Position numbers and translations under genes: made by a program. The notes below the pieces were generated by a model. The model was given only the letters and a program-made list of their open reading frames with translations. It had not been told where the DNA came from and did no database searches. DNA of 64,000 bases, taken from the NCBI RefSeq assembly GCF_000962805.1, contig NZ_JZTW01000004.1, positions 62,001-126,000 of the forward strand. The letters are read 5' to 3'. The stretch comes from Pseudarthrobacter chlorophenolicus. GTDB lineage: Bacteria; Actinomycetota; Actinomycetes; Actinomycetales; Micrococcaceae. Shown here piece after piece: positions 1-64,000 of this stretch (positions are counted from its first letter, which is position 1; each line of letters begins with the position of its first letter).

Positions 1-816
<816 letters not shown>

Positions 817-857
817 ATTGCACTACTTTCCAGGCGGAAGGGTGCCGGTCTTCGTCC

Positions 858-1766
858 TCAGGAGTAGACCAGCCCCGCTTCCGCCAAATCCCCGCGGATG
901 GTTTCGATCTCGGCTTCGTCCGGCTCCACGAGGGGCAAACGGACGATCGAGTTGGGCAGGACTCCCTGCCATTTAAGAATCTGCTTGGCGGCCACTGCGC
1001 CCTGGACCCTGGTCATGGTGGCGCGCACCACGGGCAGGAGTTCGAAGTTGATCTTGCGGGCGGTGCCGAGATCGTTGGCGTTAACGGCGTCAATGAGCTC
1101 ACGGAACCGGCGGGTGGCCACATGGGTGGTGACGCCCACGAGGCCGACAGCGCCCAGCGCCATCCAGGGCAGGGTCAGTCCGTCGTCACCGGAGTAGAAG
1201 AGGAGGTCCGTCTCGGCCATGACGCGGGCCGCGGCAACCATGTCCGCCTTCGCATCCTTGACGGCAACGATGTTGGGGTGCTGCGCCAGCCGGATCATGG
1301 TGTCCGGTTCGATGGCTATGGAGGACCGGCCGGGAATGTCGTAGAGCATGACGGGGACGTCCACTGCCGAGGCGATGGTCTCGAAATGCGCCTGGACGCC
1401 CGCCTGGCTGGGCTTGTTGTAGTAGGGCGTCACCAGCAGGAGGCCGTCGACGCCGAGGGCTGCAGCCTGCTGGGAAAGGTGGACTGAGTGCGCGGTGTCG
1501 TTGGTTCCGGTGCCGGCGATGATGGCGGCGCGGCCGCCCACGGCGTCCTTGACCGCGCGGAACATGCCGAGGTTCTCTTCATCCGTCAGGGTGGACGTTT
1601 CGCCGGTGGTGCCGGTGACCACAAGGCCGTCGCAGCCGTCGTCCACGAGCTTGCTGGCCAGGGCAGCTGCCTGGTCGTAATCCACGGCGCCGTCCTTGGT
1701 GAACGGCGTGACCATGGCGGTCAGGAGCGTACCGAGGGCAGGGATGTGCGCGGAAGAGTCAGCCAT
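858..1766 (-). CDS. dapA: 4-hydroxy-tetrahydrodipicolinate synthase DapA
   Basis: Condenses pyruvate with aspartate semialdehyde, the first committed step to diaminopimelate and lysine. The 302-aa length is normal for the family. Visible motifs are VVTGTTGETSTL (substrate loop), LLVTPYYNKPSQ with the catalytic tyrosine, and IVAVKDAKAD with the Schiff-base lysine. I chose the ATG giving MADSSAHIPALGTLL; a longer frame upstream adds residues unlike the family. A TAACGT -10 box sits 7 nt before this ATG with no Shine-Dalgarno sequence, so the mRNA may be leaderless. rnj follows directly. dapB lies 3 kb upstream on the same strand, separated by three other genes. Confidence 0.97.
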   Translation of the reverse strand: MADSSAHIPALGTLLTAMVTPFTKDGAVDYDQAAALASKLVDDGCDGLVVTGTTGETSTLTDEENLGMFRAVKDAVGGRAAIIAGTGTNDTAHSVHLSQQAAALGVDGLLLVTPYYNKPSQAGVQAHFETIASAVDVPVMLYDIPGRSSIAIEPDTMIRLAQHPNIVAVKDAKADMVAAARVMAETDLLFYSGDDGLTLPWMALGAVGLVGVTTHVATRRFRELIDAVNANDLGTARKINFELLPVVRATMTRVQGAVAAKQILKWQGVLPNSIVRLPLVEPDEAEIETIRGDLAEAGLVYS

Positions 1767-1773
1767 GGGAAAA

Positions 1774-1804
1774 ACGTTACCCTGTCCCCCGCTGGTTAGG
1801 ACAA
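1774..1804 (-). promoter_or_regulatory. Likely dapA promoter
   Basis: On the minus strand TTGTCC (complement of 1799-1804) and TAACGT (complement of 1774-1779) are 19 bp apart, longer than the ideal 17. The -10 ends 7 nt before the dapA ATG, so transcription would start at or next to the start codon. This is inferred from sequence only. Confidence 0.4.
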
Positions 1805-1845
1805 TGCCGGGAGCGTGATGAACGTCAAATTGGGGGTTCCCGGAG

Positions 1846-2232
1846 TCACGGTGTGCCGCAGTACCGGCCGACGGCGGCACGGCGAAGGTCCTCGGCCCAG
1901 TCCGAAAGGCGCTGCGCGGCCCGGACATAGTGGAACAGTTCCAGCGGCGTCAGGGCATCCAGGTCCGTTTCAGCCAGGCGGCGGGCAAGCTCGGCGCCTT
2001 CGGGCTGGGCCGCGAGGCTGACGCCCTCCCGCTCCCACTGGACATCCTCCGCAGGCCTTCCGGCCACGAGCTGGCGGAAGAGGAAGTCCACTACTCCTGG
2101 GCTCATGGCCTTCAGTGGCCCCGTTCCCGGTTCGGAGCCTGCTGGCCTGCCGCCGGCGGACCGATCAAGGGACTCGTGGCGGCCCGGTCCGTAGGCGGGA
2201 ATCTCCGGCGTTGGCGTCTGCATGCGCTCCAT
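1846..2232 (-). pseudogene. Truncated DUF222 (13E12-family) remnant
   Basis: The frame from ATG 2232 (MERMQTPTPE) gives 128 aa. Its last part, DALTPLELFHYVRAAQRLSDWAEDL, matches the alpha-helical start of DUF222 domains of HNH-type 13E12 proteins (compare the full copy at 10997-12949). It then stops at GRYCGTP, before the rest of DUF222 and the HNH module. I read it as the preserved 5' end of a gene whose 3' part was lost, although a short functional protein is possible. Starts at 2232, at 2223 (ATG) or a TTG at 2259 inside the palindrome are all conceivable. An SOS-box-like palindrome lies 2 bp upstream of 2232. The 3' end abuts the dapA promoter. Confidence 0.5.
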
Positions 2233-2233
2233 C

Positions 2234-2257
2234 GTATTCGAACATATATTCGAATAC
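2234..2257. promoter_or_regulatory. SOS-box-like palindrome (LexA operator candidate)
   Basis: A perfect inverted repeat: arm GTATTCGAA, spacer CATATA, arm TTCGAATAC. Its core TCGAAC-ATAT-ATTCGA differs by one base from the actinobacterial LexA consensus TCGAAC-N4-GTTCGA. It lies directly before the DUF222 remnant (minus strand) and about 100 bp before the membrane protein at 2357 (plus strand). Some mycobacterial 13E12 genes are known to be LexA-controlled, which supports the reading. Confidence 0.6.
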
Positions 2258-2356
2258 AAGAGTTTCCGCGGCGTCCGCGCGGCTTACCAGCTGCTCACAC
2301 GAGGAGTCCCCCGGCGTGACAGCGGGCTCAGTCGCTCCTATGAGACGATTCGGTTC

Positions 2357-3592
2357 ATGACTTCCCGCAACCCGGCCAGGGCATCCCGGAAAACGGCAGC
2401 CGGCCAGGTACCGGGACGGCTCTACGGGATCGACGCCGCGCGCGGGATTGCCCTGCTGGGCATGATGGCCACCCATCTGCTCCCCACCTTTGAATCCAAC
2501 GCCGGCCTCACCCCCACCTGGATTGGGCTGGCATTTTCCGGGCGGGCGGCGGCACTGTTCGCCGTGCTGGCCGGCGTCGGGCTGGCCCTGTCCACCGGTA
2601 AAAACAGGCCGCTGGCGGCCGGTGAACTCTCGGCCGCGCGGCGCGGAGTAGCCCTCCGCGCGCTGGTGATCGCCGCCGTCGGGCTCAGCCTGGGTGGCCT
2701 CGAAGTCAACCTGGCCGTCATCCTGGTCCACTACGCAGTCCTGTTCCTGTGCATCCTGCCGTTCCTGGGCATGGGCCTGAAACGGCTCTGCGCCTGGGCT
2801 GCCGGCTGGATCGTCGGTTCCCCAATTCTGGCCTACCTCCTGCGCCCGTGGCTGCTGGCCGCGGAGCCACCCCTGCAGCTTGGCCACAATCCCGGCTGGG
2901 AGGACCTGGCAACGCCCGCACGGCTGGTCGCCGATGTATTCCTCACCGGCTACTACCCGGTGTTCCAGTGGATGTCGTACCTGCTGGTGGGGCTCGCAAT
3001 CGGCCGGCTGGTGCTCAGCAAGGCCCTGGTTCCGGTGGCGCTGCTGTCCGGCGGGACCGTTATTGCGGTCGCCGCGAAGGTGCTTGGCGTGACGGCTATG
3101 GAGGACTGGGGCGGGCGTGCCGCTCTGGAGAAGGTCCTCAACGCGCCGGGGTATCCGCTGGACAGCGTCCTGCAGGTGAACCTGACCGGAATCAGGCAGG
3201 AAGGGTCGTGGTGGTGGCTGGCGTCCGCAGCCCCGCATTCCGGTACCACCCTGGACCTGGTGCACACCTCGGCAGTGGCGGCGGCGGTCATCGGAGCCTG
3301 CTTGCTCCTTGGCCGGTTGGCGGAGTGGATAGACCTGGACCTGCTGCTCCCCCTGCGCGGCGCCGGTGCCATGACATTGACCCTGTACACGGCCCATGTC
3401 TGGGTGGTGTCAGGGTTCTACCTCAAGCCGCTGCCCGCCGGCTGGACCGAGGACGGCATGTACTTTGCGCAGGCAGCCTCAGCGGTGGTGGTGGGCATGG
3501 CCTTCGTGCTGCTGAAGTGGCGGGGTCCGCTGGAATGGGTGGGCCATGCGGCCAGCCAGCTGGGCCGCGGCCAGCTCAAAATCCCGCGGTAG
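2357..3592 (+). CDS. Multi-helix membrane protein, heparan-alpha-glucosaminide N-acetyltransferase/DUF418-like
   Basis: A 411-aa integral membrane protein with about ten hydrophobic segments. The N-terminus RLYGIDAARGIALLGMM followed by FSGRAAALFAVLAGVGLAL is the hallmark of the DUF1624 (HGSNAT-like) and DUF418 acyltransferase-like families: R-(I/L)-x-x-(I/L)-D-x-x-R-G-(I/L)-A. The C-terminal part (GAMTLTLYTAHVW) resembles DUF418. The substrate is unknown, and transfer of an acyl group to an envelope component is only a family-level guess. I chose ATG 2357 because upstream residues are not conserved in style and the frame would otherwise run through the palindrome. It converges with the next minus-strand gene after 20 bp. 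Confidence 0.75.
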   Translation: MTSRNPARASRKTAAGQVPGRLYGIDAARGIALLGMMATHLLPTFESNAGLTPTWIGLAFSGRAAALFAVLAGVGLALSTGKNRPLAAGELSAARRGVALRALVIAAVGLSLGGLEVNLAVILVHYAVLFLCILPFLGMGLKRLCAWAAGWIVGSPILAYLLRPWLLAAEPPLQLGHNPGWEDLATPARLVADVFLTGYYPVFQWMSYLLVGLAIGRLVLSKALVPVALLSGGTVIAVAAKVLGVTAMEDWGGRAALEKVLNAPGYPLDSVLQVNLTGIRQEGSWWWLASAAPHSGTTLDLVHTSAVAAAVIGACLLLGRLAEWIDLDLLLPLRGAGAMTLTLYTAHVWVVSGFYLKPLPAGWTEDGMYFAQAASAVVVGMAFVLLKWRGPLEWVGHAASQLGRGQLKIPR

Positions 3593-3612
3593 GAGCCAGG
3601 CCACGGTAGGAG

Positions 3613-4092
3613 CTAGGCCGGGACCTTGCCGCGGAAGAGCCGGACGGCGTCGCGCATGGATGCGCGGGCCCTTTTCCTGTCGCCGGCGGCATCGTAGGCG
3701 CAGCTGAGCCGGAACCAGGACCTCCAGTCGTCGGGTGCGGCTTCCGCTTCAGCCTTGTACTTTTCGAACTCTGCGTCGGCCGCCTCCCGGACGATGCGCC
3801 CGGCCGGTGTCCGTGGCAGTTCATCCACGGGGAGGCCGCCCTCGGCTTCGAGGACCTTGGCCATCTGCTCCGTCCGGGCACCGAACATCAACTCGCGGAT
3901 CAGCGCCCAGGCACCGACGATCGGCAGGACCAGGTAGGCGGCCCCGATGGCCTGCGCCGTGAGGTTGCCGTCCGTCAGGAGCAGGATGGAACGCTGGAGG
4001 GAAACCACCAGGTAGAACACCAGGAGCAGCGTGACAAGCCCCACCCAGATCTTGGTGCGGTTCTTGCGGAAGCCTGCCAGGAAGCCGTCCAT
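3613..4092 (-). CDS. Membrane-anchored protein with TPR-like C-terminus, function unknown
   Basis: 159 aa. Two transmembrane segments, about residues 15-35 and 46-65, follow a basic N-terminus (FRKNRTK). The soluble C-terminal half ends with FEKYKAEAEAAPDDWRSWFRLSCAYDAAGDRKRAR, which reads like one tetratricopeptide repeat. It lies 3 bp after dapB on the same strand and is probably co-transcribed with it. I do not recognise a function; the membrane anchor plus TPR suggests a scaffold, which is inference. Confidence 0.8.
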   Translation of the reverse strand: MDGFLAGFRKNRTKIWVGLVTLLLVFYLVVSLQRSILLLTDGNLTAQAIGAAYLVLPIVGAWALIRELMFGARTEQMAKVLEAEGGLPVDELPRTPAGRIVREAADAEFEKYKAEAEAAPDDWRSWFRLSCAYDAAGDRKRARASMRDAVRLFRGKVPA

Positions 4093-4095
4093 CTC

Positions 4096-4866
4096 CTAGA
4101 AACCCAGGTCCAAATAGCCGTCCAGCCCCACGGTAAGACCGGGGTGGGCGGCCACGTTGCGGACTCCCAGCAGGACGCCCGGCATGAAGGACGCGCGGTC
4201 GAACGAGTCGTGGCGCAGCGTCAGCTGCTCACCGGCGCTGCCGAGGAGGACTTCCTGGTGGGCCACCAGGCCGCGGAGCCTGACGCTGTGGACGCGGACG
4301 CCGTCAACGTCGCAGCCGCGGGCGCCAGCCAGTTCACTGGTGGTGGCGTCCGGGCTTGCCGGCACGCCGGCGGCCTCGCGCTCTGCTGCGATGAGCTGGG
4401 CGGTGCGGACGGCCGTTCCGGAAGGGGCGTCCACCTTGTCGGGGTGGTGCAGCTCAATGATCTCCACCGACTCGAAGTACTTGGAAGCCTTGGCGGCGAA
4501 GGCCGAAGCCAGTACCGATCCCACGGCGAAGTTGGGTGCGATCAGCACGCCGGTGGCCGGGTGTGCCGCCAGCAGGGCTTCGAGCGCGGACAGGCGTCCG
4601 GCATCCCAGCCGGTGGTCCCCACAACGGCGTGGATGTTGTTTTCGACGGCGAAGCGGACGTTGGCTTCGGTGCTTTCGGGAACTGTCAGGTCCACAAGGT
4701 ACTGCGCTCCGGCGGCAGTCACCTGGTCCAGGGAGTCGCCCCGTCCCAGCGCCGCGACGAGCTCCATATCGGGTGCGGCTTCAACGGCTTTGACGGCTTC
4801 GGCGCCCATGCGCCCGTTGGCGCCCAGGATGGCGACGCGCTTGGCTTCGGAGTGTTGTTCGGTCAT
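4096..4866 (-). CDS. dapB: 4-hydroxy-tetrahydrodipicolinate reductase DapB
   Basis: NAD(P)H-dependent second step after DapA in diaminopimelate/lysine synthesis. 256 aa, near the usual length. The N-terminal Rossmann motif AILGANGRMGAEAV binds the nucleotide. The family signature around the catalytic His/Lys is ELHHPDKVDAPSGTA, and VGTTGW and APNFAVGS are present too. The start is ATG with a TAGGCT -10 box 7 nt upstream and no evident ribosome site, so it is a leaderless candidate. Confidence 0.97.
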   Translation of the reverse strand: MTEQHSEAKRVAILGANGRMGAEAVKAVEAAPDMELVAALGRGDSLDQVTAAGAQYLVDLTVPESTEANVRFAVENNIHAVVGTTGWDAGRLSALEALLAAHPATGVLIAPNFAVGSVLASAFAAKASKYFESVEIIELHHPDKVDAPSGTAVRTAQLIAAEREAAGVPASPDATTSELAGARGCDVDGVRVHSVRLRGLVAHQEVLLGSAGEQLTLRHDSFDRASFMPGVLLGVRNVAAHPGLTVGLDGYLDLGF

Positions 4867-4873
4867 GCCGTTA

Positions 4874-4879
4874 AGCCTA
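4874..4879 (-). promoter_or_regulatory. -10 box for dapB
   Basis: TAGGCT on the minus strand ends 7 nt before the dapB ATG. The spacing predicts transcription starting at the start codon. No good -35 was found. Confidence 0.4.
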
Positions 4880-4949
4880 CCGTCGGGCCCGGGGCCGCCC
4901 GGAACCGGACGGTGTGCGTTACCTCGCAGGAAGCGTCAGCAGGCCAGCA

Positions 4950-5420
4950 TCAGCCGCCGGCGCCCACCCATTCAACAGTGCCGTCCGAGAAGAACTGTTC
5001 CTTCCAGATGGGCACCTGCTCCTTGATCCGGTCCACCAGCTCGGAACACACGGCGAAGGCTTGTCCCCGGTGGGCAGCGGACACGGCGCATACCAGCGCG
5101 GGGTCGCCGATCTGCAGCATGCCGATCCGGTGGGCCGCCCAGATGCGGACCGGCTTTTCGCTGTCCTCCCCCGCGCCTCCGCCGGCGTTTTGTTCGGCAA
5201 CCAGCCGGGCGACGACGTCGGCCATCACCTGGTGCGCCGTGGGGTGCGCGCTGTAGCTGAGGCGGTCAACTGCCTTGCCGCCGTCGTGGTTGCGCACCAC
5301 GCCGCTGAAGCTGACCACCGCGCCAGCGGTGTCCCCTTCCACGGCCGCAATGGCCTGGTCAACGGAGATCGGCTCGGCGCTGAGGACCGCCGATACCACC
5401 TCGAATGCTTCAGTGCCCAT
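4950..5420 (-). CDS. moaE: Molybdopterin synthase catalytic subunit MoaE
   Basis: Large subunit that, with thiocarboxylated MoaD, inserts the two dithiolene sulfurs into cyclic pyranopterin monophosphate. 156 aa, normal. Conserved features are GAVVSFSGVVRNHDGGKAV, the HRIGMLQIGD segment, AAHRGQAF and the catalytic-lysine region VPIWKEQFFSDG. It overlaps the end of the mog-like gene by 11 bp and is last in the moeA-moaC-mog-moaE series. Its partner moaD is encoded 5 kb away, after the divergently transcribed moaA. Confidence 0.96.
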   Translation of the reverse strand: MGTEAFEVVSAVLSAEPISVDQAIAAVEGDTAGAVVSFSGVVRNHDGGKAVDRLSYSAHPTAHQVMADVVARLVAEQNAGGGAGEDSEKPVRIWAAHRIGMLQIGDPALVCAVSAAHRGQAFAVCSELVDRIKEQVPIWKEQFFSDGTVEWVGAGG

Positions 5421-5970
5421 GGTTGCCTTCCAACTGGTCGCAGAGGTGCCCGATCAGCGGGTCAAGGACAGTGAGTCCGTCCATGACGCCCTTCGGTGAG
5501 CCGGGCAGATTAACAATGAAGGACTTCCCTGCCGCACCCGCGTAGCCGCGGCTGAGGGCCGCAAGCGGCGTTTTGGCGGCCCCGGCACGCCGGATCGCCT
5601 CCATGATGCCGGGGATTTCGCGGTCCAGCAGGGGCCGGGTGACGTCGGGGGTCCGGTCGTCAGGGTTCAGGCCGGTGCCGCCGCTGGTGATCACGACGGC
5701 GGGGTGCTGGGTCAGCAGGGCCCGGATCGCCGCGCCGACGGGCTCGCCGTCGGGGACCACCATCGCCGGGAAGACCTCAAAGCCGTGCTCGGTGAGCCAG
5801 TCCGTGATCACCGGACCGGTTTCGTCGTCGTAGATGCCTGCTGCTGCGCGCGTGGAGGCGATCACTACTCCGGCCTTCCGGCCCAGGACGTCGCCGTGCC
5901 GGTGCGGCTCGGCGGCGTGGGAAGGGACTCCGTGGGAATGGGTGTCGCCAGAGATGTCGTGGTGTGTCAC
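5410..5970 (-). CDS. mog: MogA/MoaB-family molybdopterin adenylyltransferase with His-rich N-terminus
   Basis: Predicted to adenylylate molybdopterin before MoeA inserts molybdate. 186 aa. The MoCF-binding fold shows [19 protein letters not shown] and the end motif [13 protein letters not shown]. Unusual: the first 25 residues contain seven histidines (positions 3, 4, 11, 13, 18, 23, 25) before the conserved domain starts at about residue 30. The GTG start overlaps the moaC stop as GTGA, which supports translational coupling and hence real translation of the His-rich leader. Choosing between the MogA and MoaB names would need alignment. Confidence 0.92.
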
Positions 5971-6461
5971 AGGGTCCAGTCCCCGCTCTTGCCGCCGCTC
6001 TTGGCCAGCACCTTGATGTCGGTCAGCACGGCGTGCTTGTCCACGGCCTTGATCATGTCGTAGACGCTCAGCGCGGCCACGGACGCCGCGGTGAGGGCCT
6101 CCATTTCGACGCCGGTGACGCCACGGGTCTTGACGGTGGCCACCACCTCAACGGACTCTGCGTCGAGCCCAAAGTCAACGGTGACCTTGGACAGAGGCAA
6201 GGGGTGGCACAGCGGAATCAGCTCGGGCGTTTTCTTGGCGGCCATGATGCCTGCCACCCGGGCAACGGCCAGCGCGTCGCCTTTGGGCAGGCCGCCGGAA
6301 CCGAGCAGGCCCATCACCTCCGCCGTGGTGCGGACCGTGGCTGTTGCTGTGGCTTCACGGGTGGTTTCGGCCTTGGTGGACACGTCCACCATCTGTGCGC
6401 TGCCGTCCCGGCGCAGGTGCGTCAGGGCGGCGGGGGTCTGTTCTGCATTCACAGCATCCAT
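5967..6461 (-). CDS. moaC: Cyclic pyranopterin monophosphate synthase MoaC
   Basis: Works after MoaA to close the pyranopterin ring in the first stage of Moco synthesis. 164 aa, normal. Conserved [18 protein letters not shown] and [26 protein letters not shown] segments are complete, and [16 protein letters not shown] matches the N-terminal signature. It overlaps moeA by 13 bp upstream and mog by 4 bp downstream, so these genes form a tight operon. Confidence 0.97.
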
Positions 6462-7696
6462 ACTTCCACCTCGTCCCCGGCCGCGAGTTCCGTTACGCCG
6501 GCGGGGACGTGGACCAGTGCGTTGGAACCGGCCAGCGCACGGACCAGGTGGGAGCTCTCGCCGCCTTCCAGCCGTACGGTCCCGTCGGGCTGCAGGTTGC
6601 CGCGCCGCACCTGGTGTTTGTGCTCCGGGGACGTCAGCGGGTGGCTGAGCCTGGCGCGGACAGGCAGGCGGAGGGCCGGAGCCCCCAGGACTGCTGCGAG
6701 GGCGGGCCGGAGGAACATTTCGAAGGACACCAGGCAGCTGACGGGGTTCCCCGGGAATCCCAGGAAGGGGACGCCGTCGAACATGCCGATCCCCTGCGGC
6801 CCGCCCGGTTGCATGGCCACGTGCAGGAATTCCACCGGCTGGCCTTCCATGGCCTGCCGGACAACCTCGTAGGCACCCTTGCTGACGCCTCCGGTGGTCA
6901 CAATGAGATCGGTATCCGCGCGGTGGCTCCGGAGCAGCTGCTGCAGTTCCGCGGGATCGTCGGTGGAGATACCGGCCCGCCGTACATCCAGGCCTGCCTG
7001 CGCCATGGCGGCTTCGAGGAGGGTGCCGTTTGCGTCGTAGATCTTGCCGGCGGGCAGGTCCTGGCCCGGTTCAACCACTTCGTCGCCGGTGGTGACCAGC
7101 AGGATCCGGACGGCGCGGTAGACCTCCACATCCGGGATCCCCAGGGCGGCAAGCAGCCCCAACTGGGCTGGGCCAAGGCAGGTGCCGCCGGCCAGGGCGC
7201 GCTCCCCCGCGGCGATGTCGCTGCCCACCGGTCGGACGTAGGTCCCCGCCGCCGTTGCAGGCAGCGTGACCCGCGCATTGGTGCCCGGAGCGGGAAAGCT
7301 GTCCGGCACCGCGCGTTCAATGGGTACGACGGCGTCAGCACCGTCCGGGAGCATGGCGCCTGTCATGATGGGCGCCGCGGTCCCGCGGGCCAGCAGGGGC
7401 GGACGCATCCCGGCGGGAACCGGTGCCGCGACGGCGAACTCCGTGACGTCGTCGTGCATGTCTGCGGAATTTACCGCGTACCCGTCCATCTGGGAGTTGG
7501 CGAAGGGCGGCAGGCTGACGGGTGCCGGGAATCCGTGCACCAGCGCCCTGCCGAGGCAACCGGCAAGTGGGATGGTTTCGGTGCGGGATACCGACCGCAA
7601 AGGTGCCAGCAGGTCCGCAACGGCGGCGACATGGCGGGCAACGGAGCGGGCCTGGTGGGGCGTGCCCGCAGGGGCGTGGCGGTGCGGGCTGGTCAT
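6449..7696 (-). CDS. moeA: Molybdopterin molybdotransferase MoeA
   Basis: Inserts molybdate into adenylylated molybdopterin. 415 aa, normal. Visible are [15 protein letters not shown]-type sequence ([15 protein letters not shown]), GAVVP-like [35 protein letters not shown] and [10 protein letters not shown]. The C-terminal domain IV ends in [12 protein letters not shown]. It starts 23 bp after the membrane molybdoenzyme and overlaps moaC. Confidence 0.96.
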
Positions 7697-7719
7697 GGAT
7701 GCGCCTTCAGTGTGGGCCG

Positions 7720-9336
7720 TCAGGATTTCACGTCCACTCTAACCGTGTGGAATCCGGTGGCGCCGTCCGGGACCACAGGACGGGACGCCTCGTCCTGGAC
7801 GGTGCCCTTAAGGTCGGTGGCCCGCACCTGGATCTCGTACTGCCCGGGGGTCAGGTCCAGGCTGAGCTTCCACTGGTACCAGGTGTCCGTGGAGATCCCG
7901 GGTAACAGCTCCGCCGGCTGCCAGGAACCCCGGTTGACCCTGAGTTCTACGGCGCTGATGCCGGTGTGCTGGGCCCAGGCAACGCCGCCAAACGTGACCG
8001 CTCCGGAGTTGACGGGCCTGCCGCTGCGGGGGACGTCGATGCGGGACTGCAGCTTGATGGGGCCATGGTCGGACCAGCCCCTGGTGGTCCAGTAGGCGGT
8101 GTCCGCCGCGTAGGTGGTGACTTTCAGCTCAGTAACCCATTTCGTGGCGGAAACGTAGCCGTACAGGCCCGGCACCACCAGCCGGGCGGGGAATCCGTGT
8201 TCGAGCGGCAGCGGCCCGCCGTTCATTCCCACGGCCAGCAGGGCGTCCCGGTTGTCCGTGAGCACTTCCAGCGGCGTGCCGGCAGTCCATCCGTCGGCGC
8301 TCCGGGACAGCACCATGTCCGCGCCCCGGACCGGCCCGGCCAGCGCCAGGAGTTCGCGGACCGGCCAGCCGAGCCACCGCGCGTTGCCGATCAGGTCCCC
8401 GCCTACCGGGTTGGAAACGCAGGCGATGGTGATGTGGCGTTCGGTCAGCGGCTTGGCAAGGAGTTCGGCGAGGGTCAGTTCCACCTCGCGCTGCACCATG
8501 CCGGAGACCTTGAGGACCCAGGTATCGGGGTCGACGGCGGGTACCACCAGCGCGGTGTCGATGCGGTAGAAGTCGTTGACGGGGGTGACGAACGGCGGCA
8601 TGCCCTCCACTCCTGCCTCTGCCCCGGCCGGGATGGGCGGCGCCGGATTCGCCGGCGGGGGTATCGCCACGCGGGCCCGTGCATCGTTAATCTTTATGAC
8701 GGTCCCGCGCCAGGTTCCCGCCAGGACGCCGCCAAGCACGGCGACGGCGCCACCGGCAGCAAGGGTCCGCAGGAAAGTACGGCGGGCAGCGCCCTGGCCG
8801 TCTTCCGGCGCCCCTTCCCAGGCCTTCAGCTTCCCCATCACCAGGCGGAGGATCAGGGCAGCCGCGGCCGAAGCAGCCAACGGAAGGGCCAGGGCCACGG
8901 GCGTGACCTGCGCGCGGCCCGCCACGGCGGCCACTCCGGCAAGGCCGAACAGGGCAATCACGGCCAGCCCCGCAAAGCGCCGGCGCCGTTCCACCACCCC
9001 TGCCAAGGCCGCGAGGACAACGATGACCAAGGCCATGCTGACCAGGAGGGCCGCCTTGTCCGCCGTGCCAAAGAGCGAGACGGCCCAGTCCTTGACGGCC
9101 GGCGGCACGGCATCAATGACCGCTCCGCCCACCGCCGTCAGCGGCGACACCGACGGGCTCCACACGCCGGCCAGCAACTCTCCGAGGACCACCCCTCCGG
9201 CCACGGACACCACGCCGGCGGCCGCAGCGTGCCCGCCCAGGGGGTGCCGTTCAGCCTGTTCACCTGCGCTGGGTTTGGCTGAACCGCTGTGGCGGGTGCC
9301 GTCGTCGTGCGTGGCCTGCGGCCGGGCGCTGTTCAC
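7720..9336 (-). CDS. Membrane-bound sulfite-oxidase-family molybdopterin oxidoreductase with internal Tat motif
   Basis: 538 aa. The first 210 residues hold five hydrophobic helices (about 34-57, 94-115, 121-139, 145-165 and 192-208). A twin-arginine motif RRTFLR at 185-190 lies directly before the fifth. The C-terminal part is the SUOX/YedY-type Moco domain: HITIACVSNPVGGD carries the presumed Mo-ligand Cys306, followed by WLGWPVRELL and a Mo-co dimerisation domain (YQWKLSLDLTPGQYEIQVRATD). The catalytic domain should lie outside the membrane. The pattern matches the class of proteins in which Sec inserts early helices and Tat moves the folded Moco domain. The substrate is unknown; no haem or cytochrome partner gene is adjacent. 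It heads the moeA-moaC-mog-moaE series. Confidence 0.9.
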   Translation of the reverse strand: MNSARPQATHDDGTRHSGSAKPSAGEQAERHPLGGHAAAAGVVSVAGGVVLGELLAGVWSPSVSPLTAVGGAVIDAVPPAVKDWAVSLFGTADKAALLVSMALVIVVLAALAGVVERRRRFAGLAVIALFGLAGVAAVAGRAQVTPVALALPLAASAAAALILRLVMGKLKAWEGAPEDGQGAARRTFLRTLAAGGAVAVLGGVLAGTWRGTVIKINDARARVAIPPPANPAPPIPAGAEAGVEGMPPFVTPVNDFYRIDTALVVPAVDPDTWVLKVSGMVQREVELTLAELLAKPLTERHITIACVSNPVGGDLIGNARWLGWPVRELLALAGPVRGADMVLSRSADGWTAGTPLEVLTDNRDALLAVGMNGGPLPLEHGFPARLVVPGLYGYVSATKWVTELKVTTYAADTAYWTTRGWSDHGPIKLQSRIDVPRSGRPVNSGAVTFGGVAWAQHTGISAVELRVNRGSWQPAELLPGISTDTWYQWKLSLDLTPGQYEIQVRATDLKGTVQDEASRPVVPDGATGFHTVRVDVKS

Positions 9337-9443
9337 CCTTCAAGCATAGGTTCGGCGCGCCCTTTCCGGCGGCGGCCCACCGCGGATTCCTCCCTGCCCC
9401 GGGCTGCAGCCGTCACGGGTGTGATGTGGAGCCCATCGTGGCG

Positions 9444-9449
9444 TAGCCT
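9444..9449 (+). promoter_or_regulatory. -10 box for moaA
   Basis: TAGCCT ends 6 nt before the moaA ATG, with no Shine-Dalgarno sequence between. Transcription would begin at or next to the start codon. This 119-bp gap is the divergent promoter region between moaA and the molybdoenzyme gene. Confidence 0.45.
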
Positions 9450-9455
9450 GAATTT

Positions 9456-10598
9456 ATGAGTGTCCAGCTAGGCATGCCCCAGCCCCGCGAAGAAGCGGGC
9501 CCGGCGCAACCGTCCGTCCCGGCCGCCCGTCCGGCTGACGCGCCTGCGGGCCTGGTGGACCGGTACGGGCGCCGCGCCAGCGACATGCGGCTGTCCCTGA
9601 CCGATAAATGCAACCTCCGCTGCACCTACTGCATGCCCGCCGAAGGCCTGGAATGGCTGGCAAAGCAGGCCGTCATGACGGCCGAGGAGATTGTCAGGAT
9701 CGTCCGGATCGGGGTGGAGCGGCTCGGCGTTCGCGAGCTGCGGCTCACCGGCGGCGAACCCCTGGTCCGGCACGACCTGGTGGACATCATTTCAGCGCTG
9801 CGCAGCAACCATCCGGACCTGCCCATCTCGATGACCACCAACGCCGTGGGGCTGGCGAAGAAGGCCGCCCCGCTCAAGGCCGCAGGGCTGACACGGATCA
9901 ATGTCTCCCTTGATTCCCTGCACGAAGAGACGTTTACGAAGCTCACCCGCCGGCCGTTCCTGGACCAGGTACTCGCGGGCGTGGACGCGGCCTGGGCTGC
10001 GGGGCTGGGACCGGTCAAGCTGAATGCTGTCCTGATGCGCGGAATCAACGACGCCGAGTCCCCTGCCCTGCTGGGGTGGGCTTTGGACCGGGGTTATGAA
10101 CTTCGATTCATTGAACAGATGCCGCTCGACGCCGATCACGGGTGGACGCGCCGCAACATGATCACGGCCGCCGAAATCCGCGAAATCCTGTCCGCCGAGT
10201 ACGTCCTGAGCGCCGATCCCCGGGAACGCGACGGGGCGCCCGCCGAGAGGTTTGAAGTACGACGCCGGGTGGCCGGGCTGGATGCCGGCGGCGACCCGTC
10301 TGCGCACGGCCCCGTCCTGGGAACGGTGGGAATCATCGCCTCCGTCACCGAACCGTTCTGCTCGGATTGCCGCCGGACCCGGATCACTGCCGAGGGCAAG
10401 ATCATGAGCTGCCTCTTCTCACGGGAAGAGTACGATCTCCTGGGCCTGCTGCGCTCCGGCGCCGACGACGAAGCCCTGGCGCGCCGGTGGCAGGACGCGA
10501 TGTGGATTAAGCCAAAAGCCCACGGAATGGACCACGTGGGACTCGACGCTCCGGACTTCGTCCAGCCGGACCGCAGCATGAGCGCCATCGGGGGCTGA
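9456..10598 (+). CDS. moaA: GTP 3',8-cyclase MoaA
   Basis: Radical-SAM enzyme that starts Moco synthesis from GTP. 380 aa. The N-terminal cluster motif is CNLRCTYCMP, followed by the SAM-binding RLTGGEPLVR. The C-terminal cluster motif is CSDCRRTRITAEGKIMSCLF. The protein ends in the catalytically important Gly-Gly (SAIGG). It sits 119 bp from, and diverges from, the molybdoenzyme/moe/moa genes, and moaD follows after 5 bp. The start ATG has a -10 box at leaderless distance. Confidence 0.97.
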   Translation: MSVQLGMPQPREEAGPAQPSVPAARPADAPAGLVDRYGRRASDMRLSLTDKCNLRCTYCMPAEGLEWLAKQAVMTAEEIVRIVRIGVERLGVRELRLTGGEPLVRHDLVDIISALRSNHPDLPISMTTNAVGLAKKAAPLKAAGLTRINVSLDSLHEETFTKLTRRPFLDQVLAGVDAAWAAGLGPVKLNAVLMRGINDAESPALLGWALDRGYELRFIEQMPLDADHGWTRRNMITAAEIREILSAEYVLSADPRERDGAPAERFEVRRRVAGLDAGGDPSAHGPVLGTVGIIASVTEPFCSDCRRTRITAEGKIMSCLFSREEYDLLGLLRSGADDEALARRWQDAMWIKPKAHGMDHVGLDAPDFVQPDRSMSAIGG

Positions 10599-10603
10599 CC
10601 GGA

Positions 10604-10870
10604 ATGCATGTACGTTACTTCGCTGCCGCACGCGCCGCTGCCGGCTTCGATGAAGAAAAGTTCGACCTCCCGGCCGGAGCAACCGTGGCTGACCTCCTGG
10701 ACGCCGTCCTCGCCGTGCCGCGGGAAGAGCCCCCAGCCGGGACCCCGCCGCTGGAACGCATCCTTTCGCGCAGCAGCTTCCTGTTGAACGAGGTCGCGGT
10801 GCGGGACCGTGCCACTGTCGTGGGCGCCGATGACGTGGTTGACGTCCTGCCGCCGTTCGCCGGAGGGTAA
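10604..10870 (+). CDS. moaD: Molybdopterin synthase sulfur carrier subunit MoaD
   Basis: Ubiquitin-like sulfur carrier. 88 aa, begins MHVRYFAAARAAAGF and ends VVDVLPPFAGG, with the required C-terminal Gly-Gly. The activating MoeB/MoeZ enzyme is not in this window. It is co-directional with moaA, 5 bp apart. Confidence 0.96.
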   Translation: MHVRYFAAARAAAGFDEEKFDLPAGATVADLLDAVLAVPREEPPAGTPPLERILSRSSFLLNEVAVRDRATVVGADDVVDVLPPFAGG

Positions 10871-10996
10871 GGCCGAGGTTTTTCGCTTGGGCTGTTTGCT
10901 CGGGGCGGTTTTGCCCGGGGCTGAGCGCCTGCTCCGGGACGGCGTCAGGTTGAGGGTAGTGGTTTCAATGTCAGACCCTGCCGGGATGATTTGTGT

Positions 10997-12949
10997 ATGG
11001 GAAACACAGCGGTTGAGGCGATGGTGATGGAGGCTGTTCGGGCCTCTGTTGACGGGCTCGACGCACTGTTCCTGAAGGACGCGGAGCTGGGCCTGGTTGA
11101 TGACTCTGCTGTCGTGGTTGGCCGTGACGATGCCGGTGCCGCCGCTGGCTCGGACGTGGCTGGCTCCGGCATTGATGTTCTGCAGCGGAAGTCCGAGTTT
11201 CTGCTGCAGCGGCTGGCGTTGTGGAAACAGCTGGAAGCGCAGATCGCGGCGGGTAAGGCCCGCGACGCGGCGGATTTCGCGGAGTTCCAGGAGGCGATGA
11301 CACCGCCTGAGGCCACGGGGTCGGAGCGGGCGTTCGTGGAGATGTCCACGACGGCGGAGATCGCCGGGGTCCTGACGCTTAGTCCGGGTGCGGCGGCGGC
11401 GTTCATCAGCCAGTCCCGGAAAGTCTGCGCCATGCCACTGGTGCTGGGTGCGCTGGCTGCTGGATCAATGTCGTGGCGGCACGCGGTGATCGTCGCCGAC
11501 GAAACAGACTGCCTCGCCCCCGAGAACGCGGCGGCGCTGGTGTCGCATTTCTTCGACCCGGACGCCCCGAACCGGGCCCGCGGGTCGGCGCCGGGTGACC
11601 TCGTGGCGCACCTGTTCCGCCGGAAAGTACGGTCCTGGCGCGAACGCACCCACCCCGCCTCCGTCCAGGAACGGCACGTCCAATGTGTGGCGGACCGGCG
11701 GATGGAATACCGCCCGGCCGCCGACGGGATGGCTTCAATTACCCTGGTCCTGCCCGGGGACACCGCCTGCGCCATCTGGAACAAGACCACCGCCATCGCC
11801 CGCGGCCTCCAAGGACCCGGCGAGACCCGCACCCTCACCCAACTCCGCCCCGACACCGTAGCCGCACTCCTCCTCGGCGCCCACACCGGGGCCGCAGCCC
11901 CGGGCCGAGCTGTCGATGGCCAACAAGCCGGTGATGTGGCTGGCGTCCACGGAGTTCCCGGCGGCAACGATGGTGACAGTGGCACCCGGAGCGACCCTTA
12001 CGCGGTTGATCTCAGCAAGATCCCCGCACCGAAAGCCGACGTCCTGGTCACCATCCCACTTTTCACCCTGTTGGGCAGCACTGACGAACCTGCTGACCTC
12101 GACGGGTACGGGCCCATCCCCGCGGCCATGGCCCGGAAACTCGTCGCCGACGGGGCGACCTCGTTTTACCGGGTCCTCGTCGACCCCCGTACCGGGGCAC
12201 CGCTCGAGATCGGCCGGACCGGCTACCGGTTGTCGGAAGCGATGAAGCGCTGGATCAGGATGCGCGACGGACACTGCACCTTTCCCGGCTGCAGCAACCC
12301 CAGCACCGACAACGACACCGACCACCTCACCGCCTGGCAGCACCACGGGACAACCGGGGTGAGCAACCTGGCACAACTCTGCCCTAAACACCACCGCCTC
12401 AAACACAACAGCCGCTGGACCCCCACACCCGCCACCACAACCAAACCACCCGACTGGACCTCACCCACAGGCCGCCACTACCCAAGCCAACACCCCGACC
12501 CACAACCACCACACTGGCCACCCGGACTCCTCGAACTCGAACAGGAGCGGGCACTGATCGGTGACGTTGGCGCGGTTGACGTCTCTGCAGAGAAAGGTGA
12601 CCTTGCGACGGGCGCGACTGGCCCGGCCGGAAGAATAGTCACAACGGAGGAGCCGTGGGGGCAAATACGTCCCGGGGAACTGCCGGAGGAAGAGACTTTC
12701 AACGGAACAGATGAAGTGCGGTGGTCGTTGGAGGCGCAGATCCTGGCCGGAATTGCGGTCTGTCCGGAACACCTGCTGACGGACCCGCCGGACGACGAGC
12801 CATTGAACAGTGAACTGTTCGGAGATGACCTGATCGAACAATGCGATCTCTCCCCGGACGATCCGCTGTGGGAAGCCTTCTACGCGACACCCTTCGTGCT
12901 GCCCGCTGATCCATGGGGAGGGCGCACGGACTGGTTGCTTCACGCCTAG
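10997..12949 (+). CDS. DUF222 / HNH endonuclease-signature protein (13E12 family)
   Basis: 650 aa from ATG 10997 (a TTG two codons upstream is possible). DUF222 covers about residues 50-420: helical N-terminus, then VEMSTTAEIAGVLTLS and RWIRMRDGHCTF. The HNH motif is complete: CTFPGCSNPSTDNDTDHLTAW followed by LCPKHHRLKHNSRW, with paired cysteines and the DH...H...H residues. After it come a Pro/His/Thr-rich linker and a 170-residue acidic tail. Such genes are repetitive and mobile-like in actinobacteria, and their biological role is unsettled. Base use from about 11,800 to 12,540 is strikingly rich in C and A on the coding strand compared with the first half. A shorter relative lies at 1846-2232. 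Confidence 0.85.
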   Translation: MGNTAVEAMVMEAVRASVDGLDALFLKDAELGLVDDSAVVVGRDDAGAAAGSDVAGSGIDVLQRKSEFLLQRLALWKQLEAQIAAGKARDAADFAEFQEAMTPPEATGSERAFVEMSTTAEIAGVLTLSPGAAAAFISQSRKVCAMPLVLGALAAGSMSWRHAVIVADETDCLAPENAAALVSHFFDPDAPNRARGSAPGDLVAHLFRRKVRSWRERTHPASVQERHVQCVADRRMEYRPAADGMASITLVLPGDTACAIWNKTTAIARGLQGPGETRTLTQLRPDTVAALLLGAHTGAAAPGRAVDGQQAGDVAGVHGVPGGNDGDSGTRSDPYAVDLSKIPAPKADVLVTIPLFTLLGSTDEPADLDGYGPIPAAMARKLVADGATSFYRVLVDPRTGAPLEIGRTGYRLSEAMKRWIRMRDGHCTFPGCSNPSTDNDTDHLTAWQHHGTTGVSNLAQLCPKHHRLKHNSRWTPTPATTTKPPDWTSPTGRHYPSQHPDPQPPHWPPGLLELEQERALIGDVGAVDVSAEKGDLATGATGPAGRIVTTEEPWGQIRPGELPEEETFNGTDEVRWSLEAQILAGIAVCPEHLLTDPPDDEPLNSELFGDDLIEQCDLSPDDPLWEAFYATPFVLPADPWGGRTDWLLHA

Positions 12950-13065
12950 CGGCCGCCGCAACCCGGGAAGGCAGCGTTTAAGCGGTGCTCTGTCCTGGCC
13001 ACGTCGAAAGTCCCCGGCGCGGAAACCCGGAAATGCCGCGACAGCGGAGATGCTGCGACAGACTT

Positions 13066-14457
13066 CTATTCGCTGCGGGTGCCGAAAACAATCTCGTCCC
13101 AGGACGGGACACTGGAGCGCTTCGGGCGGGAAGGCTGACGCTCGGGCGCCTCAGCTTCCGGAGACTGTCCCTTCACGCTGGACTGGCCGTCGTCGTTCCT
13201 CGACGCGAACCGGCGCTGGCCGCCGCCCAGCAGCTCGTCCAAACCTGCATTGGTGCTGCCATCGCGCCCGGAGGGAGCATCGTTGGAGGTTGCCTCGGCG
13301 GGGCGTTCCGGCGCCGGGTGGCTGCTCCGCTGGGAATCGCTGTTCTGCGGGGACGCGACGATGGTGACTTCGCGCGTTTCCGTGCTGACGCCGTCGTGCA
13401 ATTTGAGGACGTCGTCCTCAGCGTCGCGGTGAGGCGGGATCAGGCTCAGGCGGGACAGCATTGAGGGCCTGGCGTCGCGGCGGCGGATGAAGGAATCGCC
13501 CTTTGCTGCGGGTGCATCCGGTTCGTCGTCCTGCTGCCCGTTGTCCGCTTCTTCGACATTGGCTTCAACGTCAGCCTCAGGCTCGGGGACAACCTCTGAC
13601 GGCCTCGGGTGAGCCGCCGGCACGCCGTGGGTCAGGAGCATGGCGAGGGCATCGTCGGAGTCCTCGTCGACACCCAGGCGCTGGCCGCGTCGGGAACGGA
13701 GCATGTCCAGCAGGCCATCAGCTTCTTTGCCGGGTCCCGTAACGACGCCCTGCGGGCCAGTCCGCACGGCATCGGCATCCGTTTCGAAATCAAACGGCCG
13801 GTCAGAGACTGCTGCAAGGCGGCGCGCAGGAACGGGTCCATCCAGGGGCTCCAGCTCACTGAGCTGCTGTGCCCAGCGGTTGGTGTTCTGCAGTGCCTTC
13901 CGGACGGGGTTGAAAGTCCACGTGGCCGGCGGCTCCTCACCGATACCTGCAGTGCCGTCAGTCTTTGCCTGGAAACTTGCGGTGACGGTCCAGGTTCCAT
14001 CCTGCCTGCGCCACGAATCCCATTCCACAGCTGAGGGGTCGATGCCGTGGGCCGTCAGGCGGTGCGACACCATGTCGTCCAGGGTGGCGGGGATATCGCC
14101 AAAAGCTGATCGGTAGCCGTCATGGCCAGGGGAGGGCGTGGCTACTTCGACCTTGCGGGCTTGCTGCGCAATATATTCACGTTCGGCAAGGACCGGGCCC
14201 TCGTAGCGCTCGACTTTGGCCAGCGGCAGCCCGGACAGTTCCGCGACGTCTGCGGCCGTGGCGCCGGCGCGGATCCGTGCCTGGATGTCCCGGGGGGACA
14301 TCGGAATGGCGGGCCTTTCCGGCGTCGGCTTCGGCGCCGACCGGCCCGCTGTCCGGAGCGCTTCATCGATCGGCAGCCGGAACATCTCGCCGCCGGCCCC
14401 GCTCAACAGGAGGTGAGTCCCGTCGTCGTGCACGCCTACAAGCCGTAGATCCTGCAT
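13066..14457 (-). CDS. sepH: Septation protein SepH (DUF3071)
   Basis: Actinobacterial cell-division protein that in Streptomyces binds and stimulates FtsZ. 463 aa. The N-terminal DUF3071 domain is MQDLRLVGVHDDGTHLLLS, including a helix-turn-helix-like stretch (ARIRAGATAADVAELSGLPLAKVERY). A long acidic/disordered middle follows, and the C-terminus SVPSWDEIVFGTRSE is typical of the family. I chose ATG 14457 because a GGAGG ribosome site lies just upstream; a longer frame adds unrelated residues. Confidence 0.9.
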   Translation of the reverse strand: MQDLRLVGVHDDGTHLLLSGAGGEMFRLPIDEALRTAGRSAPKPTPERPAIPMSPRDIQARIRAGATAADVAELSGLPLAKVERYEGPVLAEREYIAQQARKVEVATPSPGHDGYRSAFGDIPATLDDMVSHRLTAHGIDPSAVEWDSWRRQDGTWTVTASFQAKTDGTAGIGEEPPATWTFNPVRKALQNTNRWAQQLSELEPLDGPVPARRLAAVSDRPFDFETDADAVRTGPQGVVTGPGKEADGLLDMLRSRRGQRLGVDEDSDDALAMLLTHGVPAAHPRPSEVVPEPEADVEANVEEADNGQQDDEPDAPAAKGDSFIRRRDARPSMLSRLSLIPPHRDAEDDVLKLHDGVSTETREVTIVASPQNSDSQRSSHPAPERPAEATSNDAPSGRDGSTNAGLDELLGGGQRRFASRNDDGQSSVKGQSPEAEAPERQPSRPKRSSVPSWDEIVFGTRSE

Positions 14458-14599
14458 ACAAATCCTCCACCCTGGCATCACTATCAATCGAAACTCTGCC
14501 ACCCGGTGGGCGGTATTTGCCTCAAGGGGCAGGGCGCGCCGCGATATTCCGGCGTTTCCGGTGATGCAACTTCTTTACGCCAGTGCGTCGGTCCAGGCA

Positions 14600-14619
14600 T
14601 TATTAGCCGTTATTAGCCG
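14600..14619. repeat. Tandem 10-bp repeat in intergenic gap
   Basis: TTATTAGCCG occurs twice back to back, inside the 198-bp gap upstream of sepH and downstream of DUF3093. It is locally AT-rich and has no assigned function. Nothing else is visible in this gap. Confidence 0.6.
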
Positions 14620-14655
14620 TTTGGTACTCCGGCCTGCGCCGGGGTAACCGACGTG

Positions 14656-15141
14656 TCAGTGGCGGGTGAGGGCCGCCGCGAGTTCTTCCGGGTGCCGAGT
14701 CGAGGTCAGCCAATAGGGCGTCCTGTCGGCAGGATCGGTGATCTCCACCTTGACTACGGGGTCGATCCACCCGCGGATGCAGAGGTAGGCCAGGCCGTTG
14801 AGCCTGGTGCCCCGCTCCGCTGTTGCTTCACCGCCGCTGAAGTGTTCGACGCCGCCAACGAACTTGCGCTCGATGGTGGCACGCCCAACGCTGAAGGTTT
14901 CCGGCGTGACCAGGAGGGTCGGTGTCGACAGGATCAGGAGTACAGCCATGATGGCGAAGAGGACCACTGCCGCAGTAATGCCGGCAAACATGCTGATGGG
15001 TGCAAAGACCAGGATCCCGGCTGCGGAGATTCCAGCGGCAATGATCCAGATCCACACGTTGGGCCAGAGCTTCTCCCTATAAGTGGCCGATGACCCTGTA
15101 GACGGGCTGGGCGTGGGGGCAGGGGAGCTTGTTTCGGGCAT
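14656..15141 (-). CDS. DUF3093 membrane protein
   Basis: 161 aa with two transmembrane helices at about residues 25-70 (VWIWIIAAGISAAGILVF, then a second run from AGITAAVVLFAIMAVLL). The soluble C-terminal domain ends TPYWLTSTRHPEELAAAL, the DUF3093 signature. Function unknown. The ATG at 15141 (MPETSSPAP) follows an AAAGGTGGAAAG stretch. It diverges from dut, as in other actinobacteria. I find no DUF4193 gene beside it, although one is common at this place. Confidence 0.87.
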   Translation of the reverse strand: MPETSSPAPTPSPSTGSSATYREKLWPNVWIWIIAAGISAAGILVFAPISMFAGITAAVVLFAIMAVLLILSTPTLLVTPETFSVGRATIERKFVGGVEHFSGGEATAERGTRLNGLAYLCIRGWIDPVVKVEITDPADRTPYWLTSTRHPEELAAALTRH

Positions 15142-15263
15142 AGGCCAAGCTTTCCACCTTTGCCGGGCTATTTCATCTTGGCGGGCAATCCGCATGCCGC
15201 CCGCGCCGGCCACGGGCTCCGCACTGCAGGTGGCCACCCTAGGCCTGATCCTGAGGGGCGGGT

Positions 15264-15269
15264 TAGAGT
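15264..15269 (+). promoter_or_regulatory. -10 box for dut
   Basis: TAGAGT ends 2 nt before GTG 15272 and 8 nt before GTG 15278. A leaderless transcript would favour the second GTG. Confidence 0.35.
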
Positions 15270-15277
15270 GAGTGACT

Positions 15278-15799
15278 GTGACTGATCAACCCGCCACAGT
15301 AAATACCGTTTTCGACGACGCGCCGGAACGTCCGGCCTCCGTTCCCACCCTGCAGGTCCAGCTGAAGATGCTGGATCCTGAACTGGAAGCGCCTTCCTAC
15401 GCCCATCCGGGCGACGCCGGCGCTGACCTCCGTGCGCGGGAGGACGTTACCCTGCAGCCCGGAGAGCGCCGGCTCGTCCCAACCGGCGTGGCCATCGCCC
15501 TTCCCGAGGGATTCGTTGCCCTGATCCACCCCCGTTCCGGCCTCGCCACCAAGCACGGCCTCACCATTGTCAATGCTCCGGGAACGGTCGACGCCGGCTA
15601 CCGCGGCGAGATTTCGGTCACGCTCCTGAACACTGATGTGAGCCAGGCCATCGAGCTGCGGCGCGGCGATAGAATTGCCCAGATGGTCATCCAACGCGTC
15701 GAGTATGCACAGTTCGTTCCAGTCACGGAATTGAGCGGATCCGTGCGCGGCACCGGGGGCTTCGGCTCCACCGGCGGGTTCAACCTGCCCGGAGCCTGA
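15278..15799 (+). CDS. dut: dUTP diphosphatase (dUTPase)
   Basis: Hydrolyses dUTP to dUMP and keeps uracil out of DNA; trimeric enzyme. 173 aa from GTG 15278 (MTDQPATVN), or 175 aa from GTG 15272. The five dUTPase motifs are visible: [43 protein letters not shown] and the C-terminal [11 protein letters not shown]. It heads the dut-DUF3710-OB-fold-DUF3159 series. Confidence 0.97.
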
Positions 15800-15897
15800 T
15801 TCGCCCCGTGGCAGCTGGTGCCACGGCCTACGCAGTACGGCGACGGCACCTCCCAGGGGCCGAACCGGAACATTCACACTAAAGGAGAAACGTCCTC

Positions 15898-16611
15898 ATG
15901 GCCTTTGGGTTCGGCAGGAAAGCCAAGACGGAGCAACCGGACGCACCGGACGGGTTGCTCGCTGACGATGCGCCCGCAGGCGGCGAAGCGGAGGTAGCGG
16001 ACCAGCGAGCCAACGGCCCCTTGGACGAGTCTGAAATCAGCAACCGTGACGGTTACGTGGATCTCGGCGCCCTGCTGATTACTCCGAGCGAGGGGCTCCA
16101 GCTCCGACTCGAGGTTGAGGAAGCCACCCAGCGGGTTGTGGCTGTCACCCTGGACCTCAACGGGTCCAGCCTCCAGCTGCAGGCCTTTGCCGCACCCAAA
16201 ACCGAAGAGCTCTGGGAAGAGATCCGCAGCCAGATCGGCCAGTCGGTCGGTGCGCAGGGCGGCCAGGTGGAGGACATCGAGGGCCCCTTCGGAACAGAAC
16301 TCGTGGCTAAGCTTCCTGCCGGGCTCCCGGACGGCAGCCAGGGATTCCGCGTGGCGCGCTTCATCGGCGTCGACGGTCCCCGCTGGTTCCTTCGTGGCGT
16401 GCTCGGCGGCCCTGCTGCGCTCGAACGTGACGCGGCTGAACCGCTCGAAGCACTCTTCCGGAAGGTTGTGGTGGTCCGGGGTGACAGCCCCATGCCCCCA
16501 CGCGACCTTCTCCAGTTGCGCCTCCCCAAGGACGCAACCACCACACCGCCTCCAGGCGCTCCGAACCTCCAGGAGCCGGAGCGCGGCCCCGAAATCACCC
16601 AGATTGGCTGA
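15898..16611 (+). CDS. DUF3710 protein
   Basis: 237 aa, acidic, no signal peptide. Begins MAFGFGRKAKTEQPDAPD and contains YVDLGALLITPSEGLQLRLEV and AKLPAGLPDGSQGFRVARFIGVDGPRWFLRGVLGG, the conserved DUF3710 core. Function unknown; family members almost always follow dut in actinobacteria. A strong AAAGGAG ribosome site precedes the ATG. It is 4 bp from the OB-fold gene. Confidence 0.9.
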   Translation: MAFGFGRKAKTEQPDAPDGLLADDAPAGGEAEVADQRANGPLDESEISNRDGYVDLGALLITPSEGLQLRLEVEEATQRVVAVTLDLNGSSLQLQAFAAPKTEELWEEIRSQIGQSVGAQGGQVEDIEGPFGTELVAKLPAGLPDGSQGFRVARFIGVDGPRWFLRGVLGGPAALERDAAEPLEALFRKVVVVRGDSPMPPRDLLQLRLPKDATTTPPPGAPNLQEPERGPEITQIG

Positions 16612-16615
16612 AGCC

Positions 16616-16969
16616 ATGGGTGGGGGACCGCCGGCGTCGCATGGAAGGGCTCCTGTTCCCCTGGACCAACTGCCGGACAAGGGTCGCGTTCTGTGCCAGG
16701 GCCGCATCGAGTCCGTGACCTACGTTCCGGCCGACCGGACGGCAGCCTTCAGCGCGATTGTCTCCGATTCCGGCGCCCTCCGTCCGGGGTCCGGCCGGGC
16801 CGGCGCTGCAAGGGCGCGGCTCCGGGTGGTGTGGCTCGGCCGGCGCCGTGTTCCCGGCATCGAAGCCGGAACCGAACTCAAGCTCGAAGGCATGCTGTCC
16901 AGGAGCGAGGGTATGCCCACGATTTTTAACCCGCGCTACGAAATACTTTCCCACCAGGAGAACGAATGA
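16616..16969 (+). CDS. OB-fold nucleic-acid-binding-like protein
   Basis: 117 aa. VLCQGRIESVTYVP-type strands and LRVVWLGRRRVPGIEAGTELKLEG form the barrel, and the end IFNPRYEIL is typical of the small OB-fold proteins found between DUF3710 and DUF3159 genes. I chose ATG 16616, four bases after the DUF3710 stop. Ligand unknown. The stop overlaps the next start as ATGA. Confidence 0.85.
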   Translation: MGGGPPASHGRAPVPLDQLPDKGRVLCQGRIESVTYVPADRTAAFSAIVSDSGALRPGSGRAGAARARLRVVWLGRRRVPGIEAGTELKLEGMLSRSEGMPTIFNPRYEILSHQENE

Positions 16970-17826
16970 CCGCGCACCAGCCCGATCCGTCGCCCGGCGG
17001 GGCCAGCCCGGATGCCACGGGGCACTCCGCAAGCGGGGGCGCCCGCGACGGTCAAACACGTCCCACCAATGACCAGGCCGGCAACTTCCGGGCGGATGGC
17101 ACCAGGGACAACACCCAACGGGACGGCGGGGAGTCCTCGCCAATGGCCGGACTCGCCGCCGACTACGCCGCCAAAGCAGGGCTGCACAGGACCCACGACG
17201 GGCGTGTCGACGTCCTGAAGAGCGCAGGCGGGGTCCAGGGCATCGCCGAGAGCATCGTGCCCGGCCTGGTCTTCCTCATCGCCTTCACAGTGACGCAGGA
17301 CCTCACGCCGTCGCTGGTGGCGGCGCTGGCTTCCGCCGCGGTGTTCACTGTGGTGCGTCTCGTGCAGCGGCGGCCGCTGACCCAGACACTTGCCGGCGTT
17401 GTCGGCGTCGGCATTTCCGCGTGGCTGGCGAACACCACAGGCAAAGCCGAGGATTTCTACCTCCCCGGGTTCTTCACCAACGGGGCGTACATCATTGCGA
17501 TGGTGATCTCGATCTTCGTGAAATGGCCGGTTGCGGGGCTGCTGTTCGGCTTTATCCGCAATGAAGGGCTGGACTGGCGCAAGGATCAGGCCCGCGTTCG
17601 TGCCTACCAGCTTGGCACCTGGATCATCGTTGGCGTCCTGGCACTGCGGCTCCTGGTGCAGGTCCCGCTCTACCTGATGGGACCGGAGGGACTCGCAGCC
17701 CTGGCGACCACGCGCCTGATCATGGGCGCCCCGCTGTACATCCTGGGCGTCTGGATCGCCTGGTTGGTTACCCGTCCCGCGGCCTCCGCGGATGCAGCAG
17801 GCGGCGAAACGGCAGCGAAGGGCTAG
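16966..17826 (+). CDS. DUF3159 membrane protein
   Basis: 286 aa. A hydrophilic, low-complexity N-terminus of about 85 residues precedes five to six transmembrane segments starting at IVPGLVFLIAFTVTQDL. The RLVQRRPLTQTLAGVVGVGISAWLA stretch is the family signature. Function unknown. Translationally coupled to the OB-fold gene (ATGA overlap). Confidence 0.88.
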   Translation: MTAHQPDPSPGGASPDATGHSASGGARDGQTRPTNDQAGNFRADGTRDNTQRDGGESSPMAGLAADYAAKAGLHRTHDGRVDVLKSAGGVQGIAESIVPGLVFLIAFTVTQDLTPSLVAALASAAVFTVVRLVQRRPLTQTLAGVVGVGISAWLANTTGKAEDFYLPGFFTNGAYIIAMVISIFVKWPVAGLLFGFIRNEGLDWRKDQARVRAYQLGTWIIVGVLALRLLVQVPLYLMGPEGLAALATTRLIMGAPLYILGVWIAWLVTRPAASADAAGGETAAKG

Positions 17827-17855
17827 CTCCGCCGGATTTCCGCCCAGGGGCGTGG

Positions 17856-17886
17856 CCCGGCCCCGGCCATCGCCGGCCCGGCCGGG
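17856..17886. terminator. Possible bidirectional terminator between convergent genes
   Basis: GC-only hairpin: CCCGGCC (17856-17862) pairs with GGCCGGG (17880-17886), and an inner CCGGC/GCCGG closes a 4-nt loop. It lies between the convergent DUF3159 and CeoC genes. There is no U-run. Confidence 0.35.
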
Positions 17887-17909
17887 ACACGACGCAGGTG
17901 CTGGCCAGG

Positions 17910-18809
17910 CTATCCGTCGAACCCGTCGTCTTCCAGGGACGATTGCCGGGCCTGCCGGGAATCCTGCGTGGTGGCGGGGGGTGCAGCATCAGCCGATGCC
18001 GCGGTGCCGTCCCCAGTGACAGCATCAGCGTGCTCCGCGCTGCCACCCGCGGCGCGGCCATCAGCGCCGCCGCCAGAGGCTGTTCCGTTGCTTGAAGTTG
18101 CCTGGCCGCCGGGTGTTTCCCCGTCCTCCGGCTGTGCCGCTGATTCGGCTGCGTCGGGGGAAAGGAGGGCGCGCAGTTCATCTTCTGCCGCGATGGTGGT
18201 CACGAAGAACAGTTCGTCACCGCCGTCGATGACATCATCCCGGCTGGGCGTGATGGGAGCATGGTCCCGCAGGATTGCGACCAGGGTGGAATCATCCGGC
18301 CACTCGATGTCGCCCACGGTGCTGCCAATGACATGGGAGTCGTGCGGAACCGTGAACTCCACCAGGGAGGCAACACCTGTCTGGAGGGTCAGGAGCCGGA
18401 CCAGGTCGCCGATTTCCACGGCCTCTTCCACCAGTGCGGTCATCAGCTGCGGGGTGTTGACGGCAACATCCACGCCCCAGGAATCGTTGAACATCCAGTC
18501 GTTTTTCGGGTTGTTGACGCGGCCCACCGTACGGCCCACGCCGAACTCGGTCTTTGCCAGCAACGAGACCACAAGGTTGACCTTGTCATCGCCGGTGGCG
18601 GACACCACCACGTCGGCTTCCTCAACCTTGGCACCTTGGAGCGTGCTGAGCTCGCAGGCATCGCCCACCAGCCAATGCGCACCCCGAAGGCCGCTGCGGC
18701 CGATGACCTCGGGCTTGAGGTCGATCAGGAGGATCTCGTGTTTATGGGAGAGCAATTCCCTGGCAATGGAAGATCCGACGCTGCCCGCGCCAACGATCAC
18801 GACTTTCAC
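17910..18809 (-). CDS. ceoC: RCK-domain potassium regulatory protein (TrkA/CeoC-like)
   Basis: NAD(H)-binding RCK_N domain followed by RCK_C (TrkA-C), which together gate K+ transporters. 299 aa. The Rossmann motif is VIVGAGSVGSSIAREL, with ILLIDLKPEV carrying the acidic residue after strand 2. TrkA-C begins near LVEFTVPHDSHVIGSTVGD and ends about residue 220. The last 75 residues are an Ala/Gly/Ser-rich, probably disordered tail, unusual in length. The ATG overlaps the ceoB stop by 4 bp. No TrkH/KtrB channel subunit is nearby; a KimA-like transporter diverges from the pair. Confidence 0.9.
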   Translation of the reverse strand: MKVVIVGAGSVGSSIARELLSHKHEILLIDLKPEVIGRSGLRGAHWLVGDACELSTLQGAKVEEADVVVSATGDDKVNLVVSLLAKTEFGVGRTVGRVNNPKNDWMFNDSWGVDVAVNTPQLMTALVEEAVEIGDLVRLLTLQTGVASLVEFTVPHDSHVIGSTVGDIEWPDDSTLVAILRDHAPITPSRDDVIDGGDELFFVTTIAAEDELRALLSPDAAESAAQPEDGETPGGQATSSNGTASGGGADGRAAGGSAEHADAVTGDGTAASADAAPPATTQDSRQARQSSLEDDGFDG

Positions 18810-19480
18810 TGCAACTCCTTAGCGGGGGCTTTGGTCAGGACCTGGGCAACGTGTGAGGTGCGGTCCACCTGGAGCATGGCGTGGACGGTGTCGCCGTCCT
18901 GGTAGGCCGTGCCGGCGTCCGGCAGCAGCCCTTCTCCGAAGCGGGTGAGGAACGCCACACGAACGCCGGCAGCCTTCTCGATGGCGCTGATCCTGTGGCC
19001 CACCCACCCGGCGTCCAGGTCCAGCTCCGCCAGCACGAGGCGTCCGGACGGTTCGCGGTAGTCGCCGGCAAGGTGCTGCTCCGGAAGGATCCGGCGGAGC
19101 ACCTGATCGGCGCTCCAGCGGACCGCCGCCACCGTGGGGATGCCCAGGCGCTGGTAAATTTCCGCGCGACCGGGATCGTAGATCCTCGCCACCACATGCG
19201 GGACGTGGAAGGTTTCGCGGGCCACCCGGGTGGCCAGGATGTTCGAGTTGTCCCCGCTTGATACCGCAGCGAAGGCGTAGGCCTCTGCCACGCCGGCCTG
19301 TTTGAGGGTTTCCCGGTCGAAGCCGACGCCGGTGACCTTCCGCCCGGTGAACCCCTGCCGCAGCCGGCGAAACGCGCGGTCGTCCTGGTCGATGATGGCC
19401 ACTGAGTGCCCGGCATCTTCGAGTGTGTGCGCCAGTGTCGCCCCCACCCGGCCACATCCCATGATCACGAAATGCGCCAC
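18806..19480 (-). CDS. ceoB: RCK-domain potassium regulatory protein (TrkA/CeoB-like)
   Basis: 224 aa, RCK_N plus RCK_C without extra tail. VIMGCGRVGATLAHTLEDAG is the dinucleotide-binding loop and VAIIDQDDRAFRRL the strand-2 region. GTG start behind a GAGGAG ribosome site. With ceoC it should form a hetero- or homo-oligomeric gating ring at the membrane. It diverges from the APC/KimA-like transporter gene across a 119-bp gap. Confidence 0.92.
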   Translation of the reverse strand: MAHFVIMGCGRVGATLAHTLEDAGHSVAIIDQDDRAFRRLRQGFTGRKVTGVGFDRETLKQAGVAEAYAFAAVSSGDNSNILATRVARETFHVPHVVARIYDPGRAEIYQRLGIPTVAAVRWSADQVLRRILPEQHLAGDYREPSGRLVLAELDLDAGWVGHRISAIEKAAGVRVAFLTRFGEGLLPDAGTAYQDGDTVHAMLQVDRTSHVAQVLTKAPAKELQ

Positions 19481-19587
19481 CGTATCTCCTCTGTATTCCG
19501 GTCCAGCTTCTGCAGCTAGAACTCTACCGGCAGCGTCCCTGCTTCCCGCCGCCCGGCTGCCGTCATGACATCATCCGGGAATCAGAC

Positions 19588-19593
19588 TAGCTT
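19588..19593 (+). promoter_or_regulatory. -10 box for the KimA-like transporter gene
   Basis: TAGCTT lies 6 nt before the GTG start. Either a leaderless mRNA or the short GTGGAG element serves initiation. Confidence 0.35.
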
Positions 19594-19599
19594 TGTGGA

Positions 19600-21576
19600 G
19601 TGCTGACAATATTCAACGCGGTTAAGCGCGTTCTGGTGGGCAGGCCGTTCCGGAATGACCGGATGGCCCATACCCTGCTTCCGAAGAAGATCGCCCTTCC
19701 GATCTTCGCGTCTGATGCACTGTCCTCCGTCGCCTACGCGCCGGACGAAATCCTGCTCACCCTGGCCCTGGCCGGTGTCAGCGCAGTGGCGTTTTCCCCG
19801 TGGGTGGGCCTGGCCGTCATGGTGGTCCTGCTGACCGTGGTGGCCTCCTACCGGCAAAATGTCCACGCCTACCCGTCCGGTGGCGGGGACTACGAGATCG
19901 CCAACGAGAACCTCGGCAAGTACGCCGGGCTCACGGTCGCCTCGGCACTCCTGGTGGACTACGTCCTCACCGTGGCAGTATCCATGTCCTCCGCCGCGGC
20001 ATATTTGACCACGGCGGTGCCCTCGCTCCACGGCCAGCAGGCCACCATCGCCACCATTGGCGTGATCATCCTGGCACTGGTCAACCTGCGGGGCATCAAG
20101 GAAGCCGGCAGCGTTTTCGCCGTCCCCACGTATATCTTCATGGCCGCCATCTTTGGCATGACGGCGGTGGGCGTCTACCAGGTGGCCACCGGACAGCTGG
20201 GCGAAGCGCCCTCCGCCGCCTTCACCATCGTCCCGGCGGCAGGCTTCGACGAGGGCCTCGTGGGACTTGCCGGCGCCTTTCTCCTGTTGCGGGCTTTTTC
20301 ATCCGGCGCGGCGGCCCTCACCGGCGTCGAGGCGATCAGCAATGGCGTGCCGAATTTCCGCCCGCCCAAGAGCAAGAACGCCGCCACCACGCTGCTCCTG
20401 CTGGGCATTATCGGCGCTTCGATGCTGGCCGGCATCATGTTCCTGGCGCAGGCAACCAAGGTCCATATCGTCCTGGACCCGGCCAAGGAGTTCCTGCTTA
20501 ACGGAAGCCCGCTGCCCGAGGGCTACATCCAGAACCCGGCCATCAGCCAGATTGCGCAGACAATCTTCGGCCCGGGCTCAATCCCGTTCTACATCGTGGT
20601 GGCCGCCACCGGCGTCATCCTGGTGTTCGCCTCCAACACTGCGTTCAACGGGTTTCCGGTGCTGGGTTCCATCCTCGCCCAGGACGGGTACCTGCCGCGC
20701 CAGCTCCGCACCAGGGGTGACCGGCTGGCCTTCAGCAACGGCGTCCTGGCACTGGCCGCCGGAGCCCTGGTGCTGATCATCGCGTTCAACGCCGACGTCA
20801 CCAAGCTCATCCAGCTCTACATCGTTGGCGTCTTCATCTCCTTCACGGCCAGCCAGCTCGGCATGATCCGGCACTGGGGCCGGGAGCTGAAGCTCGCCAA
20901 GGACAAGGCCGTGCGGCGCAGGATGATGAAGTCCCGCACCATCAACACCATCGGCTTCGGCATGACGGCGCTGGTCCTGGTGATCGTGCTCATCACCAAG
21001 TTCGAACAGGGTGCCTGGATTGCGCTGCTCGCCATGTTCATCCTGTTCCTCATCATGTGGAGCATCCGGGCACACTACGACAACGTGGCCAAGGAACTGG
21101 CCGTCGACGAGGACTCCTCTCCCCGCGCACTGCCCACCCGCGTCCACGCCGTCCTCCTGGTGTCCCACGTGCGCAAGCCGGTGCTCCGTGCCCTCGCCTA
21201 TGCCCGCGCGTCGCGCCCGTCACGGCTGGATGCCATTACCGTGGACATCGACGCCGCCGAAACCGCGCACACTGTCAATGACTGGGAGAAGCTTGACATC
21301 CCCGTTCCCCTGACGGTGCTGGCGAGCCCCTACCGCGAAACCGTCACGCCCATCATGGAATACATCAAACAGATGCGCCTCGACTCACCGCGGGACCTGG
21401 TGGTGGTCTACATCCCCGAATACGTGGTGGGCAAGTGGTGGGAGCAGCTGGTGCACAACCAGACGGCCCTGCGCATCAAAACCAGGCTGCACTTCGAACC
21501 CGGAGTCATGGTGGCCAGCGTGCCATGGCAGCTCAAATCATCCGAAGAAGCCAAGAACCTCCAGGACGTGCAATGA
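19600..21576 (+). CDS. KimA-like potassium/APC-superfamily transporter
   Basis: 658 aa with about twelve transmembrane helices and a cytoplasmic C-terminal UspA-like domain. As I remember the Bacillus KimA (YdaO) K+/H+ importer, many stretches match: ASDALSSVAYAPDEIL, AYPSGGGDYEIANENLG, LLVDYVLTVAVSMSS, RAFSSGAAALTGVEAISNGVP, RTRGDRLAFSNGVL and the C-terminal VYIPEYVVGKWWEQLVHNQ. Automated annotation would probably call it an APC amino-acid permease, so substrate is open. GTG start. It diverges from ceoBC and overlaps the RNA methyltransferase gene by ATGA. The same order, as I recall, is Rv2690c beside ceoBC in M. tuberculosis. Confidence 0.8.
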   Translation: MLTIFNAVKRVLVGRPFRNDRMAHTLLPKKIALPIFASDALSSVAYAPDEILLTLALAGVSAVAFSPWVGLAVMVVLLTVVASYRQNVHAYPSGGGDYEIANENLGKYAGLTVASALLVDYVLTVAVSMSSAAAYLTTAVPSLHGQQATIATIGVIILALVNLRGIKEAGSVFAVPTYIFMAAIFGMTAVGVYQVATGQLGEAPSAAFTIVPAAGFDEGLVGLAGAFLLLRAFSSGAAALTGVEAISNGVPNFRPPKSKNAATTLLLLGIIGASMLAGIMFLAQATKVHIVLDPAKEFLLNGSPLPEGYIQNPAISQIAQTIFGPGSIPFYIVVAATGVILVFASNTAFNGFPVLGSILAQDGYLPRQLRTRGDRLAFSNGVLALAAGALVLIIAFNADVTKLIQLYIVGVFISFTASQLGMIRHWGRELKLAKDKAVRRRMMKSRTINTIGFGMTALVLVIVLITKFEQGAWIALLAMFILFLIMWSIRAHYDNVAKELAVDEDSSPRALPTRVHAVLLVSHVRKPVLRALAYARASRPSRLDAITVDIDAAETAHTVNDWEKLDIPVPLTVLASPYRETVTPIMEYIKQMRLDSPRDLVVVYIPEYVVGKWWEQLVHNQTALRIKTRLHFEPGVMVASVPWQLKSSEEAKNLQDVQ

Positions 21577-22970
21577 CCCCCAGAACTTCCGCGACCACCG
21601 AAAACACTCCAGCGGGCAGCACACCAGCCGCCCACGCCGGTGAGAAACTCGTTGTCGAGGTGGGACCCGTTGCCCACGGCGGCCACTGCGTGGCCCGTCA
21701 CGAAGGACGCGTCATCTTCGTCCGGCACGGCATTCCCGGGGAAAGGGTCCGGGTGCGGCTCACAGACGCCGGGGACAACGCGAAGTTCTGGCGTGCCGAC
21801 GTCGTCGACGTACTGGACGCCTCACCGGACCGGGTGGACCACTTTTGGCACGCGGCCGATTCCACCCGGGCCTGGGCGCACGGGCATCCGCCCGTAGGTG
21901 GTGCGGAGTTCGGCCACATCAGCCTGGACCGGCAGCGCCGGCTCAAGGCCGAGGTGCTGGACGAACAGCTCAGGCGGCTGGGCGGAACGGGACAGCCGCC
22001 GGCCGGCTGGAGCGGCGCCGTCGAGGCCGTGGGAGAAGCGGCCGACGGCGGGACGGGCCTTGGGTGGCGCACGCGGGCCAGTTTCTCGGTGACGCCCTCG
22101 GGGAAGCTGGGCATGCACGCCCACCGCTCCACGCAGGTCCTCCCGGTTCGGGAGATGCCGCTGGCCACGGACGCCATCAATGCCCTGGAGCTGTGGAACA
22201 TCGACCTGCAAGGCATCGAACGGGTGGAAGTGGCGGCCCCGGCCAATGGTTCCCGCCCGCTGGTGCTGCTGGCTCCGGCGGAGGGAACGAAACCTAAACG
22301 CCTGGCGGCCGTTGCCGCGGCCCTGCCGGACGACGTGTCGGCAGCCGGGTTCGACCCCGTCTCGGGTGAGGTGACCCGGTTGCGGGGCCGTTCGTGGGTG
22401 CAGGAATCCGCGGCCGGACACGACTACCGGGTCACCGGCGCCGGGTTCTGGCAGATCCACCGCGACGCGCCCGGAACACTTGTGGGGGCTGTCACAGATT
22501 TCCTGCACGGGGGCGGCTTCCTGCACCCCGGTGCCGTGGTTGCGGACCTTTACGCCGGCGCCGGACTGTTCACCGCAGTGCTGGCCGACGCAGTGGGGGA
22601 GACCGGCTCGGTCCTGTCCGTTGAGGGCGCCCCGGGGACCAGCAGGGATGCACGCAAGAACCTGCACGCTGCTCCGCAGGTGGAAATTGTCCAGGGCCGG
22701 GTGGAACGTGTCCTCCGCCAGAAACCGCGGGATTTCGACGCCCTGGTCCTCGACCCGCCGCGCGCCGGTGCCGGCAAGGCAGTGGTGCGGCACCTGGTGG
22801 ATGCGCACCCGCGGGCCATTGCCTACGTATCCTGCGATCCGGCGTCGTTCGCCCGTGACGTGTCCTACTTCCGGGATGCGGGCTGGGAGCTCGCCGGCCT
22901 GCGGGCCTTCGACATCTACCCGCACACCCACCACTTGGAGACGGTGGCGCTGCTGACGCCCCTTTCCTGA
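21573..22970 (+). CDS. TRAM-domain class I SAM-dependent RNA m5U methyltransferase (TrmA/RlmD family)
   Basis: 465 aa. N-terminal TRAM domain (VEVGPVAHGGHCVARHEGRVIFVRHGIPGE), a central domain, then a Rossmann methyltransferase: VVADLYAGAGLFTAVLAD (SAM site), LDPPRAGAGKAVV and AYVSCDPASFARDV with the catalytic cysteine. The protein ends in the expected histidine-rich DIYPHTHHLE. No Fe-S cysteine cluster is seen at the N-terminus. The target could be 23S rRNA or tRNA uridine-54 and cannot be decided from sequence. The start overlaps the transporter stop. Confidence 0.92.
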   Translation: MTPRTSATTENTPAGSTPAAHAGEKLVVEVGPVAHGGHCVARHEGRVIFVRHGIPGERVRVRLTDAGDNAKFWRADVVDVLDASPDRVDHFWHAADSTRAWAHGHPPVGGAEFGHISLDRQRRLKAEVLDEQLRRLGGTGQPPAGWSGAVEAVGEAADGGTGLGWRTRASFSVTPSGKLGMHAHRSTQVLPVREMPLATDAINALELWNIDLQGIERVEVAAPANGSRPLVLLAPAEGTKPKRLAAVAAALPDDVSAAGFDPVSGEVTRLRGRSWVQESAAGHDYRVTGAGFWQIHRDAPGTLVGAVTDFLHGGGFLHPGAVVADLYAGAGLFTAVLADAVGETGSVLSVEGAPGTSRDARKNLHAAPQVEIVQGRVERVLRQKPRDFDALVLDPPRAGAGKAVVRHLVDAHPRAIAYVSCDPASFARDVSYFRDAGWELAGLRAFDIYPHTHHLETVALLTPLS

Positions 22971-23067
22971 CCGCATCCTCCGTCATGGCCACGGCGTTTT
23001 CGACTACGATGGCCGTAGTAGTCCCACGTCGCGCCCCGTATTCGCGGGCGGCTGTGTGCCATTTTCG

Positions 23068-23094
23068 GGTCCTGAGCTAATTAGGACCACCTAA
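23068..23094. promoter_or_regulatory. Overlapping inverted repeats upstream of acn (operator candidate)
   Basis: Three nested palindromes: GGTCCT(23068)...AGGACC(ends 23088), CTAATTAG (23077-23084) and TTAGG-ACCA-CCTAA (23081-23094). They sit 57-83 bp before the aconitase start, in the likely promoter or early leader. The regulator is unknown. Another symmetrical element, GACTAC...GTAGTC, occurs at 23002-23023. Confidence 0.5.
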
Positions 23095-23150
23095 CTAGCA
23101 GGCGGTCAACCGCGCGACAAAGATGAAACTGTTGCGAGAGGAGTCCTGCG

Positions 23151-25976
23151 ATGAGCACTGTGGACAGCTTCGGTTCAAAAGGCAAACTTAATGTAGCCGG
23201 AACCGAGTATGAAATTTTCCGGTTGAACTCCGTTGAAGGTGCAGAAAACCTTCCGTTCAGCCTCAAGGTATTGCTTGAAAACCTGCTGAGGACCGAGGAC
23301 GGCGCGAACATCACTGCCGATCACGTCCGCGCCCTGGCAGGCTGGGATCCCAACGCGGAACCCGATACAGAAATCCAGTTCACGCCGGCACGCGTGATCA
23401 TGCAGGACTTCACCGGCGTCCCCTGCGTGGTGGACCTGGCGACGATGCGTGAAGCCGTCAAGGAACTTGGTGGCGACCCCAAGCGCGTCAACCCGCTGGC
23501 ACCGGCCGAAATGGTCATCGACCACTCGGTGCAGATCGATGCCTTCGGAAACTCCGGCGCGCTGGAGCGCAACATGGAGATCGAATACCAGCGCAATGGT
23601 GAGCGCTACCAGTTCCTGCGCTGGGGCCAGACCGCGTTTGATGACTTCAAGGTTGTCCCCCCGGGAACCGGCATCGTGCACCAGGTCAACATCGAGTACC
23701 TGGCGCGCACCGTCATGACCCGTGAAGTCAACGGCGCCCTGCGTGCCTACCCCGACACCTGCGTGGGCACCGACTCCCACACCACCATGGTCAACGGCCT
23801 GGGCGTGCTCGGCTGGGGCGTTGGTGGCATCGAGGCCGAGGCTGCCATGCTCGGCCAGCCCGTCTCCATGCTCATCCCGCGTGTTGTCGGCTTCAAGCTC
23901 AGCGGCAGCATCCCGGCCGGCGCCACCGCCACCGACGTTGTGCTCACCATCACAGAAATGCTCCGCAAGCACGGCGTTGTGGGCAAGTTCGTGGAGTTCT
24001 ACGGCGAAGGCGTTGCAGCCGTGCCGCTGGCCAACCGCGCCACCATCGGCAACATGAGCCCGGAGTTCGGCTCCACTGCCGCCATGTTCCCCATCGACGA
24101 CGTCACCCTGGACTACCTGCGCCTCACCGGCCGGGAGGACCAGAACGTCGCCCTGGTGGAGGCCTACGCCAAGGAACAGGGCCTCTGGCACGACCCATCA
24201 CGCGACATCAAGTTCTCCGAGTACCTGGAACTGGATCTGTCCACAGTTGTTCCGTCCATCGCCGGCCCCAAGCGCCCGCAGGACCGCATCGAACTGACCG
24301 AGGCCAAGGACGAGTTCCGCCACGACCTCAAGAACTACGTCTCCCACGATGCCAACGCCGGAACCCTGGATGAGTCCCTCGAGGAGACCTTCCCGGCATC
24401 CGACGCACCGTCGTTCACTGCGGGAGCCACGCACATCTCCGACACGGACCGCGAGCCGGCGAAGTACTCGGCAGCCCACGGTGGCGCCGGGCGCATCACC
24501 AGCCCCGTCCCGGTCAAGATGGCAGACGGACGCGAATTCGAACTGGACCACGGTGCAGTCACGATCGCTTCCATCACCTCCTGCACCAACACGTCCAACC
24601 CGTCGGTCATGCTGGCCGCCGCGGTGCTGGCACGGAACGCCGTCGAAAAGGGCCTGACCGCCAAGCCGTGGGTCAAGACCTCCGTGGCTCCCGGCTCGAA
24701 GGTAGTCACCGACTACTACGAGAAGTCCGGCCTCACGCCGTACCTGGAGAAGCTCGGCTTCTACATCGTTGGCTACGGCTGCGCCACCTGCATCGGCAAC
24801 TCCGGCCCGCTGGAAAGCGAGATCTCCGAGGCCGTCCAGGCCAACGACCTCGCAGTCGCCGCAGTGCTCTCGGGCAACCGCAACTTCGAAGGCCGCATCA
24901 ACCCGGACGTCAAGATGAACTACCTGGCCTCCCCGCCGCTGGTCATCGCCTACGCCCTGGCCGGTTCCATGGACTTCGACTTCGAAACCGACGCCCTCGG
25001 CAAGGATGAGGCTGGCAACGACGTCTTCCTGAAGGACATCTGGCCCAACCCGGTCGAGGTCCAGCAGGTCATCGATTCCTCGATCGACAAGGACATGTTC
25101 GCCAAGGGCTACGACGGCGTCTTCGACGGCGACGAGCGCTGGCAGGCACTGGACACCCCCGCAGGCGACACCTTCGCCTGGGACGCCAAGTCCACGTACG
25201 TCCGGAAGCCCCCGTACTTCGAGGGCATGCAGGCCCAGCCGGAGCCGGTCAAGGACATCAGCGGCGCACGCGTGTTGCTTAAGCTCGGCGACTCCGTCAC
25301 CACCGACCACATCTCGCCTGCCGGTTCGTTCAAGTCCGACACCCCCGCCGGCCAGTACCTGCTGGCCAACGGTGTGGAGCGCAAGGACTTCAACTCGTAC
25401 GGTTCCCGCCGTGGCAACCACGAGGTGATGATCCGCGGTACGTTCGCGAACATCCGCATCAAGAACCAGATCCTCGACGGCGTGGAGGGCGGCTTCACCC
25501 GCGACTTCACCCAGGAAGGCGGCCCGCAGGCCTACGTCTACGACGCCGCCCAGAACTACCAGGCAGCCGGCACTCCGCTGGTGGTCCTGGCAGGCAAGGA
25601 ATACGGTTCGGGTTCGTCGCGTGACTGGGCTGCCAAGGGTACCGCCCTGCTGGGCGTCAAGGCCGTCGTCGCCGAGAGCTACGAGCGCATCCACCGCTCC
25701 AACCTCATCGGCATGGGCGTCCTGCCGCTGCAGTTCCCGGCCGGCGAGAACGCTGCCAGCCTGGGCCTCACCGGCACGGAAACCTTCTCGGTTGAGGGCG
25801 TCACCGCCCTGAACGAAGGAACCACGCCCAAGACCCTCAAGGTCACGGCAACTGCCGAAGACGGATCGTCGAAGACCTTCGACGCCGTGCTTCGCATCGA
25901 TACGCCGGGTGAAGCGGACTACTACCGCAACGGCGGCATCCTGCAGTACGTCCTGCGCCAGATCTCCGCGAACTAG
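23151..25976 (+). CDS. acn: Aconitate hydratase (aconitase A)
   Basis: [4Fe-4S] enzyme of the TCA cycle interconverting citrate and isocitrate. 941 aa, the length of the actinobacterial AcnA type, which carries an insert around residues 400-440 ([17 protein letters not shown]). Cluster ligands are in [15 protein letters not shown] and [12 protein letters not shown]; the swivel domain has [24 protein letters not shown] ribosome site precedes the ATG. A strong GC hairpin follows. The gene is monocistronic, with candidate operators upstream. Confidence 0.98.
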
Positions 25977-26003
25977 CGGAGCCTGCCAGCAGGCAGAACC
26001 TCT

Positions 26004-26042
26004 CCGAAGCCCCGGCCGGTCACCGACCAGCCGGGGCTTCGG
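26004..26042 (+). terminator. Terminator after acn
   Basis: 13-bp perfect stem CCGAAGCCCCGGC / GCCGGGGCTTCGG with a 13-nt loop, 28 bp after the acn stop and before dxs. It has no U-run, as is common in high-GC actinobacteria. Confidence 0.7.
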
Positions 26043-26118
26043 CCGTCCGGCTGAGCCTTGTCCGCGGGGCAAGGCGTTAGAGTTAAACGGCACGTCTACC
26101 ACCCGAAGGAGGGGTCAT

Positions 26119-28092
26119 TTGGGAATCTTGGACACCATCCGGAATCCGCAGGACCTAAACGATTTATCCGAAGAGCAGCTGGAGCAGCTGGCCTCGGAAA
26201 TCAGGGAATTCCTGATCACTAACGTTTCCCAGACGGGCGGCCACCTCGGACCCAACCTCGGCGTCGTGGAACTCACGCTGGCCGTGCACCGCATCTTCGA
26301 CTCTCCGCGTGACAGCATCGTCTTCGACACCGGACACCAGTCCTACGTCCACAAGCTGCTGACCGGCCGGCAGGATTTCAGCACCCTCCGCCAGCAGGGC
26401 GGCCTCTCCGGATACCCCTCACGGGCAGAGTCGGAACACGACATCGTGGAAAGCTCGCACGCTTCCTCGTCGCTGTCCTGGGCCGACGGGATTTCCCGCG
26501 CCCGGCAACTGACCGGCGAAGGAGACCGGCACGTCGTTGCCGTCGTAGGGGACGGCGCGCTGACCGGCGGAATGGCCTGGGAGGCCATCAACAACATCGC
26601 AGCCGACAAGAAACGCCGCGTGGTCATCGTCGTCAACGACAACGGCCGCTCCTACGCACCCACCGTGGGTGGTTTCGCCGACTACCTGGCCTCCCTGCGC
26701 CCCACCATCGATTCCTTCCGTGCAGCACCCGCCTACGAGGTTGCGCTGGACTGGTGGAAGAAAAAGCTCCAGAACGGCGGCCCGGCGGGCCAGTTCACCT
26801 ACAAGAGCCTCCACGCCATGAAGAAGGGCGTCAAGGACTGGTGGGCCCCGCAGGGCATGTTCGAGGACCTCGGCATGAAATACATCGGCCCCGTGGACGG
26901 GCACAACCTCCAGGCCCTGGAGCACGCCCTCGCCACCGCACGGAATTACCACGGACCGGTGATCGTCCACGCCATGACCGAGAAGGGCCACGGCTATGCG
27001 CCCGCCCGCGCCCATGAGGCAGACCAGTTCCATGCCGTCGGCATCATTGATCCGGAAACCGGCGAACCCACCGGCGCTGCCGGAGCCAAATCCTGGACGT
27101 CCGTCTTTGCCGACGAAATCGCCGCAATCGCGGACGAGCGCAAGGACGTCGTGGGCATCACCGGTGCCATGCTCATCCCGGTGGGCCTGCATAAGTTCGC
27201 CGCCAAGCACCCGGACCGGGTCATCGACGTCGGAATTGCCGAACAGCATGCCCTGACGTCCGCAGCCGGCATGGCGTTCGGCGGACTGCACCCCGTGGTG
27301 GCCGTCTACGCCACCTTCCTCAACCGTGCCTTCGACCAGCTGCTCATGGATGTGGCCCTGCACAAGGCAGGCGTCACCATCGTCCTGGACAGGGCAGGCG
27401 TCACCGGCCCGGACGGCGCCAGCCACCACGGCATGTGGGACATGTCCATGGTGCAGATCGTCCCGGGCCTCCACTTGGCGGCGCCCCGCGACGCGTCACG
27501 CCTCCGCGAAGAACTGCGCGAGGCCGTGGCCATCGATGACGCCCCCACCGTGGTCCGTTTCTCCAAGGGATCCGTCGGCGCCGAAATCGAAGCGCTGGAA
27601 CGCCTCAGCGACGGCGTGGACGTCCTGGCCCGCCGGCCCGCGGGCTCCACTGCCAACGATGTCCTCATCGTCAGTGTCGGCGCCATGTCCGAGCTCGCCC
27701 TGGACGTGGCCAACCGTCTTGGCGCCCAGGGGATCAGCACCACCGTGGTGGACCCCCGCTGGGTGCTTCCGGTCCGCCGTTCCATCATTGCCCTCGCCTC
27801 GCACCACCGGTTGGTGGTCTGCATCGAGGACGGCGTCCGCGCCGGCGGAGTGGGATCGCGCATCCGCCAGGAAATGCGGGCGGCAGGAGTGGACACCGCC
27901 CTGAACGAAGTGGGCCTTCCGGTCGAGTTCCTGGACCACGGCACCCGCAGCGAGGTGCTGGAGCGCGTTGGCCTCACCGCCCAGCAGATCACGCACGACG
28001 TCGTCGCCCAGGTTTTGGGGACCAAGGTCCCCTTCGCGCGTCCATTGCCGGGGCAGCAACACCCCACCACCGGCAGCCTTCCCATCCTGTGA
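26119..28092 (+). CDS. dxs: 1-deoxy-D-xylulose-5-phosphate synthase
   Basis: Thiamine-diphosphate enzyme joining pyruvate and glyceraldehyde-3-phosphate, the entry to the MEP isoprenoid pathway. 657 aa. [16 protein letters not shown] is the ThDP-binding motif. [28 protein letters not shown] and the transketolase-like [20 protein letters not shown] are intact. The start is TTG 26119 ([13 protein letters not shown]), with AAGGAGGGG ideally placed 5-8 nt upstream; no ATG is available there. The stop overlaps the GTG of the DUF402 gene. Confidence 0.96.
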
Positions 28093-28724
28093 GGGGAGAA
28101 GACAGGCTGGAGGACCAGGCCGGGCCCACGTATCCCGGCATGTTGGGGGAGCAGCACGAAACCGGCCACCCCGGGGCAACCCGGACACCGCAGGGACTCG
28201 AACCCGGGCAGCTGGTGGTGGCCCGCAACCGCAAGTGGAACGGCAAGGCCCACTGGGTGGTGCCGGGCCGCTACCTCGGCGAGGACAGGCACGGCTGGTG
28301 GATCTTCCAGGGCACCAACGAGTTCTGTTCCCGTCCCGGCGCGGCCTTCTACACCAGGTCCGACGCCGTCCTCCTGGTTCCGCGGGACGGCGACTGGGTG
28401 GCCACGTTCTACGATGATGCCCACCCCGGCGGCGTCCGGATCTACATCGACCTCGCCGTGGCCCACGAATGGAACCCCATCCGGCCGCACGTCACCGAAT
28501 TCCACGTCATAGACATGGACCTGGACGTGGTGAGCACAGCGGGCCGTGGCGTCTTCATCGACGATGAGGACGAGTTCGAGGACCACCGCGCCGCCATGAA
28601 CTACCCCACAGCACTGGCGGAGTCCCTCGAGGCTTCAGCCGCAGAACTTTTCCAGGCCGTTAAGGCGCAGCAGGCACCGTTCGACGGCACGGACGTCGGC
28701 TGGTTTACCAAGGGACGAATATGA
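28089..28724 (+). CDS. DUF402 (FomD-like) protein
   Basis: 211 aa. The DUF402 core is visible: [34 protein letters not shown] and [29 protein letters not shown], with the conserved acidic metal-binding cluster. Relatives include nucleotide/nucleoside-diphosphate phosphatases such as FomD; the substrate here is unknown. The GTG start overlaps dxs by 4 bp and the stop overlaps the next gene by ATGA, so the three are translationally coupled. Confidence 0.85.
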
Positions 28725-29281
28725 GCGACAACATCCGGGTCTACAAACGCGACGACGAGGGAGCCCTCCAGTTCCGGGAGGCCTGGTACGACGAGGAATA
28801 CGGCCAGTTCGTCATGAACTTCGGCGCCGTGGGGCACCAGAGCAAGACCCAGGAGACAGACGTCTCGGATGCTGCCGCCGCAGAAGGGCTGATGGATGCC
28901 TTCGCCGCACAGTGCACCGAGGACGGCTACGCCGCTGTCCCCGAGGAGGATCAGTCCTGGGTGGTGGCTCAGTTCGCCCTCAAGTCCAGGGAAGGTACCG
29001 AACGCGACAGGCGCCTGCAGGCCAAGGCTACCGACGCCCTCATCAGCCACCTGGCGTGGCGGGGACTTGGCACCGTTGAACGGTCGGAGTTCACCGACTT
29101 CAAGCTCAACATCTTCTGCCTCTGCCCGGACGTGAACAAGGCCGTCGCCGCCATCAAGATATGCGCGCGCGGCGAGGACCTGGATTTCACCAAGCTCAGC
29201 ATCGGTGCTGCCCCGTTCTCCGACCCGGAAAACTTCAAGCTCAAGCACTCCGCCAAACCCGCCAACAGCTTCAGCCTCTAG
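28721..29281 (+). CDS. Uncharacterised protein with WGR-like N-terminus
   Basis: 186 aa, soluble, no signal. Residues 1-70 (RVYKRDDEGALQFREAWYDEE, then FVMNFGAVGHQSKTQE and AEGLMDAFAAQCTEDGYAAV) follow the order of strands and the helix of WGR domains, with NFGAVG in place of WGRIG. The rest (EFTDFKLNIFCLCPDVNKAV) matches nothing I know. WGR domains occur in PARP-type and DNA-repair-associated proteins; applying that here is speculation. Coupled to DUF402 upstream. Confidence 0.7.
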   Translation: MSDNIRVYKRDDEGALQFREAWYDEEYGQFVMNFGAVGHQSKTQETDVSDAAAAEGLMDAFAAQCTEDGYAAVPEEDQSWVVAQFALKSREGTERDRRLQAKATDALISHLAWRGLGTVERSEFTDFKLNIFCLCPDVNKAVAAIKICARGEDLDFTKLSIGAAPFSDPENFKLKHSAKPANSFSL

Positions 29282-29290
29282 GAGGTCCCT

Positions 29291-30268
29291 GTGACAACGT
29301 ACCGCCGCGTCGGAAAATCGGGCCTGACCGTCTCCACGGTAGGCCTCGGATGCAATAACCTCGGCCGCGCCAACACCGCCACCGAATCCCAGGAGGGCAC
29401 CGACGCCGTCGTTTCCGCGGCCCTTGACGCCGGCATCACGCTGTTCGACGTGGCGGACAACTACGGCCGCGAGCCCGGACTCAGCGAGACCATGCTGGGC
29501 AAGGCGCTTGGTAGCCGGCGGCACGACGTCGTGGTGGCCACGAAGTTCGGAATGGATGCCCGGGGCATCAATGGCCCGGACTTCGGCGCGCGTGGTTCCC
29601 GCCGGTACATCATCCAGTCCGTCGAAGCATCCCTCCGCCGCCTCGGCACCGACTGGATCGACCTCTATCAGTTCCACACCCCGGATCCGCAGACTCCGAT
29701 CGACGAGACCCTCTCGGCCCTGGACGACCTTGTCCGCAGCGGAAAGGTCCGGTACATCGGCCACTCCAACCGCGCCGGCTGGCAGATTGCCCAGGCCGAG
29801 TACGTGGCGCGCGAACTCGGCGGTGCCCGCTTCGTCTCCACCCAAAACCACTACAACCTCCTGGACCGCCGGGCTGAACAGGAGGTCACCCCTGCAGCCG
29901 AGGAATTCGGCCTGGGCGTCCTGCCGTACTTCCCCCTGGCCAACGGCCTGCTCACCGGCAAATACGCGCCCGGCCACGCGCCGGACGGCTCCCGGCTCAG
30001 CCACACCCGCACCAACATGGTGGACGACGCCGACTGGGACCAGTTGGGCAAGTTCAGCCTGTTCGCCAAGGAACGCGGCCTGGGTGAAGTTGAGGTCGCC
30101 TTCTCCTGGCTCGCCGCCCAGCCGTCCGTGGCCAGTGTTATCGCCGGTGCCACCAAACCGGAGCAGGTCAGGCAGAACGCGGCAGCGGCCCACTGGCAGC
30201 CCTCGGCGGACGACCTCGCGGAATTGGACACCATCTTCCCGGCCGTGCCCAAGGTAGCCCTCTTCTAG
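29291..30268 (+). CDS. Aldo/keto reductase
   Basis: 325-aa NADPH-dependent TIM-barrel oxidoreductase. The catalytic tetrad is present: Asp and Tyr in LFDVADNYG, Lys in VVATKFGM, His in YQFHTPDP. The C-terminal cofactor segment VIAGATKPEQVRQNA is typical. The substrate is unknown. GTG start with GGAGG 5 nt upstream, 9 bp after the WGR-like gene and co-directional with it. Confidence 0.92.
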   Translation: MTTYRRVGKSGLTVSTVGLGCNNLGRANTATESQEGTDAVVSAALDAGITLFDVADNYGREPGLSETMLGKALGSRRHDVVVATKFGMDARGINGPDFGARGSRRYIIQSVEASLRRLGTDWIDLYQFHTPDPQTPIDETLSALDDLVRSGKVRYIGHSNRAGWQIAQAEYVARELGGARFVSTQNHYNLLDRRAEQEVTPAAEEFGLGVLPYFPLANGLLTGKYAPGHAPDGSRLSHTRTNMVDDADWDQLGKFSLFAKERGLGEVEVAFSWLAAQPSVASVIAGATKPEQVRQNAAAAHWQPSADDLAELDTIFPAVPKVALF

Positions 30269-30324
30269 GCGGCCGGAAACCGGCACCAACCAACGGCCGC
30301 AGCTAAACCCAGACCACCGAACCC

Positions 30325-31350
30325 ATGACCGCATTCCTCCTGGACGTCGACACCGGCATCGACGACGCCCTGGCCCTCGCCTACCTGGCCGCCCTCCCGG
30401 ACACCGAATTCGTGTCCGTCACGGCAACCCCCGGAAACGTGGACGCGGACCAGGTGGCACGGAATACCCTGGCGCTGCTGGAACTGTGCGGACGACCCGG
30501 CGTGGAAGTGGCCATCGGAGCCCGGGCACCGCTGTCCGTCCCGTTGGTCACCACGCCGGAAACGCACGGGCCGCAGGGGATCGGCTACGCCGTCCTGCCC
30601 GAACCGGACGGGCAGGTCTCGGCGCGGAACGCCGTCGACCTCTGGATCGGGCATGCCCGCGCCCGGCCGGGCGAACTCACGGCGCTCATCACTGCGCCGC
30701 TGACCAACTTCGCCCTGGCCCTCCGCGAAGAGCCGGACCTGCCCGAGCTGCTGGCCGGCGTCGTGATCATGGGCGGAAGTTTCTATCACCAGGGAAACAC
30801 CACGCCCACCGCCGAGTGGAACACCCACGTGGATCCGCACGCCGCCAAGGAGGTGTATGCCGCCTACCGCGCCAGGCCCGCCGGGAAGCTGCCGGTGGTT
30901 TGTTCCCTGGACACCACCGAGCGGATGGAGCTGCGGCCTGGCCATGTCCGGCAGCTCGCCGGGGCAGCCGGTGCCGCCGTTCCCGAACTGGTGCTTCCGG
31001 ACCAACCTGAGGGCCGGCGCAGCACCTCTGACAACCGCGTCATCCGGCACCTCTCGGACGCGCTGCGGTTCTACTTCGAGTTCCATCGGCTGTACGACCA
31101 GGGCTACCTGGCCCACGTCCACGATTTCTTTGCCGCAGGGGTTGCCGCGGGCACCCTCGAATACAGCGCGCGGCCGGCAACCATCGACGTCGAGACGGAC
31201 TCGCCGCTGCTGATGGGAACAACCGTGGCGGACTACCGGGGACTGTGGGGGAGCGCACCGAACGCCCGGATCGTTTCGGCCAACAACCCGGAGCAGGCGT
31301 TCCGGGAACTCATTAGGGCCGTCGGGAGCCTGGCAGCCCGGCTGGGCTGA
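30325..31350 (+). CDS. Nucleoside hydrolase (IunH family)
   Basis: Cleaves the N-glycosidic bond of nucleosides. 341 aa. The Ca2+-binding N-terminal signature LLDVDTGIDDALALAYL is complete. VTATPGNVDADQVARNT, GVVIMGGSFYHQGNTTPTAEWN and the C-terminal DVETDSPLLMGTT support the fold. Base specificity cannot be read from sequence. It converges with mtr. The ECF transporter 1.7 kb downstream could supply nucleosides, but this is context only. Confidence 0.93.
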   Translation: MTAFLLDVDTGIDDALALAYLAALPDTEFVSVTATPGNVDADQVARNTLALLELCGRPGVEVAIGARAPLSVPLVTTPETHGPQGIGYAVLPEPDGQVSARNAVDLWIGHARARPGELTALITAPLTNFALALREEPDLPELLAGVVIMGGSFYHQGNTTPTAEWNTHVDPHAAKEVYAAYRARPAGKLPVVCSLDTTERMELRPGHVRQLAGAAGAAVPELVLPDQPEGRRSTSDNRVIRHLSDALRFYFEFHRLYDQGYLAHVHDFFAAGVAAGTLEYSARPATIDVETDSPLLMGTTVADYRGLWGSAPNARIVSANNPEQAFRELIRAVGSLAARLG

Positions 31351-31365
31351 CGGCCGCCGGCACTC

Positions 31366-32790
31366 CTAGAGCGGGGCGTCCGCCGGTACGTCGGTGCCCA
31401 GGGCCAGCAAGGCGTTCTCCACCACCTCCATCAGCGCCGGGTGGATCCAGTACGGTCCGCGGGCCAGCTCGTGGACGGGTGTTCCCTGGTACATGGCCTG
31501 CACCAGCGGCTGGATCAGGTTGGACGCTTCGTGGCCCAGGATGTGGGCACCCAGCAGGCGTCCCGTTGAGCGCTCGGCGATGAGCTTGACCACCCCTTCC
31601 TGATCCTCCATGGCCCAGCCGTACGCTGTGCTGCCGTACTCCTGCAGGGCGGTGACAATATCGGATCCGGACGCAGCGCGGGACCGTGCATCCTCTTCCG
31701 TCAGTCCCACCGAAGCAATCTGCGGATTGGAGAATACGGCGGACGGGACGGCGGTGTAGTCGATGCTGCGGAGCCTGTCCGCGTGCTCAAGGTTGTGGGC
31801 CACCACGCGGGCTTCCCGGTTGGCCACGTGCTTGAGCTGGTACGGGTTGGCGGCGTCACCCAGTGCGTACACACCCGGCAGGGGCTCGCCTCCGGAGAGT
31901 ATCCGGAGCTTGGAGTCCACGGCGAGTATCCCGTCGTCGCGCAGGTCAAAGCCCGCAGCCGCAGCGCCGAGCCTGTCAGTGTTGGGGACCCGGCCGGTGG
32001 CCATCAGCACGATGTCCGCCGGAACGCGCAGCTGCTCGCCGCCGGGCCCCGTGAAGACGGCTGTGACGCTGCCGTCGCCGTTGTCCTCCACGGACTGGAG
32101 CGCGTAACCGGTCCTGAGCGTCCAGCGTTCGGCGGCGGCGGCCGCGAATCGCTCCGCGATGTCTGCATCATGGCCGCGGAGCAGGCGCCCGGACCGGTTC
32201 ACCTGCGTCACGTCGGAGCCGAGGCCCGCAAAAACGCCGGCGAACTCTGCGGCGATGTAGCCTCCGCCAACCACCACTACCCGCCGGGGCAGCCCGTCCA
32301 CCCGCATCACCGTGTCCGAGGTGTGTACCTGGGGCAGGTCCATGCCCTCAACGTCCGGCACCACCGGCCGCGAACCCGCGGCAACCACTACCTGGTCCGC
32401 CGTGATCTCCACCCCGGAGTCCGTCCGCAAGGACCGCGGACCGGTGAAGCGCGCGTGCTCCGCGTACAGGTCAACGTTGTCCAGTTCGTCCGCCCGGTAC
32501 CGGCGGCCCGACGCTGAGATGGCGTCAATCCGGCCGAAGATCCGGTCCCGGATCCCGTTCCAGTGCACCTTGTCCAGGCTCAGGTCCACGCCCAGCCGGT
32601 GCGCCTCCGCCGGCGCAGCGGCCAGCCCGGCCGGATAGACGAACATCTTGGTGGGGATGCAGCCAACGTTCAGGCACGTTCCGCCGAACACACCGCCGTC
32701 GATCAGGGCCACGCGCTTGCCGTCCCAGTACGGGGTGATCAGCGAGTTTCCTGATCCGGATCCAATGATGGCGAGTTCGTAGTGGGGCAT
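31366..32790 (-). CDS. mtr: Mycothione reductase
   Basis: FAD/NAD(P)H disulfide reductase that regenerates mycothiol, the actinobacterial glutathione substitute. 474 aa. The redox-active cysteine pair lies in GGTCLNVGCIPTKMF. IIGSGSGNSLITPYWDG binds FAD and VVVGGGYIAAEFAGVFAGLGSDV binds NAD(P)H. The C-terminal dimerisation end YWIHPALMEVVENALL carries the catalytic His. The GSGSGNS loop distinguishes it from lipoamide dehydrogenase. It converges with the nucleoside hydrolase gene. Confidence 0.94.
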   Translation of the reverse strand: MPHYELAIIGSGSGNSLITPYWDGKRVALIDGGVFGGTCLNVGCIPTKMFVYPAGLAAAPAEAHRLGVDLSLDKVHWNGIRDRIFGRIDAISASGRRYRADELDNVDLYAEHARFTGPRSLRTDSGVEITADQVVVAAGSRPVVPDVEGMDLPQVHTSDTVMRVDGLPRRVVVVGGGYIAAEFAGVFAGLGSDVTQVNRSGRLLRGHDADIAERFAAAAAERWTLRTGYALQSVEDNGDGSVTAVFTGPGGEQLRVPADIVLMATGRVPNTDRLGAAAAGFDLRDDGILAVDSKLRILSGGEPLPGVYALGDAANPYQLKHVANREARVVAHNLEHADRLRSIDYTAVPSAVFSNPQIASVGLTEEDARSRAASGSDIVTALQEYGSTAYGWAMEDQEGVVKLIAERSTGRLLGAHILGHEASNLIQPLVQAMYQGTPVHELARGPYWIHPALMEVVENALLALGTDVPADAPL

Positions 32791-32856
32791 GGGTCCGACT
32801 TTCAGTGGAGGACCCCTGCCAGGAGGTCCGGTGTTTTCGGGCGGACCGGCAGCCCA

Positions 32857-32880
32857 ACTGCCGGTGCCCCTCCCGGCAGT
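32857..32880. repeat. Inverted repeat between mtr and the ECF operon
   Basis: ACTGCCGG and CCGGCAGT flank an 8-nt spacer. It lies in the 242-bp divergent gap. It could be an operator or a hairpin of either transcript; no further evidence is available. Confidence 0.45.
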
Positions 32881-32917
32881 CTAAGGGAGGACACCCGCCG
32901 GCCGGGTGTTGCACCGG

Positions 32918-33032
32918 TAGACTGGTCCCGTTTGCCGGTTCATTCCGGCGCCTGCCGCCGAGGTGACATAGGCGGCGTCCGCACGGCCCGGATTTTCCGT
33001 GCCGTCCGTGCCGCACCCCAAAGGAAACCTTC
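32918..33032 (+). promoter_or_regulatory. Structured leader of the ECF transporter operon
   Basis: A TAGACT -10 box at 32918-32923 would start a leader of about 100 nt. It contains GCCGG/CCGGC (32934-32949), GCCGCC/GGCGGC (32954-32976) and GCACGG (32981-32986). GCACGG can pair either with CCGTGC at 32997-33002 or with a second CCGTGC just before the AAAGGAAA ribosome site. Mutually exclusive pairing near the ribosome site suggests a switch. It matches no riboswitch class I can recall. Confidence 0.35.
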
Positions 33033-33875
33033 ATGTCATCGCCCTCCCTGACGCTGCCGTCCCCGGCGCCCGCCGCTGCCCGCCGGCGCCGGCTCCTGGA
33101 AATCCTCGGTGCCCTGGCCATTGCCGGCACCTACGTCTACCTGGTCCTCAACCAGCCCGCGGACATCACCGGCGGCCCGGGCAGTGCGTCGGCGCTGATT
33201 GCCCTGTCCGGTTTCCTGGTGGGTGCCATCCTGCTGATCGTGGCCGTGCTGCCCGGCCTGCCGGCGTCTACCGTCGTGCTGATTCCGGTGGCCCTGGTCC
33301 TGAACATCGTGCTGGGCCAGTTCGTCGGCAGCACGCTGGTGCCGTTCTACCTGGACGCGATCGGTACTGTCCTGATCGCCGTCCTGGCCGGTCCCGCGGC
33401 CGGTGCGGCCACGGGGGCACTCAGCAGCATCGTCTGGTCCTTCTTCAATCCCACGGTCCTGCCCTTCGCCGCCGGCGCTGCCCTGATTGGCTGCCTGGCC
33501 GGCCTTGCTGCCCGGTACGGCCTGTTCCGCCGGTTCTACCTGGCACCCGTTGCCGGCTTCGCCACCGGCATCATCGGCGGCGTTGTCTCGGCACCCGTGG
33601 CCGCCTTCGTCTTTGGCGGCACCTCGGGCGTGGCAACCGGCGCCATCGTCAGCGCCTTCCGGTCCATGGGCGACACTCTGCTGGCTGCCATTACCAAGCA
33701 GGCGCTCATCTCCGACCCCATGGACAAGGCCATCGTCTTCACAGTTGTAGCCATCCTGGTGTACGCGCTGCCGCGCCGGACCTGGTACCACTTCCCGTTT
33801 GTCCGCCGGCACCACGTCCTCGCCGGTAAGGCTCCGGGACAGGCCGCAGGACAGGACTCCACGCCCGCGTCCTGA
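33033..33875 (+). CDS. ECF transporter S (substrate-binding) component
   Basis: 280-aa membrane protein with about six to eight helices. It starts MSSPSLTLPSPAP and has a basic segment RRRR before the first helix. The GPAAGAATGALSSIVW stretch resembles Gly/Ala-rich S-component helices, and the identification rests mainly on the adjacent EcfT and EcfA genes. The substrate is not identified. The nearby nucleoside hydrolase suggests nucleosides or a related compound; this is inference. ecfT starts 11 bp downstream. Confidence 0.8.
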   Translation: MSSPSLTLPSPAPAAARRRRLLEILGALAIAGTYVYLVLNQPADITGGPGSASALIALSGFLVGAILLIVAVLPGLPASTVVLIPVALVLNIVLGQFVGSTLVPFYLDAIGTVLIAVLAGPAAGAATGALSSIVWSFFNPTVLPFAAGAALIGCLAGLAARYGLFRRFYLAPVAGFATGIIGGVVSAPVAAFVFGGTSGVATGAIVSAFRSMGDTLLAAITKQALISDPMDKAIVFTVVAILVYALPRRTWYHFPFVRRHHVLAGKAPGQAAGQDSTPAS

Positions 33876-33886
33876 ATCCCCTTCCC

Positions 33887-34624
33887 ATGCGCGTCCACCC
33901 GCTCACCGGCCTCGCCGCTGCCGGCAGCACAGCCGTGATCACGACGGCGGCAGGCAGCTGGCCACTGTCCCTCGCCGTCGTTGCGGGTGCCTTGGCCGTG
34001 TCCACCGTTGGTGGCACGGCCCGGCGGCTCCTGCCCGCGGCTGCGGCGGTGCTGGTCCCGCTGAGCCTGTCCCTCCTGATGGTGCACGGGCTGGCGTATC
34101 CAGAAGGCCGCGCTGTCCTTGCCGAATGGGGCCCCGCCCGGGTCACAACGGAAGGACTGGGCTTCGCCCTGCAGCGGGGGGTGCAGGTGTGGGCCGCCGT
34201 CCTGGCGCTCCTGGCCTTCTCCTTCAGCGTCAGCGTCCCTGACCTGGTGGCTGCCCTGAATGCCAAGGGAGTCCGCGGACGCTTTGCCTTTGTGCTCGCC
34301 TCCACACTCACCCTCCTGCCCGCCATCGCGGCACAGGCCGCGCGCATCCGCACCGCACAGGAAGCCAGGGGGCTCGTGATTCGCAGGGGACTGGTCCACC
34401 GGGCGGCCGCGTTCCGCCTGCAGGCTGTACCGCTGGTCCTTGCCCTGGTGGAGGATGCCGGTACCCGCGCAGCCGCGCTGGAAGCACGCGGGTTCAGCAG
34501 CAGCGGGCCACGGACCAGCTACCGCACTGTTCCGGACTCCACCGCCCAGCGCCTCCTGCGCGCCGTGTTGCTGCTCGCTGCGGCTGCGGCCGTCGTCCTG
34601 CGCCTGTGGGCCGCGGCAGCGTGA
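33887..34624 (+). CDS. ecfT: ECF transporter T (transmembrane coupling) component
   Basis: 245 aa. Several membrane helices, then the cytosolic coupling helices bearing two Ala-Arg-Gly motifs, AQEARG and ALEARG, which contact the two ATPase domains. It scaffolds the S component and the fused ATPase. The stop TGA overlaps a GTG start of the ATPase gene (GTGA). Confidence 0.9.
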   Translation: MRVHPLTGLAAAGSTAVITTAAGSWPLSLAVVAGALAVSTVGGTARRLLPAAAAVLVPLSLSLLMVHGLAYPEGRAVLAEWGPARVTTEGLGFALQRGVQVWAAVLALLAFSFSVSVPDLVAALNAKGVRGRFAFVLASTLTLLPAIAAQAARIRTAQEARGLVIRRGLVHRAAAFRLQAVPLVLALVEDAGTRAAALEARGFSSSGPRTSYRTVPDSTAQRLLRAVLLLAAAAAVVLRLWAAAA

Positions 34625-36303
34625 GGTTAGGCATGCGCTTACCGTCCAGCCCGGTCCTGAAGGCCGGCATCCAGAGCTTCACGTTCCACGACGGCGGCGG
34701 ACCGGTCCTGGAGAGGATAGGGGTCGCTGCCGCGCCCGGCACCCTGACCGCGGTACTGGGAGCGTCCGGCAGCGGAAAAACCACCCTTGGACGGTTGTTG
34801 GCAGGTTGGCTGACGCCGGGAGCCGGCGGGACCCTGCATGGCTACCTGGAGCTGGACGGCATCCGCCTTGACTTCGGAAGCGGACGGGCCGAGGGCGACG
34901 GAACCGCTCACCACCGGGGTGAACCGCGCATCGACCCCGCGGCGTGGGGCCGGCGCGTGGGCTTCGTCCCCCAGGACGCGGCAGCGGCCCTCTCAACGGT
35001 CCGGGCGACGGTGGCGGAGGAACTGGCCTTCGGGCTGGAGAACGCAGGAGTACCCCGCACGGCCATGGTTGCCGCGGTGGAACGCACGGCAAACCTCCTG
35101 GGGCTCACGGGACTGCTCGACAGGCATCCTGCCCGGCTCTCCGGCGGGCAGCTGCGGCGCCTGGCCGTTGGCTGCGCCGTCATCTCCGGGCCCGCCGTGC
35201 TGGTCATGGACGAGCCGTTCGCCTCGCTGGACGCGGCAGGGGCCAGGGAACTCGCGGCCCTGGTGCGGCACCTCGTGGCGTCGGGAACCGCCGTCGTAAT
35301 CCTGAGCCAGGTCATCGACAGGCTCCTGCTGGCAGCGGACCAATGGCTGGTGCTCGATGCCGGGACCGTGGCGGCCGCCGGCGATCCCGCGGACCTAGGT
35401 CCGGATACCGGCCTCGTTCCTGCTGGCATCCGGTGGGTGGGCGAAGCAGCCCGGGCCGCCCAGCCAACTGCCCTGGCCATCCGGCAAACTGCCACAGCCG
35501 CCCGGGTAGCCTCCACAGGCAATACGGAAGTTCCGGCCACCACGGACACCGCTGCCGCTTCACGGGACAGCGGGGGAGCTGGCGCTGCGCTGGAGCTGCG
35601 TGACGTTTCCTTCAGCTACAGTTCGGACGGCAGCCGGACCCGCTACAAAGGCCGGTTGCTGGCCCGCAGCAGGAAGGCGGGTGCGGCACCCCGCCAACCC
35701 CTGGTCCTTGCGGGCATCAACCTGGCGGTACACCCTGGAGAGATTGTCGCCGTCACGGGGCCCAACGGAGCGGGCAAGTCGACCCTCCTGCGGCACCTGA
35801 ACGGGCTGCTCCGGCCGGCAACCGGCTCCGTGCTGGTGGACGGCAGCGACATCGCCGGGCGTGCGGTGGGGGAGACCGCCGCCGGGGTGGGCCTGCTCTT
35901 CCAGCATCCCCGTGACCAGCTGTTCGAACGGACGCTCCTGCGCGAGGTCCGCTTCGGCCTGGACCGCATGGTTGGTCCCGCGCAGGCAGGCGAACGTGCT
36001 GCGGCCGCGCTGGCGGCGGTAGGACTCGAAGGTGCCGCCCACGGCCACCCGGCCGAGCTGTCAGCGTCCGGCCAGCGGCTCCTGGCACTGGCCACCGTCC
36101 TGGCCCGGAAACCCTCGATCATTGCCCTGGACGAGCCCACAGTGGCTCTGGACGGCGACGGCCTGGCCGTGCTGGACGCAGCGGTCCGCTCCGCGGCCGC
36201 GGAAGGGGCCGCCGTCGTGCTGGTCACCCACGACCTGGACTATGCACAGACGGCGGCCCACCGCCTGGTGGCGTTCGACGGCGGCCGGCTCACGGACTGC
36301 TGA
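34621..36303 (+). CDS. ecfA: ECF transporter ATPase, EcfA-EcfA' fusion
   Basis: 560 aa; two ABC domains in one chain. Domain 1: Walker A GASGSGKTTLG, Q-loop VPQDA, signature LSGGQLRRLAVG, Walker B VLVMDEPFASLD, but ILSQVIDRL where the switch histidine is expected. Domain 2: Walker A GPNGAGKSTLLRHLNG, signature LSASGQRLLALA (deviating from LSGGQ), Walker B IIALDEPTVALD, switch VTHDLDYAQ. One composite site is therefore canonical and the other degenerate. Start chosen at GTG 34621, overlapping the ecfT stop; ATG 34633 is an alternative. It converges with fadB. Confidence 0.92.
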   Translation: MRLGMRLPSSPVLKAGIQSFTFHDGGGPVLERIGVAAAPGTLTAVLGASGSGKTTLGRLLAGWLTPGAGGTLHGYLELDGIRLDFGSGRAEGDGTAHHRGEPRIDPAAWGRRVGFVPQDAAAALSTVRATVAEELAFGLENAGVPRTAMVAAVERTANLLGLTGLLDRHPARLSGGQLRRLAVGCAVISGPAVLVMDEPFASLDAAGARELAALVRHLVASGTAVVILSQVIDRLLLAADQWLVLDAGTVAAAGDPADLGPDTGLVPAGIRWVGEAARAAQPTALAIRQTATAARVASTGNTEVPATTDTAAASRDSGGAGAALELRDVSFSYSSDGSRTRYKGRLLARSRKAGAAPRQPLVLAGINLAVHPGEIVAVTGPNGAGKSTLLRHLNGLLRPATGSVLVDGSDIAGRAVGETAAGVGLLFQHPRDQLFERTLLREVRFGLDRMVGPAQAGERAAAALAAVGLEGAAHGHPAELSASGQRLLALATVLARKPSIIALDEPTVALDGDGLAVLDAAVRSAAAEGAAVVLVTHDLDYAQTAAHRLVAFDGGRLTDC

Positions 36304-36325
36304 CCGGCCGCCGTCTGCGGCAGAC

Positions 36326-38503
36326 TTAGTTGGAACCGGGACCCGGCGCCACGCCAGAAGCCACGCCCGGCGGGAGGAACCGCTTGCCGTTGACCCGCTC
36401 CGAGGCGCCCACCCGGTCGAGGTACGGCGTGATGCCGCCCAGGAACATGGGCCACCCGGCGCCCAGGATCATGCAGAGGTCGATGTCCTCCGGTCCTGCC
36501 ACCACACCTTCGTCCAGCATGAGGCCGATTTCTTCTGCCAAGGCGTCCTGCGTGCGCCGCAGCACCTGATCGGCAGCGGAGGGGCTCGTGCCAAAGGACA
36601 TCAGCGACAGGGTGGCGTCCGGGATGGCCACCGAACCGTCCGGCCCGGTTTCCCAGAGGCCCTTCACGCCGTTGTCGATCAGCTTGTGGAGGTTGGCGGA
36701 GACCGGGAACCGGTCGCCGAAAGCAGCGTTCAGCGATTCCTGGACATGCTGGGCCACGGGCAGGCCCACCATGGCCAGCAGCGTGAAGGGGGACATCGGC
36801 AGGCCCATCGGCTTCAGGGCGCTGTCCGCGACGTCGGCCGGGGTGCCCTCATCGAAGGCGGCCGTCACCTCGCCCATCAGGCGCAGCAGGATTCGGTTGA
36901 CCACGAAGGCGGCAGCGTCCTTGACCAGCACGCCGGTCTTCTTCAGGGCCTTTGCGAGTTCGAAGGCGGTGGCCAAGACGGCGTCGTCGGTCCGCGGGGC
37001 GCGCACGATCTCCAGCAGCGGCATCACGGCCACCGGGTTGAAGAAGTGGAAACCCACCAGCCGTTCAGGGTGCTGCAGGTCCTCGGCCATGGCCGTCACC
37101 GAGAGCGAGGACGTGTTGGTGGCCAGGATGCAGTCTGCCGAAACGACAGCCTCCAGTTCGGCGAACACCTGCTTCTTGACGCCGAGTTCCTCGAAGACCG
37201 CTTCGATCACGAAGTCAGCGTCGGCGAAGGCGTCCTTGGACACCGAACCGGACACCAGGGCTTTGGTGCGGTTGGCGGCGTCCGCGCTGATCCGCTTCTT
37301 CGCCAGCAGTTTGTCCACCTCGCCGTGGACGTAGTTGACGCCCTTGTCCACCCTGGCCTGGTCAATGTCGGTCAGCACCACCGGCACCTTGAGCTGGCGG
37401 GCAAACAACAGGGCCAGTTGGCCCGCCATCAGGCCCGCTCCCACCACACCGACCTTGGTGACTGGGCGGGCAAGTTTGCGGTCGGGTGCGCCGGCAGGAC
37501 GTTTGGACCGCTTCTGGACGAGGTCCAGGAAGGCGTACACGGTGGCCCGGAACTCGTCCGTCTGCATCAGCCCGGCCAGTGTTTCGCATTCCAGCGCCGC
37601 CGATTCGGACTGGCTCATGGTGCGGTTGGCTTCCATCAGGTCCAGCACCTTGCCCGGGGCAGGCGCCGCGTTGGAGGTTTTGGACTCCACGAAGTTCCGG
37701 CCAGCCGCCACCGCGGCCGCCCAGCGTTCCGCGACGTCCGGGTGGGAGGCGTCGACGGCGTTGGCGCGTTCCGGGACCAGCTCGCCGGAGATGACTTTCG
37801 CGGCCCACGACACGGACTGCTCCAGGAAGTCTGCGGGTTCGAACAGGGCATCCGCGACGCCAAGGTCGAAGGCCTGCGGCCCGCTGAGGGTCCGGTTGTT
37901 GCTGAGCGGGTTCTCGATCATCACCTTGACGGCGTTCTCCGGCCCTATCAGGCGGGGGAGCAGGTAGACGCCGCCCCAGCCCGGGACCAGCCCCAGGAGG
38001 GCTTCGGGAAGGGCCAGGGCGCCGGCGCCGGCGGACACGGTGCGGTAGGTGGACTGCAGTGCGATTTCCAGTCCGCCGCCCAGGGCGGTGCCGTTAATGA
38101 AAGCGAAGCTGGGTACGCCCAGGTTGGCCAGCGTTGCATATACATCGTGGCCCAGTTGGGCCATGTGGAGGCCGTGCTCGCGCTCTTCGAGAGATTTCAC
38201 GGCAGAGAGGTCGGCTCCGGCCACGAGGTAGTACGGCTTACCGGTAACCCCGACGCCGGCGATCTCACCGCGGGCGGCGCGGTCCCGCAAGCCTTCCAGC
38301 ACCATGCCCAGTTCCACGAGCGTATTGGGACCCAGTGTGGTGGGTTTGCTGTGGTCCAGTCCGTTGTCGAGCGTGACCAGGGCAAATGTTCCGGGGCTTG
38401 CCTTGCCGGGGGCGGCGGGAAGCGGAATATCCTGCACGTAGGAATGGGTGACTGTTTCATTGGGGAACAGGCTGGCGAAGTCGGTGAAATCTGCGGCGCT
38501 CAT
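36326..38503 (-). CDS. fadB: Fatty-acid oxidation alpha subunit: enoyl-CoA hydratase / 3-hydroxyacyl-CoA dehydrogenase
   Basis: 725 aa. The N-terminal crotonase domain (AGADLSAVKSLEE, FINGTALGGGLEIALQ, LPRLIGPENAV) hydrates enoyl-CoA. The C-terminal dehydrogenase has the NAD-binding VGVVGAGLMAGQLALLFARQ and the catalytic-His segment LVGFHFFNPVAVMPLLEIV. Its partner FadA is directly upstream with an ATGA overlap. The start ATG 38503 gives MSAADFTDFASLF. Confidence 0.95.
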   Translation of the reverse strand: MSAADFTDFASLFPNETVTHSYVQDIPLPAAPGKASPGTFALVTLDNGLDHSKPTTLGPNTLVELGMVLEGLRDRAARGEIAGVGVTGKPYYLVAGADLSAVKSLEEREHGLHMAQLGHDVYATLANLGVPSFAFINGTALGGGLEIALQSTYRTVSAGAGALALPEALLGLVPGWGGVYLLPRLIGPENAVKVMIENPLSNNRTLSGPQAFDLGVADALFEPADFLEQSVSWAAKVISGELVPERANAVDASHPDVAERWAAAVAAGRNFVESKTSNAAPAPGKVLDLMEANRTMSQSESAALECETLAGLMQTDEFRATVYAFLDLVQKRSKRPAGAPDRKLARPVTKVGVVGAGLMAGQLALLFARQLKVPVVLTDIDQARVDKGVNYVHGEVDKLLAKKRISADAANRTKALVSGSVSKDAFADADFVIEAVFEELGVKKQVFAELEAVVSADCILATNTSSLSVTAMAEDLQHPERLVGFHFFNPVAVMPLLEIVRAPRTDDAVLATAFELAKALKKTGVLVKDAAAFVVNRILLRLMGEVTAAFDEGTPADVADSALKPMGLPMSPFTLLAMVGLPVAQHVQESLNAAFGDRFPVSANLHKLIDNGVKGLWETGPDGSVAIPDATLSLMSFGTSPSAADQVLRRTQDALAEEIGLMLDEGVVAGPEDIDLCMILGAGWPMFLGGITPYLDRVGASERVNGKRFLPPGVASGVAPGPGSN

Positions 38504-39795
38504 GCTGTGGCTCCTTCGGTCTGGACTGCTGCCGGGGCGGTGGTTGCTGTTCCCGTGGTGCCGGTGCCGCCACTGTAGTCGGCGTGGTGCGGGTTTTCCC
38601 AGATAACGGTTCCGCCCATGCCGAGACCCACGCACATGGCGGTGATGCCGTAGCGCACTGACGGATCCTCTTCGAACTGGCGCGCCAGCTGGGTCATCAG
38701 CCGGACGCCGGAGGAGGCGAGAGGGTGGCCCACGGCAATCGCGCCGCCATAGCGGTTAACGCGGGGGTCGTCGTCGGGAATGCCGAAGTGGTCCAGGAAG
38801 CTCAGGACCTGGACGGCGAACGCCTCGTTGATCTCGAAGAGGCCGATGTCGCCGATGGTAAGGCCGGCGTTCTGCAGCGCCTTCTCGGTGGCCGGGACCG
38901 GGCCGATGCCCATGACGTCCGGCTCCACGCCGGCATAGGCGTAGCTGACCAGCCGCATCTTCACCGGGAGGCCAAGCTCAGCCGCAGCTTCCCCCGAGGC
39001 CAGGACGGCGGCGGTGGCACCGTCATTGAGGCCCGCGGAGTTGCCGGCGGTAACCCGGCCGTGCGCGCGGAAAGGAGTGCGGAGTCCGGCGAGGTCGGTG
39101 ACTGTGGTCCCGGGACGCGGCGGTTCGTCCACGCTGTGCACGGTCCAGCCCTGGCCCGGTTTGCGGCCGGCCACCGGTACCAGGTCGGGCTGGATCCGGC
39201 CCTCGCGGTAGGCTGCGGCCAGCTTGTCCTGGGATGCGACGGCGTAGGCGTCGCTGCGCTCCTTGGTGATGGCGGGAAAGCGGTCATGCAGGTTCTCGGC
39301 GGTGTTGCCCATGTTCAGGGCGGCGGGGTCCACCAGCCGTTCGGACATGAACCGGGGGTTCGGGTCGGCGCCGGAGCCCATGGGGTGGTTGCCCATGTGC
39401 TCCACTCCGCCGGCGATGACGACGTCGTACGCGCCGAAGCCGATGCCGCCGGCCGTTGACGTTACGGCGGTCATGGCACCGGCGCACATGCGGTCCACGG
39501 CAAAGCCCGGAACGGTGCGTGGCAGTCCGGCCAGCAGCGCAGCGGTCCTGCCCAGGGTGAGGCCCTGGTCGCCGGTCTGGGTGGTGGCGGCAATGGCCAC
39601 CTCATCCACCCGCCCGGGCGGCAGCGAGGGGTTCCGGCGCAGCAGCTCGCGAATGCATTTAACGATCAGGTCGTCGGCGCGGGTACCGGCATGGATCCCC
39701 TTCTCGCCGGCCCGGCCGAAGGGCGTGCGGAGGCCGTCAACAAAGACGACGTCGCGGACAGTGCGCCGGGAGGCGCCGCTTCCGGTGTGGCTCAC
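38500..39795 (-). CDS. fadA: Acetyl-CoA acyltransferase (3-ketoacyl-CoA thiolase)
   Basis: Thiolytic last step of beta-oxidation. 431 aa. Nucleophilic Cys in VDRMCAGAMTAV, the His motif GGAIAVGHPLASSGVR and the second Cys in AMCVGLGMGGTV are intact. GTG start behind GAGGAG. First gene of the fadA-fadB pair; the promoter at 39868-39896 is overlapped by a palindrome. Confidence 0.95.
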   Translation of the reverse strand: MSHTGSGASRRTVRDVVFVDGLRTPFGRAGEKGIHAGTRADDLIVKCIRELLRRNPSLPPGRVDEVAIAATTQTGDQGLTLGRTAALLAGLPRTVPGFAVDRMCAGAMTAVTSTAGGIGFGAYDVVIAGGVEHMGNHPMGSGADPNPRFMSERLVDPAALNMGNTAENLHDRFPAITKERSDAYAVASQDKLAAAYREGRIQPDLVPVAGRKPGQGWTVHSVDEPPRPGTTVTDLAGLRTPFRAHGRVTAGNSAGLNDGATAAVLASGEAAAELGLPVKMRLVSYAYAGVEPDVMGIGPVPATEKALQNAGLTIGDIGLFEINEAFAVQVLSFLDHFGIPDDDPRVNRYGGAIAVGHPLASSGVRLMTQLARQFEEDPSVRYGITAMCVGLGMGGTVIWENPHHADYSGGTGTTGTATTAPAAVQTEGATA

Positions 39796-39867
39796 GTATA
39801 ACTCCTCATCGAGACGTAGGCGCCGCGCACATGCCGAAGGACGGCAGGGTGTGCGGCATTACGTCCG

Positions 39868-39896
39868 ATGTTACTCGTGAGTAACTTAGGCTGCAA
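39868..39896 (-). promoter_or_regulatory. fadAB promoter with overlapping TetR-type palindrome
   Basis: On the minus strand TTGCAG (39891-39896) and TAACAT (39868-39873) are exactly 17 bp apart. The inverted repeat GTTACTC-GT-GAGTAAC (39870-39885) covers part of the spacer and most of the -10, so a bound repressor would block RNA polymerase. The leader to the fadA GTG is about 65 nt. Confidence 0.65.
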
Positions 39897-39922
39897 GGCC
39901 GGCGTAATAGGGCGTCGGAAGG

Positions 39923-41254
39923 CTAGCTGCCCGCGGTGACAGCGGCTTTCGGCTCCTTGGGCGGAAGCGGCTGCGGGTCCAGGAAGGCGCGGGTGATGAG
40001 TGGGGCCGTGAGCTCCACCTGCCATTCGCGGGCACCGAGTCCGCGCAGCTCCGAGGCCACCGAGTCTTCGCTGATCGCCGCCGGCGGGCGCCAGGCAACC
40101 CGGCGCAGGAAGTCCGGCGTCAGCAGGTTTTCCACCGGGAGGTTCAGCTGGTCGGCGCGTTCCTGCAGCAGCGGCCTGGCGGTGGCGAGCCTCGCGGCAG
40201 CCTCGGGGTCGCGTTCCGCCCAGACCCTGGGCGGGGGCGGGGCGTTGGTGGCCAGGTGCAGCGGCGGAAGATCGTCCAGGTCCTGGGCTGCGGCAATGCA
40301 ACGGAGCCACCGGGGAGCTTCACGCTGGGCCGCCCTGCCATGGAAGCCCTTGGTCCCCAGGAGCTGGGGAACGGTGGCAGGCATGGCCTTGGCGGCGGAC
40401 ACCAATGCCGAGTCCGGGATGAGCCGGCCCGGTGCGACGTCGCGCTTGCGGGCCAAAGAGTCGCGTTCCAGCCACAGTTCCCTGACGGCGGCCAGTTGGC
40501 GCCGGTCCCGGATCTGGTGCAGGCCGGAGGTCTTCCGCCACGGGTCCAGCCGCGGCGGAGCAATGCCCGCTGCCAGGATCGCGGCAAACTCCTGTTCGGC
40601 ATACTCCAGCTTGCCGTCGGCCTGGAGCAGTTCCACCAGCTCTTCACGCAGCTCACTGAGGACCTCGACGTCCAGTGCTGCATAGCGCAGCCACGGTTCC
40701 GGGAGGGGCCGGGTGGACCAGTCGGCGGCGGAGTGCTCCTTGGCCAGGCCGAAACCGAGAAGCTGTTCGATGACGGCCGCAAGGCCCACGCGGGGAAGCC
40801 CTGCCAGCCGGGCAGCGAGTTCGGTGTCGAAGAGCTTGTCCGGCCACATGCCCAGCTCCGACAGGCACGGAAGGTCCTGGGTTGCGGCGTGCAGGATCCA
40901 CTCGACGCCGCGGAGCGCATCGTTAATGATGGCGAGGTCGTCAAAAGGCTCGGGATCGATCAGCCATGTGCCGGCGCCTTCGCGGCGGATCTGGACGAGG
41001 AAGGCGCGCTGGCCGTAGCGGAATCCTGAGGCCCGCTCTGCATCCACTCCTGCCGGTCCGGTTCCTGCGGCGATGGCGGCTGCGCAGCGTTCGAGTCCGG
41101 CCTGGGTCTCGATGACCAGGGGGACGCCCTCACGGGGTGCGTCGAGTTCGATGATTTCGGGGATGGGGCTGTCGAAGCCCTCCACGGTGATATGGGGTGC
41201 GGTATCAGCAGCCGGAGCGCCGGCCGTGGTGTTTTCCGGGTTGTTAGGGGTCAT
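39923..41254 (-). CDS. rnd: Ribonuclease D-family 3'-5' exonuclease with HRDC domain
   Basis: 443 aa. DEDD exonuclease residues appear in GVDAERASGF, ILHAATQDLPCL and RYAALDVEVLSEL. An HRDC-type helical domain follows (LWLERDSLARKRDVAPGRLIPDSAL), with a second partial one after it. It is probably involved in tRNA/RNA 3'-end processing. A TAAACT -10 box lies 9 nt before the ATG. It is downstream of DUF3000 on the same strand. Confidence 0.92.
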   Translation of the reverse strand: MTPNNPENTTAGAPAADTAPHITVEGFDSPIPEIIELDAPREGVPLVIETQAGLERCAAAIAAGTGPAGVDAERASGFRYGQRAFLVQIRREGAGTWLIDPEPFDDLAIINDALRGVEWILHAATQDLPCLSELGMWPDKLFDTELAARLAGLPRVGLAAVIEQLLGFGLAKEHSAADWSTRPLPEPWLRYAALDVEVLSELREELVELLQADGKLEYAEQEFAAILAAGIAPPRLDPWRKTSGLHQIRDRRQLAAVRELWLERDSLARKRDVAPGRLIPDSALVSAAKAMPATVPQLLGTKGFHGRAAQREAPRWLRCIAAAQDLDDLPPLHLATNAPPPPRVWAERDPEAAARLATARPLLQERADQLNLPVENLLTPDFLRRVAWRPPAAISEDSVASELRGLGAREWQVELTAPLITRAFLDPQPLPPKEPKAAVTAGS

Positions 41255-41263
41255 GATGCCCCC

Positions 41264-41269
41264 AGTTTA
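41264..41269 (-). promoter_or_regulatory. -10 box for rnd
   Basis: TAAACT on the minus strand, 9 nt before the rnd ATG. No ribosome site lies between; this fits a leaderless or very short leader. Confidence 0.35.
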
Positions 41270-41324
41270 CCGGTCCGGCGCGCCGGCGGTCCGCTGGCCG
41301 GATGCCGGCAGGGCTGGGCGGGCG

Positions 41325-41975
41325 TCAGTTCCGGCGCCGCTGCGGGAGGGGCGTGACGCCGTCGGGCAGGGGCGGGAGGCCTGCGAAGGTGCACACCATG
41401 TCGGACCACGCTTCGAGGTGTGCGGTGACGTCCGGCGTTGCGGGGGTCCAGGATGCCCGCAGTTCAATGTCGATGGTCCCGGGCCGTTCGGAGAGGGTTC
41501 CGAAGCTTTCGGACAGGACCCGGGTGGCGGTACCGCCCGCGGCCCGGTAGGGCGCATTGTGGTTTTCCAGGGCCTCCACCAGCCAGGTCCAGGCCACCGT
41601 TCCGAGCATCTCGTCGTTGCCCATATCCGGTTCAAGCTCCGCACGGATATAGGTGACGATCCTGAACTCCCCGTCCCACACGTCCGAGCCTTCGGGATCG
41701 TGCAGCAGGATGAAGCGCCCGGTGGCGAGCTCCGTGTCGCTGTCTTCCCCGGTCCCGGCGGCCGCCAGGGCCATTGCCGCCGGTCCATGCAGGGGAGGCG
41801 CCGCGGTTCCGGCGCCCTGGGCCAGGACTTCCGCGCCCAGGGCGACGGCGAAGGGTGCCAGGCGGGCCGGCGCGGGGATTTCCGCGAGGTGGAGTTCCTT
41901 GCGGCACCGGGCTTTCCTGAGGGTTCCCAAGGCGTGGAGGAAATCCGGGGGAACCTGGTCAAGTGCGTTCACCAT
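41325..41975 (-). CDS. DUF3000 protein
   Basis: 216 aa, soluble. Conserved segments are PPDFLHALGTLRKAR, GRFILLHDPEGSDVWDGEFRIVTYIRAELE and WTWLVEALENHNAPY, the DUF3000 pattern. Function unknown. It commonly neighbours rnd in actinobacteria. GTG start. Confidence 0.9.
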   Translation of the reverse strand: MVNALDQVPPDFLHALGTLRKARCRKELHLAEIPAPARLAPFAVALGAEVLAQGAGTAAPPLHGPAAMALAAAGTGEDSDTELATGRFILLHDPEGSDVWDGEFRIVTYIRAELEPDMGNDEMLGTVAWTWLVEALENHNAPYRAAGGTATRVLSESFGTLSERPGTIDIELRASWTPATPDVTAHLEAWSDMVCTFAGLPPLPDGVTPLPQRRRN

Positions 41976-42030
41976 GGCAGATTACGCAACCCTTCAGGGC
42001 TGTCCGGGGAGGCTCGCCGTCGCGTGCGCC

Positions 42031-43128
42031 TCAGCCGGCCTGCCCGCCGTCGTAGTCCCGCAGTTCGTGGCGGATGGCGGCGATGAACGCATCCACGTCC
42101 TCTTCGGTGGTGTCGAAGGAACACATCCAGCGCACTTCCCTGGCGGCTTCGTCCCAGTCGTAGAACCGGAAGGATGCCCGGAGCCGGTCCGCCACTCCTT
42201 CGGGCAGCACGGCGAAGACTCCGTTGGACTCCGTCTTCTGGGTGGGGCGCACGCCGTCGATGGAGTCCACCGCGGCGCGGAGCCTGGAAGCCATCGCGTT
42301 GGCATGGGAGGCCGAGCGCAGCCACAGGCCGCCTTCGAGGAGGGCGATGAACTGGGCGGACATGAAGCGCATTTTGGATGCCAGCTGCATGTTCATCTTG
42401 CGCAGGTACACCAGGCCGTGGGCGGCTTCGGGGTTCAGCGCCACCACCACCTCGCCGAACAGTAGGCCGTTCTTGGTACCGCCGAAGGAGAGGATGTCGA
42501 CGCCGGCGTCCCGGGTGAAGGCCCGCAGCGGCACCTGCAGGTGGGCTGCGGCGTTCGCCAGCCTGGCACCGTCCATGTGCAGTTTCATGCCCTTCGCATG
42601 GACATGGTCAGCGATGGCACGGACTTCATCGGGCGTGTAGCAGGTGCCCAGTTCGGTGGTCTGGGTTATGGAGACGGCCAGCGGCTGGGCGCGGTGCTCG
42701 TCGCCCCATCCCCACGCCTCCCTGTCGATCAGCTCCGGAGTCAGCTTTCCGTCCGGCGTGGGGACCTGCAGCAGCTTGATGCCGCCGATCCGCTCCGGGG
42801 CGCCGTTCTCGTCCATGTTGATGTGGGCGGTCGAGGCGCACACCACGGCTCCCCAGCGCGGCAGCAGTGACTGCAGCGAGAGGACGTTCGCCCCGGTTCC
42901 GTTGAACACGGGGAAGCATTCGATGCCGGGCCCGAAGTGCTCCTCCATGACCTCGTGCAGCCGGGAGGTGTAATCGTCCTCGCCGTAGGACACCTGGTGG
43001 CCTTCGTTGGCTGCGGCAAGCGCCGCAAGGATTTCCGGATGGACGCCGGAATAGTTGTCCGAGGCGAAGCCCCGCACATTGGGGTCGTGCAACCGAAGGG
43101 CCGCGCCGGTCTCTGCTGTGGTTGTCAT
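42031..43128 (-). CDS. PLP-dependent threonine-aldolase/beta-eliminating-lyase family enzyme
   Basis: 365 aa from ATG 43128; GTG 43140 is an alternative giving four more residues. Fold-type I PLP enzyme. FASDNYSGVHPEIL is the N-terminal signature, HMDGARLANAAAHL holds the Asp pairing with PLP, and DILSFGGTKNGLLFGE carries the Schiff-base lysine. It is named low-specificity L-threonine aldolase by family; its true substrate is uncertain. It is the last of a co-directional trio with an SDR and a DUF6421 protein. Confidence 0.88.
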   Translation of the reverse strand: MTTTAETGAALRLHDPNVRGFASDNYSGVHPEILAALAAANEGHQVSYGEDDYTSRLHEVMEEHFGPGIECFPVFNGTGANVLSLQSLLPRWGAVVCASTAHINMDENGAPERIGGIKLLQVPTPDGKLTPELIDREAWGWGDEHRAQPLAVSITQTTELGTCYTPDEVRAIADHVHAKGMKLHMDGARLANAAAHLQVPLRAFTRDAGVDILSFGGTKNGLLFGEVVVALNPEAAHGLVYLRKMNMQLASKMRFMSAQFIALLEGGLWLRSASHANAMASRLRAAVDSIDGVRPTQKTESNGVFAVLPEGVADRLRASFRFYDWDEAAREVRWMCSFDTTEEDVDAFIAAIRHELRDYDGGQAG

Positions 43129-43202
43129 GCCTTTGCTCACATTCCCAGTCTATGTATGGCTTGCGGTGGAGGGGTGCCCCTGCACGGCGGGGTCCTGAAG
43201 GG

Positions 43203-43937
43203 TCACGGAGCCAGCCGGACCCGGGTACCGTTCAGATCGGCCGCCGGGACGTCGAACAGCCCCACCACCGCTTCCGCGAGTTCGGCCACGTCCGTGGCTC
43301 CCGGGAAAGTCCGCTCCGGGTGGCTGCGGCGCAGCCCGTCGTCCATAAGGGCTTTCACCACGAGGACGACGGCGGCCGCCTGCCCGCCGCTGCCGGCTGC
43401 GGACGCGCGGCGGAAACCGTCCGCTACGGCGAGGGTCCACGCTTCGGCGGCAGCCTTGGCGGCAACATAGCTGGCCACTCCGGCCGCCGGGCTTTCCACG
43501 GCGGTGGAGGAAACCATGGCGAACCTGCCGTGCGGGGAGGCGGCGATGTCGTCAAAAAATACCCGGGTGATGTTGCGCAGCGTCGTGACGGCACCCCGCT
43601 CGAGGAAATCCCAGTCCTCGTCGGACTGGTCGGGGATGCCCTGCGCTCCCCGCCATCCGCCCACCAGATGGATGACGGCGTCGACGGTACCGGCCTGGCG
43701 CGCGACGTCGTCGCGGAGCTGCCTGACGCCGTCGAGTTCGGCGAGGTCGCACACGCGGGGCGTGACGCCGTCGCCCGCCTGCTGTGCTGCTGACTCGATC
43801 CGCTGCTGGTCGGAACCCACCGTAATGACCCGGTGCCCGGCCGCGCGGAGGGCGCCGGCGACGGCGACGCCGGAGGCTCCGCTCCCACCCGTGACCAGGA
43901 CGGTGAGCGCCGGAAGTGTCCCGGAGGTTCCGCTCAC
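43203..43937 (-). CDS. Short-chain dehydrogenase/reductase
   Basis: 244 aa. Cofactor motif VTGGSGASGVAVAG, then catalytic Ser in AMVSSTAVES and the Tyr-Lys pair in SYVAAKAAAEAW. I chose GTG 43937 because it overlaps the DUF6421 stop as GTGA; a longer frame would run deep into that gene. Substrate unknown. It sits between DUF6421 and the threonine-aldolase-like gene. Confidence 0.9.
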   Translation of the reverse strand: MSGTSGTLPALTVLVTGGSGASGVAVAGALRAAGHRVITVGSDQQRIESAAQQAGDGVTPRVCDLAELDGVRQLRDDVARQAGTVDAVIHLVGGWRGAQGIPDQSDEDWDFLERGAVTTLRNITRVFFDDIAASPHGRFAMVSSTAVESPAAGVASYVAAKAAAEAWTLAVADGFRRASAAGSGGQAAAVVLVVKALMDDGLRRSHPERTFPGATDVAELAEAVVGLFDVPAADLNGTRVRLAP

Positions 43938-45298
43938 AGTGCCGAGCTGCCGGTGATGCCTGCGGTGGACTCGATGACTGGGCGCATTTTCTTCTCCAAG
44001 GCCTCGTAGAACATGGACAGCGGGAATTCGTCGTCCAGCACCTGGTCCGTCAGTCCGCGCGGGGCGCCGGACAGAGGGAGGGCGTCCGGACCCTTTGCCC
44101 ACACGGATGCGGGGTTGGGCGTAACCGTGCCCGAGATGAGCTCGTAGGCTGCCAGCCAGTGGGCGGTCTTGGGGCGGTCGATGGAGCGCCAGTAGAGATC
44201 GTCAATCCGGGCTCCAAGCGCCATGACGGCCTCCGGAATCCCGTCCCAGTCGATGGTGAGGCGGGTATCGGTCCAGTGCAGCACGTGCTGCTGGTGCAGC
44301 CAGGCGAACAGCAGCTGTCCGCCCAGGCCGTCGTAGTTGCGGACGCGGCTGCCGGTGATGGCGAAGCGGAAGATCCGGTCGAAGATCACGGCGTACTGCA
44401 CCAGTTTGGCGTGCCGGCGGGCTTCTGGATCGGCGTCGTCGTCCTTCTCGATGCGCACGGATTCCCGGAAGGCTGTGAGGTCGCAGCGGAGTTCTTCCAG
44501 CGAGTACAGGAAGAAGGGCATGCGCTGCTTGATCATGAACGGATCAAAGGGCAGGTCGCCGCGCATGTGGGTGCGGTCGTGGATCAGGTCCCACATGACG
44601 AACGTGGCCTCGGTGAGCTCCTGGTCCGCGAGCAGCTCGGCTGCATCCGCGGGCAGTTCCAGGCGGGTGGTTTCGGCAGCGGCTTTGAGCACCCGCCGGA
44701 AGCGTGCGGCCTCGCGGTCCGCGAAGATGGCGCCCCAAGTGAAAGTGGGGGTGGTGCTGACAGCCACTGTCTCGGGGAAAAGGACTGCCGAGTTGGTGTC
44801 GTAGCCCGCGGTGAAGTCCACGAACCGGATGGGAACAAACAGTTTATTGGTGTAGTCGCCTGACTCCAGGCCGGCGATGAACTCGGGCCAGATGACCTCG
44901 ATCAGGACGGCCTCCACCAGCCTGCTGCTGCTGCCGTTCTGGGTGTACATGGGGAAGACCACCAGGTGCTGGAGGCCGTCCTGCCGCTGTTCCTGGGGCT
45001 GGAAGGACAACAGTGAGGAGAGGAAATCCGGAACAGCGAATCCGCCGGCAACCCAGGCCGCGAAGTCTGCGCAGACGGCGTCCAGGTAGGCGGCGTCATG
45101 GGGGAAGGCGGGGGCCAAAGCCCGGACGGCGTCCACGATGCTGTCAACGTGCTGGGCTGCCGTGGCGTGGCTGGCTCCATCCGGCACGGAGCCGTCCGGA
45201 GCCTGCAGGCCCTGGAGGGCCGACGCTGCGGTACGGAGGCGGATCCAGTCCTGGTTATCCGAGGAGATCCGGGGGACGGCGGTGAGGGTTTCAGTCAT
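43934..45298 (-). CDS. DUF6421 family protein
   Basis: 454 aa, soluble, rich in aromatic residues. Distinct stretches are GGFAVPDFLSSLLSFQPQE, VFPMYTQNGSSSR, VMWDLIHDRTHMRGDLPFDPFMIK (two His-containing motifs that could bind a metal) and GLGGQLLFAWLHQQHVLHWTD. Family assignment is from memory and moderately sure; function unknown. The ATG at 45298 follows AAAGG. The coupling with an SDR and a PLP enzyme suggests one pathway, perhaps acting on an amino-acid or amino-alcohol compound (inference). Confidence 0.75.
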   Translation of the reverse strand: MTETLTAVPRISSDNQDWIRLRTAASALQGLQAPDGSVPDGASHATAAQHVDSIVDAVRALAPAFPHDAAYLDAVCADFAAWVAGGFAVPDFLSSLLSFQPQEQRQDGLQHLVVFPMYTQNGSSSRLVEAVLIEVIWPEFIAGLESGDYTNKLFVPIRFVDFTAGYDTNSAVLFPETVAVSTTPTFTWGAIFADREAARFRRVLKAAAETTRLELPADAAELLADQELTEATFVMWDLIHDRTHMRGDLPFDPFMIKQRMPFFLYSLEELRCDLTAFRESVRIEKDDDADPEARRHAKLVQYAVIFDRIFRFAITGSRVRNYDGLGGQLLFAWLHQQHVLHWTDTRLTIDWDGIPEAVMALGARIDDLYWRSIDRPKTAHWLAAYELISGTVTPNPASVWAKGPDALPLSGAPRGLTDQVLDDEFPLSMFYEALEKKMRPVIESTAGITGSSAL

Positions 45299-45384
45299 CG
45301 TCGCTGCCTTTCTGGGCGTTGCTTGCTTCTCTCTTTGGAGCGTAGCAAGCAACAAGCAGAACTAATCTGAAAAGCGTTTGAGGC

Positions 45385-45403
45385 TAAGAAAGACTGTTTC
45401 TTA
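45385..45403. promoter_or_regulatory. 19-bp palindrome upstream of the DUF6421 operon
   Basis: TAAGAAA-GACTG-TTTCTTA, a perfect 7-bp inverted repeat in an AT-rich patch of the 245-bp gap between msrB and DUF6421. A TACGCT element on the minus strand nearer the gene could be the -10. Candidate operator; the regulator is unknown. No gene is seen in this gap. Confidence 0.5.
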
Positions 45404-45543
45404 CTTCGGTGGCCAGCCTGTTGAGCGCGTCCGGTGCTGGGGGATGGCCGGTGCCGGACCCGCCCAGTCACCGGATGTGGTGTACCGGCGGGCGGGCCCG
45501 GTATAGCCTGCCGTTGCGCCCGCCGCCGGAGCTGGCTGCTGGA

Positions 45544-46080
45544 TCAGCCTGCCGTTGTGGCGTCCGCCGCCTCTGCCCCGTCCTTCGGGACGAGCCGCAG
45601 CGAGACGGAGTTGATGCAGTAGCGCTGGTCCGTGGGAGTGCCGTAGCCCTCGCCGTCGAACACGTGGCCCAGGTGTGAATCGCAGGTGCCGCAGCGGACC
45701 TCCACGCGGTCCATGCCCATGGTCCGGTCGTGGATGTAGCGGACCGTCCCCTCGGCCAGCGGGGCCCAGAACGATGGCCAGCCGCAGTGCGAATCGAACT
45801 TCTCGTTGCTGGTGAACAGCTCGGTACCGCAGGCCCGGCACTGGTATACGCCGGCTGTGTGGGTGTCCCAGTACTCGCCGGTGTAGGGGCGCTCGGTCCC
45901 GGCCTGCCGGAGGACGCGGTACTCCTCCGGAGTGAGTTCCTCCCGCCACTGGGCATCTGGCTTGTTGACGGTGGGCTGCTCCGATTGCCCCTCAGCGCCG
46001 GCGTTGCGGCCCTCCGCGGCCGGGTCTGCCACCGCGTGGGTGGCCTTGTTTCCGAAAATGTTGTTTCCGAAGATACTCAT
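45544..46080 (-). CDS. msrB: Peptide-methionine (R)-S-oxide reductase MsrB
   Basis: Repairs methionine-R-sulfoxide in proteins. 178 aa. Two CxxC zinc pairs (YQCRACGTEL, VRCGTCDSHLGH), the substrate segment FDSHCGWPSFW and the catalytic cysteine in RYCINSVSL are present. A 45-residue low-complexity N-terminal extension (MSIFGNNIFGNKATHAV...) precedes the domain. It lies 14 bp after the 46095 gene and is likely co-transcribed. Confidence 0.95.
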   Translation of the reverse strand: MSIFGNNIFGNKATHAVADPAAEGRNAGAEGQSEQPTVNKPDAQWREELTPEEYRVLRQAGTERPYTGEYWDTHTAGVYQCRACGTELFTSNEKFDSHCGWPSFWAPLAEGTVRYIHDRTMGMDRVEVRCGTCDSHLGHVFDGEGYGTPTDQRYCINSVSLRLVPKDGAEAADATTAG

Positions 46081-46094
46081 GTAGTGGTCAACGC

Positions 46095-46586
46095 CTAGGA
46101 GTCGCCGATAAATCCCGATCCTGCATACAGGTGCAGAACGGGGATACCGAGCTGGTCCTGGGCCTTGTTCGCCCAGTCGGTGTGGAAGGTATCGGCCACC
46201 GCATGCGGCCGCGTGATGACCACTGCCTGAGTGGCTCCGGTATCCCGGACCTTGGCCACCAGTCCGTTAACCGCACCGCCGTTCACCACCTCGCCGTCGA
46301 CTCCGGCCCCCAGCCCTTCCAGGGCGGCAAGCGAGGCTGCCAGGGTCTCCGTGGCGTGGGCGCGTTCCTCGGCGGGGTCCGGTGCGCGGGAAGTCAGTTC
46401 ACGGAAGGCCGCGGCAATTTCCAGAAGGGAGAGGTGTTCGAGGAAATCCACCAGCAGGTGCCGTTCGGTATTGGCCGGCACAAGGACCAGCAGCCGGGAG
46501 TCTGCTCCGTCCACCAGCCGTTCGATGTTCAGGCGGTCGTCCGCCCCCAATGGCTCTTCGGTCAGGATGACGATGGGTTCACTCAT
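46095..46586 (-). CDS. Uncharacterised protein, UspA-like architecture
   Basis: 163 aa, soluble, acidic. The pattern strand (IVILTEEPLG), long helix (FLEHLSLLEIAAAFRELTS) and C-terminal strand QAVVITRPHAVADTF then GIPVLHLYAGSG resembles a universal-stress-type alpha/beta fold, but no ATP-binding G-x2-G-x9-G motif is evident. I do not recognise a named family. It precedes msrB in the same direction. Confidence 0.7.
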   Translation of the reverse strand: MSEPIVILTEEPLGADDRLNIERLVDGADSRLLVLVPANTERHLLVDFLEHLSLLEIAAAFRELTSRAPDPAEERAHATETLAASLAALEGLGAGVDGEVVNGGAVNGLVAKVRDTGATQAVVITRPHAVADTFHTDWANKAQDQLGIPVLHLYAGSGFIGDS

Positions 46587-46723
46587 GGCCTTAGCCTAGC
46601 CCTGTGCGTGGGGCGCCGCACTCACCTGTACGCGGGCCTGTCACGGTGTGCGGGCACCGGTCCGCACAGGACCCGCCCGGCCCGGAATGCGGTGATCCTT
46701 CCGCTGACGGTAAGAATAGAAGC

Positions 46724-48001
46724 ATGGCTTCTTATCTGCGGACGCGCCCGGAGCACACTGCCCAGACCCCGGAAACAGGGGGCATGTCGCTGCGGACCCG
46801 ATGGGCCATCGCCGGTGCCATCGCGGGCAGTTCCCTGACCGGGCTCCTGGCAGCTGGTTCGTCGGCGCTCGCCGTGTATTTCGCCCGCCGCGTCATTACG
46901 CCGGCACGGCAGCGGACGTCGGACCAGGAGGTCCTTGCGGTCATCCGCGACGGGCAAAACCAGCAGGTGATCCTGGCCGCCACGGACGACACCACGGTGG
47001 ACGGCCGGTACGGATTCTATTTCGACGGCGGCAAGGGGCACGCCAGGATCGGCCGCATCATCTCCTATTCGCCGGCGGAGCGGACGGTACTGCGCGAAGT
47101 CGAAGCGGTCTACGCCGGAGACCTCTCTGCCGCCCGCTGGGGCTGGTGGAGCGGCGCCCTTTACCCGGACCCCGCCGCCGTCGGCTATTCAGCCGAGGAA
47201 GTGGCCATTCCCGTGGAACGGGGCGAGGCGCCTGCCTGGCTGGTCCGCGCCGGGGGGACGGCGCGGACGTGGGCGCTCATGGTCCATGGCCGCGGTGCCA
47301 GCCGGCAGGAGGCGCTGCGGGCGGTGGGTCCGGCGCTGGAGCTGGGGCTCACCAGCCTGCTGCTGTCCTACCGCAATGACGGCCTGGCGCCGTCGGCGGA
47401 TGACGGGCGGTACGGCCTTGGCTCCACGGAATGGCAGGACATTGAGGCAGCCATCGGGTATGCACTGGACAACGGCGCCGAGGAAGTTGTGCTTTTCGGT
47501 TGGTCCATGGGCGGCGCCATCTGCCTGCAGGCAGCGGACCTGTCCCGCTACCGCCACCTGATCCGGGCCATGGTCCTGGACGCGCCGGTGATCGACTGGG
47601 TCAACGTCCTGGCCCATCATGCGCAGCTGAACCGGATTCCCTCGGTGGTGGGCCGGTACGGGCAGCTCATGCTGGGGCATCCGCTGGGACGCAGGCTGAC
47701 GGGCTTGTCCGCGCCTGTGGACCTCAAAGCCATGGACTGGGTCTCACGCGCTGTTGAGCTCCGGACCCCCACACTGATCCTGCACAGCGTTGATGATGAA
47801 TACGTGCCCTATAAGCCGTCCGCGCTGCTGGCCGAGCGGAACCCTGAAATGGTGACCTTCGAGGCCTTCAACCACGCGCGGCACACGAAGGAATGGAACG
47901 TGGACCCGGAGCGCTGGGAGCGGCTGGTGAAGGCGTGGCTGCGGCAGCAGCTCGCCCCGCGCCTCAACCCGGGTGCCCGGCCGGGGGAGCAGTCCGGCTA
48001 A
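46724..48001 (+). CDS. Membrane-anchored alpha/beta hydrolase
   Basis: 425 aa. One N-terminal transmembrane helix at about residues 26-50 (WAIAGAIAGSSLTGLLAAGSS). The hydrolase domain has nucleophile elbow VVLFGWSMGGAICLQ, acid DDEYVPYKPS and His in NHARHTKEW, a complete Ser-Asp-His triad. Probably an esterase-like enzyme facing one side of the membrane; substrate unknown. The start ATG follows an AT-rich TAAGAATAGA stretch. It converges with ybaK. Confidence 0.88.
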   Translation: MASYLRTRPEHTAQTPETGGMSLRTRWAIAGAIAGSSLTGLLAAGSSALAVYFARRVITPARQRTSDQEVLAVIRDGQNQQVILAATDDTTVDGRYGFYFDGGKGHARIGRIISYSPAERTVLREVEAVYAGDLSAARWGWWSGALYPDPAAVGYSAEEVAIPVERGEAPAWLVRAGGTARTWALMVHGRGASRQEALRAVGPALELGLTSLLLSYRNDGLAPSADDGRYGLGSTEWQDIEAAIGYALDNGAEEVVLFGWSMGGAICLQAADLSRYRHLIRAMVLDAPVIDWVNVLAHHAQLNRIPSVVGRYGQLMLGHPLGRRLTGLSAPVDLKAMDWVSRAVELRTPTLILHSVDDEYVPYKPSALLAERNPEMVTFEAFNHARHTKEWNVDPERWERLVKAWLRQQLAPRLNPGARPGEQSG

Positions 48002-48028
48002 TCAGACTGGCTGGTTGGCCTGTCTGAT
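48001..48028. terminator. Hairpin between convergent hydrolase and ybaK genes
   Basis: ATCAGAC (48001-48007) pairs with GTCTGAT (48022-48028), starting at the hydrolase stop codon. No U-run; a possible shared terminator. Confidence 0.35.
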
Positions 48029-48035
48029 CAGCCAG

Positions 48036-48530
48036 CTACGCGTTGCTGCCGATCAGCGCGGTGACTGCGTCGGTCAGCCGGACCAGGTCCAGCGGTGCCA
48101 GTTCGATGTCCAGGCCGCGCCGGCCGCCGGACACCAGCATGGTGTCCAGCTCCAGGGCAGAGGCATCGAGCACTGTGGGGGAGGGGAGCCGTTGGCCCAG
48201 CGGTGAGATGCCGCCCAGCACGTAGCCTGTGCGGCGCTGCGCGGCGGCCGGATCTGCCATGGCGGCTTTCTTTGCCCCCATCGCCGCAGCGAAGGCTTTC
48301 AGGTCCAGGGTGCCGCTGACGGGGACGATGCCAACGGCCAGCCTGCCTTCAACCTCCACCATCAGGGTCTTGAAGACCCGTGCCGGATCGATTCCCAGGA
48401 CTGCGGCTGCTTCCGCCCCGTAGCTGGCTGCGGCCGGATCATGGGAATAGGGGTGCAGCACGAAGGGAACCCCGGCGGCGGCGAGTGCCGCCGTGGCCGG
48501 GGTTCCCTGTGCTGCGCTCTTGCGTGCCAC
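48036..48530 (-). CDS. ybaK: Cys-tRNA(Pro)/Cys-tRNA(Cys) deacylase YbaK/EbsC
   Basis: Trans-editing protein removing cysteine from mischarged tRNA-Pro. 164 aa. MGAKKAAMADPAAAQRRTGYVLGGISPLGQR contains the conserved lysine and the GGISPLGQ signature. Part of a minus-strand cluster with sufE and a sulfurtransferase (12 bp gap), all linked to cysteine or sulfur. Confidence 0.93.
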   Translation of the reverse strand: MARKSAAQGTPATAALAAAGVPFVLHPYSHDPAAASYGAEAAAVLGIDPARVFKTLMVEVEGRLAVGIVPVSGTLDLKAFAAAMGAKKAAMADPAAAQRRTGYVLGGISPLGQRLPSPTVLDASALELDTMLVSGGRRGLDIELAPLDLVRLTDAVTALIGSNA

Positions 48531-48542
48531 GCGTCTGTGCGG

Positions 48543-49010
48543 TCAGGCGCGGACGCCGGACGCTGCAGCTACCTTGCGCTTGATCCTGCCCAGCATCGCC
48601 GTCATGCCCCTCATCCGGAGAGGGGTGATGGCCCTGGTCAGGCCCAGCAGCTCGGGCATGTCATCCGGTACGGAAAGGATTTCCTCCGCCGAAAGCCCAT
48701 CCAAGCCTTCGTGCAGCACTCCGGCGAAGCCACGCGTGGTGGGGGCTTCGGCGGGGGCCTTGAAGAAGAGTCGGAAGGCGGTGGCTGAACCGGTGCTGCC
48801 GTCCTTTTCCGTTTCGATGGTCAGGAACAGCGGCGACTGGCACTCCACTACCTGCTCCAGGAGCTCGGGGTGGTTGGTGAGCCGTTCGGGAAGTTCCGGA
48901 AGCCCCTCCGAGAATTCGAGCAGCAGCTGCAGCCGCTCGGGCTCTGACAGGGCCTGGAAGTCGTCCACAATCGCCGCGAGGGCGGAAGGCAAGGCTTGAG
49001 TAGTCATCAT
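48543..49010 (-). CDS. sufE: SufE family protein
   Basis: 155 aa. Accepts sulfur from a cysteine desulfurase for Fe-S cluster assembly in the family. Sulfur-accepting Cys lies in VVECQSPLFLTIE; FADFLHEGLDG-like text (FAGVLHEGLDGLSAEEIL) and LTPLRMRGMTAML-like C-terminus (ITPLRMRGMTAML) match. Two start ATGs lie in tandem (49010, 49007). 24 bp after the sulfurtransferase gene. Confidence 0.92.
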   Translation of the reverse strand: MMTTQALPSALAAIVDDFQALSEPERLQLLLEFSEGLPELPERLTNHPELLEQVVECQSPLFLTIETEKDGSTGSATAFRLFFKAPAEAPTTRGFAGVLHEGLDGLSAEEILSVPDDMPELLGLTRAITPLRMRGMTAMLGRIKRKVAAASGVRA

Positions 49011-49034
49011 GGCCAGTTTACGCGGGAGCTTTCG

Positions 49035-49958
49035 TCAGACTCCAACGGCGACGGGAAAGGAGCCGCGCTCGGCGCCCTTGACGATGGGGACGCGGACGGC
49101 GTTGCCCCATTCGGTCCAGGAGCCGTCATAGTTACGGACGGACTCGAAGCCCAGCAGGAACTTCAGTGCAAACCAGGTGTGGCTGGATCGCTCGCCGATG
49201 CGGCAGTAGGCCACCACATCGTCGCCCGCCGTAAGGCCGGCTTCGCCGAGGTAGATGGCGTCCAGGTCTTCCCGGCTGCGGAACGTGCCGTTTTCGGCCG
49301 CTGCACGGGCCCACGGCACGGAGGCAGCAGTGGGGATGTGGCCGCCGCGCAGTGCGCCCTCTTCCGGGTAGGCCGGCATGTGGGTGCGCTGGCCGGTGTA
49401 CTCCTCGGCGGAGCGGACGTCGATCAGGGGCTTGCCCAGGTGGGCCAGCACGTCGTCCTTGAAGGCGCGGATGGGGGCGTCGTCGCGCTCCACCACGGGG
49501 TAGTTCCCCGGGGCGGGCGCGGGCTTGTCCTTGGTCAGGTCCCGGCCTTCGGCGACCCATTTGTCCCGGCCGCCGTCGAGCAGGCGCACATCCTGGTGGC
49601 CGAACAGGGTGAAGACCCACAATGCGTAGGCGGCCCACCAGTTGGACTTGTCGCCGTAGATCACCACGGTGCTGTCCCGGGAGATGCCCTTCGAGGCGGC
49701 CAGTTCAGCGAAGGCTTCGCCGTCGACGTAGTCGCGGGTGACGTCGTCGTTCAGGTCGGTGTGCCAGTCGATCTTCACTGCGCCGGGGATGTGGCCGGTT
49801 TCGTACAGCAGCACGTCCTCGTCCGATTCGACGACAACCAGTTCACCGTTGGCAACGGCGCCGCTCTCCAGGGCGGCGGCAAGCCACTCGGTGGAAACCA
49901 GCCGCTCCGGGTGGGCGTAGGCGGCGAACTTTTCATTCTGTTCAACGGGGTAGGGCAT
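49035..49958 (-). CDS. sseA: Thiosulfate/3-mercaptopyruvate sulfurtransferase (tandem rhodanese)
   Basis: 307 aa, two rhodanese domains. Only the second is active: [15 protein letters not shown] holds the catalytic Cys in a CRIGERS loop, as in the mycobacterial SseA/CysA proteins. The first domain has the degenerate [15 protein letters not shown]. An AAAGG ribosome site precedes the ATG. First gene of the sulfur cluster with sufE and ybaK. Confidence 0.94.
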
Positions 49959-50018
49959 GGTGTTGGCCTTTCATCGAGGACACGGGAGGGCCGCGCAGTG
50001 CGGTAAGCGGCTCCTGCA

Positions 50019-50034
50019 TGGGGACCTTTCCCCA
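50019..50034. promoter_or_regulatory. Palindrome upstream of the sulfurtransferase cluster
   Basis: TGGGGA-CCTT-TCCCCA, about 60 bp before the sseA start on the minus strand, just after a weak TAGTGT -10 at 50035-50040. It could be an operator or an early hairpin of the leader. Confidence 0.35.
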
Positions 50035-50187
50035 CACTATCCAGCGGCAGATGCGTTGTCCGTATTCCGTTAACAGGACGAAATGTTGGCTTCATCACCC
50101 CTAGTGGTCCCGGTGATGCTGCGCCCGGACGGGTACCGCGAAGCCGGTATCCTTTCTGGGGACCACCTACCAGCAGAACGGACCACC

Positions 50188-51225
50188 TTGGTACAGATCG
50201 AACAGCTTGCGGCGCGCACTCCTGCAGTGTCGGTGAACGAACTCCTTAAGGGTTTCTATCCGTCGCCGCGGTTTGGCCAGGTGTCCTTCGCCAGCTACCG
50301 TCCGGACCCAAAGCAGCCCAGCCAGGCGGCTGCCGTCCAGGCCCTGGAGGGGTTTGCCGGCAACGTGGCACCGTCCGACGGCGGCGGGCTCTTCAAGAAA
50401 CTGTTCGGCAAGAAGGACAGCTCGCGTGCCGGCATCTATCTCGACGGGGGATTCGGCGTGGGTAAGACCCACCTCCTCGCTTCGCTGTGGCACGCCGCCC
50501 CCGGACCGAAGGCCTTCGGCACCTTCGTTGAATACACCAACCTGGTGGGCGCCCTCTCGTTCCGCAAGACGGTTGACGCACTCAGCAGCTACAAGCTGGT
50601 GTGCATCGACGAATTCGAACTCGACGACCCGGGCGACACCGTCCTGATGTCCCGGCTCATGCGGGAACTGGCCGACGCCGGCGTGAAGCTGGCCGCCACC
50701 TCCAACACCCTGCCCGGCTCTCTGGGGGACGGCCGCTTCGCCGCTGTGGACTTCCAGCGCGAAATCCAGGTCCTGGCGGACCAGTTCGACGTTATCCGCA
50801 TCGACGGCGAGGACTTCCGCCACCGCGGCTTGCCGGCGGCCCCGGCCCCGCTCAAGAACAGCGAACTGACCTCCCACATGAAGGCCGAGTTCGACGGCAA
50901 GACGGTAGCCCAGGACGAGTTCAGCACCTTGATCCACCACCTCGCCGGCGTACACCCCAGCCGGTACCGGCAGCTCATCGACGGGATCGACGGCGTGGTG
51001 TGGCGCAACGTGGAAACCATCACCGAGCAGTCAGTGGCACTGCGGTTCGTGGTCCTGGCGGACCGGCTCTACGACAAGGACGTCCCCATCCTTGCCAGCG
51101 GCGTGCCGTTCGACAAGCTGTTCACAGAGGAAATGATGGCCGGCGGCTACATGAAGAAGTACTTTCGCGCCGTGTCCAGGCTCACCGCGCTGGCCCGCGA
51201 AGGCCAGAACCACGAACCGTCCTAG
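50188..51225 (+). CDS. zapE: Cell division protein ZapE (AFG1-family ATPase)
   Basis: 345 aa from TTG 50188 (LVQIEQLAARTP). ATG 50083, with an AGGA element before it, would add 35 residues that do not look conserved. Walker A GGFGVGKTHLLASLWH, Walker B YKLVCIDEFELDDPGD, sensor region KLAATSNTLPGSLGDGRFAAVDF. LLKGFYPSPRFG is the family N-terminal motif. In E. coli ZapE acts on FtsZ under stress; its actinobacterial role is less clear. It converges with benE. Confidence 0.9.
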   Translation: MVQIEQLAARTPAVSVNELLKGFYPSPRFGQVSFASYRPDPKQPSQAAAVQALEGFAGNVAPSDGGGLFKKLFGKKDSSRAGIYLDGGFGVGKTHLLASLWHAAPGPKAFGTFVEYTNLVGALSFRKTVDALSSYKLVCIDEFELDDPGDTVLMSRLMRELADAGVKLAATSNTLPGSLGDGRFAAVDFQREIQVLADQFDVIRIDGEDFRHRGLPAAPAPLKNSELTSHMKAEFDGKTVAQDEFSTLIHHLAGVHPSRYRQLIDGIDGVVWRNVETITEQSVALRFVVLADRLYDKDVPILASGVPFDKLFTEEMMAGGYMKKYFRAVSRLTALAREGQNHEPS

Positions 51226-51276
51226 TGTGTTCGGCGGGGCTTCAATGCCACCCGCGGCGGCCCTCGCCGGTGGCTC

Positions 51277-52533
51277 CTAAGCGCGGTCCCCTGCGCCTGC
51301 GGGCCCACCGTCCAGCAGTTCCCGCTCCCGCCGGGGGACCAGCAGCGTCCTGACCACCAGGCCGGCAAGGAGTGCCCAGAACGCCGAGCCTATCCCGGCA
51401 AACGCAAGCCCCGAAGCGGCCGTTAGGAACGTGACTGCCGGGGCGATGCGGTCCTCGGCATCTGCCAGTGCCGAAGAGACCGACGCCGCCAGCGTGCCCA
51501 GGAGCGCCAGCCCAGCCACCGCTTCCAGCATGCCCGCCGGTGCTGCACTGACCAGGGTGACCAGCGCGGCCGAGAAGGCAGCCAGGACCAGGTAGGCCGC
51601 TCCGGAGGTAAGACCTGCAACCCAGCGCCTGCTGCGGTTGCTACCGGCTTCCTCACCGGCAGCAAGCGCCGCGCTCAACGCGGCAAGGTTGATGGCATGG
51701 CCGCCAAACGGCGCGCCCAGTACGGTGCCTGCACCGGTCACCAGCATCGATGCCCGCCACGGCGTGGCAAAGCCGAACGAGCGCAGCACTGCCACACCCG
51801 GAACGTTCTGGGAGGCCATGGTCACCACGAACAATGGCAGGGCGATGCCCACCATGGCCTGCAGGCTGAAGGACGGCGTGGTCCACACGAGGTGCGGCAG
51901 CACCCCGCCCGTTCCGGGGCCCGTGCCGGTGGCAGCCAAAGAGACGGCGATGACTCCCAGCGCCACGATCAGTGCCGCAGGCACAGCCCAGCGCGGGGCG
52001 TACTTCATCATGAGCAGCCAACAAACAATGACGGGGGCCACGAAGAGCGGAACGGTGCCCAGTGCAGTGAACGGTGCCAGGCATAACTGCAGCAGGACGC
52101 CGGCCAGCATTGCCTGGGCGAGCGACGCGGGGATCCTTGCCATCAGCCGGCCGAGGGCAGGGATAAGCCCGGTCAGGGCTATCAGAACCCCGGCTGCAAG
52201 GAAGGCTCCGACGGCGGCCGGCCAGCCGCCGTCGGGCGTTCCGGACGTGGCGAGCAGGGCTGCGCCGGGCGTGGACCAGGCAAGCGTGACCGGAACCCGG
52301 GACCGCCACGCAAGCAGCAGGACGCCGACGCCTACGGCCAGGGTCAGCGCCAGCAGGCCGGACGCAGCCTGAGCGGGGTTGGCGCCTACTGCCCTAAGCC
52401 CGGCGAGGACAACGGCGAAGGACGACGTAAACCCCACCAGGGCGGTGACAATGCCGGCAACGACGGGCCGGGAATCGAAGGTGGAAGGACTGGCCGTCCG
52501 GCCGGTGCGGAGGGGTGCGGAAGACTTCGCCAT
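51277..52533 (-). CDS. benE: BenE-family (benzoate/H+ symporter-like) transporter
   Basis: 418 aa with about twelve transmembrane helices. AGIVTALVGFTSSFAVVLAGLRAVGANPAQAASGL is the characteristic N-terminus, and GAPFGGHAINLAALSAALAAGEEAG is the conserved mid-section of BenE proteins. Benzoate itself is not proven as substrate; no benzoate catabolic genes are nearby. Confidence 0.9.
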   Translation of the reverse strand: MAKSSAPLRTGRTASPSTFDSRPVVAGIVTALVGFTSSFAVVLAGLRAVGANPAQAASGLLALTLAVGVGVLLLAWRSRVPVTLAWSTPGAALLATSGTPDGGWPAAVGAFLAAGVLIALTGLIPALGRLMARIPASLAQAMLAGVLLQLCLAPFTALGTVPLFVAPVIVCWLLMMKYAPRWAVPAALIVALGVIAVSLAATGTGPGTGGVLPHLVWTTPSFSLQAMVGIALPLFVVTMASQNVPGVAVLRSFGFATPWRASMLVTGAGTVLGAPFGGHAINLAALSAALAAGEEAGSNRSRRWVAGLTSGAAYLVLAAFSAALVTLVSAAPAGMLEAVAGLALLGTLAASVSSALADAEDRIAPAVTFLTAASGLAFAGIGSAFWALLAGLVVRTLLVPRRERELLDGGPAGAGDRA

Positions 52534-52669
52534 ACCGGCAGGTTATCCGTGGTTGCGGCCCGTACTGCAATTGCGTGGCGCTACAGCACCGGGCGTCCTG
52601 ACACCCGGTCCGGCCACTGGCCCCGGCAGAGCCGCGCGGGCGGGCAGTCCGGGGTGATTAAACGCCAAA

Positions 52670-52703
52670 GGCGCGGGCGCCGCCTCCCGGCGGGACCCGC
52701 GCC
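52670..52703 (-). terminator. Terminator of the antitoxin-like gene
   Basis: GGCGCGGG/CCCGCGCC stem with an inner GCCG.../CGG stem. Read on the minus strand it is followed by TTTGGCGTTTAAT, so a partial U-run is present. The surrounding 220-bp gap downstream of benE holds no other visible feature. Confidence 0.6.
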
Positions 52704-52753
52704 CCGTTGACGTGCTGGGGCAATGCCCCGGCCGAGATCCTTACGGAGTCCTG

Positions 52754-53005
52754 TCAGCCGGCGGTGCCGGGTTGACGGGATTGACCGGGGGGGACCTGCT
52801 CTGCGGCAGGTGCCTGGCCAGGGGTCCCATTCTTGTCCACGAGCTTGGAAGCGCCATCCTGGATCTTGTCGACGTGGCCGGCGTACTTGCCGCCGGTCTT
52901 CTGGTCGACGAAATCGCCGGCTTTGGTGATGCCGTCCTTGATGGTCTGCTCGTTTCCGCGGATAAGACCCTGTGCCTTGCCCTTTAGATCGTCAATCAGT
53001 CCCAC
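52754..53005 (-). CDS. MT0933-family antitoxin-like protein, no adjacent toxin
   Basis: 83 aa from GTG 53005, placed by an excellent GGGAGG ribosome site 5 nt upstream. LKGKAQGLIRGNEQTIKDGI and DFVDQKTGGKYAGHVDKIQDGASKLVDK match the small MT0933/Rv0909 antitoxin family (repeated amphipathic helices). The rest is a Gln/Pro tail. No toxin gene lies on either side, so a solitary or non-toxin-antitoxin stress role is possible. Confidence 0.85.
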   Translation of the reverse strand: MGLIDDLKGKAQGLIRGNEQTIKDGITKAGDFVDQKTGGKYAGHVDKIQDGASKLVDKNGTPGQAPAAEQVPPGQSRQPGTAG

Positions 53006-53134
53006 GAGCACCTCCCTTCGGTCGCGGAGCCAGGTCGCTCCTTGCGCAATCGATCCTAGACCTGCGGGAGGGCAGTTCCAAGGATATTGGGGAGATTTGC
53101 GTTCGCCCGCAGCGGATGAGGCTTGGCACGGCAA

Positions 53135-53164
53135 CAAAAAAAGCAGCTCTTCACGAGCTGCTTT
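53135..53164 (-). terminator. Intrinsic terminator of the tRNA cluster
   Basis: On the minus strand AAAGCAGCTC-GTGAA-GAGCTGCTTT is followed by a run of T. It is a textbook Rho-independent terminator 6 nt after the last tRNA-Val. Confidence 0.9.
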
Positions 53165-53169
53165 GAGTG

Positions 53170-53241
53170 TGGGCGATACTGGGATCGAACCAGTGACCTC
53201 TTCCGTGTCAGGGAAGCGCGCTACCGCTGCGCCAATCGCCC
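53170..53241 (-). tRNA. tRNA-Val (GAC), copy 1
   Basis: 72 nt. Cloverleaf: acceptor GGGCGAT/ATCGCCC, anticodon stem CTTCC/GGAAG with loop CTGACAC, anticodon GAC. T arm GGTTCGATCC. Identical to the copy at 53403-53474. CCA is not encoded. Confidence 0.96.
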
Positions 53242-53278
53242 GGAACCGGAAGACCGGCTAATGGGTTTTGAAAAAGAG

Positions 53279-53351
<73 letters not shown>

Positions 53352-53402
53352 AATTGCGTTCCGGCCGGGGCCGGACTGCTGTTGGCAAGTTACCTTGCCG
53401 AG

Positions 53403-53474
53403 TGGGCGATACTGGGATCGAACCAGTGACCTCTTCCGTGTCAGGGAAGCGCGCTACCGCTGCGCCAATCGCCC
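53403..53474 (-). tRNA. tRNA-Val (GAC), copy 2
   Basis: 72 nt, the same sequence as copy 1. The identity stops at the mature tRNA ends, and flanking spacers differ. Confidence 0.96.
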
Positions 53475-53516
53475 ATGCTGATTCGGAGAGTATCCGAAAA
53501 ACCATGGTTTTCACCG

Positions 53517-53587
53517 AGGTGGGTACGGGATTCGAACCCGTGTATACGGCTTTGCAGGCCGCTGCCTCGCCTCTCGGCCAACCCACC
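53517..53587 (-). tRNA. tRNA-Cys (GCA)
   Basis: 71 nt with discriminator. Acceptor GGTGGGT/ACCCACC, anticodon loop CTGCAAA, anticodon GCA; T arm GGGTTCGAATCCC. The only Cys tRNA in the window, between a Gly and a Val gene. Confidence 0.95.
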
Positions 53588-53632
53588 GTGTAAGCCCCGG
53601 TTTAGCAACCGTTGCCGTGACAGTGTCCTGCG

Positions 53633-53705
<73 letters not shown>

Positions 53706-53764
53706 AGTTTGGAGGTTTGATTCCTTGCCGTTTCGGCATTTCCTCGCTTCCAACGAGTAAAAAC

Positions 53765-53791
53765 AATATAGGAGGTTCCGGGAAAGTCCAA
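53765..53791 (-). promoter_or_regulatory. Likely promoter of the five-tRNA operon
   Basis: Minus strand TTGGAC (53786-53791) and TATATT (53765-53770), 15 bp apart, in the AT-rich part of the 326-bp gap between divergent tRNA units. The -10 is strong; the spacing is short. The rest of the gap (53792-53991) shows no gene. Confidence 0.55.
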
Positions 53792-53991
53792 ATCGGCTGG
53801 TCCGGTTGCTGTCACCATGCCCCTGCATCCCAGTAATGGCGCGGAATGCTGCGACTTACAAGCGTGTAATTCGAGTAACTCCAGCTTCCCCCTGACGCTG
53901 CGGGATGCAGGAATGTGGAGTGTGTATGCAGCGGACGGGCAGCGGAAAGGTCCATTTAGCGGGGCCGTCTTTGGGAGCCGGTGGCCGATTT

Positions 53992-54019
53992 TTGAAATGG
54001 CCTCCCGGTGGGCTAGCAT
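53992..54019 (+). promoter_or_regulatory. Promoter of tRNA-Val (CAC)
   Basis: TTGAAA (53992-53997), 16-bp spacer, TAGCAT (54014-54019); the tRNA starts 12 nt after the -10. Confidence 0.75.
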
Positions 54020-54031
54020 TCAAATGCATCG

Positions 54032-54103
54032 GGGCGATTGGCGCAGTGGTAGCGCGCTTCGTTCACACCGAAGAGGTCACTGGTTCGAACCCAGTATCGC
54101 CCA
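54032..54103 (+). tRNA. tRNA-Val (CAC)
   Basis: 72 nt. Acceptor GGGCGAT/ATCGCCC, anticodon arm CTTCG-TTCACAC-CGAAG, anticodon CAC. Very similar to tRNA-Val(GAC) outside the anticodon arm, so both come from one ancestor. It has its own promoter and terminator. Confidence 0.96.
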
Positions 54104-54109
54104 CCGCAG

Positions 54110-54151
54110 AAGGTCCGTTTCCGCTCATCAGCAGCGGAGGCGGACCTTTTT
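54110..54151 (+). terminator. Intrinsic terminator after tRNA-Val (CAC)
   Basis: AAGGTCCG pairs with CGGACCTT and an inner TCCGCT pairs with AGCGGA; followed by TTTTTC. A strong Rho-independent terminator. Confidence 0.9.
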
Positions 54152-54208
54152 CATGCCCGGGCCTGGCTCCCGGAGATTTTGTCGGCCCCCTGTGAAAGAG
54201 TCTTTTGT

Positions 54209-55069
54209 ATGACTGATCCGCTCCTCGCCCACGCCACCGAATACGGCCGGATGTATGCCCGGTCCACGTCGGAGCAGTTCTCCGTGCCGTCCATCACCAC
54301 AGTCATCAGCCAGCAGCCGCACGGCCTGGACGGCTGGTTCGGCTACATGGGGGCAAGCAGCCTGGCCAAGGACCCGCTGTTGTCCGAATGCCTGGGCAGC
54401 CCGGCGAAGATCAAGCAGGCCATCAACCGGGCGGCCAGGGCGGCCGAGACGTATCGGGACGATGCCGCGCGCCGCGGGGACCGGGTCCACACATACTGCG
54501 AGCAGGTTGCCCTGCGTGCGCTGGGACGTCCGCATGCCATGAAGGAAGCGCGGGAGGCGCTGGCTGCCAACGGGGAGGAGGCCTTCGCCGTACGTTTTGA
54601 TGAATGGTGGGAGCTTTTCCGCGTGGAGCCCCTTGCTCCTGAAATCACTGTATGGAACAAGGCGGTGGGGTACGCCGGCACCCTGGACCTGGTGGCGCGA
54701 ATCAACGGACGCATCTGCCTTATCGATTACAAAACCAAGGGCACTACCCGGGACGGCCAGGTCAAGTCCCTCGACGACAAAGTGGTGATGCAGCTTGTGG
54801 CCGGCATGAAGGCCGAGGAGAGCCTGGTGGATCCGGTGGCCGGTACCTGGGAACCGTGGAAGTACGGGGAAGACCCGGTCCTGCTGGCTGTGGCCATTGG
54901 GGAGACGGAGGTCCGCCCCGTGCGGGCCAACCCCGAGGTCCTTAAGCACCACTGGTGGAAGTTTTGCGCGCTGCGCCGCGTGTGGGAGCTCTCGGCCGAC
55001 ACCATCAGTGCCGGCACCGCCCTGCTCCCTATCGCCCCGCCACCGCTGGCCCAGGCCCGCACCGCCTAG
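54209..55069 (+). CDS. PD-(D/E)XK nuclease-like protein
   Basis: 286 aa. AGTLDLVARINGRICLIDYKTKG has the RecB-family spacing: Asp in GTLD and D-x-K in LIDYKT. An upstream RRGDRVHTYCEQ helix with Arg/His and a later Gln (DDKVVMQLVAGMKAEE) complete the usual quartet. It may be a DNA exonuclease-like or CRISPR-Cas4-like single-domain protein, but no CRISPR or helicase partner is present. I chose ATG 54209. It follows the tRNA-Val terminator. Confidence 0.75.
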   Translation: MTDPLLAHATEYGRMYARSTSEQFSVPSITTVISQQPHGLDGWFGYMGASSLAKDPLLSECLGSPAKIKQAINRAARAAETYRDDAARRGDRVHTYCEQVALRALGRPHAMKEAREALAANGEEAFAVRFDEWWELFRVEPLAPEITVWNKAVGYAGTLDLVARINGRICLIDYKTKGTTRDGQVKSLDDKVVMQLVAGMKAEESLVDPVAGTWEPWKYGEDPVLLAVAIGETEVRPVRANPEVLKHHWWKFCALRRVWELSADTISAGTALLPIAPPPLAQARTA

Positions 55070-55120
55070 CGCCTAAACTGGTTTGGTCCCATTGCCGCCA
55101 ACCGTGAGGAAAATCCGCGC

Positions 55121-55735
55121 ATGGCTATTCTGAATATCCGCATCATCGGCGATCCCGTGCTCCGCACGGTGGCCGATCCTGTGACGGAATTCGGGCCCGA
55201 ACTTGCCAAGCTGGTCGCCGACATGACTGAAACCATGGAAGATGTGGATGGCGCCGGCCTTGCCGCGCCCCAGATCGGTGTCAGCAAGCGCGTCTTCACT
55301 TACCGGATTGACGGCGTGGAAGGGCACATTATCAACCCGGTGCTCGAAAACAGTGACGACTACCAGCCGGACCACGTGGAGGGCTGCCTGTCCATCCCGG
55401 GCCTGGGCTTCCCTGTCCGCCGTTTCCGAGCCACCCGCGTCTCCGGGGTGGACATGCACGGCGATCCCGTCTCCATCGAAGGGGAGGGCATGCTGGCCCG
55501 CTGCTTCCAGCACGAGAACGACCACCTGGACGGCGTCCTTTACACAGACCGACTGGAGGGAGAGGACCGGAAGGCCGCCCTCCGGTCCATCCGCAATGCC
55601 AACTACGACTCCGTCACGGAGCGCACCACCGCCAAGCGCGCCAAGACCGTGGGGTCCAGCTTCGGCGGAGCGAGCTTCGGCGGACCCGGTGCACCGGGAC
55701 CGACGCCCGGCTCCAGTTTCGGCAACGCCGGGTGA
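55121..55735 (+). CDS. def: Peptide deformylase
   Basis: Removes the formyl group from new proteins; Fe2+/Zn2+ enzyme. 204 aa. The three motifs are GAGLAAPQIG, EGCLSIPG and QHENDHLDG. The last 35 residues are a Gly/Ser/Phe-rich tail with repeated SFGG units, which most deformylases lack. A TAAACT -10 at 55074-55079 starts a short leader with GAGGA. The stop overlaps the fmt GTG. Confidence 0.96.
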   Translation: MAILNIRIIGDPVLRTVADPVTEFGPELAKLVADMTETMEDVDGAGLAAPQIGVSKRVFTYRIDGVEGHIINPVLENSDDYQPDHVEGCLSIPGLGFPVRRFRATRVSGVDMHGDPVSIEGEGMLARCFQHENDHLDGVLYTDRLEGEDRKAALRSIRNANYDSVTERTTAKRAKTVGSSFGGASFGGPGAPGPTPGSSFGNAG

Positions 55736-56652
55736 GGGTCCTTTTCGCGGGCACTCCCGCCGTCGCGGTTCCCTCCCTGGATGCCCTTGTCAAGGCCGGA
55801 TTCGACGTCGTTGCCGTCCTGACCCGCCCCGACGCTCCGATTGGGCGCAAACGCGTCCTTACGCCGTCGCCGGTTGCTGCGCGGGCCCTCGAGCTAGGGC
55901 TGGATGTCATCTACGCTGCCAAGGTTGACGACGCCGCCGTCGAACAGATTTCCGCCGCTGCCCCCGATGTCGCAGCCATCGTGGCCTACGGCGGGCTCGT
56001 TCCCCCCACCGCCCTGGCCATTCCACGCCACGGCTGGATCAACCTGCACTTTTCGCTGCTGCCCGCGTGGCGAGGTGCCGCACCCGTGCAACGTTCGGTG
56101 ATGGCCGGCGACGACGTCACCGGCGCGGTGACCTTCCAGCTGGAGAAGGGGCTCGACACGGGACCCGTGTTCGGCACCCTCACCGAGTCCGTTGGCCCGG
56201 AAGACACGGCCGGCCAGCTCCTGGAACGGCTCTCGCACAGCGGCGCCGTCCTCCTTGCGCAGACCCTGTCCGCGATCGAAGCGGGCAAGGCATCTGCGGT
56301 GCCCCAGGCCGGAGACGTATCGCTGGCGCCAAAGCTCACCCTGGAAGACGGGCACTTGAACTGGCGCCACCCCGCCCTGGCCATCGGCCGCCAGGCCCGT
56401 GGCGTCACCCCCGAGCCCGGAGCCTGGACGCTCCTGGACGGCCAGCGCGTAAAGCTCGAGCCTGTGCGGCTGCGTCCGGATGTCGAGGACCTCGCACCGG
56501 GTGCCCTTGCCGTTCACGGAAAGAGCGTGCTGGTGGGCACCGGTTCCCACGCGGTGGAGCTGACCCGCATCCAGCCCGCCGGAAAAAAGATGATGGCCGC
56601 GCCCGATTGGGCCCGCGGCATTGGTTCGCTGGAAGGCGTGGTATTCGAATGA
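55732..56652 (+). CDS. fmt: Methionyl-tRNA formyltransferase
   Basis: Formylates initiator Met-tRNA, the step reversed by def after translation. 306 aa. RVLFAGTPAVAVPSLDALV, HGWINLHFSLLPAWRGAAPVQ (catalytic Asn/His) and the C-terminal domain are normal. GTG start overlapping def, stop overlapping rsmB (ATGA). Confidence 0.97.
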   Translation: MRVLFAGTPAVAVPSLDALVKAGFDVVAVLTRPDAPIGRKRVLTPSPVAARALELGLDVIYAAKVDDAAVEQISAAAPDVAAIVAYGGLVPPTALAIPRHGWINLHFSLLPAWRGAAPVQRSVMAGDDVTGAVTFQLEKGLDTGPVFGTLTESVGPEDTAGQLLERLSHSGAVLLAQTLSAIEAGKASAVPQAGDVSLAPKLTLEDGHLNWRHPALAIGRQARGVTPEPGAWTLLDGQRVKLEPVRLRPDVEDLAPGALAVHGKSVLVGTGSHAVELTRIQPAGKKMMAAPDWARGIGSLEGVVFE

Positions 56653-58232
56653 GTGGATCCGGTACGAATTCCGGTGGCGCGCAGCAAGGGCGTCCGTCCG
56701 GCCGGGGACGCGGCGCGGGCCAAAGCGGCCGCGGCCAGGGCGGCGCACGGGACAACAGCCGCCGCGACGCCCAGGGCCGGGAACGGAACCGTGGCCCGCA
56801 GCGGAACTACACCGAAAACGCGCCGGCCCAGCGCACCCGCCGGGCCGATCCCGCCCGGCTGGTGGCATTCGAGGTACTCCGAGCCGTTGCGCAGGAGGAC
56901 GCCTACGCCAACCTCGTCCTGCCCGCCCGGATCCGGCAGCACCGGCTGGACAAGCGCGACGCCGGGTTTGCCACCGAGCTGAGCTACGGCGCGCTGAGGG
57001 GACAGGGAACCTACGACGCCGTCCTGGCGCGCTGCGTCGACCGGCCGCTGGACCAGCTCGACCCTGCTGTCCTGGACGCGTTGCGCATTGGCGTGCACCA
57101 GCTTCTCGCCATGCGCGTCCCGGCCCACGCGGCACTGGACCAGACGGTGGGTCTCGCCCGCGCCGTCATTGGCGCAGGACCCTCCGCCCTGATTAACGCG
57201 GTCCTCCGCAAGGTCAGCGTCCACAGCCTGGATGAGTGGCTGGACCTGCTGGTAGCGGACGAAACCGATGAAACCCGCATCGCGTCACTCCGCTACGCCC
57301 ACCCCGAATGGATCGTCCGGGCCATGCGCCAGGCGCTGGTGGCCCACGGCCGCCCCGTCGGGGAAATCAACGCCTTGCTCGAAGCTGACAACGCAGCCCC
57401 GGTGGTCAACCTGGTGGCCCTTCCCGGTCTGGGAACCCTCGACGAAGCGCTTGAAGACGGCGCCACTCCGGGCAAACTCGTTGAAGGGTCCGCCCTGTCC
57501 AGCGGTGGGGACCTGGGACGGCTGTCCTCCGTACGCGCGGGCACCACCCGGGTACAGGACGTCGGCTCGCAACTGGTGGCCCGCGCGATGACCGCGGTGG
57601 AGCTGGGAGACGCCGCGCCCGATGCCGCAGCGCCCGAAGCCTGGCTCGACCTCTGCGCCGGACCCGGCGGAAAAGCGGCACTGCTTGGCGCCCTCGCCCG
57701 GGAACGCGGCGCCACGTTGCTGGCCAACGAACCCGCAGCGCACCGCGCCAAACTGGTCAAACAGGCCTTATCCGCCGTCCCGGACGACACCTGGCAGGTT
57801 CGCACCGGTGACGGCCGCGAGGTCGGCGCAGAGCACCCCGGGTCCTTCGACCGCGTCCTGGTGGACGTGCCCTGCAGCGGCCTGGGGGCATTGCGCCGCC
57901 GGCCTGAGTCCCGTTGGCGCCGATCGCCCAAGGACCTGGCGGACCTGGGACCGCTGCAGCGCGAACTGCTTTCCTCTGCACTGGCAGCTGTCCGGCCCGG
58001 GGGAGTGGTTGCCTATGTGACGTGCTCGCCGCATCCCGCCGAAACCACGGCGGTGGTTTCGGACGCCCTGAGGAAACGGGATGACCTGGAACTCCTTGAC
58101 GCCGGGGCCGCGCTCGACGCCGTCAGCCTCACCGGGAGCCTGGGTGCAGGACATGATTTGACCGCGCAGCTGTGGCCACATGTCCACAGCACCGACGCCA
58201 TGTTCCTGGCCCTTATCCGGAAAAAGGCCTGA
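56649..58232 (+). CDS. rsmB: 16S rRNA m5C967 methyltransferase RsmB-like, with RGG-rich N-terminus
   Basis: 527 aa. After a 65-residue Gly/Arg/Ser-rich disordered leader come a NusB-like RNA-binding domain ([22 protein letters not shown]) and the NOL1/NOP2/Sun methyltransferase. [15 protein letters not shown] binds SAM, and the catalytic cysteines are in [18 protein letters not shown] and [11 protein letters not shown]. Starts at ATG 56649 overlapping fmt. The def-fmt-rsmB order is widely conserved. Confidence 0.94.
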
Positions 58233-58281
58233 CGCCACCCTTCGGCACACGCATCCCATCCACCTTTCGAAAGGCATCCCC

Positions 58282-58962
58282 GTGACGCAATGCTGCATCA
58301 ACCCGAGCATCCTCTCGGCCGACTTCGTCAACCTTGAGGCTGAGCTGAAGCGCATCAGCAACGCCGACGCCGTGCACGTGGACGTCATGGACAACCACTT
58401 TGTTCCCAACCTCACCATCGGCCTGCCGGTGGTGCAGCGGATCCAGGCGGTCAGCCCCGTGCCCCTGGACGCCCACCTGATGATCGCCGATGCCGACCGC
58501 TGGGCGCCTGGTTTCGCGGACGCGGGCCTGGCCTCGGTCACGTTCCATGCAGAGGCGTCCATAGCGCCCATCAAGCTGGCCCGTGAACTCCGCAGCAGAG
58601 GTGCGAAGGCCGGAATGGCGCTGCGGCCGTCCACCCCCGTGGAGCCGTACCTGGACATGCTGTCCGAACTGGACATGCTGCTCATCATGACCGTGGAGCC
58701 AGGTTTCGGCGGCCAGGCTTTCCTCGACGTCACCCTTCCCAAGATCCGCCGCGCCCGCGCCGCCATTGACGGGTCCGGCATTGGCGTGGCCATCCAGGTT
58801 GATGGCGGGATCACTGAGGAAACCATCACCCGCGCCGCGGAAGCAGGAGCCAACGTGTTCGTGGCGGGCTCCGCTGTCTACGGGGCTGACGACCCCGCCG
58901 CTGCCATCGAACGGCTCCGCGACGAAGGCAGCCGTACGTTACGGAAGGCGACGGCGGAATAA
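58282..58962 (+). CDS. rpe: Ribulose-phosphate 3-epimerase
   Basis: TIM-barrel pentose-phosphate enzyme. 226 aa. [38 protein letters not shown] and IQVDGGI carry metal and catalytic residues. The GTG at 58282 is preceded by GAAAGG. It makes ribulose-5-phosphate, a substrate of RibB in the operon that follows, which may explain the linkage. Confidence 0.97.
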
Positions 58963-58968
58963 CAAGAA

Positions 58969-58986
58969 GCCACATCCGGTTGTGGC
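58969..58986 (+). terminator. Hairpin after rpe
   Basis: GCCACA-TCCGGT-TGTGGC, 6 nt after the rpe stop and 19 nt before the riboswitch. Weak as terminator (6-bp stem, no U-run). Confidence 0.4.
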
Positions 58987-59004
58987 ACAATAACAACACA
59001 CATA

Positions 59005-59158
59005 CGTGCTCCGGGGTCGGTGTAAGTCCGAACCGGCGGTGACAGTCCGCGACCCGCGAACCGGTGGCTATTCCTGGCAGGCCAGGCGAAGCCCCGGTGA
59101 TCGGTTGAACCGGTGAAATTCCGGTACCGACAGTTAAAGTCTGGATGAGAGAAGCACG
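59005..59158 (+). promoter_or_regulatory. FMN riboswitch (RFN element)
   Basis: The P1 stem CGTGCT/AGCACG encloses the conserved RFN blocks: CCGGGGTCGGTGTAAGTCCG, AACCGGCGGTGACAGTCC, GGTGAAATTCCGGTACCGAC and AGTTAAAGTCTGGATGAGAG. Binding of flavin mononucleotide should switch off the downstream riboflavin uptake and synthesis operon. Confidence 0.97.
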
Positions 59159-59169
59159 TACAGCTGTAT

Positions 59170-59193
59170 CTTCGGGGCCCGTGGGCTCCGAAG
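59170..59193 (+). promoter_or_regulatory. Expression-platform hairpin of the FMN riboswitch
   Basis: CTTCGGGGCC pairs with GGCTCCGAAG around a tiny loop, right after the aptamer. There is no U-run, so attenuation may be Rho-assisted or act on translation of the first gene (start 59258, with GGGAAGGA nearby). Confidence 0.6.
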
Positions 59194-59257
59194 CGTTCTG
59201 CTGTCGTATACCCCCGGAGCCATCGCGGTTCTGACAGGGAAGGAACGACACACAGAC

Positions 59258-59977
59258 ATGGACCTCCTGCGATGGCTCTTTGACGCTCAGATCCCCGTTG
59301 GGGGATCTGTCCTGATATTGAGAGAAGTGCTGGGCAACATTTTCGGCCTGGCAAGTGCATTCGGCGGCATGCGCCGCAAAGTTTGGGCCTGGCCCGTGGG
59401 CATTGTCGGCAACCTGCTGCTGCTCACGGTGTTCCTTGGCAACGTCTTCGGCTCCGCCACACCGGCTACCCTCTGGGGGCAGGCCGGCCGCCAGGTGATG
59501 TTCATCGCCGTGGCCGCCTATGGCTGGCACCGCTGGAAGCAGGGCCGGAGCGCTGGTGGCGGGAACACCGCCGTCGTGCCCCAATGGGCCAGCAACCGGA
59601 CCCGGCTTATCCTCGCTGCCGCACTGGTGGCCGGCACCGTTGCCCTGACCCCGCTGTTTGACTCCCTCGGTTCCTACCCGCCGGTGTGGGCTGACGCCTG
59701 GACCTTTGCGGGATCGCTCCTGGCCACCTACGGCATGGCGCGGGGCTGGACCGAGTTCTGGCTGATGTGGGTGGCCGTGGACATCGTGGGTGTCCCGCTC
59801 CTGTTCAGTGCCGGCTACTACGCCAGCGCCTTCATGTACCTCTTTTATGGCTTCTTCACCCTTGCCGGGTTCTTCGTCTGGTGGAATGCCTCCCGCCGCG
59901 GTGGCGCGGCGGACGGGCGCGAAGAGCAGCCCGCTTCGGTGGAGACCGCCTTTCCTGACCCGAGGGTGAAGCTCTGA
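59258..59977 (+). CDS. ribM: PnuC-family transporter, probable riboflavin importer (RibM/PnuX)
   Basis: 239 aa, seven to eight membrane helices. WAWPVGIVGNLLLLTVFL and the WTEFWLMWVAVDIVGVPLL pattern belong to PnuC/RibM. Position directly behind an FMN riboswitch and in front of ribD makes riboflavin the likely substrate rather than nicotinamide riboside. Stop and ribD start overlap (TGATG). Confidence 0.9.
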   Translation: MDLLRWLFDAQIPVGGSVLILREVLGNIFGLASAFGGMRRKVWAWPVGIVGNLLLLTVFLGNVFGSATPATLWGQAGRQVMFIAVAAYGWHRWKQGRSAGGGNTAVVPQWASNRTRLILAAALVAGTVALTPLFDSLGSYPPVWADAWTFAGSLLATYGMARGWTEFWLMWVAVDIVGVPLLFSAGYYASAFMYLFYGFFTLAGFFVWWNASRRGGAADGREEQPASVETAFPDPRVKL

Positions 59978-61098
59978 TGGCCGCCGAACTCCGGGTGGCA
60001 GCACCGTTCACCACCGCGGAAGTCCAGGCCATGGAACACGCCCTCGAAGCAGCCCTGCAGGGGCCGCGCGGCGCCAACCCACTGGTGGGCGCCGTCGTCG
60101 TAAGCCCTGACGGCCGCGAACTTGCCACCGGGTACCACCGCGGCGCGGGCACCGCCCACGCCGAGGCTGATGCCGTGGCACGGGCCCGGGAAGCGGGCGT
60201 GGACCTTGCCGGCTGCACCATGGTGGTGACCCTCGAGCCCTGCAACCATGTGGGCCGGACCGGGCCGTGCACGGAAGCGATTATCGCTGCCGGCATCACC
60301 GATGTTATCTACGCCGTGGACGACCCCCACGATCCCGCGGCCGGCGGGGCAGCCACCCTGCGCAACGCCGGTATCTCGGTCCGCAGCGGCCTGGCTGCGG
60401 CGGAATCCCTGGAACTGAACCGCCGGTGGTTCGAGGCGGTAGCAGAAAAGCGGCCCTTCACCACCCTCCATATCGCCCAAACCCTCGACGGACGGATCGC
60501 GGCCGAAGACGGCACCAGCCAGTGGATCTCCAGCCCGGAATCCCTGGCGGACAACCACGGGATCCGGAGCCGCATCGACGCCATCCTGGTGGGAACCCAG
60601 ACCGTCGCGGTTGACAATCCCCGCCTGACTGCCCGGGACGCCTCTGGCAACCCGGCGGCAAGGCAGCCGGTCCGCGCCGTCATGGGCCTTCGGGACATTC
60701 CCGAGCACGCCGCAATCCTGGGCGATGACGGACTGGCTGTCCACCTTCCCACCAGGGATCCGCGCCAGGCGTTGACCACCCTGTACGCCTCCGGAACCCG
60801 CCACGTCATGGTGGAGGGCGGTTCACGGATCCTCAGCGCGTTCCTCACCGCAGGGCTGGTGGACGAACTGATCGTCTACCTGGCACCCACATTGCTTGGT
60901 TCCGGAACCCCGTCACTGGACGGGCTGGGAGTCAGCACCCTCCCGGACGCCCAGCAATGGGAATGGGACGCTTCCGACGGCGGGGCCGTGCGTACGCTGG
61001 GCCGCGACCTGAGACTTCACCTGAAACCGCAACGCCACGTTGCACTTGACCCACAACCGTCCCGCGAAGCTGCGCGACAAGCCCAGGGAGGCTACTGA
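59977..61098 (+). CDS. ribD: Bifunctional riboflavin biosynthesis deaminase/reductase RibD
   Basis: Steps two and three of riboflavin synthesis. 373 aa. N-terminal deaminase with zinc ligands in AHAEADAV and LEPCNHVGRTGPCTEAI; C-terminal reductase (TLDGRIAAEDGTSQWIS, VEGGSRILSAF). It overlaps ribM and ribE by single bases (TGATG), a coupled arrangement. Confidence 0.97.
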   Translation: MAAELRVAAPFTTAEVQAMEHALEAALQGPRGANPLVGAVVVSPDGRELATGYHRGAGTAHAEADAVARAREAGVDLAGCTMVVTLEPCNHVGRTGPCTEAIIAAGITDVIYAVDDPHDPAAGGAATLRNAGISVRSGLAAAESLELNRRWFEAVAEKRPFTTLHIAQTLDGRIAAEDGTSQWISSPESLADNHGIRSRIDAILVGTQTVAVDNPRLTARDASGNPAARQPVRAVMGLRDIPEHAAILGDDGLAVHLPTRDPRQALTTLYASGTRHVMVEGGSRILSAFLTAGLVDELIVYLAPTLLGSGTPSLDGLGVSTLPDAQQWEWDASDGGAVRTLGRDLRLHLKPQRHVALDPQPSREAARQAQGGY

Positions 61099-61775
61099 TG
61101 TTTACCGGAATAATCGCCGAACAGGGAGAGGTGCTCGCCGTCGAGCGCGACGGCGACACCAGCGCCACCGTACGGCTCCGCGCCCCCGGCACCACCGAGG
61201 GGCTCGCCCTGGGCGGCTCCATCGCCGTCAACGGCGTTTGCCTTACCGCAACGGACATCGACGGCAAGGAATTCAGCGTCGATGTCATGGGCGAGACCCT
61301 GGTCCGGAGCACCATCGGCGAACTGGCGCCAGGCGACGCCGTCAACCTGGAACGGTGCGTTCCCGCGGGAGGGCGGCTGGACGGCCACGTGGTGCAAGGC
61401 CACGTGGACGGCGTTGGCGTCCTCCTGGAACGCGAACCGCAGGGCAACTGGGAGCGGCTCCGCTTCGGCGTCCCCGGCAACCTTGCCCGCTACATTGCCG
61501 AAAAGGGCTCCATTGCCATCGACGGCGTCTCCCTGACCGTGACGGCGGTCAGCGCCGCTGCCGAGCAGGAGCCGTGGTTCGAAGTTGGCCTGATTCCCAC
61601 CACCCTGGCCGAGACCGGACTCGGCACCAAAACCACCGGTAGCCGGGTCAACCTGGAGGTGGACGTCCTGGCCAAATACACCGAACGGCTGCTCTCGTTC
61701 CGCACAGATGGTACCGGCGCCGCCGGTACTGAGACCGGGGAAACCGTGGCGGCAGTACCAGGTGGTGCCCGGTGA
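61098..61775 (+). CDS. ribE: Riboflavin synthase, alpha chain
   Basis: Dismutates two lumazines to riboflavin. 225 aa. Two lumazine-binding repeats: [12 protein letters not shown]...VNGVCLTAT and [12 protein letters not shown]...IDGVSLTVT. The C-terminal 25 residues are a Thr/Gly-rich tail. Confidence 0.96.
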
Positions 61776-62494
61776 ACGGCACTGCGCACCTGGAACCCGG
61801 AGCGGTTCCGGCCGTAATTCCCACCCGCGGCCTGGATTCCATCGGAGACGCCGTCCGGGCCATGGCAGCGGGAAAACCCGTTTTGGTGGTGGATAACGAG
61901 GACCGGGAAAACGAAGGCGACATCATCTTCGCAGCCCAGCACGCCACGCCCGCCCTGATGGGCTGGACCATCCGCTACAGCTCCGGCGTCATCTGCGTGC
62001 CGTTGACGGGCGAGCGGGCGGACGCCCTGCAGCTGCCGCCCATGACGGCAGTCAACGAGGACGCAAAAGGCACCGCCTACACGGTGTCCTGTGACGCCGC
62101 CATCGGTGTCAGCACCGGCATCTCCGCCACAGACCGCGCCCTCACGGCACGCGTCCTGGCGGATCCGCAGGCCCTGCCGGCGTCAGTAACCCGCCCGGGG
62201 CATATTTTTCCGCTCCGTGCCGTTGACGGAGGTGTGCGGGAGCGCCAAGGCCACACCGAGGCCGCGGTGGACCTGTGCCGCCTGGCGGGACTCGAACCGG
62301 TCGGCGTCATCGCGGAAGTGGTGTACGACGACGGCGAGATGATGCGCCTGGACGGGCTCCGTTCGTTCGCAGCGGAACATGGGTGCCCTTTGGTCTCCAT
62401 CGAGGACCTGGTGGCGTATCTTGAAGCCGGGACCGGGGGAGGCCTGGATCAGGATGTCCGGAGTGTACCGGGCGGAGAAAAGGAGAAGCGATGA
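61772..62494 (+). CDS. ribB: 3,4-dihydroxy-2-butanone-4-phosphate synthase RibB
   Basis: Makes the four-carbon unit from ribulose-5-phosphate. 240 aa. [29 protein letters not shown] and [10 protein letters not shown] are intact. GTG start overlaps ribE; stop overlaps ribA (ATGA). It is separate from RibA, whereas many bacteria have a RibBA fusion. Confidence 0.95.
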
Positions 62495-63222
62495 CGGCAT
62501 CGGCAGCCAGCGACGACAGCCAGAACGGTCACCGGAAGCACCACACCGGGAATGGCAGCGCCCCACACCCCGTCAGCGGCGGTCCCATTGTGCAGCTTCC
62601 CACCGCCTTCGGTGACTTTGTGGCGCAGGCATGGACCGACCTTGTAACAGGCGTGGAGCATCTTGCCGTCAGTTCGCCCAACCCGCCCAGCGACGGAAAA
62701 GCGCCGCTGGTGCGCCTGCACTCGGAATGCCTGACCGGTGACGTCTTCGGCTCGTACCGGTGCGACTGCGGGGAACAGCTGGCCTACGCCCTGGAGCTGA
62801 TCCATGAACACGGCGGAACCCTGCTGTACCTGCGCGGCCAGGAAGGCCGCGGCATTGGCCTGGCCAACAAAATCAAGGCCTATGCGCTGCAGGAAGCCGG
62901 TTTCGACACCGTAGAAGCCAACGAACAGCTGGGTTTGCCGGTTGATGCGCGGTGCTACAAGGCAGCCGCCCAGGTGCTCGCCGAGATGGGCCTGCACGAG
63001 GTCCGGCTCCTGAGCAACAACCCGGACAAGCAGAACCGGCTGGCCAAAGCCGGTGTCAAGGTAGTGGAGATGGTTCCCACCGAGGTGCCGTCCCGCGAGC
63101 AGAACATCCGGTACCTGCGGACCAAGAAGGACCGCATGGAACACCGGCTCCTGCTGGACACCGGGGCCGACCCCGTACCGGTACCGGGCCCTGACGGTCC
63201 GTTCCGCCACGAACAAGACTGA
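62491..63222 (+). CDS. ribA: GTP cyclohydrolase II RibA
   Basis: First step of riboflavin synthesis from GTP. 243 aa. Zinc Cys in [17 protein letters not shown], catalytic [15 protein letters not shown], and [10 protein letters not shown] 20-residue hydrophilic leader precedes the domain. It lies in a different frame from ribB but overlaps its stop. Confidence 0.96.
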
Positions 63223-63269
63223 CCTGACCACACCACTGAACCACCAGACTGAACGGACACCTCGCACCC

Positions 63270-63755
63270 ATGAGCGGACACGGCGCCCCCGATATCGACC
63301 TCACCACCCTCAACCCGGCCGAAACGTCGCAGCTCCGGCTCGCAATCGTTGCGGCGAGCTGGCACACCCAGATCATGGACGGCCTCCTGGACGGCGCCCT
63401 GCGCGCGGCAAAGGACGCGGGCATCAACGAGCCCACGGTCATCCGCGTACCCGGCAGCTTTGAGCTGCCGGTAGCCGCCGCACGCCTGGCCCCGCACTTC
63501 GACGCCGTGGTGGCGCTCGGCGTGGTCATCCGTGGCGGTACCCCGCACTTCGAATACGTCTGCCAGGCCGCGACGTCGGGACTTACCGACGTCAGCGTCC
63601 GCACCGGGGTGCCGGTGGGCTTCGGCGTGCTCACCTGCGACACGGAACAGCAGGGCCTGGACCGCGCCGGACTGCCCGGCTCCAAGGAAGACAAGGGGCA
63701 CGAGGCCGTTACGGCGGCGCTGGCTACCGCTGTGGTCCTCAAGCAGTACACATAA
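63270..63755 (+). CDS. ribH: 6,7-dimethyl-8-ribityllumazine synthase
   Basis: Joins the RibB product with the RibD product. 161 aa. [27 protein letters not shown] and [17 protein letters not shown] carry the substrate and phosphate sites. Last gene of the operon. Confidence 0.97.
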
Positions 63756-63792
63756 CCGCCTGACACTATGCAACGTTGGAGTCCAGCGGCGG

Positions 63793-63820
63793 GCGCGGTG
63801 TGTATTCGCTCACACCGCGT
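63793..63820 (+). terminator. Terminator of the riboflavin operon
   Basis: CGCGGTGTG and CACACCGCG pair around an 8-nt loop, extended by one G-U pair; 38 bp after ribH. No U-run. Confidence 0.6.
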
Positions 63821-63864
63821 CCGTCATGGAACGGCCCGGGAAGCGCCGTCAGGGCCGCAGCAAG

Positions 63865-63870
63865 TAGGCT
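63865..63870 (+). promoter_or_regulatory. -10 box for hisE
   Basis: TAGGCT, 7 nt before the hisE GTG; GGAGGG lies between. It separates hisE from the riboflavin operon. Confidence 0.4.
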
Positions 63871-63877
63871 GGAGGGC

Positions 63878-64000
63878 GTGAAGAATTTCGAGACGCTGTT
63901 CGCTGAGCTCAGCGAGAAGGCAGCCACCCGCCCGGAAGGCTCCCGCACCGTCGCTGAATTGGACTCCGGTGTGCACGGCATCGGTAAGAAAGTCGTTGAG
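63878..64000 (+). CDS. hisE: Phosphoribosyl-ATP diphosphatase HisE, N-terminal part
   Basis: 41 codons visible, reading [20 protein letters not shown] and then [20 protein letters not shown]. This is the HisE start of the histidine pathway, with the MazG-like helix GIGKKVVEE beginning at the window end. GTG start. Confidence 0.9.

Follow-up and report, generated by a model that had tools for sequence, protein, structure and literature searches.

The window analysed here, i.e., the whole 64,000-nucleotide stretch of DNA from Pseudarthrobacter chlorophenolicus, encodes a 538-residue molybdoenzyme with five predicted helices, which probably belongs to a widespread heme-free actinobacterial branch of molybdoenzymes that are targeted by both the Sec and the Tat pathway; this is the best reading of the data. 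The export design as such was known before. New is the widespread heme-free variant, the anchor and pocket of which are unlike those of the tested Streptomyces protein Sco3746. The coordinates of the gene, of the protein features and of the neighboring genes are compiled in Table 1.

Table 1. Features of the molybdoenzyme gene and its surroundings, in window positions.
Feature	Position	Strand	Basis or remark
Whole molybdoenzyme gene	7720..9336	-	538 aa, GTG start at 9336, stop ending at 7720
Helix 1, residues 33-59	9160..9240	-	Model; holds Glu53
First outer loop, residues 60-94	9055..9159	-	Model, conservation; outer side predicted from topology
Helix 2, membrane part, residues 94-118	8983..9057	-	Hydropathy, model
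RRRR positive cluster, residues 117-120	8977..8988	-	Sequence; predicted inner side
Helix 3, residues 122-139	8920..8973	-	Hydropathy, model
Helix 4, residues 146-175	8812..8901	-	Hydropathy, model
Twin-arginine motif RRTFLR, residues 185-190	8767..8784	-	Sequence, conservation
Helix 5, hydrophobic core, residues 191-209	8710..8766	-	Hydropathy, model
Stretch behind helix 5 with four R/K, residues 208-224	8665..8715	-	Sequence
Moco-binding domain PF00174 (Oxidored_molyb), residues 264-413	8098..8547	-	Pfam, E 8.5e-43
Cys306, place of the Mo-ligating Cys	8419..8421	-	208/208 rows; aligned with SorA Cys
C-terminal Ig-like domain, residues 430-538	7723..8049	-	SorA alignment, model, structure comparison
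moeA, 23 bp downstream of the molybdoenzyme gene	6449..7696	-	
moaC	5967..6461	-	
mogA/moaB-type gene (MoCF_biosynth domain)	5410..5970	-	
moaE	4950..5420	-	
moaA, divergent, 119 bp between both starts	9456..10598	+	

The start of the gene is backed by an alignment with 19 orthologues of the same genus, 18 of which have GTG or ATG at the respective column. A scan of positions 7400-9700 for promoters and terminators found none. An open frame of 583 codons on the opposite strand (6344-8095, +), which overlaps moeA and the end of the molybdoenzyme gene in antisense orientation and took the place of moeA in a simple gene call, is probably spurious.

Relatives were drawn from 59 related genomes, 246 genomes of the phylum and 80 named loci, the latter being the best 80 of at least 592 matched stretches. 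Matches were present in 51 of the 59 related genomes and, at an E-value of 0.001, in 159 of the 246 phylum genomes, a count that includes other PF00174 groups. Reading by hand gave 110 of the 246 phylum genomes (the window's own included) with a match of at least 167 bits, with the helix bundle checked in some of these. The genome of the window itself encodes a paralogue of 51% identity (L002), and two family copies per locus were observed at L101:6221-9518, L025:809-4021 and L030:904-9094, those of L101 and L025 being adjacent to each other. The literature searched, which lay mostly outside subscription journals, held nothing recognisably about the heme-free group; the supplementary hit list of PMC5449189 may contain it.

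The five hydrophobic helices proposed in the initial annotation were borne out by a topology check, which combined Kyte-Doolittle hydropathy with an AlphaFold2 model. Hydropathy exhibits five main peaks, near residues 49, 106, 130, 158 and 197, for the molybdoenzyme as well as for the family mean. The model of the 538-residue protein, built from a 59-sequence alignment (mean pLDDT 88.2, pTM 0.82), contains long helices at residues 33-59, 79-118, 122-139, 146-175 and 181-208 with a beta-rich domain behind them, and a short extra helix (65-76) within the first outer loop. With the N-terminus inside, the RRRR cluster and the twin arginines would face the cytoplasm and the Moco domain the exterior. 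In the family alignment, Glu53 of helix 1 is E in 163 of 205 rows, and D75, P78, G90, D93 and K94 are conserved in the first outer loop. The helix bundle modelled alone reached a pLDDT of 92.5; a Foldseek search with this bundle-only model yielded no match at an E-value of 0.001 or better and VIA-align gave a best Z of 5.8, which does not imply a new fold.

The twin-arginine motif RRTFLR lies, as had been noted, directly before the fifth helix, its first residue being exactly 185. R185 is R in 208 of 209 family rows and R186 in 206 of 209, and phenylalanine occupies position 188 in 181 of 207 rows. Considering the whole aligned stretch before helix 5, an RR motif is present in 208 of 212 rows; the four others are a protein of another group (L003), a fragment (L210), a row with RK (L186) and one with R before G (L208). 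The twin arginines before helix 5 are thus more than a product of chance. At least one R/K is found at residues 208-224 in 207 of 209 rows. The spacing between residue 164 and the twin arginines ranges from 5 to 74 across rows. One relative (L089) scores 16.5 on the NCBI Tat-signal model just before helix 5, with a cut-off of 16.7, and TatC is encoded in the Pseudarthrobacter chlorophenolicus genome. The order of parts, namely an even number of transmembrane domains (TMDs), RR, one further TMD and a cofactor domain, is that of proteins targeted by both Sec and Tat.

Moco proteins take up their cofactor in the cytoplasm. This argues against a different reading, in which the twin arginines are nothing but inner-side topology charges and either all five helices and the domain pass through Sec or the domain stays inside. 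Such a reading gains from helix 5 being no less hydrophobic than helix 1, but it does not fit with a pair of arginines (and a phenylalanine two positions on) being kept while other inner charges vary in kind, and according to PMC5449189 export of the Sco3746 precedent is lost when RR is changed to KK. It is therefore regarded as highly improbable. The hydrophobicity of the helices deserves some caution. The Sec-to-Tat handover has been put down to a low hydrophobicity of the last TMD together with positive charges behind it (PMC5449189). On a hydrophobicity scale without position terms, helix 5 has an unfavourable value but ranks as the least hydrophobic helix in just 51 of 203 rows; in the window protein itself, the value of helix 1 is worse than that of helix 5. 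In the table of PMC5449189, five of the six natural proteins have a favourable helix 1; as the scale used here lacks position terms, the two sets of values are not comparable. The weakly hydrophobic last helix, which is part of the published handover, does not stand out in the window protein.

A route via Sec and then Tat appears very plausible for the window protein, being in line with its topology, with the position of the twin arginines and with a folded Moco domain that follows helix 5. As a precedent, the initial annotation had named the actinobacterial Rieske proteins. In the Rieske protein QcrA (Sco2149), the earlier helices are inserted by Sec and the last one depends on Tat (PMC5449189, PMC7317946). 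Unlike the window protein, it usually has three helices and carries an iron-sulfur domain and no Moco domain. The nearest precedent, which had gone unmentioned, is Sco3746. According to Tooke et al. (2017; PMC5449189), a search for exactly this arrangement led to Sco3746, which has five TMDs (backed by cysteine labelling), RR before TMD5 and a C-terminal Moco domain. Reporter fusions showed Tat-dependent export with membrane retention in the absence of Tat, and the exchange of RR to KK abolished export. As this work demonstrated the design for Sco3746, the Sec-then-Tat arrangement is not new and was already established for a molybdoenzyme.

The question arises whether the window protein is an ordinary member of the heme-Moco family of Sco3746, i.e., a fused MsrP/MsrQ-like protein. 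Both share the same order of parts, with four helices, RR, a fifth helix followed by positive charges, and a PF00174 domain. In Sco3746, however, histidines in TMDs 2, 3 and 4 are predicted to hold two b hemes (PMC5449189), whereas the window protein contains no histidine from residue 37 to 300, and none of the columns 36-211 of the family alignment has histidine in more than 12 of 212 rows. This lack of the reported helix histidines had been left out of the initial annotation.

For comparison, 20 low-scoring PF00174 loci from one genus, presumably Streptomyces, were sampled, a genus in which all 31 genomes searched gave PF00174 matches. At 19 of these 20 loci an ORF with histidines in helices 2, 3 and 4 was found, and at 18 of them helices, RR and Moco motif are in one frame; one locus (L259) shows neither pattern. 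In another one (L243) the helix part and the Moco part of a Sco3746-type protein lie in different frames, which would reflect either a sequencing error or a frameshift. When nine residues given in PMC5449189 were checked against the fetched loci, at most six of nine agreed. The loop sites used there for cysteine scanning were found in register, G84 being present in 19 of 19 ORFs, A137 in 9 of 19 and G171 in 17 of 19. As the helix histidines are present and the loop sites are in register, the fetched loci were taken as Sco3746 type, which is distinct from a direct match to the Sco3746 sequence. The loci L211-L260 of this presumed Streptomyces genus comprise several PF00174 groups, namely sulfite-oxidase-like, Sco3746-type and heme-free five-helix proteins and small forms.

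The Moco domains of the window family and of the Sco3746 type match with a probability of 99.4% in a profile comparison that includes the L243 row. The helix bundles, compared with profiles containing the same row, match at just 0.84% over 26 columns, although a common fold could escape such a sequence method. Furthermore, the Cys motif is C-V-E-G-W-S in 19 of the 20 Sco3746-set rows (L259 falls outside the pattern) as opposed to C-V-S-N-x-V-G-G in the window protein, and the ORFs of the Sco3746 type stop soon after the Moco domain, while the window protein adds an Ig-like domain. Membership in the Sco3746 family was rejected on the helix histidines, the Cys motif and the C-terminal domain, with the bundle comparison pointing in the same direction.

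The catalytic part was assigned in the initial annotation to the sulfite-oxidase family, an assignment that holds for the fold, while the Arg and Tyr of the sulfite pocket are without a counterpart. Oxidored_molyb (PF00174) is the sole Pfam match in the window protein. The model exhibits the full sulfite-oxidase fold, with Z values of 29.9-31.6 over 296-309 residues when compared to the enzymes from chicken, plant and Starkeya; YedY structures reach a Z of 17.9 over 200-202 residues, inside model residues 223-460 (VIA). C306, H380, R385, K399 and W400 are invariant (208 of 208 rows for each). In sulfite oxidases, the residues equivalent to H380 and R385 bind the phosphate group of the cofactor. 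SorA, SorT and chicken sulfite oxidase resemble the window protein throughout the catalytic fold, with the Ig-like domain at the C-terminus and the Mo-ligating Cys, but they have no such membrane anchor, and their pocket Arg, His and Tyr are not conserved in the window family. The soluble MsrP of the MsrP/MsrQ (YedY/YedZ) system likewise has a Moco domain of the same superfamily that acts outside the membrane. Unlike the window protein, it is separate from its heme-b membrane partner (PMC5449189). On the NCBIfam MsrP model, the window protein scores 46.2 vs a cut-off of 207.

The likeness to sulfite oxidases could also indicate a membrane-bound sulfite dehydrogenase, which would pass electrons to cytochrome c. 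Indeed, sulfite-oxidising enzymes are the closest matches in sequence as well as in fold, and R55 of SorA aligns with R258, which is R in 177 of 208 rows and therefore suggests that part of the sulfite pocket survives. (The SorA positions were taken from mutant chains among the matches, R55M and Y236F by title and the H57 mutant by sequence.) The rest of the pocket, however, does not fit with this idea. The Arg at Cys+5, which all 17 sulfite-oxidase-like rows used for comparison contain as part of C-A-G-N-x-R, is replaced by V/I/L in 208 of 208 rows of the window family, and in the SorA profile alignment the Arg-bearing stretch after the Cys appears as a deletion in the window protein. At the place of SorA H57 stands D260 (D in 208 of 208 rows), and the catalytic Y236 aligns with W421 (W in 191 and Y in 17 of 208 rows). 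Scores on the NCBIfam models all remain below the cut-offs (SorA 95.1 vs 600, SoxC 93.5 vs 420, SorT 79.9 vs 570). In addition, the genome encodes a separate PF00174 protein (L003) with C-A-G-N-G-R. The window protein is thus probably not a classical sulfite oxidase, and although R258 is mostly kept, its residues suggest that the natural substrate would be something other than free sulfite.

In the tree, whose 20 rows of the Sco3746 set include L259, the window family joins the sulfite-oxidase-like rows and the Sco3746 type joins small Moco-domain proteins (97/84). The first of these placements speaks for a sulfite dehydrogenase, which in view of the altered pocket is nevertheless considered unlikely. 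An AU test did not reject a tree that holds both five-helix groups together (p 0.326), with long branches meeting. This result is compatible with an ordinary heme-Moco protein of the Sco3746 family, a reading that the differences in histidines, bundle, Cys motif and C-terminal domain leave quite improbable.

The heme-free molybdoenzyme is encoded next to genes for the biosynthesis of its putative cofactor. As the gap to moeA is merely 23 bp and the genes follow in order, the molybdoenzyme gene probably shares a transcript with moeA-moaC-mogA-moaE. Among the named loci, the best 80 of at least 592 matched stretches, 23 have at least two Moco genes at a distance of up to 6.5 kb; L053 is the one locus with a single Moco gene, and 56 have none nearby. 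The 23 Moco-linked loci include every one of the 16 whose identity is 55.5% or higher; more distant Moco-linked loci of this set of 80 stem from Leifsonia (L092, L102), Microbacterium oleivorans (L099) and Marisediminicola (L073). As the genome contains other Moco enzymes as well (four PF00384 matches and one MoCoBD_2 match), the Moco cluster is not dedicated to the window protein.

Neither beside the window gene nor around these best 80 of at least 592 loci was a conserved neighbor found that resembles an electron partner. Fasciclin was tried as a partner and rejected, since fasciclin and rskA-like genes occur near five of the best 80 (of at least 592) loci and never together with Moco genes. 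At L089:5616-7790, and similarly at L075, L083, L101 and L116, genes for fasciclin, an ECF sigma factor and an RskA-type anti-sigma factor directly precede the relative; Pfam on L089 found fasciclin and RskA with the ECF sigma factor in between. At five loci of the Moco-linked group, namely L051 (5826-7893), L048, L049, L053 and L054, the gene is directly preceded by genes for a histidine kinase and a response regulator, both of which were found by Pfam on L051 and L053. It is possible that this pair regulates the operon. Elsewhere in the window, the gene at 2222-3592 (+) has a weak HGSNAT_cat match (heparan-alpha-glucosaminide acetyltransferase-like, E 2.5e-11), with dapB nearby at 4096-4866 (-).

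The window protein is likely to be an extracytoplasmic molybdenum oxidoreductase with a heme-free five-helix anchor, which would be exported via Sec and then Tat and would transfer oxygen atoms on a substrate other than sulfite. Helices 1-4 would enter the membrane via Sec. At helix 5, where the sequence has twin arginines on the predicted inner side and positive charges behind, Sec would let go, as in Sco3746. Following the same precedent, Moco uptake and folding of the C-terminal domain would be cytoplasmic steps that precede its export by Tat, and helix 5 would stay behind as anchor. As residues that sulfite oxidases use for sulfite are missing, the likeliest reaction appears to be the transfer of an oxygen atom with a substrate other than free sulfite. 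Since the anchor offers no histidines for heme b, electrons would be exchanged with a separate carrier, for which a cytochrome c docking from outside or the quinone pool are candidates.

A more far-reaching and rather doubtful idea is that a Sec-inserted four-helix bundle and a Tat-exported Moco domain were joined more than once in actinobacteria, once as the heme-holding Sco3746 type and once as the heme-free branch with its full sulfite-oxidase fold and a third motif, C-V-S-N-x-V-G-G. In that case the conserved E53, D75, D93-K94 and R141 toward the outer face might form a new docking site for quinone or cytochrome, and the reaction might be new to the superfamily.

The occurrence of the same export design without heme ligands separates this design from its presumed purpose in electron transfer, and the heme-free relative provides a further test case for the rules of the Sec-to-Tat handover. 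The group represents a common kind of actinobacterial molybdoenzyme, with a pocket unlike that of sulfite oxidase and also unlike that of the Sco3746 type; both the substrate and the electron partner of this heme-free group can now be searched for directly.
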